A stretch of DNA of 42,063 nt from assembly GCA_947473305.1 (NCBI GenBank), contig CANJCB010000036.1, forward strand, positions 1-42,063. The letters run 5' to 3'. The notes under the pieces were generated by a model, which made no database searches, was not told where the DNA came from, and saw only the letters and a list, made by a program, of their open reading frames with translations. Within the stretch, counting starts at the first letter, position 1. The number at the start of each line of letters is the position of its first letter. Below are positions 1 through 42,063 of this stretch, one piece after another. The position numbers were made by a program, and so were the translations under genes. This stretch comes from Rhodospirillales bacterium. Lineage in GTDB: Bacteria; Pseudomonadota; Alphaproteobacteria; ATCC43930; CGMCC-115725.

Positions 1-150
1 CAACGCCCGCAGACCCCATTCGAGCCTTGACCGGAAGACCCCGGACCAAGCTTACTTCAACAGGCTGCCGCAGATCGCGGCCGCCTGAACCCCGCAGAGG
101 TTCCACTTATCAAAGCGAAAAAGCTGCTCAGATAAACCGAGCCAGCTCTG
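1..150 (+). mobile_element. Right end of an IS3-family insertion sequence (truncated by window edge)
   Basis: The window opens inside the 3' end of an IS3-family transposase gene (frame 2, stop at 86-88), followed by about 60 bases of non-coding sequence in which the right terminal inverted repeat should lie. LysR-like coding sequence is recognisable from about base 150, so the element ends somewhere around 130-150. The exact terminal bases and target duplication cannot be set because the left end is outside the window. The family call comes from the transposase tail. The boundary is inferred. Confidence 0.75.
2..88 (+). CDS. IS3-family transposase OrfB, C-terminal 28 residues (5' part outside window)
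   Basis: Frame 2 translates without a stop to NARRPHSSLDRKTPDQAYF followed by nine residues and TGA. This is the hallmark tail of IS3-family DDE (rve-type) transposases, which end in a Y/N-x-RRPHSSL-x-x-x-TP-x-x-YF block just after the catalytic Glu region. Only the tail is in the window, so nothing can be said about whether the enzyme is intact. It lies in a different frame from the LysR remnant that follows. A frame-1-codon reading (27-581) that joins IS tail bases to the regulator is an artefact of the insertion. Confidence 0.85.
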   Translation, partial: NARRPHSSLDRKTPDQAYFNRLPQIAAA

Positions 151-581
151 GGGTCGCGATCCACGCTCGGCATCCATTGGCCGGCCGGCGCCGCCTGACG
201 CTGGAGGCCTTGCGCGACGAGCCCTTCGTCGTCGTGCCCCGAGATCAGCATCCCCGAAACCACGATGCCTTGATTTCCCGATTTTGCGAGCTGGGCGCGA
301 CCCTCAAGATCTCGGCTTACGATACGTCGTTTCCGAACGTGCTGGCTCGGGTCGCCATGGGGGAGGGCGTCGCCCTGGTCGCGCTCGGATATCGGGGCGA
401 TCGAAGCGATAGCGTCCGGGTGATCCCCTTGGACGATCCCCTGCTGTCCGAAACCCCGATCTACATCATTGCCCGCCACGATAATCTCAAGAAAGCCACC
501 CAGAAGCTGATCGATCACCTGGGCGATATCCCCAAAGGAAAAAGCCCGAGGCCGCAGGCCCGGCCGAAAAAAGGTCCATGA
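150..581 (+). pseudogene. LysR-family regulator remnant, 3' part of the effector-binding domain
   Basis: From about 150 the reading frame gives a segment typical of the second half of a LysR substrate-binding domain: HPLAGRRRLTLEALRDEPFV, then a stretch ending in VARVAMGEGVALVAL-like residues (seen as LARVAMGEGVALVAL), the usual GxGVxLVP position. The stop is at 579-581. The N-terminal winged helix-turn-helix and the first half of the sensor domain are absent, replaced by the IS3 right end, so it cannot bind DNA as it stands. It converges with the monooxygenase gene at 600-1949. Whether the missing half survives on the far side of the IS element is not visible. Confidence 0.8.
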
Positions 582-599
582 GCTCGGTTTGGCCGATGG

Positions 600-1949
600 T
601 CATCGCATCGGTATTGCTGCGACGGCGCGATGAGCCGGGCGGGGGAGGCCCATGATCTCGCGGAGGGTATTGCCTTCGTATTCCTGGCGGAAGATCCCGC
701 GCCGTTGCAGTTCGGGCACCACGAGATCCACGAAGTCGTCCAGCGATCCGGGCAGGCAGGCGGGGGCCAGGAGGAAACCGTCCGTCGCGCCGCTTTCGAG
801 CCAGTATTGGAAATCGTCGGCGATCATCTCCGGCGTCCCGATGATCTGGCGATGCCCGCGCCCGCCCGCCGTGAAGCGCGCGAGTTCCAGCAGGGTCATC
901 TTCTCTTCGAGCGCCTTCTGGAGGAGAAGTTCCCGCCGGCTCTGGATCCCATCGCTCGGCGGGAGCATCGTGACCGGCTCGTGCAAGGGGAGCTTAGAAA
1001 GATCGGCGCCGCCCAGCACCTCGGACAGGACCAGCATCGCTACGTCGGCCGGCATCAAGGATTGCAGCAGGTCGAATTTGGCCCTCGCTTCTTCCATTGT
1101 GCGGCCCACAATCGGGCCGACTCCGACGAAGATCAGCATGTCCGCGGGCTTGCGGCCGAATTTAGCCATCCGCCCTTTGACATCGTCATAGAAGGCCTTG
1201 GCGCTCTCGAAGCTGTCCTGGGCGGTGAAGACCGCGTCAGCGGTCTCGGCCCCGAATTCCCGCCCGATATTGGAGGACCCGGCCTGGAAGATCACCGGAC
1301 GCCCCTGAGGGGAGCGCGGCGAGTTCAGCGGCCCTTTCACCTGGAACCGCTCAGTGCGCCAATTGAGGTAATGCATCTTGTCGTAGTCGAGATAGGTGCC
1401 GCTCTCCTTGTCGCGGATGAAGGCATCGTCTTCCCAGCTATCCCAGAGCCCCATGCAGATCTGCAGGAATTCCTTGGCGCGGGCATAACGGTCGTCGTGC
1501 GCCATGTGCTTTTCGGCGCTGAAATTGGGGGCTTCGTCGGAACTTGACGAGGTGACCACGTTCCAGCTTCCCCGTCCGCCCGTCAGATGATCGAGCGAAG
1601 CGAAGATGCGCGCCACATGATAGGGCTCGTTGTAGGTCGTGGTCATGGTGGCGGCCAGCCCCAGATGCGTCGTCGATCCCGCCAGCGCCGCCAGCAGCGT
1701 CAACGGCTCGAAGAACGGTGTGGCCGGCATCTGCCGCATGACCTTGGGGTTTCTCTGATACTGAACGCGATTGCTATCGGCGAGGAACAGGAAGTCGAAC
1801 TTGCCCCGCTCGCAAACCTTCCCGAGGTTCTGCCAGAAAGGCAGGGTCCCGCAATAGCCCGGCACGGCCTGCGGGTGGCGCCAGGCCGCGACATGTCCCC
1901 CGTCGCCATCCACCCAGGTCCCGATCTTCATCTGCTTCTTGCCGGTCAT
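600..1949 (-). CDS. LLM-class FMN-dependent monooxygenase, NtaA/SnaA/DszA type
   Basis: This 449-residue protein has the usual length and pattern of the two-component bacterial-luciferase-like monooxygenases that take FMNH2 from a separate reductase (NtaA, EmoA, SnaA, DszA). It starts MKIGTW at residue 7, has the barrel core THLGLAATMTTTYNEPYHVA near residues 94-113 and LTGGRGSWNVVTS shortly after, then the SPQGRPVIFQAGSS motif near 213-226. Known members oxidise aminopolycarboxylates, sulfones or alkanesulfonate-like compounds. The substrate here is unknown. No flavin reductase is present in the window, so the partner must be elsewhere. The start ATG at 1949 is one option. The internal ATG at 1931 would remove six residues. 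The gene stands alone on the minus strand. Confidence 0.9.
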   Translation of the reverse strand: MTGKKQMKIGTWVDGDGGHVAAWRHPQAVPGYCGTLPFWQNLGKVCERGKFDFLFLADSNRVQYQRNPKVMRQMPATPFFEPLTLLAALAGSTTHLGLAATMTTTYNEPYHVARIFASLDHLTGGRGSWNVVTSSSSDEAPNFSAEKHMAHDDRYARAKEFLQICMGLWDSWEDDAFIRDKESGTYLDYDKMHYLNWRTERFQVKGPLNSPRSPQGRPVIFQAGSSNIGREFGAETADAVFTAQDSFESAKAFYDDVKGRMAKFGRKPADMLIFVGVGPIVGRTMEEARAKFDLLQSLMPADVAMLVLSEVLGGADLSKLPLHEPVTMLPPSDGIQSRRELLLQKALEEKMTLLELARFTAGGRGHRQIIGTPEMIADDFQYWLESGATDGFLLAPACLPGSLDDFVDLVVPELQRRGIFRQEYEGNTLREIMGLPRPAHRAVAAIPMR

Positions 1950-1977
1950 TCTAAGTTCTCGACTTGTCCGCGCGATT

Positions 1978-2009
1978 CACCACGAGGGTCGCGGTAAAGG
2001 CGCGTGGTG
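1978..2009. promoter_or_regulatory. Inverted repeat in the divergent intergenic region (possible operator)
   Basis: CACCACG (1978-1984) and its complement CGTGGTG (2003-2009) flank an 18-base spacer in the 244-base gap between the divergently transcribed monooxygenase (minus, starts 1949) and the PotD-like binding protein (plus, starts 2194). The position suits a shared operator, but seven-base arms can arise by chance in GC-rich DNA. I see no clear -35/-10 pair. Confidence 0.3.
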
Positions 2010-2193
2010 GCGAGTATCTCTTGAATCACGCTTTTTCTCTAGTCGGGCGTTTACCCGGGGCCCGGATCGATCCAGCTTATCGCCAATGACGATGCCCTAA
2101 GAATCCAGCCGAAATATCTAGGCGAAAACAAGCGTATCGCGCATGCTCAAGGCGGATCATGCGCTTTCGTGCAACGACAGAGGGGGAGTAAAC

Positions 2194-3258
2194 ATGGCGA
2201 AGACCTCTATCCTCAAAAACCGGCGGCAGTTTCTCGCCGGCGCGGCAAGTGTGGCCATCGCCGCGCCCTATGTGATTTCTTCGACGGCGCGAGCCCAGAA
2301 CAAGGTGGTTTACGTCAATACCTGGGGCGGCAGCTGGACCGCCGCTGAGGATGCGGCCTTCTTCAAGCCCTTCACCGCGGCCACGGGCATCGAGGTCCGC
2401 ACAGTAACCCCGGTTTCCTACGCCAAGCTGAAGGCGCAGGTGCAGAGCGGGACCTATGAATGGGATGTGTCCTCGCCGAGCCAGACCCAGACTCTGCGCG
2501 CGGATCTCGAAGGTCTCCTGGAGCCGATCGACCGGAAGATTGTCGACAAAAACAAGGTGCCGGACGACATGACCTTCCACAAAGGGGTCAATAACTCGGC
2601 GCTGTCCTATAACATCTGCTACCGCACCGATAAGTTCCCGAACGGCGGACCCAAGAGCTGGGCCGACTTCTGGGACGTCCAGAAATTCCCAGGCCGGCGG
2701 TCGCTTTACAGCGGCGATGCAGTAATCGCTGCGCTGCAGGGCCTGCTCGCCGACGGGGTGCCGCCCGGCAAGATGTATCCGGCGGATGTCGACCGCGCCT
2801 TCAAGAGTCTCGACAAGATCAAGCCCCATATCAAGGTGTGGTGGACCCAGGGCAACCAGTCGCAACAACTCCTGCGCGACGACGAAGTCGACATGATCGC
2901 GATCTGGAACGCGCGGGGCACCGAGTTGAAGACCCAGGGAGTTCCCGTCGAAGTCGTCTGGAACGGCGCGCTTCAATCCATGGGCTGCTGGATCGTCGCC
3001 AAGGGCTCGCCCAACAAGGGTGCTGCCTGGGAGTTCGTGCAATTCGCGGTGCAGCCGCAACCCCAGGCGGAATTCGCCAAACGGCTCTTCTATGGACCGT
3101 CGAATGCGAAGGCCTATGAGTTCCTCACGCCTGAGATCGCCAAGGAACTCCCGACTTATCCGCCATATCTGAAAGAATCGCTCATCCTAGACCCGGTCTG
3201 GGGCGGCGAAAATTCCAACAAGGTGGAAGAGCGCTTCAAGGCCTGGATCGCGTCCTAG
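2194..3258 (+). CDS. ABC transporter periplasmic substrate-binding protein, PotD/spermidine-putrescine family
   Basis: A 354-residue family-1 polyamine/opine-type binding protein. ATG 2194 is preferred over the in-frame start at 2143 because AGAGGGGGAG at 2180-2189 is a good ribosome site and the leader then begins properly: NRRQFLAGAASVAIAAP is a Tat-like twin-arginine signal ending near AQN. The mature part begins VVYVNTWGGSW and carries the PotD-family block PNGGPKSWADFWDVQKFPG. Its closest relative in the window is the truncated protein at 40991-41986, which shares the same blocks. No permease or ATPase gene follows directly: the next genes are a Rieske dioxygenase. It may feed the PotABC-like core at 7029-9714. 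The ligand is unknown. Confidence 0.9.
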   Translation: MAKTSILKNRRQFLAGAASVAIAAPYVISSTARAQNKVVYVNTWGGSWTAAEDAAFFKPFTAATGIEVRTVTPVSYAKLKAQVQSGTYEWDVSSPSQTQTLRADLEGLLEPIDRKIVDKNKVPDDMTFHKGVNNSALSYNICYRTDKFPNGGPKSWADFWDVQKFPGRRSLYSGDAVIAALQGLLADGVPPGKMYPADVDRAFKSLDKIKPHIKVWWTQGNQSQQLLRDDEVDMIAIWNARGTELKTQGVPVEVVWNGALQSMGCWIVAKGSPNKGAAWEFVQFAVQPQPQAEFAKRLFYGPSNAKAYEFLTPEIAKELPTYPPYLKESLILDPVWGGENSNKVEERFKAWIAS

Positions 3259-3278
3259 CTTCTCGAGGCTAAGGCAAG

Positions 3279-3327
3279 TCTGGTCCGCCTCCTCTCGTCT
3301 TATGGGCGAGGGTGAGTGCGGACCAGA
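3279..3327. repeat. 10-bp perfect inverted repeat downstream of the binding protein
   Basis: TCTGGTCCGC (3279-3288) and GCGGACCAGA (3318-3327) form a perfect stem with a 29-base loop in the 282-base gap between the PotD-like gene and the Rieske alpha gene. A third half-copy, TGGTCCG, lies at 3351-3357. There is no U-run after the stem, so a factor-independent terminator is not supported. An operator or mRNA structure ahead of the dioxygenase is possible. The rest of the gap shows nothing else I recognise. Confidence 0.45.
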
Positions 3328-3540
3328 TTGCCCTTGCGCTTTCCAGTCTTTGGTCCGAGTTTTTCCCTTTGAACCAACCGCTCGGTCCTCACAAAGAACT
3401 GCGTTAGCAGATCGGCATGGTTTCGCGGTATCAAAGCTGGCGCTATGCTCTGTGTCGGCTGGATGGCTGACGACCGGCATCTACCATGGCCGAGAATGAA
3501 GGTCGTCCGGAAATTCGGACGTGGCGAGGAGGAAAGATCG

Positions 3541-4836
3541 GTGGATATCGCAGAGATCGCGTCTTTGGTCGGAGACGACCGGGTTCATGCCCGCTGCTAC
3601 ACGGATCCGGCGATTTTCGAGCTGGAGATGGAGCGAATTTTCCGGCGCACCTGGAATTTCGCCTGTCACGAGAGTCAGATCCCGAAGTCCGGGGATTTCG
3701 TCACGATGACGATCGCCCGCCAGCCGATCATCGTGGCGCGGGCGCCGAGCGGCGAGGTGGCGGCGATGTTCAACCGCTGTTCCCATCGCGGCTCCATCGT
3801 CTGTCGCGAGGAATCAGGCAATGCGCCGAACTTCACCTGCCCCTTCCACGGCTGGGTCTTCCGCTGCAACGGGGAACTGGCGGGCATTCCCTATCGCGAA
3901 TCCTATTCGCCGGAATTTCTGGCCCAAACGAACCTTGGCTTGGCGCCTGTACCTAGACTGGGGCGCTACCGGGGCTTCGTCTTCGTCAGCCTGAGCGCCG
4001 AGGGCGTGCCCTTTGAAAGCTACCTCGCGCCCCTGAAGGTCGGCATCGACAACCTGCTGGATCGCGCGCCCGAAGGCGAATTGATCGCCGACAACGGACT
4101 TCATCGCTATGCCTATAAGGGCAATTGGAAGCATCAGATCGAGAACGGGATCGACGAATACCACCCGCCCTTCTCCCATGCCTCGACGATCAAGGACGGC
4201 AAGCAGATGGCGCGGGCCTATGGGTCCGAAGGTTTCCACTACACGAACAAGAACGAGAAGTCGGAGGATGTGGGCCGCTCCCATTTCGACCATGCGGAGA
4301 TCCACGGCTTTCCCTATGGCCACAGCTATCTGACGGTGGCCGACCGGTCGCGGGTCGCGGACCTGAAGGTGCCGTCCTACCGGGAACTGCTGATCAAGAA
4401 GCACGGCGAGAAGCGCTTCGCCGAGGTGGAGGAGGAGACTTTCATCACCAATTGCGTCTTCTACCCGAACTTCATCCTGCGGGTTAACAACAACATCCAC
4501 CTGCGCGTGGTTCGTCCCATTGCGGTGGATCGCTCGGAAGTGTGGGTCTGGCCTTTGCGCTTCAAAGGCGCCCCGGATGACATGAGCGAGGGCATCATGC
4601 GTTATGCCAATGTGCATACGAGCGTAGCGTCCTTCGTGCAGACCGACGATCTCGAAGTCTTCGAGCGCTGTCAGGAAGGTCTCAACGCCCAGGCGCCGGA
4701 ATGGGTCTGGCTCGCCCGCGGCCTGAAGCAGGAAAAGCCGGGGAAACACCCGGGGGAACTGGTGGCGCAGGGGACCTGGGAGACCGGTATGCGGGCGCAG
4801 TTCCGCTACTGGAAAGAGATGATGACGCAGGCCTGA
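3541..4836 (+). CDS. Rieske aromatic-ring-hydroxylating dioxygenase, alpha (catalytic) subunit
   Basis: A 431-residue large subunit of a non-heme iron oxygenase. I choose GTG 3541 because GAGGAGG at 3526-3532 is an excellent ribosome site eight bases ahead and the protein then begins VDIAEIASLV followed by CYTDPAIFELEMERIF, as alpha subunits usually do. In-frame ATGs upstream (3445, 3496) lack such a site. The Rieske [2Fe-2S] ligands are Cys80-x-His82 and Cys100-x2-His103. The mononuclear iron motif NGIDEYHPPFSH gives Asp205 (inter-subunit bridge), His208 and His213. The beta subunit follows 11 bases downstream. No ferredoxin or reductase is in the window. An aromatic or heteroaromatic carboxylate is a likely substrate class, by inference only. 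Confidence 0.93.
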   Translation: MDIAEIASLVGDDRVHARCYTDPAIFELEMERIFRRTWNFACHESQIPKSGDFVTMTIARQPIIVARAPSGEVAAMFNRCSHRGSIVCREESGNAPNFTCPFHGWVFRCNGELAGIPYRESYSPEFLAQTNLGLAPVPRLGRYRGFVFVSLSAEGVPFESYLAPLKVGIDNLLDRAPEGELIADNGLHRYAYKGNWKHQIENGIDEYHPPFSHASTIKDGKQMARAYGSEGFHYTNKNEKSEDVGRSHFDHAEIHGFPYGHSYLTVADRSRVADLKVPSYRELLIKKHGEKRFAEVEEETFITNCVFYPNFILRVNNNIHLRVVRPIAVDRSEVWVWPLRFKGAPDDMSEGIMRYANVHTSVASFVQTDDLEVFERCQEGLNAQAPEWVWLARGLKQEKPGKHPGELVAQGTWETGMRAQFRYWKEMMTQA

Positions 4837-4847
4837 GGGAGGATCCG

Positions 4848-5342
4848 ATGGAAAACGCACCCAAGCCGCGCCGTCTGGCGCCCGCCGAGGTCCAGGAGTT
4901 CATCCTGTTCGAGGCGCAACTCCTGAACGAGCGGGCCTTCGAGCATTGGTTCGCGCTGATGACGGAGGATATCGTCTATTGGATGCCCGCGCGCGAGCAC
5001 CAGCCCAACGGCCGGATGGAAGCCTCGATCATCTATGATGACCGGACTTTGATGCGCTCCAGGATCGATCGGTTGAGCCATCCCAAGATGTGGTCGCAGA
5101 ACCCGGCGGCCAAGATGCAGCGGCTGGTGTCGAACATTACGCTGGACCACGATTACGAGACCAATGGCATGGTCCATTCGGCCTTCGCGGCTTTCGAGTT
5201 CCGCAACAACGAGCAGCGGATCTTCGGGGGCACCTACGAACATCAGTTGCGGCGCGAGGAAGGGGGCTTCAAGATCGCCCGCAAGGTCGTGCGCCTTCTG
5301 AACGCTGAGGGCGTCCTCTGGAACCTCGGCATCCCCTTCTAG
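4848..5342 (+). CDS. Aromatic-ring-hydroxylating dioxygenase, beta (small) subunit
   Basis: A 164-residue NTF2-fold small subunit that builds the alpha3-beta3 hexamer with the upstream gene. ATG 4848 follows GGGAGGA at 4837-4843 and gives the normal beta-subunit length. The longer in-frame reading from 4701 lies inside the alpha gene. Recognisable family features are [20 protein letters not shown] near the N-terminus, then the YWMPAREHQ block near residue 45, and [20 protein letters not shown] late in the chain. Family knowledge says beta subunits are mainly structural. Gene order alpha-beta with an 11-base gap supports co-translation. Confidence 0.93.
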
Positions 5343-5388
5343 AGGTATACGTGACGGCGCTGACCAACCACGAACAGGAGGAAACCCC

Positions 5389-5967
5389 ATGAGCCAGAAA
5401 ATATCGATTCACCCGAGTGTCGATGGCGGCCTGAAGAGCGCGGCCAAGGACTTCAAGGGCGGCGTGTTGAAATGCCATTGCTCCTCCGATCAGGTCGAGA
5501 TCGCGATCGAGGGCCAATGCGCGCATAATCATGTTTGCGGCTGCACCAAATGCTGGAAGCCCTCAGGGGCAACCTTTTCGCAGGTAGCGGTGGTCCCAAG
5601 GGGAAAGCTCAACGTCACCAAGAACGCCGGCAAGCTGAAGGTCGTCGATTCGGCGGCCCCGATCCAGCGCCACGCCTGCGAGAAATGCGGCGTGCACATG
5701 TATGGCAGGATCGAGAACAAGGGCCATCCTCTCTACGGCGTCGATTTCATCCATACCGAGCTTTCCGCCGAGCCCGGTTGGGCTCCTCCGGAATTTGCCG
5801 CCTTCGTTTCGTCGATCATCGAATCCGGGACCAAGCCTTTCGACATGTCGGCCGTGAGAGGGAGGCTCAAGGAGCTGAAGCTTGAGCCCTACGATTGCCT
5901 GTCACCCCCGCTCATGGATTTGCTTGCAACCCATGCCGCAAAGCAGAAGGGCACCCTGCGCGAGTAA
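5389..5967 (+). CDS. gfa: S-(hydroxymethyl)glutathione synthase (glutathione-dependent formaldehyde-activating enzyme)
   Basis: A 192-residue zinc protein matching the length and Cys pattern of Gfa from Paracoccus: Cys29-x-Cys31, Cys50-x-Cys52-x2-Cys55 and Cys97-x2-Cys100. Gfa speeds the condensation of formaldehyde with glutathione, the first step of glutathione-linked formaldehyde oxidation. A good ribosome site (AGGAGGAAA) precedes ATG 5389. It sits 46 bases after the dioxygenase beta gene, so the dioxygenase reaction may release formaldehyde, for example by N- or O-demethylation. No S-hydroxymethylglutathione dehydrogenase or hydrolase is in the window. The wider GFA-domain family includes proteins of other function, but the full-length match favours true Gfa. 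Confidence 0.85.
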
Positions 5968-6015
5968 AATCTGTCTCATGAATTTGGGGATTCCAGCCTG
6001 AAGGGGAAGCAGAAC

Positions 6016-7029
6016 ATGGCATCGATCAACCGGCGCGACCTTATCGCTACGGGACTTCTGGGCGTCGGGTTCGGCGCCGCTTTCCCTAGCCGGAGTTTCG
6101 CCCAGGCGGCGAAGTTCCGCTTCGCCATGCCGACGACGCCCGCCAACTACCTGCTGCCCTATTTCTCGGCGCTCGATCAGGGCTGGCTCCTGAAGGGCGG
6201 GATCGACGTCGAGGGACTGGTCGTGATCGGTGACGTGAATGCCTTCCGCGCCTTGGTTTCAGGCAGCGCCGACGCGACCGTACCCGCGATCAGTCCGGTT
6301 CTTGCCGGCGTCGCCGAGGGCGCCAAGGTCAAGGTCGTCAGTTCCTGGCAGCCGGTCGTCGATTACTTCATCGTGGCGCGGAAGGGATTGTCGACGAAGC
6401 CGGCGGACCTCGGGACGATGACCTGGGGAACGGCGGGGCCGGGCGGCGTGACCTCGGCGGTTTCGACGCTTTATATGAAGAAACACGGACTCGATCCCGC
6501 CAAGGCGAAGACGCTGTCGGTGGGCGATCAGTCCTCGCGGCTCCAGGCGCTGGTGGGGGGTAAGGTCGATGTGACGATCCTCGACAGCTATGTCACCACG
6601 CGCGCGGAACGGGCAGGTCAATTGACCCCCGTGACCTCGGTGGTCGAAGAATTTCCGGGCATGGGTAACGTGTTCCTGGTGGTGGACCAGAAATCGCTCG
6701 GCGACGCGGCGAAGCGCAAGGCGATCCTGGCCATGGTCAAGGGCGGGATCGAAGGCGCGCGCTTCGTCATGAAAGAGCCCGCCAAAGCGGCGGAACTCAT
6801 GGAAAAGCATCTGACGAACGCCGATGTCGGCCTGCTGACCGAAACCCTGGTACGGGTCAACAAGCTCGGGATCTGGGGTGTCGATGGAGGCCTCGACCGC
6901 AAGATCATCGACTATACGGCCGGGGTCTACTTCGACGAGGGGATTGTTTCCCGCAAAGTGACTTTCGAGGAATTGGTGGACACCTCGCTCGTCGAGGAAG
7001 CGATCCGCGACCTGGGCCGTTTCCAATAG
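6016..7029 (+). CDS. ABC transporter substrate-binding protein, NitT/TauT (NMT1/SsuA-like) family
   Basis: A 337-residue periplasmic binding protein with a Tat-like leader (NRRDLIATGLLGVGFGAAF, cleavage probably after SFAQA). The mature part has the SsuA/TauA/THI5-like pattern: LLPYFSALDQGWLLKGGIDV, then FRALVSGSADATVPAISPVL and GTAGPGGVTSAVSTLYMKKHG. This family binds sulfonates, nitrate, pyrimidines or aromatic acids. It overlaps the next gene by one base and so belongs with the PotABC-like subunits that follow. That is unusual: NitT-type binding proteins normally pair with SsuB/SsuC-type partners. Confidence 0.88.
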   Translation: MASINRRDLIATGLLGVGFGAAFPSRSFAQAAKFRFAMPTTPANYLLPYFSALDQGWLLKGGIDVEGLVVIGDVNAFRALVSGSADATVPAISPVLAGVAEGAKVKVVSSWQPVVDYFIVARKGLSTKPADLGTMTWGTAGPGGVTSAVSTLYMKKHGLDPAKAKTLSVGDQSSRLQALVGGKVDVTILDSYVTTRAERAGQLTPVTSVVEEFPGMGNVFLVVDQKSLGDAAKRKAILAMVKGGIEGARFVMKEPAKAAELMEKHLTNADVGLLTETLVRVNKLGIWGVDGGLDRKIIDYTAGVYFDEGIVSRKVTFEELVDTSLVEEAIRDLGRFQ

Positions 7030-8087
7030 TGTCCGCAGCCCCTGCCGCGATCGCGCTCGACCGCATTACAAAGACCTATGCCGGAACCCACGCCGTAAAC
7101 GATCTCTCCCTGGAGATCGGCACGGGCGAGTTCTTCACCATCCTCGGCCCTTCCGGCAGCGGCAAGACCACGACCCTTTCGATGATCGCGGGCTTCGTGA
7201 TGGCGGATGGGGGCCGCATCCTTCTCAACGGCAAGGAGATGACCCAGGAGCCGCCCCAGGCGCGGGGCCTCGGCATGGTTTTCCAGAACTATGCGCTGTT
7301 CCCCCATCTCAACGTCTTTGAGAATATCGCCTTTCCGCTCCGGGTGCGCCGCTTCGCGGACAAGGAAGTGAAGACAAGGGTCTTGGAAGTCCTGTCCATG
7401 ATGAGTTTGATCGGATTCGAGACCCGCCTCATCCGACAGCTTTCCGGTGGTCAGCAGCAACGGGTGGCGCTGGCGCGGGCTCTCGTCTTCGCACCTTCGG
7501 TCGTGCTGATGGACGAGCCGCTGGGGGCGCTCGACAAGAACCTCCGCTATCAGATGCAGAACGAGATCAAGGAGCTGCAGCGGAAACTCGGCACCACCAT
7601 CGTCTACGTCACTCACGACCAGGAGGAGGCGATGAACATGTCCGACCGCATCGCGATCATGGACAAGGGCAAGGTGGCCCAGGTGGGGCCGCCGCGCGAG
7701 GTCTATGAGAATCCCCGCACCGCCTTCCTCGCGAAATTCCTGGGCGAGGCGAACCTTGTTCCGGCAAAGCTTCGGGCGGGCGCGGTCGAGACCCCGATGG
7801 GCGCTTTCCCGGTTCCGGGGGCGCCAGCGGGAGGTGAAGGGGAGGGCTTCTTCTTCATCCGGCCGGAACGGCTCGTCGTGGCGCGGGAACCTTCCGGGGA
7901 GGTTCATGCGAAGGGATCGATTCGGGCGATTTCCTTCCTTGGCAATGTCGTGCGCTATCGGGTCGCGCTCGGCGAGCAGGAAGTCACCTCGGAGATGACC
8001 AGCGGGCGCGGCGATCTTGGCCTCGGTCTGGGTGACGCCGTCGCGGTGAGCTGGGCTCCCGACGACGGCCGCTGGCTCGCGGAATAA
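7029..8087 (+). CDS. ABC transporter ATP-binding protein, PotA-like with TOBE domain
   Basis: A 352-residue ATPase. Walker A GPSGSGKT is at residues 40-47, the Q-loop is in GMVFQNYALFPH (82-93), the signature LSGGQQQR is at 138-145 and Walker B VVLMDEP at 158-164. The C-terminal 100 residues form a TOBE-type domain (FIRPERL, then LGNVVRYRV), as in PotA, CysA and FbpC. The GTG start at 7029 shares its G with the stop codon of the preceding binding-protein gene, so the two are translationally coupled. It energises the two permeases that follow. Confidence 0.93.
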   Translation: MSAAPAAIALDRITKTYAGTHAVNDLSLEIGTGEFFTILGPSGSGKTTTLSMIAGFVMADGGRILLNGKEMTQEPPQARGLGMVFQNYALFPHLNVFENIAFPLRVRRFADKEVKTRVLEVLSMMSLIGFETRLIRQLSGGQQQRVALARALVFAPSVVLMDEPLGALDKNLRYQMQNEIKELQRKLGTTIVYVTHDQEEAMNMSDRIAIMDKGKVAQVGPPREVYENPRTAFLAKFLGEANLVPAKLRAGAVETPMGAFPVPGAPAGGEGEGFFFIRPERLVVAREPSGEVHAKGSIRAISFLGNVVRYRVALGEQEVTSEMTSGRGDLGLGLGDAVAVSWAPDDGRWLAE

Positions 8088-8092
8088 CCAAA

Positions 8093-8932
8093 GTGCCCCT
8101 TCGCCGTCACGAACTCATCTTCATGCTGCTGCCGGCTCTGGGCTTGCTGGCGGTCTGCTTCTTTGCGCCGGTGGGCTGGTTCCTGTCCTCGGCTCTTTCC
8201 GAAGCGCCGTCGATTGCGGCGGGCGTGGCCAAGGCCATGGAACTCGTTACCTCGCCGGTGTCGGTTCGCGTCATCTACAACACGCTTTTCATCGCGGTTG
8301 TCGTGACCGGTGTCACCCTGCTGATCGGCTATCCGATCTCCTACATGCTGACCCGGTTGAAAGGGCTGGCTTTCAATCTGCTGCTGGCCTGCGTGATCGT
8401 GCCCTATTTCACCAGCGTGGTGGTCCGCACCTATGCCTGGATGGTTCTGCTGGGCCGCAACGGGGTCATCAACCAGGTGCTGGTAAGCTCGCAGATCGCG
8501 GCCCGACCTTTCGAGTTCATGTACAACACCCTCGGCGTCGTCATCGGCATGACCTATGTGCTACTGCCCTATATGGTGCTGACGCTCTTCACCGCGATGC
8601 GGGGGCTCGATCCGAACCTGCTGCAGGCGGCGGCGGGGATGGGGGCCTCCGCGCTCTCGATATTCCGCCGGGTGTTCTTTCCGCTGACCTTGCCCGGCGT
8701 CACGGCGGGCTCGCTCATCGTCTTCATGCTGGCCATCGGCTATTTCATCACCCCGGCGCTGATGGGCGGCGCGCGCGACATGATGATCGGCCAATTGATC
8801 GAGCGCGAGGTCGAGATGAACCAGAATTGGTTCGCCTCGGCGGTGCTGACCTTGCTCCTGCTGGTCGTGATCCTCTCGCTTTACGGGGTTTACCGCCGGC
8901 TCGGCGGCAACCGGGCGAGGGCCTTGCCGTGA
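8093..8932 (+). CDS. ABC transporter permease, PotB-like
   Basis: A 279-residue inner-membrane protein with about six hydrophobic spans and the cytoplasmic EAA coupling loop AAAGMGASALSIFRRVFFPL near residues 180-199. It belongs to the PotB/FbpB-like (spermidine, putrescine, iron, opine) permease group. GTG 8093 starts five bases after the ATPase stop. The 3' end overlaps the next permease in a GTGA arrangement. It should form a heterodimeric channel with that protein. Confidence 0.9.
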   Translation: MPLRRHELIFMLLPALGLLAVCFFAPVGWFLSSALSEAPSIAAGVAKAMELVTSPVSVRVIYNTLFIAVVVTGVTLLIGYPISYMLTRLKGLAFNLLLACVIVPYFTSVVVRTYAWMVLLGRNGVINQVLVSSQIAARPFEFMYNTLGVVIGMTYVLLPYMVLTLFTAMRGLDPNLLQAAAGMGASALSIFRRVFFPLTLPGVTAGSLIVFMLAIGYFITPALMGGARDMMIGQLIEREVEMNQNWFASAVLTLLLLVVILSLYGVYRRLGGNRARALP

Positions 8933-9714
8933 GGCGTCATCCCCTGTCCTTCTGCCTGAGCCGCGCGGGGATTTTCCTCATCGCGCTCTGTCTTCTCGCG
9001 CCGATTGTCGTCGTCCTCGTGATCTCCTTCAGCGCGGACAGTTATCTTCGCTTCCCGCCGTCGTCCTTCTCGCTGCGCTGGTATCAGCGTTTCCTGGGCG
9101 ATCAGCGCTGGCGGGACGCCATGGTCAACTCCGCCGTCATCGGCGTGATGGCGAGCCTCATCTCCACCACCATCGGCTTCTTCGCTGCCTATGCGCTCTT
9201 GCGGGCCCGCCATGGGATCGTGCGGGGGCTGGAGCCCGTCTTCCTTCTGCCCCTCATCGTGCCCCATGTCATCACGGCGATCGGGCTCTATTTCGTCTCC
9301 GGGAAGCTGGATCTCATCGGCAACCGGGCCTGGGTAGCCGCCGCTCATTCGGTGCTGGCGATCCCGGTCGCCTATATCATCCAGCAATCGGCCTTGAAGG
9401 CCATGGACCCGGCGCTCGAACGGGCGGCCATGGTCTTCGGTTGCTCGCGCCTTCAGGTGCTGCGGCGCGTCACCCTACCTCTGGCATTTCCGGCCATCGC
9501 CTCGGCGGCGCTCTTTTCTTTCCTGACATCCTTCGACGAGGTGGTGGTCACGCTCTTCCTCGCCGGGGTCAAGGCGCAGACCCTACCCGTGCGCATCTGG
9601 AACAGCCTGGTGCTGGAAGTGGAACCGACCATCGCGGCGGTCAGCTCGCTCTTCATCGCCGTGACCTTCCTCGTGCTGATGCTGAACCGTGCCCTGCGAA
9701 TATCGCGTTCCTAG
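8929..9714 (+). CDS. ABC transporter permease, PotC-like
   Basis: A 261-residue inner-membrane protein, the partner of the PotB-like permease. I use GTG 8929, which overlaps the previous stop (GTGA), not the in-frame upstream start at 8827. From there the protein begins VRRHPLSFCLSRAGIFLIAL, a normal permease N-terminus leading straight into the first membrane span. The EAA loop is ERAAMVFGCSRLQVLRRVTL near residues 164-183. PotC-family FDEVVVTLFLAG follows. Confidence 0.9.
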   Translation: MRRHPLSFCLSRAGIFLIALCLLAPIVVVLVISFSADSYLRFPPSSFSLRWYQRFLGDQRWRDAMVNSAVIGVMASLISTTIGFFAAYALLRARHGIVRGLEPVFLLPLIVPHVITAIGLYFVSGKLDLIGNRAWVAAAHSVLAIPVAYIIQQSALKAMDPALERAAMVFGCSRLQVLRRVTLPLAFPAIASAALFSFLTSFDEVVVTLFLAGVKAQTLPVRIWNSLVLEVEPTIAAVSSLFIAVTFLVLMLNRALRISRS

Positions 9715-9723
9715 GAGATTTCG

Positions 9724-11394
9724 ATGCCCCTCATGTCCGGCAAGCGCGCGCTTCTCGAGATCCTGAAGCAGGAAGGCGTGCGGGTCGTTTTCGGCAATCC
9801 CGGTACCACGGAGTTGCCGCTGATCGACATGCTCGCGACGGATGGGGAGATGCGCTACGTGCTGGCGCTTCAGGAGGGCTGCGCCATGGCCATGGCGGAC
9901 GGCTATGCCCAGGCCACGGGCGGCCTTGGCGTCGTCAACGTCCATGCCGCGCCGGGGCTCGGCAACGCCATGGGCATGCTCTACGACGCCCAGAAGGCGG
10001 GCGCCCCGATCCTCGTGACCGCCGGCCAGCAGGACACGACCTTCAACGTCACCGAGCCCAACCTCTGGGCGGATCTTGCGGTCGTGGCGCGTCCCTTCGT
10101 CAAATGGTCGGTCGAGGTGCAGCGCACGGAGGATCTGCCGAGGCTTCTCCACCGGGCAGCCAAGATCGCGCTGACGCCGCCCACGGGGCCTGTCTTCGTA
10201 TCGCTTCCGGCCGATGTCTTGAATGGAGAAGCCGATCTGGACCTGGGTTTTGCGACCCGGGTCGCGACGGATACGCGGGCCGGCCGGGGCGCCATCGCCG
10301 ATGCCGCGCGCATCCTGGGCGGCGCGCAGCATCCGGTGATCATCGCGGGTGATGCCGTGGCGCGCAGCGGGGCGCTCGCGGAACTCGTGAAGGTCGCGGA
10401 GGCTCTTGGCGCGCCGGTCTATTGCGAGGCCATCGCCAATACGGTTTCCTTCCCGTCCACCCATCCGCTCTTCCGCGGCACGATCCCGCGTCGCCAGGCG
10501 CTCGTTCGCAAGGCGTTGGAACAGCATGATGTGCTTTTCTCGGTGGGCGGCGATCTCTACACCTTGTCGCTGCCCGCAGAGATCGAGCCCGTGCCTCCGG
10601 GACTGCGGATCGTCCATCTCGACGACGACGCCTGGCAATTGGGCAAGAACTATCCGACCGAACTCGCCATCGCCGCCAATCCCAAAGCAACCCTGGAAGA
10701 TCTCGCGGAGGCCCTCGGCGCGACCATGACCGCCGCTCAGCGCAAGAACGTCGAGGCGCGGGCGACGCAAATCGGCGAAGAGACCAGGCGCGATCGCGAG
10801 GGGTCTGTGGGAAAAGCGCGGACGGATTTCGTCAAGACGCCGGTTCAATCCAACGCCCTGATGCAAGCCATCGTCGAGACGCTTCCCCCCGACGCGGTGA
10901 TCGTTGACGAGGGGACATCCTCCAGCATCGATATTCGCCGCTATCTCAGGACCGACGATCCGACGCTCTACTACGGCATGCGGGGCTATGGGATCGGCTG
11001 GGCGGTGCCGGCCGCGGTGGGCGTGCAACTCGCCCATCCTAAGCGGAAGGTGGTGGCCATCACCGGCGACGGCAGCTCGCTTTACACGATCCAGTCGCTC
11101 TGGACGGCCGCACATGACAGGCTGCCCATTGTCTTCCTGGTGCTCAACAACCGCTCCTATCGGATCCTGAAGATGCGGCTCACGGCGATGAAGGCCTTCG
11201 CCGCGCAATCGGGCAATTTCGTCGGCATGGATATGTCAGACCCGCCCATCGACTTCGTCGGGCTCGCCAGGTCGTTCGGGGTGGCGGGAACAGCCGTCGG
11301 CAGCATCGCGGAATTCCAGTCGGCTTTCCGGGCGGCGCTCGCTTCCGACGGCCCGACCGTCATCGAGGTCGCCATGGACCCGGCCTTGGCATAG
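9724..11394 (+). CDS. Thiamine-diphosphate-dependent 2-oxo acid decarboxylase, benzoylformate-decarboxylase-like
   Basis: A 556-residue ThDP enzyme with the three-domain layout of benzoylformate decarboxylase (MdlC). By alignment from memory, GNPGTTELPL puts Thr28 at the MdlC Ser26 position, LALQEGCAMAMADGYAQA gives the cofactor-activating Glu51 (Glu47) and VHAAPGLGNAMG gives His74 (His70). The ThDP/Mg motif runs from GDG 448-450 to NN 475-476. The second catalytic His of MdlC (His281) appears to be Ser in EQHDVLFSVGGDLYTLS. It could decarboxylate an aryl- or alkyl-glyoxylate, or act on a related substrate such as phenylpyruvate or oxalyl-type acids. It follows the permease by nine bases with AGGAG ahead of the ATG, so it is part of the transport operon. 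Confidence 0.85.
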   Translation: MPLMSGKRALLEILKQEGVRVVFGNPGTTELPLIDMLATDGEMRYVLALQEGCAMAMADGYAQATGGLGVVNVHAAPGLGNAMGMLYDAQKAGAPILVTAGQQDTTFNVTEPNLWADLAVVARPFVKWSVEVQRTEDLPRLLHRAAKIALTPPTGPVFVSLPADVLNGEADLDLGFATRVATDTRAGRGAIADAARILGGAQHPVIIAGDAVARSGALAELVKVAEALGAPVYCEAIANTVSFPSTHPLFRGTIPRRQALVRKALEQHDVLFSVGGDLYTLSLPAEIEPVPPGLRIVHLDDDAWQLGKNYPTELAIAANPKATLEDLAEALGATMTAAQRKNVEARATQIGEETRRDREGSVGKARTDFVKTPVQSNALMQAIVETLPPDAVIVDEGTSSSIDIRRYLRTDDPTLYYGMRGYGIGWAVPAAVGVQLAHPKRKVVAITGDGSSLYTIQSLWTAAHDRLPIVFLVLNNRSYRILKMRLTAMKAFAAQSGNFVGMDMSDPPIDFVGLARSFGVAGTAVGSIAEFQSAFRAALASDGPTVIEVAMDPALA

Positions 11395-11427
11395 GCGTTA
11401 CTCTTGCCGCAAAGGGAGGACAGGGCG

Positions 11428-12489
11428 ATGAGCTATAAACCGGATCGACGCAGGGTTTTGATCGGAGCTGCCGCCTTGGCGGCGCCGATGATCGGGCATC
11501 GCAGGGCGCGGGCGGCGGAGCAGATCTATATCGGTTCTCCCGGCGGCGAATATGACGAGATCATGAAGCGGGCGATCGACGACCCCTTTACCAAGGCCAC
11601 TGGTATTCAGGTCACGCGGGTCGGTGTTTCCAATGGCAAGATTCTCGCCATGGTCCGCGCTAAGGACCTCGAGATCGATATTGCCGATCTTTCGAGCACC
11701 GCCGTCCTGACCCTGGAGCGGCTGGGGGCGCTCGCGCCGATCGACTACGACAAATGGCAGTTCGCCAAGAAGTCGGACATCGCGCCGGGGCTCCTGCTGA
11801 CCCATGGCGCGCCGATATACAACCTTGCTCATTGCATGGTCTATAACACCAAGGCGTTCCCGGCGGGCAAGCGGCCCAAGACCTGGGCCGACGCCTGGGA
11901 TGTGGAGCGGTTTCCGGGGCCGCGCGCCTTTCCCGACATGGCCTTCAGCCAGGCCCATTTCGAATTCGCCCTGCGCGCCGACGGGGTGCCGAAGGACAAG
12001 CTTTATCCCCTCGATCTCGACCGGTCGCTGAAATCCTTCTCCAAGATCCGTCCCAAGGTCGTGAAGTTCTTCACGACCGGTGCGCTTTCCGCCCAGATCT
12101 TCACGGACGAGGAAGCCGTGGTCGGCAGCACCACCTCAGGTCGCGCACAGACCATGGTCGACAAGGGCGCGCCCGTCGCCATCGAATGGAACGACCATCT
12201 TCTCTTCGCCGAATGCCTCGTGGTCTTCAAGGACGGCAAGAACGTGTCGGCTGCGCAGAAATTCGTCGATTTCGCCGGTCAGGCTTCGGCCCAGGCAGCC
12301 TTCGCGAAAGACCTCAAATATGGACCGGCCAACGTCAAGGGCTTCGAACTCTTGCCGCCTGAGATCGCCAAGACCATGCCGGGCCATCCCGATACGCGGG
12401 ACCTTGCCATCCATGTGGATCTCGGCTGGTGGGCGGACAATCGCGAGCGCGCGACCGATCTCTGGAACAAGTGGATGCTGCTCGGGTAA
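11428..12489 (+). CDS. ABC transporter substrate-binding protein, PotD-like (tandem copy 1)
   Basis: A 353-residue periplasmic protein. ATG 11428, preceded by AAAGGGAGGA, gives a Tat-like leader (DRRRVLIGAAALAAPMI, cleavage probably after RARAAE). The mature start EQIYIGSPGGEYDEIMKRAI and the block RPKTWADAWDVERFPGPRAF are typical of the PotD/AfuA-like group. It is clearly paralogous to the next gene (both share LERLGALAPI-YDKWQ, DGVPKDKLYPLD and TGALSAQ). It lies 33 bases after the decarboxylase and probably delivers ligand to the PotABC-like core upstream. Confidence 0.9.
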   Translation: MSYKPDRRRVLIGAAALAAPMIGHRRARAAEQIYIGSPGGEYDEIMKRAIDDPFTKATGIQVTRVGVSNGKILAMVRAKDLEIDIADLSSTAVLTLERLGALAPIDYDKWQFAKKSDIAPGLLLTHGAPIYNLAHCMVYNTKAFPAGKRPKTWADAWDVERFPGPRAFPDMAFSQAHFEFALRADGVPKDKLYPLDLDRSLKSFSKIRPKVVKFFTTGALSAQIFTDEEAVVGSTTSGRAQTMVDKGAPVAIEWNDHLLFAECLVVFKDGKNVSAAQKFVDFAGQASAQAAFAKDLKYGPANVKGFELLPPEIAKTMPGHPDTRDLAIHVDLGWWADNRERATDLWNKWMLLG

Positions 12490-12541
12490 TCGAAGGGGCG
12501 GTTGAGCGACCGTCTGAACACTGAGATTGAGGAGGATGGCA

Positions 12542-13618
12542 ATGGCGTCAGGAAAGCTTGGTGGAACGGTTACGAACAGGCGCCGGGTCCTCGCGACCGG
12601 AACGGCTCTTTTCGCGACGCCTTTTCTCTGGCGGACGGCGAGGGCGGCGGAGCAGGTCTTCGTCAAAAATGCCGGTGGCGCCTACGAGGATGTCATGCGG
12701 AAGGCGGTCTATGATCCCTTCACCAAAACGACCGGCATCGAGGTCGTCCCCGTCGCCGCGAGCAGTGGCAAGCTCCTGGCGATGTTCCGGTCGAAGAACG
12801 TGGAGGTCGATGTCATCGATATCGCCACCGGGCCGTTGCTCAGCCTCGAACGGCTGGGGGCTCTCGCCCCCATCGCCTACGACAAATGGCAATGGGGCAG
12901 GCGGGCCGAGTTGAACCCGGAGCTGACCACCGAGTTCCGCACGCCCAATTATTACTTCGCCCAGGTGATGGTCTACAGCAAGACCCTCTATCCCACCGAC
13001 AACCGGCCGCGCAACTGGCCGGAATTCTGGGATCTGGCGAAATTTCCAGGGCCTCGCATGTCGCCGGATCTTGCCTTCAACCAGCCGGATTTCGAATTCG
13101 CGCTGATCGCCGACGGGGTGCCGAAGGACAAGCTCTATCCGCTGGACATCGACCGGGCGCTTCGTTCGCTGACGAAACTGCGGCCGAGCGTGCGGAAATT
13201 CTACGAGACGGGCGCTCTCTCGGCGCAGATGCTGATCGACAAGGAAGTCGGTCTCGGCACCATGACCAACGGCCGCGCCCAGACAGTGATCGACCAGGGC
13301 GCCCCGATCGCCATCGATTGGACGGATCATCTCGTCTTCTCGCAGTCCTACGGCATTTTCAAGGACGCGCGAAATCTTGCCGCGGCACAGAAGTTCGTCG
13401 ATTTCGCGGCCCAGGCGCCGATCCAGGCGGCCTATGCGAAGGAATTGCGCTATGGGCCGGGCAACCTGAAGGCGCTGGATCTCATTCCGAAGGAGATCGT
13501 CGACCAGATGCCGGGAACGCCCGCCAAGCGGTCCCAGGCCATCTTCCAGGATGCCATCTGGTGGGAAGACAATCGCGAGAAGGTGACCGCGGCTTGGAGC
13601 AAGTGGCTTCTGACGTAG
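12542..13618 (+). CDS. ABC transporter substrate-binding protein, PotD-like (tandem copy 2)
   Basis: A 358-residue paralogue of the preceding gene. ATG 12542 is favoured because GAGGAGG at 12529-12535 lies six bases ahead. ATG 12536 is too close to it. The leader NRRRVLATGTALFATPFLW is Tat-like, with cleavage near ARAAE. Shared blocks with copy 1 include EQVFVKNAGGAYEDVM, the LERLGALAPI segment, FEFALIADGVPKDKLYPLDI and ETGALSAQM. Keeping two diverged copies suggests different ligands or affinities feeding one transporter (inference). It is the last gene of the plus-strand run. Confidence 0.9.
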   Translation: MASGKLGGTVTNRRRVLATGTALFATPFLWRTARAAEQVFVKNAGGAYEDVMRKAVYDPFTKTTGIEVVPVAASSGKLLAMFRSKNVEVDVIDIATGPLLSLERLGALAPIAYDKWQWGRRAELNPELTTEFRTPNYYFAQVMVYSKTLYPTDNRPRNWPEFWDLAKFPGPRMSPDLAFNQPDFEFALIADGVPKDKLYPLDIDRALRSLTKLRPSVRKFYETGALSAQMLIDKEVGLGTMTNGRAQTVIDQGAPIAIDWTDHLVFSQSYGIFKDARNLAAAQKFVDFAAQAPIQAAYAKELRYGPGNLKALDLIPKEIVDQMPGTPAKRSQAIFQDAIWWEDNREKVTAAWSKWLLT

Positions 13619-13678
13619 CTCCAGCGCATGATATTTTTGCCGTCGAGAGGGTCGATCTGAAAGACTGGCTGCCTCGAT

Positions 13679-14121
13679 TCAGCTAACCTGGCGTCCGCCG
13701 CCCCAATAGCGTTGCCGGAGGACTTTCTTGTCCGGCTTGCCCACGGGCGTCAGGGGGAAGGAGTCGACGAAATCGATCGATTTCGGGGCGTACATCGAGC
13801 CCATCTTATCCTTCACGAGCCCCTGCAATTCTCCCACGTCAGGCCGGGCGTTGGCGCGGGGCACGATGACGGCCTTGACCGCCTCGCTCTATTTCTCGTC
13901 GGGCACGCCGATGACTGCCGCTGCGGAAACGCCGGGATGCGATGACAGGATGTTCTCGATTTCCTTGGGATAGATGTTGAAGCCGCCAGAAATGATCATG
14001 TCCTTCTTCCGGTCGACGATGAAGAAGTGGCCGTTCTCGTCCTGGTTGGCCATGTCGCCGTGAGGATGACATCGCCGAAGGTGCCGGCTTGATAGAGAAC
14101 CTCTTTGTCGATCGCACTCAT
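13679..14121 (-). pseudogene. Acyl-CoA ligase (AMP-forming) reduced to its two ends by an internal deletion, plus a nonsense codon
   Basis: Read on the minus strand, ATG 14121 begins [20 protein letters not shown], which looks like an acyl-CoA ligase N-terminus. After about 22 codons, near 14053-14065, the sequence jumps in another frame to [20 protein letters not shown] and [16 protein letters not shown], which is the C-terminal third of these enzymes. The central roughly 350 residues are missing. Further on, GVPDEK is followed by TAG (13891-13889) where the family has Trp (GVPDEKWGEAVKAV), and then the reading continues to the normal end PLTPVGKPDKKVL and TGA. There are thus three independent defects. 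It follows the thiolase stop by 10 bases, so it was the last gene of that operon. Confidence 0.88.
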
Positions 14122-14131
14122 CACGGGTGTC

Positions 14132-15364
14132 CTATCGGCCAAGGATTGTCACCGCCGCGATCGCTTCCTCGCCATCGTAGGCGCCGCCGCCGTTTTCGGT
14201 CGCGCCGATGCGGGCACCTTCGACCTGACGCTGGCCGGCTTCGCCGCGAAGCTGGGTGACGATCTCATGGATCTGGATGGCGCCGGTCGCCCCGATCGGA
14301 TGGCCTTTCGACAGCAAGCCACCCGAGGTATTCGTCGGAATTTTTCCTCCGAGCGCCGTGTTGCCCGCCTCGCTGAAGGGCCCGGATCCGCCGACCGGGC
14401 AAAGCTGCATGTTCTCGATCTGCTTCAACTCGCCGAAAGTCGTGGCGTCGTGCAACTCGGCCACATCGAGATCCTGCGGCCCCAATCCCGCCTCTTCATA
14501 GGCGCGTTTCGCGGCGACCCGACCGACAGCGTTGTCGAGAGTCCGGTGCTCATGATTGACGCCGGTGGTGATCTGCGCGGCGAGGATGCGGATGGCGCGG
14601 CTCTTGTCGAATTTCCCGAGCGCAGCCTCGGAACAGAGGATCAGCGCCCCCGATCCATCGGAGATAGGCGCGCACATCGAGCGCGTCAGCGGATAGGAAA
14701 TGACCTTGTCCGCCAGGATCTCATCGATGCTTATCGGTTTCCTATATTGCGCATTGGGATTGAACTGCGAATTCCAGTGGCTCTTGGACGCGACCGCCGC
14801 GAGCTGACGCTGCGTCGTGCCGTATTTCTGCATGTGATAACGGGCCAGCGCCGAATAGCTGTCCATGAAGATGCTGCGCTCACCGGCCGCCGTGCCCTCC
14901 GGGACGGGAATGTCGGCGGTGAGATCGATGATCCGCTGCAGATGCTTCTCGCCCAGTTCGATGTCCATGGATCCCTTGAAGGCGGCAAAGGTTTCCGCCT
15001 TCTTGTCCTCGAAGAACATTTTCTCCGTGCCGACGACGAGCGCCACGTCGCAGGCGCCGGCCTTGATATAGGCCCTGGCCAGATGAAGTCCCGCCGTCGA
15101 GCTTGCACAGGCATTGTCGGTGTTGAAAACCGGGATATGTGCGAGTCCGAGCGGGCGCAGCGCGACCTGGCCGCGAATGCCGTGCTGGCCCTCCATGACC
15201 CCTTGTCGGGTGTTGCAGAACCATGCTGCGCCGACGTCCGCGAGCGTGCCGCCCGAATCCGCGACGGCGGCCTGGACAGAGGCGGCGGTCAGGTCCTTCA
15301 CCGAGAGGGTCGGATGGCGGCCCAGCGGTGTCGTGCCGACGCCGACGATATAGACTTCGGTCAT
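14132..15364 (-). CDS. Thiolase-family protein, SCP-x/acetyl-CoA acetyltransferase-like
   Basis: A 410-residue thiolase of the SCP-x-like branch. The nucleophilic Cys86 lies in DNACASST, the branch-typical AELHDATTFGE follows later, and NTSGGLLSKGHPIGATG contains the catalytic His. The C-terminal CxG motif of classical thiolases is replaced by ENGGGAY, as is usual in SCP-x relatives, which may be true thiolases or acyl-CoA lyases/acyltransferases. It follows an NTF2-like gene by five bases and precedes the acyl-CoA ligase remnant, so the operon once activated an acid and cleaved the CoA ester. No DUF35/OB-fold partner, often encoded beside such thiolases, is present. Confidence 0.85.
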   Translation of the reverse strand: MTEVYIVGVGTTPLGRHPTLSVKDLTAASVQAAVADSGGTLADVGAAWFCNTRQGVMEGQHGIRGQVALRPLGLAHIPVFNTDNACASSTAGLHLARAYIKAGACDVALVVGTEKMFFEDKKAETFAAFKGSMDIELGEKHLQRIIDLTADIPVPEGTAAGERSIFMDSYSALARYHMQKYGTTQRQLAAVASKSHWNSQFNPNAQYRKPISIDEILADKVISYPLTRSMCAPISDGSGALILCSEAALGKFDKSRAIRILAAQITTGVNHEHRTLDNAVGRVAAKRAYEEAGLGPQDLDVAELHDATTFGELKQIENMQLCPVGGSGPFSEAGNTALGGKIPTNTSGGLLSKGHPIGATGAIQIHEIVTQLRGEAGQRQVEGARIGATENGGGAYDGEEAIAAVTILGR

Positions 15365-15369
15365 TCGCC

Positions 15370-15759
15370 TTATTCCTGTTGTTTTGCGCTAATGGCGGGT
15401 GGGGCGGTCGGCGTCAAGGTCGATGCATAGGCCGCTATTTGCAGTCCGGCGGCGGCATCGATCCAGACGCCAAGGCTGAAAGATTCGACGATACGTCGAA
15501 AGGGACCTGGCATCACATCCTGCTCGAACACGACCTTCGAGCGAAGCAGGCCGACATGGCCGTAAACCTTGATCGGAATGTCGCTGCGCTCCTCCGAGAG
15601 ATATTTCACCGCGCCCGATGCGACCCGCGCAAGGTAGTCCTCTCTTCCGTCGATGCGCCCGGTATTGTGGGTGTAAGTGAAGTCTGCGTGCAGCAAATTA
15701 TTCAGAGCCTTCAGATCCCCCTCCAGGATCGCCCGCCATCTGCGATCGTCGGTCGCCAC
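15370..15759 (-). CDS. NTF2-like (SnoaL/DUF4440-type) small protein
   Basis: A 129-residue single-domain protein. The N-terminal half reads DDRRWRAILEGDLKALNNLL, then DFTYTHNTGRIDGREDYLAR, the usual opening of DUF4440/NTF2-like proteins that fold as a cone around a hydrophobic pocket. Some relatives are ketosteroid-isomerase-like enzymes. Others only bind ligands. The start is uncertain: GTG 15759 is the only standard start in the open frame, but similarity to family N-termini seems to extend 5-8 codons further (DAEKIVATDD) with only CTG or ATT available. It is the first gene of the thiolase operon. Its last residues are Ala/Thr/Pro-rich and unlike the family. Confidence 0.7.
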   Translation of the reverse strand: MATDDRRWRAILEGDLKALNNLLHADFTYTHNTGRIDGREDYLARVASGAVKYLSEERSDIPIKVYGHVGLLRSKVVFEQDVMPGPFRRIVESFSLGVWIDAAAGLQIAAYASTLTPTAPPAISAKQQE

Positions 15760-16070
15760 AATTTTTTCCGCATCCAGGGATGTCTGGCCTTCCTCCAGTT
15801 TCGCGCGCTCGGGCGGGGCGACTAGTCGAGCACCCCCAAACCCTTAAAATTCGATCGCACGCTAACTGAAAGGGGGTTCGACGCTCAGATCGGGGCGGCC
15901 GATGCGAGCGTTCATGATATTTTTAAGGCGTTCCAAGAGGGTGTTTTTTGCCGTAAATATCCCTGGCGGAGACTGTTTGGAGATGAATTTCTTGTCCGGC
16001 GCCTCCTTCGGTAGTCTCCCAGGCGATATCGCCAGCTCTTCTTATGGGCCCTATGCAGAGGCGTTGGCGA
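15760..16070. other. 311-base divergent intergenic region
   Basis: This gap separates the minus-strand NTF2-like/thiolase operon from the plus-strand amino-acid transporter operon, so it should hold both promoters. I see an imperfect inverted repeat (GTCGA ... CCCCC at 15825-15837 against GGGGGTTCGAC at 15872-15882) and an AT-rich patch around 15911-15960 with two T-runs. No convincing -35/-10 pair, riboswitch or coding sequence is recognisable. Confidence 0.5.
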
Positions 16071-16733
16071 ATGTACGATTGGGACTTCAGTATCTTGTGG
16101 CAGTTCCGCTGGCTACTCCTGGTGGGGCTCGGCGTCACTCTGCTCTTCACCCTCGCCACCAGTCTCTTAGGTCTCCTGATCGGCACGGTGGTGGCCCTCT
16201 TGAGGCTCATCCCGTCCTGGTTCACCACGGCGCCGCTGCTCGCCTATGTCGGGCTTTTCCGCTGCACGCCGGTGCTGGTTCAGTTGATCTGGTTCTATTA
16301 CGCGCTGCCGGGGCTTACAGGGATCATGCTGACGCCCTCGCTTGCGGCGGGACTGGCGCTTTCGCTCTATGGTGGAGCTTTCTTTGCCGAGATCATCCGG
16401 GGCGGCATTGTCTCTATCGAGCCCGGGCAATGGGACGGCGCCCGGGCGCTGGGCATGCGGCGGCACGAGATGATGCGGCGGATCATCCTGCCGCAGGCGA
16501 TCACCCGGATGCTGCCGGCGCTCGCCAACCAGGGCGTACTCCAGCTTAAGAACACATCGCTCGCCTCGGCCGTCGCCGTGCCGGATCTCCTCTACCAGAG
16601 CCAGATCATCACGGCGGAAACCTATCGGCCGCTGGAGGTCTATACGGCGGTGGCGATCATCTATCTCGTTGTGCTCTTCCCCCTGACCCTGGCGGTACAC
16701 GGCCTCGAAGTCTGGCTTGGGAGGGACCGCTGA
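16071..16733 (+). CDS. Amino-acid ABC transporter permease, HisM/GlnP family
   Basis: A 220-residue inner-membrane protein. ATG 16071 (MYDWDFSILWQFRW) has GCAGAGG upstream. In-frame ATGs at 16044 and 16053 would add up to nine non-conserved residues. The family core is clear: LFRCTPVLVQLIWFYYALP, then SLYGGAFFAEIIRGGIVSI and the EAA loop GARALGMRRHEMMRRIILPQ, ending with the polar-amino-acid permease motif LKNTSLASAVAVPDLLY. Only one permease is encoded, so a homodimer is likely. It overlaps the ATPase gene by one base. Confidence 0.92.
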   Translation: MYDWDFSILWQFRWLLLVGLGVTLLFTLATSLLGLLIGTVVALLRLIPSWFTTAPLLAYVGLFRCTPVLVQLIWFYYALPGLTGIMLTPSLAAGLALSLYGGAFFAEIIRGGIVSIEPGQWDGARALGMRRHEMMRRIILPQAITRMLPALANQGVLQLKNTSLASAVAVPDLLYQSQIITAETYRPLEVYTAVAIIYLVVLFPLTLAVHGLEVWLGRDR

Positions 16734-17521
16734 TGTCAGGGCATGAGGGCGGCCGAACCATGGTTGAGGTCAAGGACCTCAAACTCTCCTATGGCGAGAA
16801 TCAGATCCTGAGAGGCGTCTCGCTCACGGTGCCCGAGGGCGGCATCTTGGCGATCATCGGGCCGAGCGGATCGGGCAAATCCACCCTGCTGCGCTGCATC
16901 AACCTGCTGGCCCGGCCCTCTGCGGGCAGTGTCCGCGTCGGATCCGAGGCCGTGACCTTCGACGGCTCGAAGCGGCGGATCCTGCCGGATCGCGCGCTGG
17001 CCGCCTTCCGCAGCAACACCGGCATGGTGTTCCAGCATTTCAATCTCTTCCCCCATATGACGGCCCTGGAAAACGTCATGGAGGGGCCGGTGACGGTGCG
17101 CAAGCGTCCGCGCGCCGAGGCTGAGGCGGCTGCCCGCGCGCTCCTCGCCAAGGTCGGACTTTCCGACAAGGCCGACGCCTATCCGGGAAAGCTCTCGGGC
17201 GGGCAGAAGCAGCGGGTGGCCATCGCCCGCGCCTTGGCCATCGAGCCCTCGGTCATGATGTTCGACGAGGCGACCTCGGCGCTCGATCCCGAACTCGTCG
17301 GCGAGGTCCTCGCGGTGATCCGCCAGCTCTCTAACGAAGGCATGACCATGCTGATCGTGACCCACGAGATGGCCTTCGCCCGGCAGATCGCCGACCGGAT
17401 CATCTTCATGCGCGACGGCCTCATCGTCGAGGAAGGCCCGGCGCAGAGCCTGATCGACAATCCGGTCGAGGAATCGACGCGCAGTTTCCTCGCCCATTTC
17501 AAGGGAGCCGGCCTCACATGA
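16733..17521 (+). CDS. Amino-acid ABC transporter ATP-binding protein, GlnQ/HisP family
   Basis: A 262-residue ATPase of the polar-amino-acid uptake class. Walker A GPSGSGKST is near residues 43-51. The family insert GMVFQHFNLFPHMTALENVM and the signature KLSGGQKQRVAIARAL follow, then Walker B with FDEATSALDPELVGEVL and the H-loop TVTHEM-like segment (seen as LIVTHEMAFAR). ATG 16733 overlaps the permease stop (TGATG). ATG 16760 is an alternative nine codons in. Its 3' end overlaps the next gene by four bases (ATGA), so translation of permease, ATPase and racemase-like protein is coupled. Confidence 0.93.
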   Translation: MSGHEGGRTMVEVKDLKLSYGENQILRGVSLTVPEGGILAIIGPSGSGKSTLLRCINLLARPSAGSVRVGSEAVTFDGSKRRILPDRALAAFRSNTGMVFQHFNLFPHMTALENVMEGPVTVRKRPRAEAEAAARALLAKVGLSDKADAYPGKLSGGQKQRVAIARALAIEPSVMMFDEATSALDPELVGEVLAVIRQLSNEGMTMLIVTHEMAFARQIADRIIFMRDGLIVEEGPAQSLIDNPVEESTRSFLAHFKGAGLT

Positions 17522-18231
17522 CGCCACGCCGCAAGACCGTTCATGGGGTAAGCATCGGGATCCTGATGCTCGACACCGGCTTCGAGCGACTGCCGGGCGA
17601 TATCGGCTATGCGCCGACCTGGCCCTTCCCGGTCCATTACCGCATCGTCAAGGGCGCGACCGGCGTGCGGCTCCTCTCCCAGGGTGGCGGCGGGTTGTTG
17701 GATCACTTCGTCGAGGCGGCGAACGATCTGGTGGAGATGGGCGTCGACGGGATCGCCACGAGTTGCGGTTTCCTGGCGCTTTTCCACAAGGAGTTGACGG
17801 CGCGCTGCCCGGTTCCCGTAGCGACCTCAAGCCTTCTGCAGATCCCCTTCGTGCAGTCGATGCTGCCGGCCGGCAAGCGGATCGGCGTGCTGACCGCTGA
17901 CAGCGACGCGCTGACGGCCGATCATTTCCGCGCGGTCGGCTGTCCCACGGACCTGCCGGTCGTCGGCGTGCCGCCCACGGGCGTCTTCCGGAAGGATTTC
18001 CGCTCGCCCTCGCTTAAGGTCGATCCCAAGGCGCAGGAAGAGGAAGTTTTGGGAATGGCGGCCCGGCTTTTGGGAGAAAACCGGGATATCGGCGCCATCG
18101 TGCTGGAATGCACGAATCTCGCGCCCTATTCCGCGAGCATCGCGGAAACCTTCCAGATTCCGGTCTTCGACGTAGTCACGCTGGTCAATTGGCTCCATGC
18201 TGGCTTGCGGCCGACGCGCTACCAACGATAA
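17518..18231 (+). CDS. Asp/Glu/hydantoin racemase-superfamily protein
   Basis: A 237-residue two-domain protein. The two catalytic cysteines of the superfamily are present: Cys83 in GIATSCGFLALF and Cys198 in VLECTNLAPY, so racemase or epimerase chemistry is possible. The N-terminus (GVSIGILMLDTGFERLPGDI, then TWPFPVHYRIVKGA) is the pattern of the uncharacterised aspartate/glutamate racemase group rather than MurI. It sits inside an amino-acid transporter operon, before the binding protein and a flavin dehydrogenase. That suggests it adjusts the stereochemistry of an imported amino acid (inference). Confidence 0.82.
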   Translation: MTPRRKTVHGVSIGILMLDTGFERLPGDIGYAPTWPFPVHYRIVKGATGVRLLSQGGGGLLDHFVEAANDLVEMGVDGIATSCGFLALFHKELTARCPVPVATSSLLQIPFVQSMLPAGKRIGVLTADSDALTADHFRAVGCPTDLPVVGVPPTGVFRKDFRSPSLKVDPKAQEEEVLGMAARLLGENRDIGAIVLECTNLAPYSASIAETFQIPVFDVVTLVNWLHAGLRPTRYQR

Positions 18232-18269
18232 CCAAGGCTCGGCACAGAAACTTTTCAAGGAGGTCAAAG

Positions 18270-19109
18270 ATGGTTGCAAGACGAGAATTGCTGATCGGTG
18301 CGGGCGCGCTCGCGGGTGCGGCCACCCTGGTGGCCCAGGCGCGGGAGGCAGCCGCCCAATCCACCGACGGTTCGACCATGGACCGAGTCACCTCGACCAA
18401 GACGCTGCGGATCTCGGCCATCGTCGGCGCGGAACCCTATTTCAAGAAGAACCTCGGCGACGGAACCTGGAGCGGCGTTGGCGTCGAGATGGCCAAGAGC
18501 ATCGCCGACCCCCTGGGCGCCAAGGTCGAATATGTCGAGACGACCTATGCCAATTCCATCCTGGACCTGAAGTCGGGCCGGATCGATCTGGTGTTCAGCC
18601 TCAATCCGACCGCCGAGCGGGCGCTGTCGATCGACTTCACCCATCCCTATTACCTCCATCCCTATTGTTTCCTGGGGAAGGATTTCAAGGCGACGACCTG
18701 GGCCGATGCCAATAAGCCCACCGTGCGGCTTTGTGCCTCCAACGGCACCCTGCCCGACGCCCTGGTGAAGCGCTATGCGCCCAATGCCCAGGTCATCGTG
18801 ACGAAGACCATCGACGAGGGCGTGCTGGCGGTCCAGACCGGCCGGGCCGATGCCATCATCACGGCGGCGCTCCAGGCGCTCGCCATCAAGGTCAAGAACG
18901 CGCAGTTCCAGTCGATCACGGTGCCGACCGGCCCCCGCATCGCGCTGCCCACCTGCCTCGGCGTCCGTGTCGAGACGAGCCCGCGCTGGACCAATTATCT
19001 CAACGCCTGGATCGACTACAACCGTGCCAGCGGCCAGATCATGGATTGGATCACCGCGGAACTGGCCAAGGGCGGCATCCGCCGGGAAGACATACCGCAG
19101 GACGCCTGA
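18270..19109 (+). CDS. Amino-acid ABC transporter substrate-binding protein (family 3)
   Basis: A 279-residue periplasmic protein. ATG 18270 has AAGGAGG at 18258-18264. The longer in-frame reading from 18108 lies within the racemase-like gene. The leader has RRELLIGAGALAGAATLVAQ, Tat-like, with cleavage near EAAAQS. The mature chain shows the family-3 pattern LRISAIVGAEPYF, then VEMAKSIADPLGAKVEYVET, ILDLKSGRIDLVFS and DFTHPYYLHPY. This is the specificity component for the permease and ATPase just upstream. The ligand is presumably an amino acid or a related amine. Confidence 0.92.
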   Translation: MVARRELLIGAGALAGAATLVAQAREAAAQSTDGSTMDRVTSTKTLRISAIVGAEPYFKKNLGDGTWSGVGVEMAKSIADPLGAKVEYVETTYANSILDLKSGRIDLVFSLNPTAERALSIDFTHPYYLHPYCFLGKDFKATTWADANKPTVRLCASNGTLPDALVKRYAPNAQVIVTKTIDEGVLAVQTGRADAIITAALQALAIKVKNAQFQSITVPTGPRIALPTCLGVRVETSPRWTNYLNAWIDYNRASGQIMDWITAELAKGGIRREDIPQDA

Positions 19110-19120
19110 TCCCGTCAGCG

Positions 19121-20236
19121 ATGCGGAGGGATTACGATGTCGCGGTGGTCGGCGCCGGACTGGTCGGCGCCGCCATCGCCTATGGCCTGGCGAAGGACGG
19201 CAGGCGCGTCTGTCTCCTTGACGAAGGCGACATCGCGCTCCGCGCCTCGCGGGCGAATTTCGCCCTCGTCTGGGTGCAGACCAAAGGGCACGGCTATCCG
19301 CCCTACGCCATCCTGACGCATCGCTCCGCCAGTCTCTGGTCCAGCTTCGCCCAGGAGGTCGAAGCGGAGACCGGGGTCGACCTGGGTTTCCAGCAGCCCG
19401 GCGGCTTCACCTTCGCCCTCTCGGAGGAGGAGCTGGAGGGCCGCCGCCGCATCCTCGACGAGGTTCAGGCGCAGCCGGGCGTGCCCGATCTCGGCTCCCG
19501 GATCGTGCTGCGCAACGAACTGATAAGCCTCATCCCCGAGGCCGGTCCAGAGGTGGTGGGCGCGAGCTATTGCGCCAAGGACGGCCACTGCAACTCGCCG
19601 CGCCTGCTGCTTGCCCTTCATCGTGGGTTCGGGATGCGGGGCGGCGATCTTCTGACCAATCGCACGGTAGAGACGATCACCGCAGGCCGCGACGGCTTCA
19701 GCATCCTCGGCGAGGGCGAGGAAATCCAAGCCGGAAAGATCGTCCTGGCCGCCGGGCTTGGGAATATCCGGCTGGCGCCCATGGTGGGGCTCGACGCCCC
19801 GCTCCAACCGCTCAAAGGCCAGCTTATCGTGACCGAGAAGGTCAGGCCCTTCCTGCACTACCCCTTGGTGAACCTCCGCCAGACGGACGAGGGCGGGGTG
19901 ATGATCGGCTCCTCGATGGAGGACATGGGCTTCGACACCTCGAGCGTCGTGCCCGTCGTCGCGAATATGGCCAAGCGCGCGATCCGGCTTTTCCCCCTGC
20001 TCGCCGAGGCGAATATCGTGCGGAGCTGGGCGGGGCTCCGGATCATGACGCCGGATGGCTTTCCGCTTTACGAGCAATCCCAGGAAGCACCCGGGGCCTT
20101 CCTCTGCAATTGCCACAGCGGCGTGACCCTCGCCGCAGCTCATGCGGGCGATCTTGCCCAGGCCATCGGACGGGGCAATCTGGATGGTTTCGGTGCCTTC
20201 AGCGGGGAGAGGCTCCGTGTTCAAGCGGCTCAGTGA
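19121..20236 (+). CDS. FAD-dependent amine/amino-acid dehydrogenase catalytic subunit (HcnC/DadA-like)
   Basis: A 371-residue DAO-fold flavoprotein. The dinucleotide-binding motif VVGAGLVGAAIAYGL places GxGxxG at residues 10-15 with Glu35 closing the ribose site. The C-terminal FAD block RSWAGLRIMTPDGFPLYE and the CNCHSGVTLAAAHAG segment fit the glycine/D-amino-acid oxidase family. ATG 19121 begins 11 bases after the binding-protein stop. The two genes that follow encode the iron-sulfur and FAD/NAD-fold subunits, so this is the substrate-oxidising subunit of a three-component enzyme like HcnABC, opine oxidase or D-hydroxyproline dehydrogenase. It oxidises a C-N bond to an imine. The exact substrate is unknown. 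Confidence 0.88.
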   Translation: MRRDYDVAVVGAGLVGAAIAYGLAKDGRRVCLLDEGDIALRASRANFALVWVQTKGHGYPPYAILTHRSASLWSSFAQEVEAETGVDLGFQQPGGFTFALSEEELEGRRRILDEVQAQPGVPDLGSRIVLRNELISLIPEAGPEVVGASYCAKDGHCNSPRLLLALHRGFGMRGGDLLTNRTVETITAGRDGFSILGEGEEIQAGKIVLAAGLGNIRLAPMVGLDAPLQPLKGQLIVTEKVRPFLHYPLVNLRQTDEGGVMIGSSMEDMGFDTSSVVPVVANMAKRAIRLFPLLAEANIVRSWAGLRIMTPDGFPLYEQSQEAPGAFLCNCHSGVTLAAAHAGDLAQAIGRGNLDGFGAFSGERLRVQAAQ

Positions 20237-20513
20237 AGCTTCGGGCCGCGTCCTTAGCTTCACCTTCGACGGCCAGCCGCTGGAGGGCCGCGAGGGCGAC
20301 AGTCTCGCGGCGGCGTTGCTGGCCGGCGGGGTCGGAGTTTTCCGCACCACCGTCCCCTCGGATGCGTCGCGCGGCCCCTATTGCCTGATGGGCGTCTGCT
20401 TCGACTGCCTCGTCGAGGTGGATGGCGTGGCGAACCGCCAGGCCTGCATGATCCCGCTGCGCGAAGGGATGTGTGTCACGCCCCAGCGACGGGCAAGGCA
20501 GCTTGGGGAATGA
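20217..20513 (+). CDS. [2Fe-2S] small subunit of the three-component dehydrogenase (HcnA-like)
   Basis: A 98-residue ferredoxin-like protein. GTG 20217 has GGGGAGAGG just upstream and lies 20 bases inside the end of the previous gene. The ligands are Cys56-x4-Cys61-x2-Cys64-x12-Cys77 within YCLMGVCFDCLVEVDG, the plant-type cluster found in HcnA and in the small subunits of opine oxidases. It carries electrons between the flavin subunits. Its 3' end overlaps the next start (ATGA). The signature is diagnostic despite the small size. Confidence 0.9.
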   Translation: MFKRLSEASGRVLSFTFDGQPLEGREGDSLAAALLAGGVGVFRTTVPSDASRGPYCLMGVCFDCLVEVDGVANRQACMIPLREGMCVTPQRRARQLGE

Positions 20514-21916
20514 GGCGCCTCGGCGCGGTCGATGAGCTTGCGGCGACCTATGACCTGGCGATCGTCGGTGCCGGCCCTGCGGGCCTTTCCGCCGCCGTCA
20601 CGGCTGGGCAATTCGGCCTCTCGGTGCTGCTGGTGGACGAGAAGACCGCACCGGGCGGTCAGATCTATCATGGCATCGCTGCGAGCCCCTTGAAGCGGGG
20701 TTCCATCCTTGGCCCCGACTATTGGTCGGGTGCGGCGCTGGTCGAAGGCTTCGCCGCCGCTGATGTGGATTATCTCGCGGGCGCCATGGTCTGGCAGCTC
20801 GACCAGGACCGCCATCTCTATATCGGCGCGGACGGCAAGAGCCGACGCATCGCGGCGCAGGCCGTCATCCTCGCGACCGGCGCGCAGGAACGGCCCTTTC
20901 CCATCGAGGGATGGACGCGGCCCGGCGTCATGGGCGTTGGAGCGGCCCAGATGCTGCTGAAGTCCTCGGGCCTGATCGCCGAGGGTCGCGTGGTGCTGGT
21001 GGGCGCCGGCCCGCTGCTCTGGCTTTTCGCTGCGCAGATGATCGCGGCCGGCAGCCCTCCATCGGCGATCCTGAGCACCGCCGCCACGCCTTCGCTTGGG
21101 CGTCTCATCCCGCTGCTGCCCTCGTTTTTGGCCTCGGCCTATGCCCGCAAGGGCCTTTCTTTGGTGCAGCGGGTGAGGCGTGCCTCCCGCCTCGTTTCGT
21201 CCGTGACCGATCTCAGGATCGAGACGGGCGAAAGCGGCCTCAAAATCGCCTATCGCGCGGGCGGGCAGGCGGAGCGGATCTTTGAGGCGGAGCATGTCCT
21301 GCTCCATCAGGGCGTCGTGCCCAATCTCAACCTAATCCGTTCCGCGGGCTGCACGATCGCCTGGGATGACGCCCAGGCCTGCTGGCATCCCATTGCCGAC
21401 GACTGGGGCGCATCGAGCGTCGAGGGCATCGCTGTTGCGGGCGACGGCGCTGGCATCCAGGGCGCCGAGACGGCGGCCCGGCGCGGGCGGCTTGCGGCGC
21501 TCGATGCGGCTTGCCGCCTGGGCCGGATCGACGGTGCGGCAAGGGACCGCGCGGGGGCCGAAGACATCGCAGCGATAGGGAAAGACGCCAAGGCGCGGCG
21601 TCTTCTCGACGTGCTTTATCGTCCGACAGCGGCGTTCCGCATGGGCTCGCCGAAAGCGCTCGTCTGCCGCTGCGAAGAGGTCACCGGCGAGCGCATACGC
21701 CAGGTCGTGCGCGAGACGAAAGCTGTCGGTCCCAATCAACTCAAGACCTATCTGCGCTGTGGGATGGGGCCTTGCCAGGGCCGCTTCTGCGCGCTCACGG
21801 TCAACGAGATCATCGCTGAGGAACGTGGTATCTCCCCCGGTAAGATCGAACCCATGCGTGTCCGGCCGCCCATCAAGCCGATCACCGTGGCGGAATTTGC
21901 GGCCCTCGACCTCTAA
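20510..21916 (+). CDS. FAD/NAD(P)-fold large subunit with C-terminal iron-sulfur domain (HcnB/OoxA-like)
   Basis: A 468-residue pyridine-nucleotide-disulfide-oxidoreductase-fold protein. ATG 20510 overlaps the HcnA-like stop (ATGA). The in-frame reading from 20381 is out-of-gene extension. The N-terminal FAD motif IVGAGPAGLSAAV is at residues 18-30, then a second nucleotide motif VVLVGAGPLLWLFAAQMIAA near 161-180. The C-terminal BFD-like [2Fe-2S] domain has Cys386-x-Cys388 and Cys417-x4-Cys422 (RCGMGPCQGRFC). This domain order is that of HcnB and the alpha subunits of nopaline/octopine oxidase and hetero-oligomeric proline or hydroxyproline dehydrogenases. Confidence 0.9.
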   Translation: MRRLGAVDELAATYDLAIVGAGPAGLSAAVTAGQFGLSVLLVDEKTAPGGQIYHGIAASPLKRGSILGPDYWSGAALVEGFAAADVDYLAGAMVWQLDQDRHLYIGADGKSRRIAAQAVILATGAQERPFPIEGWTRPGVMGVGAAQMLLKSSGLIAEGRVVLVGAGPLLWLFAAQMIAAGSPPSAILSTAATPSLGRLIPLLPSFLASAYARKGLSLVQRVRRASRLVSSVTDLRIETGESGLKIAYRAGGQAERIFEAEHVLLHQGVVPNLNLIRSAGCTIAWDDAQACWHPIADDWGASSVEGIAVAGDGAGIQGAETAARRGRLAALDAACRLGRIDGAARDRAGAEDIAAIGKDAKARRLLDVLYRPTAAFRMGSPKALVCRCEEVTGERIRQVVRETKAVGPNQLKTYLRCGMGPCQGRFCALTVNEIIAEERGISPGKIEPMRVRPPIKPITVAEFAALDL

Positions 21917-21949
21917 TGACGAGCGACAAGCGAAAGGCGGGATGAAACG

Positions 21950-22723
21950 ATGCCCATAAGAGTAGGCATTCTGGGCTTTACCGGAAAAATCGGCGCGCTC
22001 TGCGTCGGGCTCTGCGACGGCAAGGATCTGGTCTTCGCGGGCGGCGTGATGCGTCCCGGCTCGGCGAAGAGCCTGCCACCCGGGGCCACCATCCATGCGG
22101 ATGTCGCAAGCCTCGCCAAGGCCTCGGACGTGGTCGTCGATTTCACCCATGGCAGCCAGGTAGAGGCCCATGCCAAGGCCCTGGCCTCGGGCCCGGCGGC
22201 TTGGGTTGTCGGAACCTCCGGCGTTTCCGAGGAAGGCCGCGCCGCGATCAAGGCGGCGTCCCAGAAGATCCCGGTGGTCTTCGCCGCCAATTTCTCCCTG
22301 GGCATGAACGTCATGCTCGCGCTTGCAGAACGGCTTGGCAGCGCGCTTCCCGCCGAGAGTTACGACGCCGAGATCATCGACATCTTCCATCGCCTCAAAG
22401 TCGATGCGCCCTCTGGCACCGCCGAGGAGATCGCCCGCGCCGTGATGCGCGGCCGGGGCGAGACGGCGGAATGGGAAATCGGCCGAAGCGGGCATAGTCC
22501 CCGGAAACCTGGAGCCATCGGCTTCTCCTCGCTGCGGGGCGGTGCGGTCGCGGGGGAAAATACCCTCATGATGACGAGCCGGGCCGAGCAGACGGTGCTG
22601 ACCCACAAGGTCGGCAACCCCCGGGTCTATGCCAAGGGGGCAATGCAGGCGGTGCGCTGGGTCCAGGGTCGCAAGCCCGGCCTCTATTCCATGAAAAACG
22701 TCGTCGCGGGAGACGCACAATGA
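21950..22723 (+). CDS. DapB-like (4-hydroxy-tetrahydrodipicolinate reductase family) protein, copy A
   Basis: A 257-residue protein with the full DapB fold pattern: a glycine-rich nucleotide loop GILGFTGKIG, VVDFTHGSQV, VVGTSGVSEEG, FAANFSLGMNVML (111-123), KVDAPSGTAEEI and the C-terminal GIGF-like and AVRWVQGRKPGLYSM segments. At the catalytic site E. coli DapB has His159-His160-x-x-Lys163. Here the run is Phe146-His147-Arg148-Leu149-Lys150, so the proposed acid His159 is lost while Lys and the SGT anion-binding loop remain. It is unlikely to be the lysine-pathway enzyme. Context points to a catabolic imine or enamine reductase, or a sensor of that ligand (inference). It overlaps copy B by four bases. 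Confidence 0.82.
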   Translation: MPIRVGILGFTGKIGALCVGLCDGKDLVFAGGVMRPGSAKSLPPGATIHADVASLAKASDVVVDFTHGSQVEAHAKALASGPAAWVVGTSGVSEEGRAAIKAASQKIPVVFAANFSLGMNVMLALAERLGSALPAESYDAEIIDIFHRLKVDAPSGTAEEIARAVMRGRGETAEWEIGRSGHSPRKPGAIGFSSLRGGAVAGENTLMMTSRAEQTVLTHKVGNPRVYAKGAMQAVRWVQGRKPGLYSMKNVVAGDAQ

Positions 22724-23502
22724 GCCTTCGGATCGGCATCGCGGGCATCACCGGCCAGGTCGGCCGCCTGCTCATCGACGAGATCGGCCGGGCGGGCGCC
22801 ACGCTCTCGGGCGGCACCATCAGGCCCGCCTCCAGCAAATCCGTGCCGCCGGGCATCGCGACCTTTACGGACCTCGAAGAACTGGCGGCGGTCTCGGACG
22901 TGGTGATTGATTTCACCCATGCCGATGTGGTGATCCCCAATGCCCGCGCCCTGACGGCCAAAAAGACCGCCTGGGTCATCGGCACCTCGGGCCTCACCGC
23001 GGCGGACGAGGCGGCGATGCAGGCGGCTGCCAAGACGATCCCGGTCCTCTATGCGCCGAGCTTCGCGCCCACGGCCGTGTTGACACCGGAACTGGTAACG
23101 ACCCTCGCCAGCAGCTTGCCCACCGCCGACTACGACGTGGAGATCCTGGAGACCCACCACAAGCACAAGGTGGACGCGCCTTCGGGCGTTGCCATCGCGG
23201 TCGGCAAGCATATTGCCAAGGCGCGCGGGCAGGTCTTCGACGAGGTGGCGGTGCTGGGCCGGTCGGGCAATGTCGGCCCACGGAAGCCCGGCGCCATCGG
23301 CTTCGGCGCGATCCGCGCGGGCGAGATCGTGGGGGAGACTTCGGTCTTCTTTCTCAGCGACGACGAGCAGATCGTCTTGACCCGACGCGTGCTGGACCGT
23401 TCCGTCTACTCGGCGGGCTCGGTCTTCGCGGCGCGGTGGCTCGCGAAGAAGCCGCCGGGCTTCTATTCGATGAAGGACGTGCTGCAGGGGCGGGAGCGCT
23501 AG
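22720..23502 (+). CDS. DapB-like protein, copy B (tandem paralogue)
   Basis: A 260-residue paralogue that aligns without gaps to copy A over at least the first 160 residues. It keeps the catalytic run ETHHKHKVDAPSG (His146, His147, Lys150) but has Val157 where DapB has the substrate-binding Thr170, and the loop that reads AANFS in copy A and in E. coli is APSFA here (112-116). So each copy deviates where the other is canonical. ATG 22720 overlaps the stop of copy A (ATGA), implying coupled, near-equimolar synthesis. The gene ends on a CTAG shared with the stop of the convergent gene. Confidence 0.82.
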   Translation: MSLRIGIAGITGQVGRLLIDEIGRAGATLSGGTIRPASSKSVPPGIATFTDLEELAAVSDVVIDFTHADVVIPNARALTAKKTAWVIGTSGLTAADEAAMQAAAKTIPVLYAPSFAPTAVLTPELVTTLASSLPTADYDVEILETHHKHKVDAPSGVAIAVGKHIAKARGQVFDEVAVLGRSGNVGPRKPGAIGFGAIRAGEIVGETSVFFLSDDEQIVLTRRVLDRSVYSAGSVFAARWLAKKPPGFYSMKDVLQGRER

Positions 23503-25129
23503 TTTCTCGGCTGCTGGCGCTCCTGTTGTCGCCAGTCTCGCCAGGCATCTCGCCAGGTGATGAGAAATTGCTCGTCCTCTATGCCATGGATCGTCCGTGA
23601 CATGCCGTCGTAGTAAGCGCCTTCCCGGATCGAGAGCACCGGCAAATCATCCGCCAGGATGGCTTGGACCTTGCGATAGGCCTCGCCGCGCTTTTCGCGG
23701 CCCACGGCCTGCTCTCCCTCCTCGAACAACGCATCAACCTGGGGGTTGGAATACCCCGACCCGTTACCGAAAGGCTTCTTGATCGATGAGGTGATCCAGG
23801 TGCGCGCCATGCCGAGAGCCGGATCGCCGAAGCTCGTGTAGCCGTTCATGAAGACATCGAAATCGTAGTCGTCATACATGCGCTTCGTGGCGCTCGTCCG
23901 GTCGACGGACTCGATCGCGACATCGACTCCGATCGTGCGCCACATGCTCTTTACCGCCGCCGCGACCAGCGCTCCGTCCTTGTCGTCCGCCGCGATCAGG
24001 AAGGTTGCCTTGAAGCGAGTCCCATCAGCACCCCGCTTGAAGCCCGCCGCGTCCAGTTCCGCGTTGGCTTGGTCGGGGGCATAGGCATACATCTTGCGAT
24101 AGTCGATATCGGGATTTGCCGCCCAGGCGAGTTGGGCCGGGAAGGGCATGATTCCCACCTTGCCGACATCCAGAAAGGCGGTGTGCAGCACCACGTCCCG
24201 GTCGATCGCCCGCATCAAGGCCTGCCGGACCCGCTTATCGTCGAACGGCTTGCGCTTCACGTTGAGGAACAGAAAGGTCATGCTCGGCGGGGTCGGCGAC
24301 AGGACCAGCTGCAGCTTGGGGTTCGCCTTGACCACCGGCAGATCGTTGAGCGCCAGATAGAAATTGGTGACGAAATCGACCTCCCCGTTGATCAGCGCCT
24401 GGGTGCGGGTGGAGGATTGCGGGATGATCTTGGCGATCACCTCGTCGAGGTAAGGTTTCCCCGGTTCCCAATAATCGGGATTGCGGGTGAGCCTGATGTA
24501 ATCGCCCCGTTTCCATTCCTTGAGCAGGAAGGGGCCGAGGCCGACCGGATTTGTCAGCGTCGCGGGGGGTTCTGCAGGGGATTGGTGCCCTCATAGACGT
24601 GCTTCGGCAGGATGGCGCCACCCTGCTGGCAGGCGAGCGACACCAGGAAGGGGCCATAGGGCGCCTTCAGGCGGATTACCACCTTGTCGGGGGCGGGCGT
24701 GTCGATCCCCTCGATCATGCGGCCGGCTCCGGCGAAGACCGAGCTGTATTTCGCGCTGACTTCGAGCAGCGTGTATTTCACGTCCTCGGAGGTGAAGGGC
24801 TTGCCGTCCTGCCATTTCGCTTTCACGAGGTCGAAGCTGTAGGTCTTGCCGTCGGGGGAGACCGTCCAGGATTTCGCCAGCATCGGTTGAGGGTCGAGCT
24901 TGGCATCCATCCGGGTGAGGCCCTGATAGATGACGCAGGCGATATGCCCGTCGGCATTGTTGCTGCCGACGTTGCGATTGAGCGTGCTGGGATCGCCGCC
25001 CAGCGCGAAGACGAGGGTCCCGCCGCGCTTGGGTGCGGCAGTCTGCGACCAGCCGGTGGCAGGGACCGCCGCCGCCAGCGTCGCGGCCAGTCCGGAAATG
25101 ACGAGAGAGCGCCACGTGTTCCTGATCAT
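23499..25129 (-). pseudogene. Peptide/opine-type ABC substrate-binding protein (family 5, DppA-like), frameshifted
   Basis: Minus-strand ATG 25129 starts a normal leader (IRNTWRSLVISGLAATLAAA, cleavage near WSQTA) and a family-5 mature chain: KRGGTLVFALGGDPSTLNRN, then ILPKHVYEGTNPLQN. At a run of six G on the plus strand (24564-24569) the frame breaks and TGA follows at 24554. In the shifted frame the sequence continues at once with ATLTNPVGLGPFLLKEW and NPDYWEPGKPYLDEV, then runs to the normal C-terminus, about 540 residues in all. A one-base loss or two-base gain in the homopolymer explains it. It could be a real mutation or an assembly error. It lies 11 bases after the aminotransferase gene. 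Confidence 0.85.
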
Positions 25130-25140
25130 GATGGTCCCTT

Positions 25141-26328
25141 TCAGCGCGCGAAGCGGAGCAAAGCCTGTCCCATGCGGGCAATAATCTCCTGCAGGATGGC
25201 GGTGGAGGTGGCGAAGTTGACGCGAACGAAATCCCGATAGCCCGGCGAAAAGCTTTCTCCCGGACTGAAGGCGACCCGGGCCTCCTTCAGGAAGAAGTCG
25301 CCCGCGCTGGTCGGCAAGCGCGCATCCCGGCAATCGAGCCAGGCGAAATAGGTGGCTTCCGGCGCGTGCCACCGCACAGCCGGCAGGGCGGTCCCGACCG
25401 CGGCTTCGAATTGCGCGCGGGCCTCGGTCAATCGAGCGAGAACCTGGCTCAGCCAAGGCTCGCCCTCACGCCAGGCCGTGATAGCCGCATCCATGCCGGC
25501 GATACCGGGCTGGCCCAGCAGGCGGCGGGGAATCCGCCGATGGAAGCGGTCCTTCAACTCCTGCGAGCCGAAATGCATGACGCCGCAGCGCAGGCCCGGA
25601 ATATTGAAACTCTTGGCGGGGGAGGTGATCGTCACCGTGCGCTTCGCGGCCTCGGCCGAGAGCGCAGCGAGCGGCATATGCCGCCGGCCCGGATAGACCA
25701 GATCCTGGTGGATCTCGTCAGAAACGATGACGAGATCGTGCCGCCGGGCGAGAGCGACGAGGGCTTCGAGTTCCTGCTCTTCGAAAACCCGCCCCGTCGG
25801 GTTGTGGGGATTGCAGAGAAGGATCATCCGGGTACCGGGATCGATGGCCCGCGCCAAGCCATCGATATCGAGAGTGACGCCTTCGCCGGCATCGACGAGG
25901 GGATTGTCGATAAAACGCCGGCCCGTCTCCCGGATCGCTTCCAGCATCGGCGGATAGCAGGGCGTTTGCAGCGCGATCCCGTCGCCCGGATCGGAAAAGG
26001 CCAGGATCGCGGCGAATTTGGCCTGGGCCAGATCCGAGACCGGAACAGCCAGGGCGGGATCGGCAGACCAGCCGAAGCGCTTATCCATCCACTCGCTGAA
26101 GGCCTGGGCAAGAACAACGGCCGGCTGCTGGCCCTCGCGCCGGGGATAACCGAAATCCTCCTGCGAGACGATCTCCTGCAGCGCCGTTTTGATGGGTTCC
26201 GCCGTGCGGAAGTCCATCTGGGCGATCCAGGCCGGAATCACGTCGGGCGGATAGGCGGTCCATTTGGCGCTCCGTTGCTGACGGAGTTCCTCCAGGGGAA
26301 TCTCGATGGAGGTTTCGCGAGAGGTCAT
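25141..26328 (-). CDS. PLP-dependent aminotransferase class I/II, MalY/PatB (C-S beta-lyase) type
   Basis: A 395-residue fold-type-I PLP enzyme. The MalY/PatB pattern is clear: RSAKWTAYPPDVIPAWIAQM at the start, then NPHNPTGRVF near 173-182, SDEIHQDLVY with the PLP-pyridine Asp204, and the Schiff-base lysine Lys239 in SPAKSFNIPGLRCG. Relatives cleave cystathionine, cysteine S-conjugates or djenkolate, and some are true transaminases. I choose ATG 26328 over 26397 because the latter starts within a regulatory palindrome and adds 23 unconserved residues. It diverges from the GntR regulator and is followed by a damaged binding-protein gene. Confidence 0.85.
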   Translation of the reverse strand: MTSRETSIEIPLEELRQQRSAKWTAYPPDVIPAWIAQMDFRTAEPIKTALQEIVSQEDFGYPRREGQQPAVVLAQAFSEWMDKRFGWSADPALAVPVSDLAQAKFAAILAFSDPGDGIALQTPCYPPMLEAIRETGRRFIDNPLVDAGEGVTLDIDGLARAIDPGTRMILLCNPHNPTGRVFEEQELEALVALARRHDLVIVSDEIHQDLVYPGRRHMPLAALSAEAAKRTVTITSPAKSFNIPGLRCGVMHFGSQELKDRFHRRIPRRLLGQPGIAGMDAAITAWREGEPWLSQVLARLTEARAQFEAAVGTALPAVRWHAPEATYFAWLDCRDARLPTSAGDFFLKEARVAFSPGESFSPGYRDFVRVNFATSTAILQEIIARMGQALLRFAR

Positions 26329-26390
26329 TGCGGGCTTTGGACCCTCCTGGGCGGGATCGGCGGAACTCGAATAAGCTGGACGTGAAAGGT

Positions 26391-26415
26391 ATTGCATACT
26401 AAAATTGTATGCAAT
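26391..26415. promoter_or_regulatory. Palindromic operator, GntR/FCD type
   Basis: ATTGCATAC (26391-26399) and GTATGCAAT (26407-26415) form a perfect 9-bp inverted repeat with a 7-base spacer. The right half extends to ATTGTATGCAAT (26404-26415), one base from the symmetric ATTGTATACAAT pattern known for FCD-class GntR regulators. The region 26395-26471 is strikingly AT-rich against its surroundings and separates the aminotransferase from the GntR gene, so it probably carries both promoters. The binding protein would be the adjacent GntR regulator (inference). Confidence 0.7.
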
Positions 26416-26471
26416 GTGCGTTGTTAAATCATTATTTATCAATAACTTATAGATAAGTGGTTTATATCGTA

Positions 26472-27224
26472 ATGAGGACGGTGACGAAAATCAGCGATAC
26501 TGGGCCTGCGGGCTTGTCGCGTCGACTGCCGCGGCGCCTTGCCCTGGTGGCGAGCGAAGGGGAAAGCCCGATTGCGCGTCATCCGCTGCCCGCCCAGATC
26601 GTCGAACGGCTGCGAGCGGAGATCGTCGAAGGCAAATGGGGACCGGGAGAGCGTCTGACGGAGCAGATGCTTTGCGAGATCTATGGCGTCTCGCGCACAC
26701 CGCTCCGCGAGGCGTTGAAGGTCGTCGAAACCGAGGGACTCCTGGTCCTGCTGCCCAACCGGGGCGCTGTCATTACCGAGCCGACCCTCAGCGACACCAG
26801 GGATAAATTGCGAGTCCTGGGCGCGCTGGAGGGATTGGCGATCAGCCTGGTCTGCGTTCAGGCCACGGAGGATGAACTTCTGGCCGTCGCGAAGTTGCAT
26901 GAACGCATGCAGGATGCCCATAAGCGCAAGCAGCCGCGCCGCTATTTCGAGGTCAACGACAAGGTGCATGTCGCCCTGATCGCCGCGTCGCGCAACCAGA
27001 CCCTCGGCGATCTCCATGCGACACTCTCGCGGCATATCCGACGCGCCCGGCTTATTGCCAATTTCAAGGAGACGGTCAGCGATCAATCGATGGCCGAGCA
27101 CGAGGCCATCGTTGCCGCGGTCATGCGGCGGGACGCGTCGGCGGCGAAGCAGGCGATCGAAGCCCATATGGAAACGGTCGTGGAAAAGCTGATGGCCGCG
27201 GCGTCGGATCGGAGGCGGCGATGA
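26472..27224 (+). CDS. GntR-family transcriptional regulator, FCD subfamily
   Basis: A 250-residue regulator. The N-terminal winged helix-turn-helix is in IVEGKWGPGERLTEQMLCEI and YGVSRTPLREALKVVETEG, followed by LLPNRGAVITEP. The C-terminal FCD all-helical ligand domain has the metal/ligand histidines in NDKVHVALI, MAEHEAIVAA and IEAHMETV. ATG 26472 is used. GTG 26457 is an in-frame alternative, and neither has a strong ribosome site. The regulator faces the aminotransferase gene across a palindrome and is coupled by an ATGA overlap to the downstream binding-protein gene. FCD regulators usually respond to a carboxylic acid or amino acid intermediate of the pathway they control. Confidence 0.92.
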   Translation: MRTVTKISDTGPAGLSRRLPRRLALVASEGESPIARHPLPAQIVERLRAEIVEGKWGPGERLTEQMLCEIYGVSRTPLREALKVVETEGLLVLLPNRGAVITEPTLSDTRDKLRVLGALEGLAISLVCVQATEDELLAVAKLHERMQDAHKRKQPRRYFEVNDKVHVALIAASRNQTLGDLHATLSRHIRRARLIANFKETVSDQSMAEHEAIVAAVMRRDASAAKQAIEAHMETVVEKLMAAASDRRRR

Positions 27225-28129
27225 CGGTCTCGCTCGATTACGGCGCTCCCACATCGCATTCGAGCCTGATCGCTCATTTCGCGATCGCCAAGGGCCTCTT
27301 CGCGCGGCAAGGAATCGAGGCTGCGGTAAAGGTGGTTCATGGAGGACCCGAACTTGCCGCCGCTTATCATTCGGGGGCGATCCCCATGGGCGAAATGGGC
27401 TCCCCGCCCGCGATCACCGCCATCGGGGCGGGGCGTCGGATCAAGATCGTGGGCAGCAGCATGCGGCGCGGCGTGGCGCTTTTCTTTGTGACTCGGGCGG
27501 ATATTCAGGCCATCGGCGGGTTGCGGGGCGAGCGTCTCGGCGCTCTCAGCGCGGGAAGCTGCAGCGATTGGTATCTGCGCGAGGTGTTGCGCCAGAACGG
27601 GCTGGAGCCCGGTCGCGATGTGGAGATCGTCGGGCTTGGCAAGGATCACGACCGGGTCAACGAATTGATCGCCGAGGGCGTCATCGCCGGAGCTTTGGTA
27701 AGCGGGCTCAACGCGAAGCAGGGCGAGCGCGGCGGGATCAGCCGCTGCTGGGGCTCGGCTTTCGACGTGGCGACGGTGCCCGATCTGCAATGGAGCGTCC
27801 ATGTCGCGAATATGGAGTTCCTGGATCGCGATACCGAATTCGCAGCCACTGTTCTGGGCGTATTGCGTGAGGCGGGACAGGCGGCCGAGCGTGATCCCGA
27901 GGAATGGATCGCCTTCACCGCTGAGAAATTCGCGATCGATCCCGATCTTTCCCGGGAGGCCTTCGAAATCGAACGGCCTTTCCTGCATTTCGAGGGACGG
28001 CTGGATCTCGAGGGGCTGCAACGCTCCATCGACTTGCAGAAGAAGCTCGGCGCGCTGAAGGGGGATCTCGCGCTCGATAATGTGGTGGATTGGCGCTTTC
28101 ACACCCCCGCGCCGGGGCCAATGGCTTAA
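27221..28129 (+). CDS. NitT/TauT-type (NMT1/SsuA-like) substrate-binding protein without a signal peptide
   Basis: A 302-residue protein with the SsuA/THI5-like fold pattern: DYGAPTSHSSLIAHFAIAKG, LFARQGIEAAVKVVHGGPEL and AAAYHSGAIPMGEMGSPPAI. The first strand begins at residue 3 and there is no hydrophobic leader. No alternative upstream start exists because the gene overlaps the GntR stop (ATGA). Either it is cytoplasmic, as in THI5-type enzymes or ligand sensors, or the leader was lost. A close match to ABC binding proteins is certain. Its transport role is not. Confidence 0.78.
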   Translation: MTVSLDYGAPTSHSSLIAHFAIAKGLFARQGIEAAVKVVHGGPELAAAYHSGAIPMGEMGSPPAITAIGAGRRIKIVGSSMRRGVALFFVTRADIQAIGGLRGERLGALSAGSCSDWYLREVLRQNGLEPGRDVEIVGLGKDHDRVNELIAEGVIAGALVSGLNAKQGERGGISRCWGSAFDVATVPDLQWSVHVANMEFLDRDTEFAATVLGVLREAGQAAERDPEEWIAFTAEKFAIDPDLSREAFEIERPFLHFEGRLDLEGLQRSIDLQKKLGALKGDLALDNVVDWRFHTPAPGPMA

Positions 28130-28141
28130 GGGAGAAAAAGG

Positions 28142-28717
28142 ATGAGTGAGCTTCGTCAGGTTGCGGATGCGGTCGCCGTCGGGACGGTCGGCGGAAAGCT
28201 CAAGAAATTCTGCGAGGAGGCGCATGCCATCCTCGCCGCTTCGCCCGGGAGCGAGGGCGCCAGGCGGGTGAAGCCGCTGCTGGAGGCTTTGGTCGCGGCT
28301 CCGGACTTCGTCGCGGAACATTGCGGACCCGATGCCAAGCCGGGATTGCATCTTCTTTATGAAGACCCGGACCTCGGTTTCCAGGTCCTGGCCCATGTCA
28401 ACGACAAGGGGCGGGTATCTCCGCCGCACAATCACGGCGCCTCCTGGGCGATCTACGCGCAGGCCGTGGGGTACACGGATATGACGGAATGGGCCTGCAC
28501 GCCGGATCCCGCAAATCCGCCGCGCTACGAGGTGAAGCCGGCAACGAAGTACCGGGTCAATCCCGGAGAAGCGGGCATCTATGCGGACGGCGCGGTTCAT
28601 TCGATCGACTATCAGGGCGGTTCCCGCTTTGTGCGGGTGACCGGGACCAACCTCGACAAGATCGAACGGACTTTTTTCAACCCCGCGACCGGTGAGTCGC
28701 GGGTCGTGACCCCTTAG
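28142..28717 (+). CDS. Cupin, cysteine-dioxygenase-like (thiol dioxygenase superfamily)
   Basis: A 191-residue single-cupin protein. The three-histidine iron site of thiol dioxygenases is visible: His96-x-His98 in SPPHNHGASWAIYAQ and His153 in DGAVHSIDY. These enzymes add O2 to a thiol such as cysteine or 3-mercaptopropionate, giving a sulfinate. Relatives of this predicted metal-dependent group are largely untested. AGGGAGAAAAAGG lies just before ATG 28142. It is 12 bases after the binding-protein gene and 16 before the Rieske gene. Together with the MalY/PatB-like enzyme across the divergent promoter it suggests sulfur-compound catabolism (inference). Confidence 0.8.
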   Translation: MSELRQVADAVAVGTVGGKLKKFCEEAHAILAASPGSEGARRVKPLLEALVAAPDFVAEHCGPDAKPGLHLLYEDPDLGFQVLAHVNDKGRVSPPHNHGASWAIYAQAVGYTDMTEWACTPDPANPPRYEVKPATKYRVNPGEAGIYADGAVHSIDYQGGSRFVRVTGTNLDKIERTFFNPATGESRVVTP

Positions 28718-28733
28718 GAAACGGCAGGGAAAC

Positions 28734-29960
28734 ATGCTTCCACCCGACCAGAACGACCTTTTGACCCGCGTCGAAGGCGACGCACCCATGGGGCAGATGC
28801 TCGCTCAGCATTTCTGGATCCCCGCGTTGAAGTCGTCCGCGGTCGTTGCGGATGGGCCTCCGATCAAGGTCAGGCTTCTGGGGCGGAATTATGTGGTTTT
28901 CCGGACCACCGAGGGGAAGGTTTCCTGCCTGGACGAGCGTTGCCCTCATCGCGGAGCGTCCCTCGCCCTGGCCCGCAACGAAAATTGCGCGCTGCGCTGC
29001 ATCTTCCATGGCTGGAAGATCGATGCGGCAGGCGAGGTGACGGAGGTGCCGACGCAGACAACCGACCCTCAGCGTTTCGCGAAGTCGGTGAAGGTCGGCC
29101 GCCATCACGCAAGAGAGGCGGGCGGCCTGGTCTGGCTATGGCTCGGAAAGGGCGATAAGCCGCCGCAATTCCCGCATTTCGAATTCACGACCCTGCCGGT
29201 GGAGCGCGTCAGCATTCGCATGGCGACGGTCAATTTCAACTGGTTCCAAGGGGTGGAAGCGAACCAGGATTCCTCTCACGTCGGCATCCTGCACCGGAAT
29301 TTCGTGGGCGGGCTCGGCAACCTCCAGATGATGGCGCAGAACAGCTCGCCGCTCTACGAGGTGGCCGGGACGCCCTACGGTTATCAGGCGGTGGCTTTGC
29401 GGGCCATGGCCGACGGTTCGACCTATATGCGCATCACGGAATTCGTGATGCCCTGGTATTCCTTCATTCCGCCGATCGACATGGCGGATAGCGAGCGGAT
29501 GGCGATCATCGCGGTGCCGGTCGACGATCGGACCACCAACATGATCTATATCCGCTACGACAACGAGAAGACGGTCGATCCCGAGCATTACCAGCGCATC
29601 CTGGAAACCGAGGATTTCAAGATCCTTTCAGGCGGCGAAAGAACCAATTGGGGCCAGGACCGGGAAGCCATGCGCAACGACAATTTCTCAGGCTTCCACA
29701 ATCTCGTGCTGGAGGATATCGCGGTTCAGCTCAGCATGGGGCCGATTGCGGATCGGTCCGACGAACAACTGTGCTCGGGCGACAAGGCGATCATCCAGGC
29801 CCGGCGGCTCATGCTGCGAACCGTGCAGGCTTCCGGAGAGGGGACAGCCCCTCCGACCGAAGAGCTTGGGCCTGCCGGCTACACGGCGATCCGCTCGCGC
29901 GCGGATATTTTGCCCGAGGGGGCGGACTGGCGCGACGCTTGCGGGCAGGTGACGCTCTAG
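28734..29960 (+). CDS. Rieske non-heme iron oxygenase, single-subunit (phthalate/phenoxybenzoate dioxygenase) type
   Basis: A 408-residue oxygenase of the alpha-only class. The Rieske ligands are Cys70-x-His72 and Cys89-x2-His92 in CPHRGAS and CIFHGW. The mononuclear-iron motif NQDSSHVGILH gives Asp179, His182 and His187. The long C-terminal part contains the class-typical GERTNWGQDREAMRNDNFSG segment. Members include phthalate 4,5-dioxygenase, vanillate and dicamba demethylases, and ether-cleaving enzymes. All need a FMN/ferredoxin reductase, which is not in the window. The gene is the fourth of the GntR-led operon. Confidence 0.92.
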   Translation: MLPPDQNDLLTRVEGDAPMGQMLAQHFWIPALKSSAVVADGPPIKVRLLGRNYVVFRTTEGKVSCLDERCPHRGASLALARNENCALRCIFHGWKIDAAGEVTEVPTQTTDPQRFAKSVKVGRHHAREAGGLVWLWLGKGDKPPQFPHFEFTTLPVERVSIRMATVNFNWFQGVEANQDSSHVGILHRNFVGGLGNLQMMAQNSSPLYEVAGTPYGYQAVALRAMADGSTYMRITEFVMPWYSFIPPIDMADSERMAIIAVPVDDRTTNMIYIRYDNEKTVDPEHYQRILETEDFKILSGGERTNWGQDREAMRNDNFSGFHNLVLEDIAVQLSMGPIADRSDEQLCSGDKAIIQARRLMLRTVQASGEGTAPPTEELGPAGYTAIRSRADILPEGADWRDACGQVTL

Positions 29961-30090
29961 CCGGACGACACCCCGGTGGATATCCCCGAGTGGAATTGCG
30001 CGGTCCATGCCATCTGCGGTGGCGAAGTGCCTTCTTCCCGAAAACAGACTACTCTGCAAAAATTCTGAAGATCGCTATGGGGGAGGCGAG

Positions 30091-31605
30091 ATGACCAAGC
30101 AGGTGTGGCGCGCGGGCCTTGCGACGCTGGTGGTGGCTTTGTCGCTGGGAGCGATTTCCGCACCCGCCCTGGCCCAGGATCTCAAGGTCGGCGTCTCCGG
30201 CCTGCCGCCCGGTCAAGGCAACCCCTATAGCGGGATCGGCACCCCGTCGAGCTTCGTCTGGGACGCGATCTTCGATCCCCTGGTCCGCATCGATGCGACA
30301 GGGCGGGCGGCCCCCGCCCTCGCCGAGAGCTGGAAGAACATCGATCCCACCCATTGGGAATTCGCCCTCCGGCAGGGCGTCTCCTTTTCCAACGGCGAGC
30401 CCTTCAATGCCGATGCGGTGGTCGCGGCGCTCAGTTTTCTGATCAAGGACGGCAGGCCTACGGCGGTCGGCGGCGAGCTTCGCAACCTCGTCAGCGCCGT
30501 CAAGAAGGACGACAAGACCGTCGTCATTGAGACGAGCGGCCCCGATCCGGTGCTGCCCAACAAGATGGCGATGGTCTCCATCGTGGCTCCCGGCGCCTGG
30601 GCCAAGCTCGGACCCGCCGACTTCGCCAAGGCGCCGGTCGGCACCGGCCCCTTCGTCCTCGATAAATGGACGCCGAGCGCGGCCCAGCTATCCGCCAGCA
30701 AGACCTCCTGGCGCGCGCCGAAGGTCGCTACCATGGAGGTGCTGGCGCTGCCGGAACGCGCCGCGCGGCTTCAGGCGCTGCTCTCCGGCCAGATCAACAT
30801 CGGCTTCGGCTTTTCGCCCGATAATATCGGCCAGCTGAAATCGGGTGGCACGCAGACCATGGTGACGCCGGCACCCCAGGTGATGTCCCTGGCCTTTGCC
30901 AACGTCCAGCACGCCAACAGCCCCTTCAACGATGTGCGGGTCCGGCAGGCGGCCAATCTGGCGGTGAACCGCAAGGCCATCGCCGATGTCCTCCTTGCCG
31001 GCCAGGGCGCGCCCGCCGGCCAGGCGGGCACTCCGGCGGCCTTCGGCTACGATCCCAAGATCCCGCCCTATCCGACCGATGTGGAGAAGGCGAAGAAGCT
31101 GATGGTCGAGGCCGGTTTCGCCAAGGGTTTCTCGGTCATCGCCGATGTCTCCGTCGGCAGCTTTCCCGCCGACAGCGAGATCTACCAGCAGGCGGCCATC
31201 GACCTGAAGGCGATCGGCATCACGCTCGAACTGCGCCAGGTCACTTTTCCCGAATGGCTCGATTTCTACCTGAAGGGCACCTGGCCGCACGAACTCTTTG
31301 GCTCGTCCTGGAACACCGCGCCCTATATGGATTCTATCCGGCCCTATACCTATACGAGTTGTATGAAGGCGAACCCGTTCTTCTGCGACAAGGAGATGAC
31401 GCCGTTCGTCAATGCGACCACGGCCGAGTTCAATCCCGACGCCCGCGCCGATCTCCTGCGGAAGCTTCACGCGAAGACCAACGAGGTGCTGCCGGCGATT
31501 TGGCTGGTGGAGCAGATCGATCTTTCCGCGGTCAGCCCCAGCGTGAAGGGTCTCGTTTTCGAGAACCGCGTCGTCCACTACGAGGGTGTGACGGTCTCGA
31601 AATAG
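30091..31605 (+). CDS. Peptide/nickel-type ABC substrate-binding protein (family 5, DppA-like)
   Basis: A 504-residue periplasmic protein. ATG 30091 follows GGGGGAGG and starts a Sec leader (MTKQVWRAGLATLVVALSLG, cleavage near APALAQ). The family-5 signs are SFVWDAIFDPLVRIDATG, then WKNIDPTHWEFALRQGVSFS, NDVRVRQAANLAVNRKAI and a C-terminal IWLVEQIDL. It is the natural specificity component for the DppBCDF genes at 33183-36997, from which it is separated by two minus-strand genes. Its ligand may be an oligopeptide, glutathione-like conjugate, opine or nickel complex. Confidence 0.9.
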   Translation: MTKQVWRAGLATLVVALSLGAISAPALAQDLKVGVSGLPPGQGNPYSGIGTPSSFVWDAIFDPLVRIDATGRAAPALAESWKNIDPTHWEFALRQGVSFSNGEPFNADAVVAALSFLIKDGRPTAVGGELRNLVSAVKKDDKTVVIETSGPDPVLPNKMAMVSIVAPGAWAKLGPADFAKAPVGTGPFVLDKWTPSAAQLSASKTSWRAPKVATMEVLALPERAARLQALLSGQINIGFGFSPDNIGQLKSGGTQTMVTPAPQVMSLAFANVQHANSPFNDVRVRQAANLAVNRKAIADVLLAGQGAPAGQAGTPAAFGYDPKIPPYPTDVEKAKKLMVEAGFAKGFSVIADVSVGSFPADSEIYQQAAIDLKAIGITLELRQVTFPEWLDFYLKGTWPHELFGSSWNTAPYMDSIRPYTYTSCMKANPFFCDKEMTPFVNATTAEFNPDARADLLRKLHAKTNEVLPAIWLVEQIDLSAVSPSVKGLVFENRVVHYEGVTVSK

Positions 31606-31614
31606 GGGCTCGAC

Positions 31615-31631
31615 GTAGGGGCTTACCCTAC
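31615..31631. other. Small hairpin between convergent genes
   Basis: GTAGGG (31615-31620), loop GCTTA, CCCTAC (31626-31631). It lies in the 17-base gap between the DppA-like gene and the convergent coiled-coil gene, and covers the latter's stop codon. The stem is short and no U-run follows on either strand, so terminator activity is doubtful. Confidence 0.25.
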
Positions 31632-31835
31632 CAGCCGCTGCACCATCGCCGCGATCGGGTCGCCGGGTGCCACCGGCTTCCCGGCGACCCTCGCTTCCAG
31701 CTGCTCGACCCGCGCGGCGAGCCCGGCGAGCTCTCCGATCAGGTTGTGGACGATGCGGGACACCTCGTCGATATCCCGGCCGTCGAGCAGGGTACGGATG
31801 GCAAGCTCGGACGAGCGCAAAGCGGCATAGCTCAT
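31623..31835 (-). CDS. Small coiled-coil protein of unknown function, 70 residues
   Basis: ATG 31835 has AAGGAGC five bases ahead and overlaps the methyltransferase stop by four bases (ATGA), so it is a real, translationally coupled gene. The longer in-frame reading to 31880 is upstream extension inside the methyltransferase. The protein begins SYAALRSSELAIRTLLDGRD, then HNLIGELAGLAARVEQLEAR, a heptad-like coiled coil over roughly residues 25-52, and ends DPIAAMVQRLVG. No signal or membrane segment is seen. I do not recognise the family. A role as partner or chaperone of the methyltransferase is inference from coupling. Confidence 0.72.
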   Translation of the reverse strand: MSYAALRSSELAIRTLLDGRDIDEVSRIVHNLIGELAGLAARVEQLEARVAGKPVAPGDPIAAMVQRLVG

Positions 31836-32965
31836 TGGATCGCTCCTTTCCGGGCGATGGTCATGCGCCAGGGCGTGCACCAGCGGCTGGGATCGGCCTC
31901 GGCTTCAGGTCCACCGGCGCCGGCCAGATACCATTTGCGCTCCTGCACCTCGGTAAAACCCGAGGCCCTGCAAACCCCGGCGAAGTCGAGCTGGCGGAAG
32001 GGGAGGGAGAGCGGCTCGTCGATGATTTCGCTGTACCATTTCAAGAGGACGTTGCGGAACGGGTCGTCGTCCAGCATCCGGTTCTCCAGCACCACCAGCA
32101 TGCCGCCCGGCCGCAACACCCGCGCCGCCTCGCGCATCTGCAGCGCGATGGCGGGCGCCGGCACCTCGTGCAGCACCATGGTGATCGTCGCGACATCCAG
32201 GCTGGCGTCGGCATAGGGCAGGGCTTCCATGTCGCCCTGCCGCCAATGAATTTCGAGGCCGCGTTCGGTTGCCATCCGCCGTGCAAGGCGCAGGCAGGGT
32301 TCGGCAAGGTCGATGCCATGCACCACCGCCTTCGGCCAAGCCTTCTTCAGCGAGAAGGTGGTCTTGCCAAAACCGCAGCCGAGGTCGAGGACATCGGTCG
32401 GGGTCCTGCCCGGAGCCAATGCTGGGATATCGCCGACGAATTGGTCGTGGAGCTGGAAATTGTCGTTGTTGCCCTTGTGGACGATCCGCGCCCCCAGGAG
32501 ATAGATCACCGCGCCGGCAAGGTCCCGCCAGATGCCGCCTGCCTGCCGATGCCAGTCGAATTCATAATAGGCGGGCACCTGCTGACCAGGGTTTACGTCC
32601 AGCGTGCCGAGGTCGGAGGCACGCGGCTCTATGGCGGCTGCGATCTCCCCGATCCGGGATTCCGTGACCTCGCGGCAGAGCGCCCAATTGGCGTCCTGGA
32701 TATAGCGGTGCAGCCATTGGAGGCGCCGGGCGCTGGGCAGTTCCTGCATCAGGGGTTCCGCCGCGGTGTAGGTGCCGGGCGGATTGCCGTCCTTGATCCG
32801 GGCGAGATATTCGCCGCGCAACTGGGTGTAGAGCGGACCCATCCAATAGCGGCGGAGCCCCAGCAGCGCGGCGACCCGCGGCCGGTGCTCCGGCCCCCAG
32901 ACGAGCAGCGAATCGAGCGAGGGCGCAAGCTCGGCGGGTTTGCGCGGCGAGGGTGCAAGGCTCAT
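31832..32965 (-). CDS. Class I SAM-dependent methyltransferase with an uncharacterised N-terminal domain
   Basis: A 377-residue protein. ATG 32965 has GAGGAG about ten bases upstream. The reading to 33349 is extension. The C-terminal Rossmann domain has motif I VLDLGCGFGKTTFSL near residues 195-209, then HGIDLAEPCL, WRQGDMEALPYADASLD and the EAARVLRPGGMLVVLENRML block. About 190 residues precede it, with the conserved-looking YYEFDWHRQAGGIWRDLAGA, which I cannot assign. Small-molecule O-, N- or S-methylation is likely. Its placement, inverted between the dppA-like and dppB-like genes and coupled to a coiled-coil protein, is unusual. Confidence 0.82.
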   Translation of the reverse strand: MSLAPSPRKPAELAPSLDSLLVWGPEHRPRVAALLGLRRYWMGPLYTQLRGEYLARIKDGNPPGTYTAAEPLMQELPSARRLQWLHRYIQDANWALCREVTESRIGEIAAAIEPRASDLGTLDVNPGQQVPAYYEFDWHRQAGGIWRDLAGAVIYLLGARIVHKGNNDNFQLHDQFVGDIPALAPGRTPTDVLDLGCGFGKTTFSLKKAWPKAVVHGIDLAEPCLRLARRMATERGLEIHWRQGDMEALPYADASLDVATITMVLHEVPAPAIALQMREAARVLRPGGMLVVLENRMLDDDPFRNVLLKWYSEIIDEPLSLPFRQLDFAGVCRASGFTEVQERKWYLAGAGGPEAEADPSRWCTPWRMTIARKGAIQ

Positions 32966-33182
32966 GGGTCGGTAGCTCCTCTTCAGGCGGCGGCCCAGGA
33001 TGCTTCCCGCCGAGTTCCATGGACAGCCTGCCGTGAGGATAGTACGTTTCCTTTCACGATCCCAAGCACCGTGGTGCCGGATTTTCCCGCTTTCCGGTCT
33101 CCTTCTTGCAATCATTCCCCATGATTCCCGGGTTCTTCCCGTCCGTTCCCCTTGTTCTCCCCAAACGGCGTCGGGAGGCGGC

Positions 33183-34124
33183 GTGAACAGGCTGAAGGCC
33201 ATCGGGCGCATTCTGGGACGAAGGCTGGGCGAACTCCTCATCCTGCTTTTCGCCATTACCACGCTCCTCTTCTTCCTGCTGCGCCTCTCCGGCGATCCCG
33301 CGGCGGTCCTGGCCGGGGAGCAGGCGGCGCCCGAGCAGGTCGCGGCCATCCGCGCGCTTTACGGGCTCGATGCACCGCTGCCGGTCCAGTATTTCCGCCA
33401 TCTGCGCAATGTGCTTTTCCTCGATTTCGGCCAGTCGCTGCACGCGGGGCGTCCCGCGATCGACATGGTGACGGAACGGCTCGGCAGCACGCTGATGCTG
33501 GGCCTTTTCGCCCTGACGCTCACGGCGGTTCTGGCGATCCCCATCGGGGCCTGGCTCGGCGCGCGGCCGGACGCGCGGTCGCGAAGGGTCGGCAATGCCG
33601 CGATCTTCATCCTGCAGGGACTGCCGGGTTATATCGTCGGGCTGCTGCTCATCGAGCTTCTGGCGGTGCAGTTTCGCCTGTTGCCCTCCATCGGCAATCG
33701 CGGCGCGCTGAGCTGGGTGCTGCCGACATTGACCCTGGCCTCCTTCCTGGTGCCGAAGCTCGCCCGGGTGGTCGCCGCCAATGTCACCGAGGCGATGCGC
33801 GAGGATTTCATCCGCACCGCGCGAGCCAATGGCGCGACAACAGCCGAGGCGGTCCTGCGCCACGCCCTGCCTAACGCGCTCCTGGGGGCCACGGCGCTGA
33901 TCAGCACGCAGTTCGCTTTCCTGTTGTCCGGCGCGGTGATCACCGAATGGATCTTTGCCTGGCCGGGCTTCGGGCAATTGCTGATCCAGTCGCTCCAGCG
34001 CCTCGACTTCCCCGTGGTGCAGGCGGCCGTCTTCGTCACCGCCGGGCTGGTCTTTGCGGTGAATGCCGGCACCGATGTCCTCTTCCGACTGATCGACCCC
34101 CGGTTGCGGAACCAGCGGGCATGA
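33183..34124 (+). CDS. Dipeptide/oligopeptide-type ABC transporter permease, DppB-like
   Basis: A 313-residue permease. GTG 33183 follows GGGAGGCGGC and begins VNRLKAIGRILGRRLGELLI. The in-frame reading from 33000 adds an unconserved stretch. Family features are the large periplasmic loop LRLSGDPAAVLAGEQAAPEQ, LYGLDAPLPVQYFRHL and the EAA loop RTARANGATTAEAVLRHALP. It pairs with the next gene through a four-base ATGA overlap. Together with DppD/F-like ATPases it should import the ligand of the DppA-like protein at 30091. Confidence 0.92.
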   Translation: MNRLKAIGRILGRRLGELLILLFAITTLLFFLLRLSGDPAAVLAGEQAAPEQVAAIRALYGLDAPLPVQYFRHLRNVLFLDFGQSLHAGRPAIDMVTERLGSTLMLGLFALTLTAVLAIPIGAWLGARPDARSRRVGNAAIFILQGLPGYIVGLLLIELLAVQFRLLPSIGNRGALSWVLPTLTLASFLVPKLARVVAANVTEAMREDFIRTARANGATTAEAVLRHALPNALLGATALISTQFAFLLSGAVITEWIFAWPGFGQLLIQSLQRLDFPVVQAAVFVTAGLVFAVNAGTDVLFRLIDPRLRNQRA

Positions 34125-34996
34125 GCGTCGATCAGGCGCAAACGTCGCCGGGGCGGCTTGGGACTTGGGCGACGAAGTTCGGCGGGAACTGGATGCTCGG
34201 CCTTGGTCTCGCCATCGGCCTTCTCTTGAGCCTGGGCGCGCTGGCGGCGCTGCTGATGCCCCTGCCGGAAGCCTTCAGCGGCAGCCTCATGACCCGCTTC
34301 AAGGCGCCGCTCAGTCCTGGTTATTTCCTGGGCAGCGATCAGCTCGGACGGTCGGTTCTCGCGCGGCTGGCGGTGGGGATGCCCTGGTCGCTCGGCATCG
34401 CGCTGACCGCCTCGATCATCGCGGTCGGCGTGGGGACGGCGGCGGGCCTTACCGCCGCAGCCCGGCCGGGCCTCACGCGGCGGGTGATCCAGCATTTCCT
34501 CGACACGGTCATCGCCTTTCCGGCGCTCATCATAGCGGTGACGGTTATCGCCCTGGTCGGACGCGGCTTTTTCCCATTGGCGGTGACGCTCGGCCTTGCC
34601 ACCTGGCCCATCTCGGCGCGGGTCATCTATGCCGAGGGACTGAGCGTCATGCGGCGGGAATATGTGGTCGCGGCCGATCTCCTCGGCGTCGGCCTTGCCC
34701 GTTCCGTGCTGGTTCACGTCCTGCCGGCGGTGCGGCCGACCCTGCTCGTGATGTTCGCCTTCACCTTCGCCGACATGCTGATCGCGGAAAGCGCCTTGAG
34801 CTTCCTCGGCCTCGGTGTGCCGCTGACAGCTACGAGCTGGGGCAATATGCTCTCGGAGAGCCGCCAGTATCTCATTGAAGCGCCCTGGCTGATGCTGGCG
34901 CCGGCCGGGATGATCGTGCTGGCGGCAGTCGCCTTCAACCTGATCGGCGACGGCATCGCCCTGCGCTCGCGCGGGCGCAGCCGGTCGGCGGGGTAG
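34121..34996 (+). CDS. Dipeptide/oligopeptide-type ABC transporter permease, DppC-like
   Basis: A 291-residue permease. ATG 34121 overlaps the dppB-like stop (ATGA). The protein shows the DppC pattern: the periplasmic segment YFLGSDQLGRSVLARLAVGM, then PWSLGIALTASIIAVGVG, the EAA loop VAADLLGVGLARSVLVHVLP and the C-terminal SFLGLGVPLTATSWGNML. Six membrane spans are expected. It is followed seven bases later by the first ATPase gene. Confidence 0.92.
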   Translation: MSVDQAQTSPGRLGTWATKFGGNWMLGLGLAIGLLLSLGALAALLMPLPEAFSGSLMTRFKAPLSPGYFLGSDQLGRSVLARLAVGMPWSLGIALTASIIAVGVGTAAGLTAAARPGLTRRVIQHFLDTVIAFPALIIAVTVIALVGRGFFPLAVTLGLATWPISARVIYAEGLSVMRREYVVAADLLGVGLARSVLVHVLPAVRPTLLVMFAFTFADMLIAESALSFLGLGVPLTATSWGNMLSESRQYLIEAPWLMLAPAGMIVLAAVAFNLIGDGIALRSRGRSRSAG

Positions 34997-35003
34997 GGGA
35001 GCC

Positions 35004-36005
35004 ATGACAGGGACCGAAACCGTCCTCGCCATCGAGGATCTGACGGTTGACCTGCCGCTTTCGGGCGGCGGAAGGTTCCGGGCGCTCGACCGGGTGAACC
35101 TTCAAGTCAGGCGTGGCGAGATCCTGGGCCTTGTTGGTGAGTCAGGCTCGGGCAAATCGATGCTGTCGCTGGCGGTGCTCGGCCTTACCGGCATAGCCGG
35201 GGAAAGGATCACCGGCCGCATCGCGCTCCTGGGCGAGGATGTGCTGGGGCTTTCACCCTCCGCCTGGCGGCGGCTCCGTGGCTCGGCGGTGGGTATGGTG
35301 TTTCAGGATCCGATGACCGGGCTCAACCCCGTGCGCAGCATCGGCTCCCTTCTGGTGGAGAGTGTCCGGCGCCACCAGCGGCTCGACCGGGCCACCTCGA
35401 AGACCGTGGCGCTCGATGCGCTCCGGTCGGTCGGCATTCCCTCGCCGGAGGCACGGATGAAGGCCTATCCGCATCAGCTTTCCGGCGGGTTGCGGCAGCG
35501 GGTCATGATCGCGCTGGCCTTGATCAACCGGCCCTCGGTGATCATCGCCGACGAGCCGACGACCGCGCTCGACGCCACCATCCAGGCGCAGATCCTGGAC
35601 CTGTTGCGCGCGCGCCTCGCCGACCGGGCGGGCGGCATCCTCATCACCCACGACCTGGGCGTGGCGGCCGAGGTCTGCCAGCGCTTGGCGGTGATCTATC
35701 AGGGCACCATCGTCGAGCAGGGGCAGACGGCCGAGGTCCTCGCCTGGCCCTATCATCCCTATACGCAAGGGCTCCTCGACGCCGCCCCTCGTTTCGACCG
35801 GCCGCGCGGCCGGCTGGTGCCGATCCCCGGCCAACCGCCGCAGCCCGGCGACCGGCGGGAGGGCTGTCCCTTCCGCAGCCGCTGCGCCCATGCCGATGAA
35901 GCCTGCGCGGCTTTGCCGGTGTTGGCGGAGGTGGCCCCCGATCATCTCGCCCGCTGCTGGCATCCGCTCCGCGCGGCGACATCCCCCTTCGAGGATGCGG
36001 TATGA
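35004..36005 (+). CDS. Dipeptide-type ABC transporter ATP-binding protein, DppD-like
   Basis: A 333-residue ATPase. Walker A GESGSGKS is at residues 45-52, the Q-loop block is GMVFQDPMTGLNPVRSIGSL, the signature is QLSGGLRQRVMIALAL and Walker B runs into IIADEPTTALD. The C-terminal oligopeptide-transporter extension has the Cys-rich motif GCPFRSRCAHADEAC, which in this family can carry an iron-sulfur cluster. GGAGCC precedes ATG 35004. It overlaps the next ATPase gene by four bases. Confidence 0.93.
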   Translation: MTGTETVLAIEDLTVDLPLSGGGRFRALDRVNLQVRRGEILGLVGESGSGKSMLSLAVLGLTGIAGERITGRIALLGEDVLGLSPSAWRRLRGSAVGMVFQDPMTGLNPVRSIGSLLVESVRRHQRLDRATSKTVALDALRSVGIPSPEARMKAYPHQLSGGLRQRVMIALALINRPSVIIADEPTTALDATIQAQILDLLRARLADRAGGILITHDLGVAAEVCQRLAVIYQGTIVEQGQTAEVLAWPYHPYTQGLLDAAPRFDRPRGRLVPIPGQPPQPGDRREGCPFRSRCAHADEACAALPVLAEVAPDHLARCWHPLRAATSPFEDAV

Positions 36006-36997
36006 CGGAGCCGCTCCTGGAAGCCACGGACCTGCGCGTAACCTTCGGCTCGGCCGCAGGACGGGTCCATGCCCTGGATGGCGTTTCGCTCGCGGTCTCG
36101 CCGGGCGAAACGGTGAGCCTCGTGGGTGAATCGGGCTCGGGGAAGTCAACCCTTGCAATGGCGCTGATGTGCGCCGTCCGCCGCGACAGCGGCGCGATCC
36201 GCTTCGAGGACGCGGAGATCGGCAGGCTTTCGCCCAAGGCGCTGAAACCGATCCGGCGGCGCCTGCAAATGATCTTCCAGGACCCCTATGCCAGCCTCGA
36301 TCCCCGGCTGACCGTGGAGGCGATCCTGGCCGAACCGCTGGTCGCCCATGCGATCGGCGACCGGGCGGAACGCCGAACCCGCGTCGCTGAACTTTTGGAG
36401 CAGGTGGGCCTGCCACCCGATGCCGCGCAGCGCTTTCCCTCGCAATTTTCCGGCGGGCAGCGCCAGCGCATCGCCATCGCTAGGGCGCTGGCGCTCCGGC
36501 CCCGGATGATCATCGCCGACGAGCCGGTCTCCGCTCTCGACGTTTCGATCCAGGCCCAGGTCGTCAATCTCCTGCGCGATATCCAGGCGAAGACCGGGAT
36601 CGCTTATCTGGTCATCGCCCACGACCTGGCGCTGGTCTACGAGATTTCGGATCGCATCCTGGTGATGTATCTGGGGCGCATTGTCGAGGAGGGCAGGGCC
36701 GAGGCCGTGGTCCGGCAACCGCAGCATCCCTATACGGTGGCTCTTCTCTCGGCGACCCCGACGACCGATCCCCAGGGCCGGCGCCAGCGCATCGTGCTGC
36801 GCGGCGATCCGCCCTCGCCGATCAACCGTCCGGGCGGCTGCCCTTTCCATCCGCGCTGTCCCATCGCCCGGGACCGCTGCGCAGAGGATGTCCCGAGCCT
36901 CCAACCCAGCCCCATCGGAGGCCGCGTCGCCTGTTTCTATCCCGGTGAATTGCCGAGCCCCTATGCTAAGGAAGCTTCGGCGACGATCATCCGCTGA
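36002..36997 (+). CDS. Dipeptide-type ABC transporter ATP-binding protein, DppF-like
   Basis: A 331-residue ATPase, the partner of the DppD-like protein. Walker A GESGSGKST is at residues 42-50, followed by MIFQDPYASLDPRLTVEAIL, the signature FSGGQRQRIAIARAL and IIADEPVSALDVSIQAQVVN. The family C-terminus GGCPFHPRCPIARDRC is present. ATG 36002 overlaps the upstream stop. Its 3' end overlaps by 11 bases the convergent racemase-superfamily gene, leaving no room for a terminator between them. Confidence 0.93.
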   Translation: MTEPLLEATDLRVTFGSAAGRVHALDGVSLAVSPGETVSLVGESGSGKSTLAMALMCAVRRDSGAIRFEDAEIGRLSPKALKPIRRRLQMIFQDPYASLDPRLTVEAILAEPLVAHAIGDRAERRTRVAELLEQVGLPPDAAQRFPSQFSGGQRQRIAIARALALRPRMIIADEPVSALDVSIQAQVVNLLRDIQAKTGIAYLVIAHDLALVYEISDRILVMYLGRIVEEGRAEAVVRQPQHPYTVALLSATPTTDPQGRRQRIVLRGDPPSPINRPGGCPFHPRCPIARDRCAEDVPSLQPSPIGGRVACFYPGELPSPYAKEASATIIR

Positions 36998-37757
36998 AAC
37001 GTTCGGCGTAGCGGGCGCGCCAGCCGTCGCCTGCGATCCAGGCACGCAGATCGGCCGCGGCCGGGGACCGCCGCTCGATGGCGGCAATCGTCGCCCAGGC
37101 GAGCGCCAGATTGCAGGAGAGAACCGAGGCTCCGCCGATGGTCGGTGCGCCCAGGATCGTCTTCAGCGTTGGCATGCCGGTTCCGAGCATGATCACGGCA
37201 TCGAGCTTCTTGCCTTCGAAGGCGGCGAGTGCCTCCGAGGCCGTCTCGGAGCGGATCGTATAGATCGCGTGGAAGCTGGAATTATCGACCACCGTGCCCG
37301 CGACCGCCGCGACCTCGAAGCCCCGGCTGGTCCAATAAGGAACGGCGGCCTCGGTGAGGTCGCTCGGATAGGGCGACAAGAGCCCGATACGTCTTGCGCC
37401 CAGAGCATTAAGCGCGGTCGTCACCGCCCGGCCGGCGGAAACGAAGGGAACGCCGAGACGGCCCGAAAGCCTTTCAATAAGCGCGTCCTCGCGGGCAGTC
37501 CCGATCAGATAGGCCGAGCCGGTGCAGGCAAAGGACAAAGCATCGACCGGGGCATTGTGGAATTGCCGCAGAGTCTCGTCGACCCGGTCCACATAATCGA
37601 CCAGCCGCTCCGGGAGCGTCTGGCAATCGCTGGTCATGCGGGCGGAGATCATGGCATAGCCCGAGGGCCAGAGGATGCCGCACTCCGGCTCTGCCGTGGT
37701 GTTCGCCTGGGGCGTCAGCAGGCCGATCAAGCCCTTGGGACCGTATTCGACGGTCAT
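36987..37757 (-). CDS. Arylmalonate decarboxylase / maleate isomerase-like protein of the Asp/Glu racemase superfamily
   Basis: A 256-residue protein. The N-terminus KGLIGLLTPQANTTAEPE and the LSPYPSDLTEAAVPYW segment are typical of the maleate cis-trans isomerase/AMDase branch. The first active-site cysteine is present (Cys78 in ALSFACTGSAYL), but the second site, where AMDase has Cys188 and isomerases have a Cys too, reads MLGTGMPT, giving Gly192. With one thiol it cannot run a two-base racemase mechanism and would instead suit a decarboxylase or one-base isomerase (inference). It begins two bases after the FAD hydroxylase gene in the same operon. Confidence 0.8.
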   Translation of the reverse strand: MTVEYGPKGLIGLLTPQANTTAEPECGILWPSGYAMISARMTSDCQTLPERLVDYVDRVDETLRQFHNAPVDALSFACTGSAYLIGTAREDALIERLSGRLGVPFVSAGRAVTTALNALGARRIGLLSPYPSDLTEAAVPYWTSRGFEVAAVAGTVVDNSSFHAIYTIRSETASEALAAFEGKKLDAVIMLGTGMPTLKTILGAPTIGGASVLSCNLALAWATIAAIERRSPAAADLRAWIAGDGWRARYAERFSG

Positions 37758-37759
37758 CT

Positions 37760-38977
37760 TCAGGCGATCTCCGCCGCCTGCCTCAAGCCGTCGATCATCG
37801 AGGATTTCAGGAGATGGGCCTTGGCCCTGACAGGGTCGTCCGCGATGGCCTGCATCTGGGCCAGTTCCTTGCGCCGCCGCTCCGGGTCGCGTTCCTGCAT
37901 CCGGGTGCGGTTGCGGTCCGCCTGCTTCAGGATTTCGTCGAGGGCGATGGGGCGGCGCTGGCGGGCATAGAGGTCGATCAGCTCCTCTCCGGCCTCGCCG
38001 CGCAGCACTTTCAGCAGCTTGTCCGTCAGGTTGAAGGCGTCGTGGATCCCGCCGTTCATCCCCATGCCGCCGGAGGGCGCGTTGATATGGGCGGCGTCGC
38101 CGGCCAGCACGACGCGGCCATAGCGATACTCTTTCACGATGCGCTGATGCACCCGATAAGGCCGCACCTCCATCACCTCATAGGGACCGTCCTTGGGGAC
38201 GATGTATTGCAATTTGCGCTCGATCGACGGGGGCGTCAGCGCCTGCTCGATGGTCTCGCCCTCTTCGGGATAGAGACTGCAGCGCCAGAGATGCGGCAGT
38301 CTCAGAAGAGAGTAGGTGCCCCAGTCGGACCAGACGTAATTGACGTTCGAGAGACCCTTCAAGTGTTCGTGAAATGGGAAGCGCGTCGCCGCCAGGATCG
38401 TCGTCTCGGGATAGGTCAAGCCGTCGAACTCGGCACCCAGCCCGTCCCGCACCGTCGAACGCCCGCCGTCGGCACCGATCAGCCACTCGGTGTCGATCAC
38501 CTGGGGGCCGTTGCCGTCCTCGACGGTGGCGCGGACGCCGTCGGCGTGCTGCTCGAAGCTCAGGAGCCTGGTCGAGAAGCGCAGATCGACCAGCGGATTG
38601 GCTTGCAGCCGGGGGGCGATCAGATGGCCGAGCCGGTATTGCTCGCATTGCAGGCGATAGGGATGGGGCGTTTCGTCCTTCAGGATGCCAAGATCGAACA
38701 GGGCGCGCTCGCCGGTGCTGTGCAGGCGGATCTGCCAGGTCGGCGTGATTAGCCCCTGGGCGATCAGCGGCTCGGCGAGGCCATAGACATCCAGCATGTC
38801 GAGGGTGGGCGGATGCCAGGTCGAGGCCCGCAGATCCTCGTTGACCGTCGGTCCCGCCTCGATGAGCGTGACCGGCTGCCCAGCTTCCGCCAGCCGCATG
38901 GCGCTGACCAGACCGACCGGGCCAGCGCCGACGATGAGGACTTTCACACGTTTGTTCGACGCTGGACTGTTCGCCAC
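37760..38977 (-). CDS. FAD-dependent aromatic hydroxylase (PHBH/MhpA-type group A flavoprotein monooxygenase)
   Basis: A 405-residue single-component flavoprotein. GxGxxG is at residues 17-22 in VLIVGAGPVGLVSAMRLAEA, the DG motif is in LIGADGGRSTVRDGLGAEF, and the second FAD motif is VVLAGDAAHINAPSGGMGMN followed by GGIHDAFNL. Group A enzymes use NAD(P)H and O2 to hydroxylate phenols or hydroxypyridines next to an existing hydroxyl. The chain is shorter than MhpA and lacks its C-terminal thioredoxin-like domain. With the downstream decarboxylase/isomerase-family gene it may act on an aromatic or heteroaromatic ring (inference). Confidence 0.9.
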   Translation of the reverse strand: MANSPASNKRVKVLIVGAGPVGLVSAMRLAEAGQPVTLIEAGPTVNEDLRASTWHPPTLDMLDVYGLAEPLIAQGLITPTWQIRLHSTGERALFDLGILKDETPHPYRLQCEQYRLGHLIAPRLQANPLVDLRFSTRLLSFEQHADGVRATVEDGNGPQVIDTEWLIGADGGRSTVRDGLGAEFDGLTYPETTILAATRFPFHEHLKGLSNVNYVWSDWGTYSLLRLPHLWRCSLYPEEGETIEQALTPPSIERKLQYIVPKDGPYEVMEVRPYRVHQRIVKEYRYGRVVLAGDAAHINAPSGGMGMNGGIHDAFNLTDKLLKVLRGEAGEELIDLYARQRRPIALDEILKQADRNRTRMQERDPERRRKELAQMQAIADDPVRAKAHLLKSSMIDGLRQAAEIA

Positions 38978-39128
38978 CCTGCCGCTCTCCTGATCGCTCT
39001 GGCGGTGCGGGCCTGATGGCCGCCACCCATGCCCATCCTACACAGCACGGGGGTGCGAACCAAATTCTGACGCCAGCGGCGGGAGCGGGTTCCTGGATTT
39101 CCTGTGGGCAAGCTATTTCACGCTCATC

Positions 39129-39782
39129 TCACGAGATCTTCCTGGGCCTCTTCCGGATGGCCGCGGTCAAGGTCCTGGCCGGAAGATCCGCGGCGGCGAC
39201 AGGGGCGCCGGCGAGAACCATCTGGGCCACCAACTGGGCATATTCGTTCCGCGTGAGGCCTACCCCGTCGCGGAACCATCTGAAATGCCAGTTCAGCATG
39301 CTGAAGACGGACATGGTCAGGGCTTTCAGCAAAGGCCCCTTGCCGACGGTGGGCACGGCCGCCGCGATGGATTTCGACAGGATGGCCACCAGCTTGCGTT
39401 CGAGGTCCTGAAGCTGCTTGCGCTTGTCCTCGGACAGCAGCTCCAGATTTTTCATCCTGACGTGACGTTCCTGCTCGTTGTGCTGAGAGAACTCCAGCAT
39501 GGCGACGATGATCGCGAGGAAATTCTCCTTCGGATCTTCGACCGAACGACAGGCTTTCTCGGCGGCGCCGAGCTGAATGCTGAGATTATTGTGGAGGATG
39601 TCGAAGAGGACCGAGTCCTTCTCGGCATAGTAGTAATAGAGGAGGGATCGCGATACGCCGCAGGCCTCCGCGATCATCGTGATCGAGGTGCCGGAATAGC
39701 CGTGTTCCGCGAAGAGCTTCGCGGCTTGCCGCAGGATCTCTTGGCGTTTGACGTCGTAATCCCGGGCGCGCGTTCGAGCCAT
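39129..39782 (-). CDS. TetR/AcrR-family transcriptional regulator
   Basis: A 217-residue regulator. The N-terminal DNA-binding domain covers residues 10-60 (RQEILRQAAKLFAEHGYSGT, then ITMIAEACGVSRSLLYYYYA). The C-terminal ligand domain is helical and shows LTMSVFSMLNWHFRWFRDGV, a pattern shared with regulators of acyl-CoA or aromatic catabolism. It lies upstream, on the same strand, of the FAD hydroxylase pair (152-base gap) and downstream of the oxygenase gene (101-base gap), so either could be its target. I see no clear palindrome in the two gaps. Confidence 0.92.
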   Translation of the reverse strand: MARTRARDYDVKRQEILRQAAKLFAEHGYSGTSITMIAEACGVSRSLLYYYYAEKDSVLFDILHNNLSIQLGAAEKACRSVEDPKENFLAIIVAMLEFSQHNEQERHVRMKNLELLSEDKRKQLQDLERKLVAILSKSIAAAVPTVGKGPLLKALTMSVFSMLNWHFRWFRDGVGLTRNEYAQLVAQMVLAGAPVAAADLPARTLTAAIRKRPRKIS

Positions 39783-39883
39783 ATGCCTCTATCCCGCTGT
39801 CATCCCGGTTGCCTGGGACCGGTCGAGCTTTAGCAGAAGGCCCTGGCCCTGTCGCGCACTTATCGCCCAAACTTCTCAGGGTT

Positions 39884-40957
39884 TCAGGAGGCTGACGAGC
39901 CGGCCTTCGTATCCTCCGGCGCCAGCCAGAGCTCTTCCGACTTCGATCCAGGTCCGGCCGACTTCTTCTCGAAGCCGCGCACCCCTTCGCTATACTGGTA
40001 CCAGTAATAGAAATCCTCGTAGCGGATCGGCGGATATTCCGCTGGCCTGTCGGGCGTCACGCAGGTCGGCACGCATTCCACCATGGCGTCGAGGTCGGGG
40101 GCCACGAAGAAGGGGATCGAATAGCGATCGACCTCATTGGTATTGATGACCCGGTGCCGTGTCGATTTGAAACGCCCATTGGTGAAGCGCACCATGGTGT
40201 TCCCGGAGTTGACCACGAAAGTGCCGGGAATGACGTCCGCGATCCGCCAATGACCGGAGGGCATCTGCACCGCAAGGCCCGGGACGTTCCCCTGAGCGAG
40301 GATAGTCATGAAGCAATTGTCCGTATGAGGCGGGATGCCGTAGCGGCGGTTCCCGATCTCCTTCTGGGGCGGGTAATAGACCATGCTCATGATGATATGC
40401 GGGTCGGCGAAGGCCGCGTCGAAATAGTCGGCCGGCAACTCGAGCGCTGCGGCCCAGAGCGGCAGCATCTTTTTGGCAAGCCCATGCAGGATCCCCTGAT
40501 ATTCGAGCGCGCCCTCCTTGAAACCATCGAGCCAATGCGGCCAGACATTGGGCCGGCGGAACGGCTTGCTGGGGTCAAGCTTGGGATGGCCGGGCGAGCG
40601 TTCCTGGACGATGTTGATGGTCGAGTTGAGGCTGGGCTTCTGGGTGGCGGCCAGGGTCTGCCGATCCTCGACGCCCTGATAGCCCGTCCTGTCGAATTTG
40701 GGCATCGTGCGCCGAACCTCTAGCGGTGATTCGTGCAGCCGGCGGGATTGGGCGAAGGCCTGGTCGATGGCGCCCTGGGGCACGCCATGGCCGATCAGGT
40801 AGAAGAAGCCCACGGTCTCGGAAATTTCCCGCAGCCTGGTCCCGAGAAGCTCCCGCGAGCCGGGCTCGCCAGCAATATAGGGAGCGATGTCCAATACGGG
40901 GATTTCCTCGGTGGAATCCGGGTGCTCCATCAAATAGATCTCTTCGGCGCCATCCAT
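39884..40957 (-). CDS. 2-Oxoglutarate/Fe(II)-dependent oxygenase, isopenicillin-N-synthase-like family
   Basis: A 357-residue DIOX-N plus double-stranded beta-helix protein. ATG 40957 follows GGAGAG. The reading to 40975 begins at a TTG within that site. The DIOX-N part has IPVLDIAPYI and VGFFYLIGHGVPQGAIDQAF. The iron ligands are His211-x-Asp213 in GIPPHTDNCFMTIL and His268 in STRHRVI, with the 2-oxoglutarate-binding Arg278-x-Ser280 (RYSIPFF). Family enzymes hydroxylate, desaturate or cyclise small molecules. Some use no 2-oxoglutarate. It follows the binding-protein gene by 33 bases. The insert before the core and the C-terminal YYWYQYSEGVRGFE tail are unassigned. Confidence 0.9.
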   Translation of the reverse strand: MDGAEEIYLMEHPDSTEEIPVLDIAPYIAGEPGSRELLGTRLREISETVGFFYLIGHGVPQGAIDQAFAQSRRLHESPLEVRRTMPKFDRTGYQGVEDRQTLAATQKPSLNSTINIVQERSPGHPKLDPSKPFRRPNVWPHWLDGFKEGALEYQGILHGLAKKMLPLWAAALELPADYFDAAFADPHIIMSMVYYPPQKEIGNRRYGIPPHTDNCFMTILAQGNVPGLAVQMPSGHWRIADVIPGTFVVNSGNTMVRFTNGRFKSTRHRVINTNEVDRYSIPFFVAPDLDAMVECVPTCVTPDRPAEYPPIRYEDFYYWYQYSEGVRGFEKKSAGPGSKSEELWLAPEDTKAGSSAS

Positions 40958-40990
40958 TTTCAGTCTCTCCAGCAAGAGGAAACCCAGGGC

Positions 40991-41986
40991 CTATCCGGCC
41001 ATCCAGGCGGCGAGCCGATCCTTGATCTCGCCGAAGCGCGGGGTGAGCCAATCGTAGTCAGGCTGTATTCCCTGGGCGAGCTTGTCCGGCGCCGTCGGAG
41101 AGATCGCGATTTGCTCCTTCGTCATGAAGTCGAAGGCTTTGGGGTTTCCGGGCCCGTAATTCTGCATGGTCGCAAAGAGCGCGTGCTGCTTGGGGTCCAG
41201 GAAGAATTCCAGATACTTGAAGGCGTTCTTGGCGCGGGGCGTTCCCTTCAGCACATAATATTTTCCACCGGTCTCCAGATGCGCCTGATTCCAGACCATC
41301 TCGATCGGCAGGCCTTGATCGACCAGCGACTGCGCGCCGCCGCTCCACATCGGCATCATATCGACCTCGCCGTCGCGCATGAGCGCCATGGCCTGCGCCC
41401 CTTGCGTCCACCAGATGGTGATATGGGGTTTGATCTCATCGAGTTTCTTGAAGGCTCGGTCCATGTCGAAGGGATAGACCTTGGAGGGTGGAACGCCATC
41501 GGCCATCAGGGCGAATTCGATCACGCTATTGGCCCTGACCAGCATGCCCCGCTTGCCGGGAAATTTCTTCACGTCCCAGAAGTCCGTCCAACTCCGGGGT
41601 CCGCCGTTCGGGAATTTATCCTTGCGGTAGACCAGGGTGGAGCCGCCCGTGACATCCTTGAAGCCGTCGCCCGAAATGCCGTCCTTTATGGCCGGGTTGT
41701 TCACATCGACCACGTTTCGGTCGAGTGGTTCGACCAGGCCTTCGAGATGGGCGGCGTGATACTCGATATCGGTCACGTCGAAGTCGTAATTCCTGGCCTG
41801 GATCTGCGCCTTCACCTTGGCAAGGGAAACCCCCTGAACGGGGACGACCTTAATCCCGGTCTTCGCGGTGAAAGGCCCGAAAAAAGCGGCCTCTTCGGCC
41901 TTCTGCCAGGAGCCGCCGAAGGTGCCGACATAGACTGTCAACGCCGGAGACAAAGGGAGCCACGTGGCGGAGGCAAAGGGAGCCAC
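40991..41986 (-). pseudogene. PotD-like ABC substrate-binding protein missing its signal peptide (5'-truncated)
   Basis: The mature binding protein is complete, from LTVYVGTFGGSWQKAEEAAF to IKDRLAAWMAG, and is a paralogue of the gene at 2194 (PNGGPRSWTDFWDVKKFPG in both with few changes). Upstream of LTVYVG there is no hydrophobic leader. The only in-frame start is a GTG at 41986 giving MAPFASATWLPLSPA, and an in-frame stop lies at 42038-42040. The start falls inside a 23-bp-period direct repeat and close to a terminator-like palindrome. The original 5' end appears to have been deleted, so the protein would stay in the cytoplasm if made. An alternative is a functional leaderless protein. Confidence 0.75.
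41945..41986. repeat. Imperfect direct repeat, 19-bp unit, 23-bp period
   Basis: Copies at 41945-41963 and 41968-41986 differ at one position (A41950 against G41973). The core CAAAGGGAGCCAC is identical at 41951-41963 and 41974-41986. It covers the apparent 5' end of the truncated binding-protein gene and may mark slippage or a deletion junction. Confidence 0.8.
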
Positions 41987-42006
41987 TCGCTGGCTGGGGT
42001 TTCGGG

Positions 42007-42042
42007 AATGAGAAGGGGGTCCGATCGGACCCCCTTCTCATT
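42007..42042 (+). terminator. Perfect 36-bp palindrome, probable factor-independent terminator
   Basis: Bases 42007-42024 are the exact reverse complement of 42025-42042. The arm is AATGAGAAGGGGGTCCGA. As RNA it would fold to a stem of about 16 pairs around a GAUC loop, with TTTT at 42041-42044 on the plus strand. This is strong for a terminator of a plus-strand gene, yet no plus-strand gene precedes it within 5 kb: the nearest genes on the left all read leftward. On the minus strand it could end a gene to the right of the window, just before the leaderless binding-protein gene. Confidence 0.6.
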
Positions 42043-42063
42043 TTCAGCCGTCGATTTCCCGGG

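What the first reader, a model, noticed from the sequence alone, without database searches (positions are those of the whole stretch)
21950..23502. Tandem DapB paralogues with complementary active-site deviations
Seen: the copies align gaplessly over 160 residues. Copy A has Phe146 in place of the first catalytic His but keeps AANFS and SGT; copy B keeps His146-His147-x2-Lys150 but has APSFA and SGV. The ATGA overlap implies near-equal synthesis. Inference: they may form a heteromer in which each copy supplies what the other lacks, or two reductases for two different imines.
Basis: partly seen in the sequence, partly recalled or inferred. Interest (0 to 1): 0.72.

Follow-up and report, generated by a model that had tools for sequence, protein, structure and literature searches.

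The report
Tandem DapB-like reductases in catabolic operon
Two side-by-side relatives of a lysine-making enzyme sit at the end of an amino-acid uptake and breakdown operon with their active sites changed in different places, so they most likely reduce other nitrogen-containing compounds rather than make lysine or supply each other's missing parts.

Summary
Copies A (21950-22723) and B (22720-23502) are intact DapB-fold proteins, 42% identical, joined by an ATGA overlap. A lacks His159 and Arg240 (E. coli numbering); B lacks Thr170 and Asn128. His159 and Arg240 are invariant in 141 other DapB sequences; Thr170 is kept in 139.

The pair is extra: the genome has its own dapB beside nth. A and B fall with Acetobacteraceae-type DapB; descent from the own dapB's clade is rejected (p-AU 3e-6). 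They end a nine-gene same-strand run: amino-acid ABC transporter, racemase, three-subunit flavin dehydrogenase (opine/D-hydroxyproline type), A, B.

Six other loci (five on named plasmids) carry the same kinds of transporter and dehydrogenase with one DapB-like gene whose five literature pocket sites are kept or lost as in A. A Thr170-less DapB stands alone on Sinorhizobium plasmids. Each pocket type thus occurs without the other, which speaks against mutual complementation.

Best reading: two repurposed NAD(P)H imine reductases acting after the flavin dehydrogenase on different substrates or steps. Substrate, activity and oligomer are untested; a heteromer is not excluded. New variant of a known kind.

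The parts
16044..16733 (+). amino-acid ABC transporter permease
   Evidence: PF00528; 48-52% identical to the permease of six loci with a single DapB-like gene
16733..17521 (+). amino-acid ABC transporter ATPase, overlaps the permease by 1 base
   Evidence: PF00005; best NCBIfam PRK11264, below its cut-off; 53-55% identical to those six loci
17518..18231 (+). Asp/Glu/hydantoin-racemase family protein, PRK07475 subfamily
   Evidence: PF01177, NF005679 above its cut-off; a 58% relative lies in a second dehydrogenase cluster of the same genome, L206
18270..19109 (+). family 3 solute-binding protein
   Evidence: PF00497; 31-34% identical to those six loci
19121..20236 (+). beta subunit of three-subunit flavin dehydrogenase (DAO domain)
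   Evidence: PF01266; gene order as OdhB-C-A (PMC4575208 abstract and passages)
20142..20513 (+). gamma subunit, [2Fe-2S] Fer2_4 (true start uncertain)
   Evidence: PF13510; Cys-X4-Cys-X2-Cys-X12-Cys counted by eye in the translation
20510..21916 (+). alpha subunit, Pyr_redox_2 plus BFD-like [2Fe-2S]
   Evidence: PF07992, PF04324
21950..22723 (+). copy A, DapB-fold reductase with Phe at His159 and Pro at Arg240
   Evidence: TIGR00036 165.5 bits, cut-off 122; residues; model mean pLDDT 90.6
22385..22387 (+). codon of Phe146 in copy A (E. coli His159)
   Evidence: sequence, alignment
22720..23502 (+). copy B, DapB-fold reductase with Val at Thr170 and Ser at Asn128
   Evidence: TIGR00036 179.1 bits, cut-off 122; residues; model mean pLDDT 90.9
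23188..23190 (+). codon of Val157 in copy B (E. coli Thr170)
   Evidence: sequence, alignment
22720..22723 (+). ATGA overlap joining A and B

Best explanation
A and B are a tandem pair of repurposed DapB-fold, NAD(P)H-dependent reductases. They belong with Acetobacteraceae-type DapB, not with the genome's own dapB, and are best read as an acquired gene that duplicated and diverged (sister grouping only moderate). They work in a catabolic operon: the ABC transporter imports an amino or imino acid (inferred), the racemase sets its configuration (inferred), the beta-gamma-alpha flavin dehydrogenase oxidises it to an imine (inferred from its family), and A and B reduce imine products (inferred). 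Each copy keeps Lys163, which polarises the imine nitrogen, and His160, but each has lost contacts at a different end of the dicarboxylate pocket (A: His159 and Arg240; B: Thr170). They therefore most likely take different substrates or steps, perhaps cyclic imines with one carboxylate, each enzyme working on its own. Shown here: gene order, residues, predicted folds, rejection of descent from the own dapB's clade. Not shown: substrate, activity, oligomer.
For: Own dapB lies elsewhere, beside nth. Tree of 47 rows: A and B inside a clade with the 26 Acetobacteraceae-type rows (100/100), sisters 92/84, end branches 1.0 and 0.98 against a median of 0.27; holding A and B with the 12 rows of the own family and order costs 78.8 lnL, p-AU 3.1e-6. 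Nine same-strand genes, gaps at most 38 bases. Third-position GC 0.79 and 0.90 (other genes measured 0.76-0.86), no stops. Both predicted as full DapB folds (best Z 30.4 and 28.5, both solved DapB). Residue roles: PMC11489326 (passages), PMC5962572 (section 10). Parallel linkage: six loci (L264 of genome G080; plasmid loci L268-L272, of which L268 and L272 are near-identical) carry solute-binding protein, beta-gamma-alpha dehydrogenase, aldehyde dehydrogenase, one DapB-like, DapA-like, permease, ATPase and saccharopine-dehydrogenase-like genes; the DapB-like has Tyr159, His160, Lys163, Thr170, Asn220 and Leu/Val240 in 6 of 6: at the five literature sites (159, 160, 163, 170, 240) the same kept/lost state as A; B matches them at 2 of 5.
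Against: The tandem pair was seen in no other genome searched, so linkage of B to such an operon rests on one case. Over the 52 near-invariant positions A shares no more departures with the six proteins than chance (5, expected 4.7), nor does B (3, expected 3.4); sites 128, 220 and 235 were added after seeing the data. Whether A's likeness to the six is convergence or kinship is open: holding A with them is not rejected (p-AU 0.65, lnL 6 higher) and, with pocket columns removed, A and B join them equally well. 40 fetched regions with a closer dehydrogenase module hold no DapB-like gene. The window has no hit to the DapA-like, aldehyde dehydrogenase or saccharopine-like proteins of L264. A and B as a sister of all Acetobacteraceae-type rows is not rejected (p-AU 0.30); without pocket columns A-B sisterhood is unresolved.
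Confidence: 0.6

Rival explanations
1. A and B form an obligate heteromer in which each copy supplies catalytic residues that the other lacks.
For: Tandem genes with ATGA overlap; at the five literature pocket sites A and B never lack the same residue.
Against: Published DapB structure reads as one-chain sites with tetramers joined by the C-terminal domain (PMC5962572). Over 52 conserved positions joint departures are as frequent as chance. Both pocket types occur as single genes elsewhere.
Confidence: 0.07
2. B is the working reductase and A, without the general acid His159 and Arg240, is a catalytically weak or regulatory partner in a mixed tetramer.
For: Mutating His159 or Lys163 is said to drop E. 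coli DapB activity dramatically (PMC11489326 passages). Both copies are predicted with a complete C-terminal domain.
Against: A keeps Lys163, His160, Thr170 and Asn128; six single-gene proteins with the same losses at 159 and 240 sit in conserved operons without a second DapB-family hit in the DNA held.
Confidence: 0.13
3. Both are ordinary lysine-pathway DapB copies with tolerated substitutions.
For: Both pass the TIGR00036 cut-off.
Against: The genome has a normal dapB; none of the seven other operon proteins scanned is a lysine-pathway enzyme; each copy lacks a residue that contacts substrate.
Confidence: 0.05
4. The copies are decaying duplicates under relaxed selection and the pocket changes mean nothing.
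For: Long branches, about 1.0 against a median of 0.27; no close orthologue in the genomes searched.
Against: No stops and coding-type third-position GC; 41 and 44 of 52 conserved positions kept; confident folds; place at the end of a tight gene run.
Confidence: 0.1

Closest known systems
DapB, 4-hydroxy-tetrahydrodipicolinate reductase (TIGR00036; E. coli b0031)
   Same: Fold, length, Lys163, His160, Ser168-Gly169, family score above cut-off
   Different: A: Phe159, Pro240, Asn220. B: Val170, Ser128, Thr220, Arg235. Catabolic gene run; a separate dapB exists in the genome
DapB-like protein of the beta-gamma-alpha/DapA-like operon (L264, L268-L272; in three of the five plasmid records annotated as dihydrodipicolinate reductase C-terminal domain-containing protein)
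   Same: Operon with the same kinds of transporter and flavin dehydrogenase; pocket state of copy A (aromatic 159, Asn220, no Arg240, Thr170 kept)
   Different: Single gene, 24-29% identical to A or B; next to DapA-like, aldehyde dehydrogenase and saccharopine-dehydrogenase-like genes not found in the window
Three-subunit flavin opine / D-hydroxyproline dehydrogenase (OdhABC, D-HypDH; PMC4575208)
   Same: Beta-gamma-alpha gene order and domains, overlapping genes, neighbouring ABC transporter
   Different: No DapB-family reductase in the abstract and passages seen; substrate of the window enzyme unknown
DapB on Sinorhizobium plasmids (L145, L146)
   Same: Thr170 lost (Ala) with His159, His160, Lys163, Arg240 kept, as in B; beside a gene annotated dihydrodipicolinate synthase family
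   Different: Single gene, 33% identical to B and 50% to this genome's own dapB; keeps Asn128 and His220

Membership tests
DapB (HTPA reductase) | TIGR00036 score above 122 | tested here: met
   A 165.5, B 179.1
DapB (HTPA reductase) | DapB_N and DapB_C domains, DapB fold | tested here: met
DapB (HTPA reductase) | His159-His160-x-x-Lys163 | tested here: not met
   not met in A (Phe159); met in B
DapB (HTPA reductase) | Ser-Gly-Thr170 carboxylate contact | tested here: not met
   met in A; not met in B (Val)
DapB (HTPA reductase) | Arg240 | tested here: not met
   not met in A (Pro); met in B
DapB (HTPA reductase) | reduces HTPA with NAD(P)H | not testable with these tools
   needs an enzyme assay
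DapB (HTPA reductase) | tetramer through the C-terminal domain | not testable with these tools
   only single-chain prediction was available; both chains predicted complete
flavin opine/D-Hyp dehydrogenase (neighbours) | beta-gamma-alpha order with DAO, Fer2_4, Pyr_redox_2/BFD | tested here: met
   order as in PMC4575208
flavin opine/D-Hyp dehydrogenase (neighbours) | cysteine motifs of gamma and alpha subunits | tested here: inconclusive
   gamma motif present; alpha has C-X-C and C-X4-C but about 28 residues apart where the paper says 15-20 (translations counted by eye)
flavin opine/D-Hyp dehydrogenase (neighbours) | activity on an opine or imino acid | not testable with these tools
   needs an enzyme assay
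beta-gamma-alpha/DapB-like/DapA-like operon | transporter permease and ATPase of the same kind | tested here: met
   48-52% and 53-55%; best in 40 regions with other dehydrogenase modules 36% and 40%
beta-gamma-alpha/DapB-like/DapA-like operon | DapB-like with aromatic 159, no Arg240, Thr170 kept | tested here: met
   met by A, not by B
beta-gamma-alpha/DapB-like/DapA-like operon | DapA-like, aldehyde dehydrogenase and saccharopine-dehydrogenase-like genes | tested here: not met
   no tblastn hit of the L264 proteins in the window at 1e-8

The most novel reading that the evidence does not exclude
The two copies are orientation-complementary imine reductases. Each keeps only one carboxylate end of the DapB pocket intact (A: Thr170; B: His160/Arg240), so each would hold a one-carboxylate cyclic imine from the flavin dehydrogenase the opposite way round and give opposite stereochemistry, or take successive intermediates. 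With the single-gene operons this would mark an undescribed use of DapB-type enzymes in imino-acid breakdown, possibly on a 4-hydroxy cyclic imine resembling DapB's own substrate with one carboxylate missing.
Probability: 0.13. Interest if true: 0.72.

Novelty: new variant of a known kind. Interest (0 to 1): 0.5.

Why it matters
DapB is normally treated as a fixed lysine-pathway enzyme and the NCBIfam equivalog model would name both copies as such, although each lacks a substrate-contacting residue. If the reading is right, DapB enzymes have been reused more than once for breakdown of imino acids, with recognisable pocket signatures (aromatic 159 and no Arg240; or no Thr170), and automatic annotation misnames them. 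The window pair would be a ready test of how a dicarboxylate pocket is split into two specialised ones. The operon conserved in six loci also gives a defined target for finding the substrate.

Tried and rejected
Origin from the own dapB: rejected by AU test. Ordinary single-copy dapB mistaken for a pair: rejected, three DapB hits in the genome. Search for the same tandem pair: none in the relatives sample (61 genomes), class samples (385 at 1e-52; 372 at 1e-12), phylum sample (398 at 1e-48), own family (39 at 1e-52), order of G371 (299 at 1e-30); these samples overlap and the tool scores only a limited number of candidates per genome in some runs. In one search, 12 genomes besides G000 had two matches, four; one search placed them: none adjacent, and G1062's two are partial pieces that look like one gene split between contigs. 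Plasmids: 45 records, one place each. The 80 loci kept (of 494 confirmed relatives) each show one DapB hit in the DNA held.

Origin by transfer together with the dehydrogenase module: L065 (Rhodovarius MAG) has DAO-Fer2-PyrR 1.2 kb upstream of its only dapB match, and the window alpha subunit groups with its alpha subunit (SH-aLRT 98). But the beta-subunit tree does not show that grouping, A and B do not group with the L065 DapB, and a TctC-like gene lies between in L065. Left open.

Second DapB-like copies of other genomes: 10 of 12 were read (L250-L259; two were not fetched). Eight lack both His159 and His160, one (L252) has Tyr159, one (L250) is normal. The eight are a separate accessory group; the one locus of them that I looked at in detail (L261) shows no dehydrogenase module, and the tblastn found DAO/Fer2/PyrR only in L264 of the seven regions.

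Literature: ten searches of the open library listed no paper on tandem DapB, on DapB with such residues, or on this operon; most subscription papers are not in that library, so this does not show it is unpublished.

Structural libraries: only single-chain models were possible; A/A, B/B and A/B tetramers could not be compared.

Full report
What is there. Copies A (21950-22723) and B (22720-23502) are complete reading frames, 42% identical, gapless for 174 columns, with an ATGA overlap. Both score above the NCBIfam dapB cut-off (165.5 and 179.1, cut-off 122), match DapB_N and DapB_C, and are predicted as full DapB folds (mean pLDDT 90.6 and 90.9; best structural matches are solved DapB, Z 30.4 and 28.5).

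How unusual the residues are. Against 141 other DapB rows (140 from fetched loci plus E. coli) 52 positions are at least 95% conserved. A departs at 11, B at 8; no other row departs at more than 4 and the median is 0. In E. coli numbering A has Phe159, Asn220 and Pro240 but keeps Asn128, His160, Lys163, Thr170 and His235. B has Ser128, Val170, Thr220 and Arg235 but keeps His159, His160, Lys163 and Arg240. Three alignment modes agree. Departures common to both are as many as expected by chance (2 against 1.7), so the 'complementary' impression concerns the pocket only.

What the residues do. From passages of PMC11489326: His159 is proposed as general acid through a water, His160 contacts the C2 carboxylate, Lys163 polarises the imine nitrogen, and mutating His159 or Lys163 drops activity dramatically. 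From section 10 of PMC5962572: in the Paenisporosarcina enzyme Thr165 holds one carboxylate of dipicolinate, His155 and (through water) Arg236 the other, and Lys158 contacts the ring nitrogen. I equate these with Thr170, His160, Arg240 and Lys163 by their spacing; that mapping is mine. So A has lost two residues at one end of the substrate and B has lost one at the other end, and both keep the imine-polarising lysine. The same paper describes tetramers held by C-terminal domains and closure of the two domains of the monomer.

The pair is an addition. The genome has a third DapB at C2:178924-179709, normal in every pocket residue and next to nth and a murJ-like gene (nth and murJ named by my reading of the translations). 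In a 47-row tree A and B lie in a clade with the 26 Acetobacteraceae-type rows (100/100) and are sisters at 92/84, each on a branch of about 1.0 where the median is 0.27. Holding them with the rows of their own family and order is rejected (78.8 lnL, p-AU 3.1e-6). Whether they branch within or beside the Acetobacteraceae-type rows is not settled (p-AU 0.30). Each is 55-56% identical to a single-copy DapB (L036) but 42-43% to the other. Acetobacteraceae is the naming of the public titles; two titles in that clade (Nitrosovibrio, Solirubrobacterales) name other groups and may be mislabelled bins.

Rarity. No other tandem pair appeared in the samples searched (numbers and limits under Tried and rejected).

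The operon. Nine same-strand genes with gaps of at most 38 bases: permease, ATPase, racemase-family protein, solute-binding protein, DAO, Fer2_4, Pyr_redox_2/BFD, A, B. DAO-Fer2-Pyr_redox is the beta-gamma-alpha order of flavin opine and D-hydroxyproline dehydrogenases (PMC4575208, abstract and passages). That module was found at 1e-95 in 40 of 372 class genomes including this one. I fetched 40 of the 42 places other than the window's, one of them a second module of this genome; none shows a DapB-like hit in 5-19 kb. So the dehydrogenase does not usually travel with DapB.

A parallel case. Following second DapB copies of other genomes led to L264 (genome G080): beta, gamma, alpha, aldehyde dehydrogenase, a DapB-like protein, a DapA-like protein, solute-binding protein, permease, ATPase, saccharopine-dehydrogenase-like. 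Its DapB-like scores 108.7, below the dapB cut-off of 122. The plasmid collection holds five more: Pannonibacter (two, near-identical), Ciceribacter, Ensifer, Martelella, with the same gene set by annotation in three and by tblastn in all five (two records carry no annotation there). In 6 of 6 the DapB-like protein is the only DapB-family hit, and has Tyr159, His160, Lys163, Thr170, Asn220, Phe/Tyr235 and Leu/Val240. At the five literature sites this is A's state in full and B's in 2 of 5. The window permease and ATPase are 48-52% and 53-55% identical to those of these loci, against at most 36% and 40% in the 40 other module regions. Against: the dehydrogenase subunits are only distantly alike (alpha about 28-31%); over all 52 positions A shares no excess of departures with the six (5 against 4.7); the window lacks the DapA-like, aldehyde dehydrogenase and saccharopine-like genes. 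Trees cannot say whether A's likeness is convergence or kinship: with pocket columns A with the six is at least as likely, without them A and B join the six equally well.

A B-like case. Two Sinorhizobium plasmid DapB proteins beside a DapA-like gene have Ala at 170 and are otherwise normal at the sites listed. They are single genes and closer to ordinary DapB (50% to this genome's own), so the parallel to B is weaker than that to A.

Mechanism. I commit to two independent NAD(P)H reductases that act on imines made by the flavin dehydrogenase, with A and B specialised for different substrates or steps (0.60). Gene order, residues, folds and exclusion of the own dapB's clade are shown; import, oxidation, reduction and substrate are inferred. 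Mutual complementation in a heteromer (0.07), a weak or regulatory A beside an active B (0.13), redundant lysine enzymes (0.05) and decay (0.10) are the rivals.

Known or new. The fold and family are known; the residue sets, the tandem pair and its place in a catabolic operon make a new variant. Ten searches of the open-access library listed nothing on it. I do not file A or B as HTPA reductases, because each fails a tested defining residue.

Noticed in passing
window 23499-25456 (-): A family 5 solute-binding protein gene is split between two frames: 24557-25456 matches PF00496 positions 2-94 and 23502-24440 matches 153-362; a frameshift or assembly error lies near 24440-24557.
   Followed up: partly
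L206 (G000:C9:4000-23000): A second dehydrogenase cluster of the same genome holds DAO, Pyr_redox, Fer2 and a racemase-family protein 58% identical to the window's, with two TPP-enzyme-like frames between and oxoprolinase-like genes nearby (the last two named from reading the translations).
   Followed up: no
L251, L253-L259: An accessory DapB-like group in some class genomes lacks both catalytic His (motif around Lys163 reads KPD[AV]PSGTAR) while keeping Lys163 and SGT.
   Followed up: partly
G904, G921, G1054: Three genomes of the order of G371 carry two normal-looking, unlinked dapB copies.
   Followed up: no
L065:4047-8774: In a Rhodovarius MAG a DAO-Fer2-PyrR module and a TctC-like gene lie just upstream of the only dapB match of that genome.
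   Followed up: partly
window 2143-3258, 11404-12489, 12527-13618, 40991-41986: Four SBP_bac_8 solute-binding proteins, with two Rieske oxygenases (3445, 28734), a TPP enzyme (9724) and a 2OG-Fe(II) oxygenase (39887): the contig is rich in uptake and breakdown genes.
   Followed up: no
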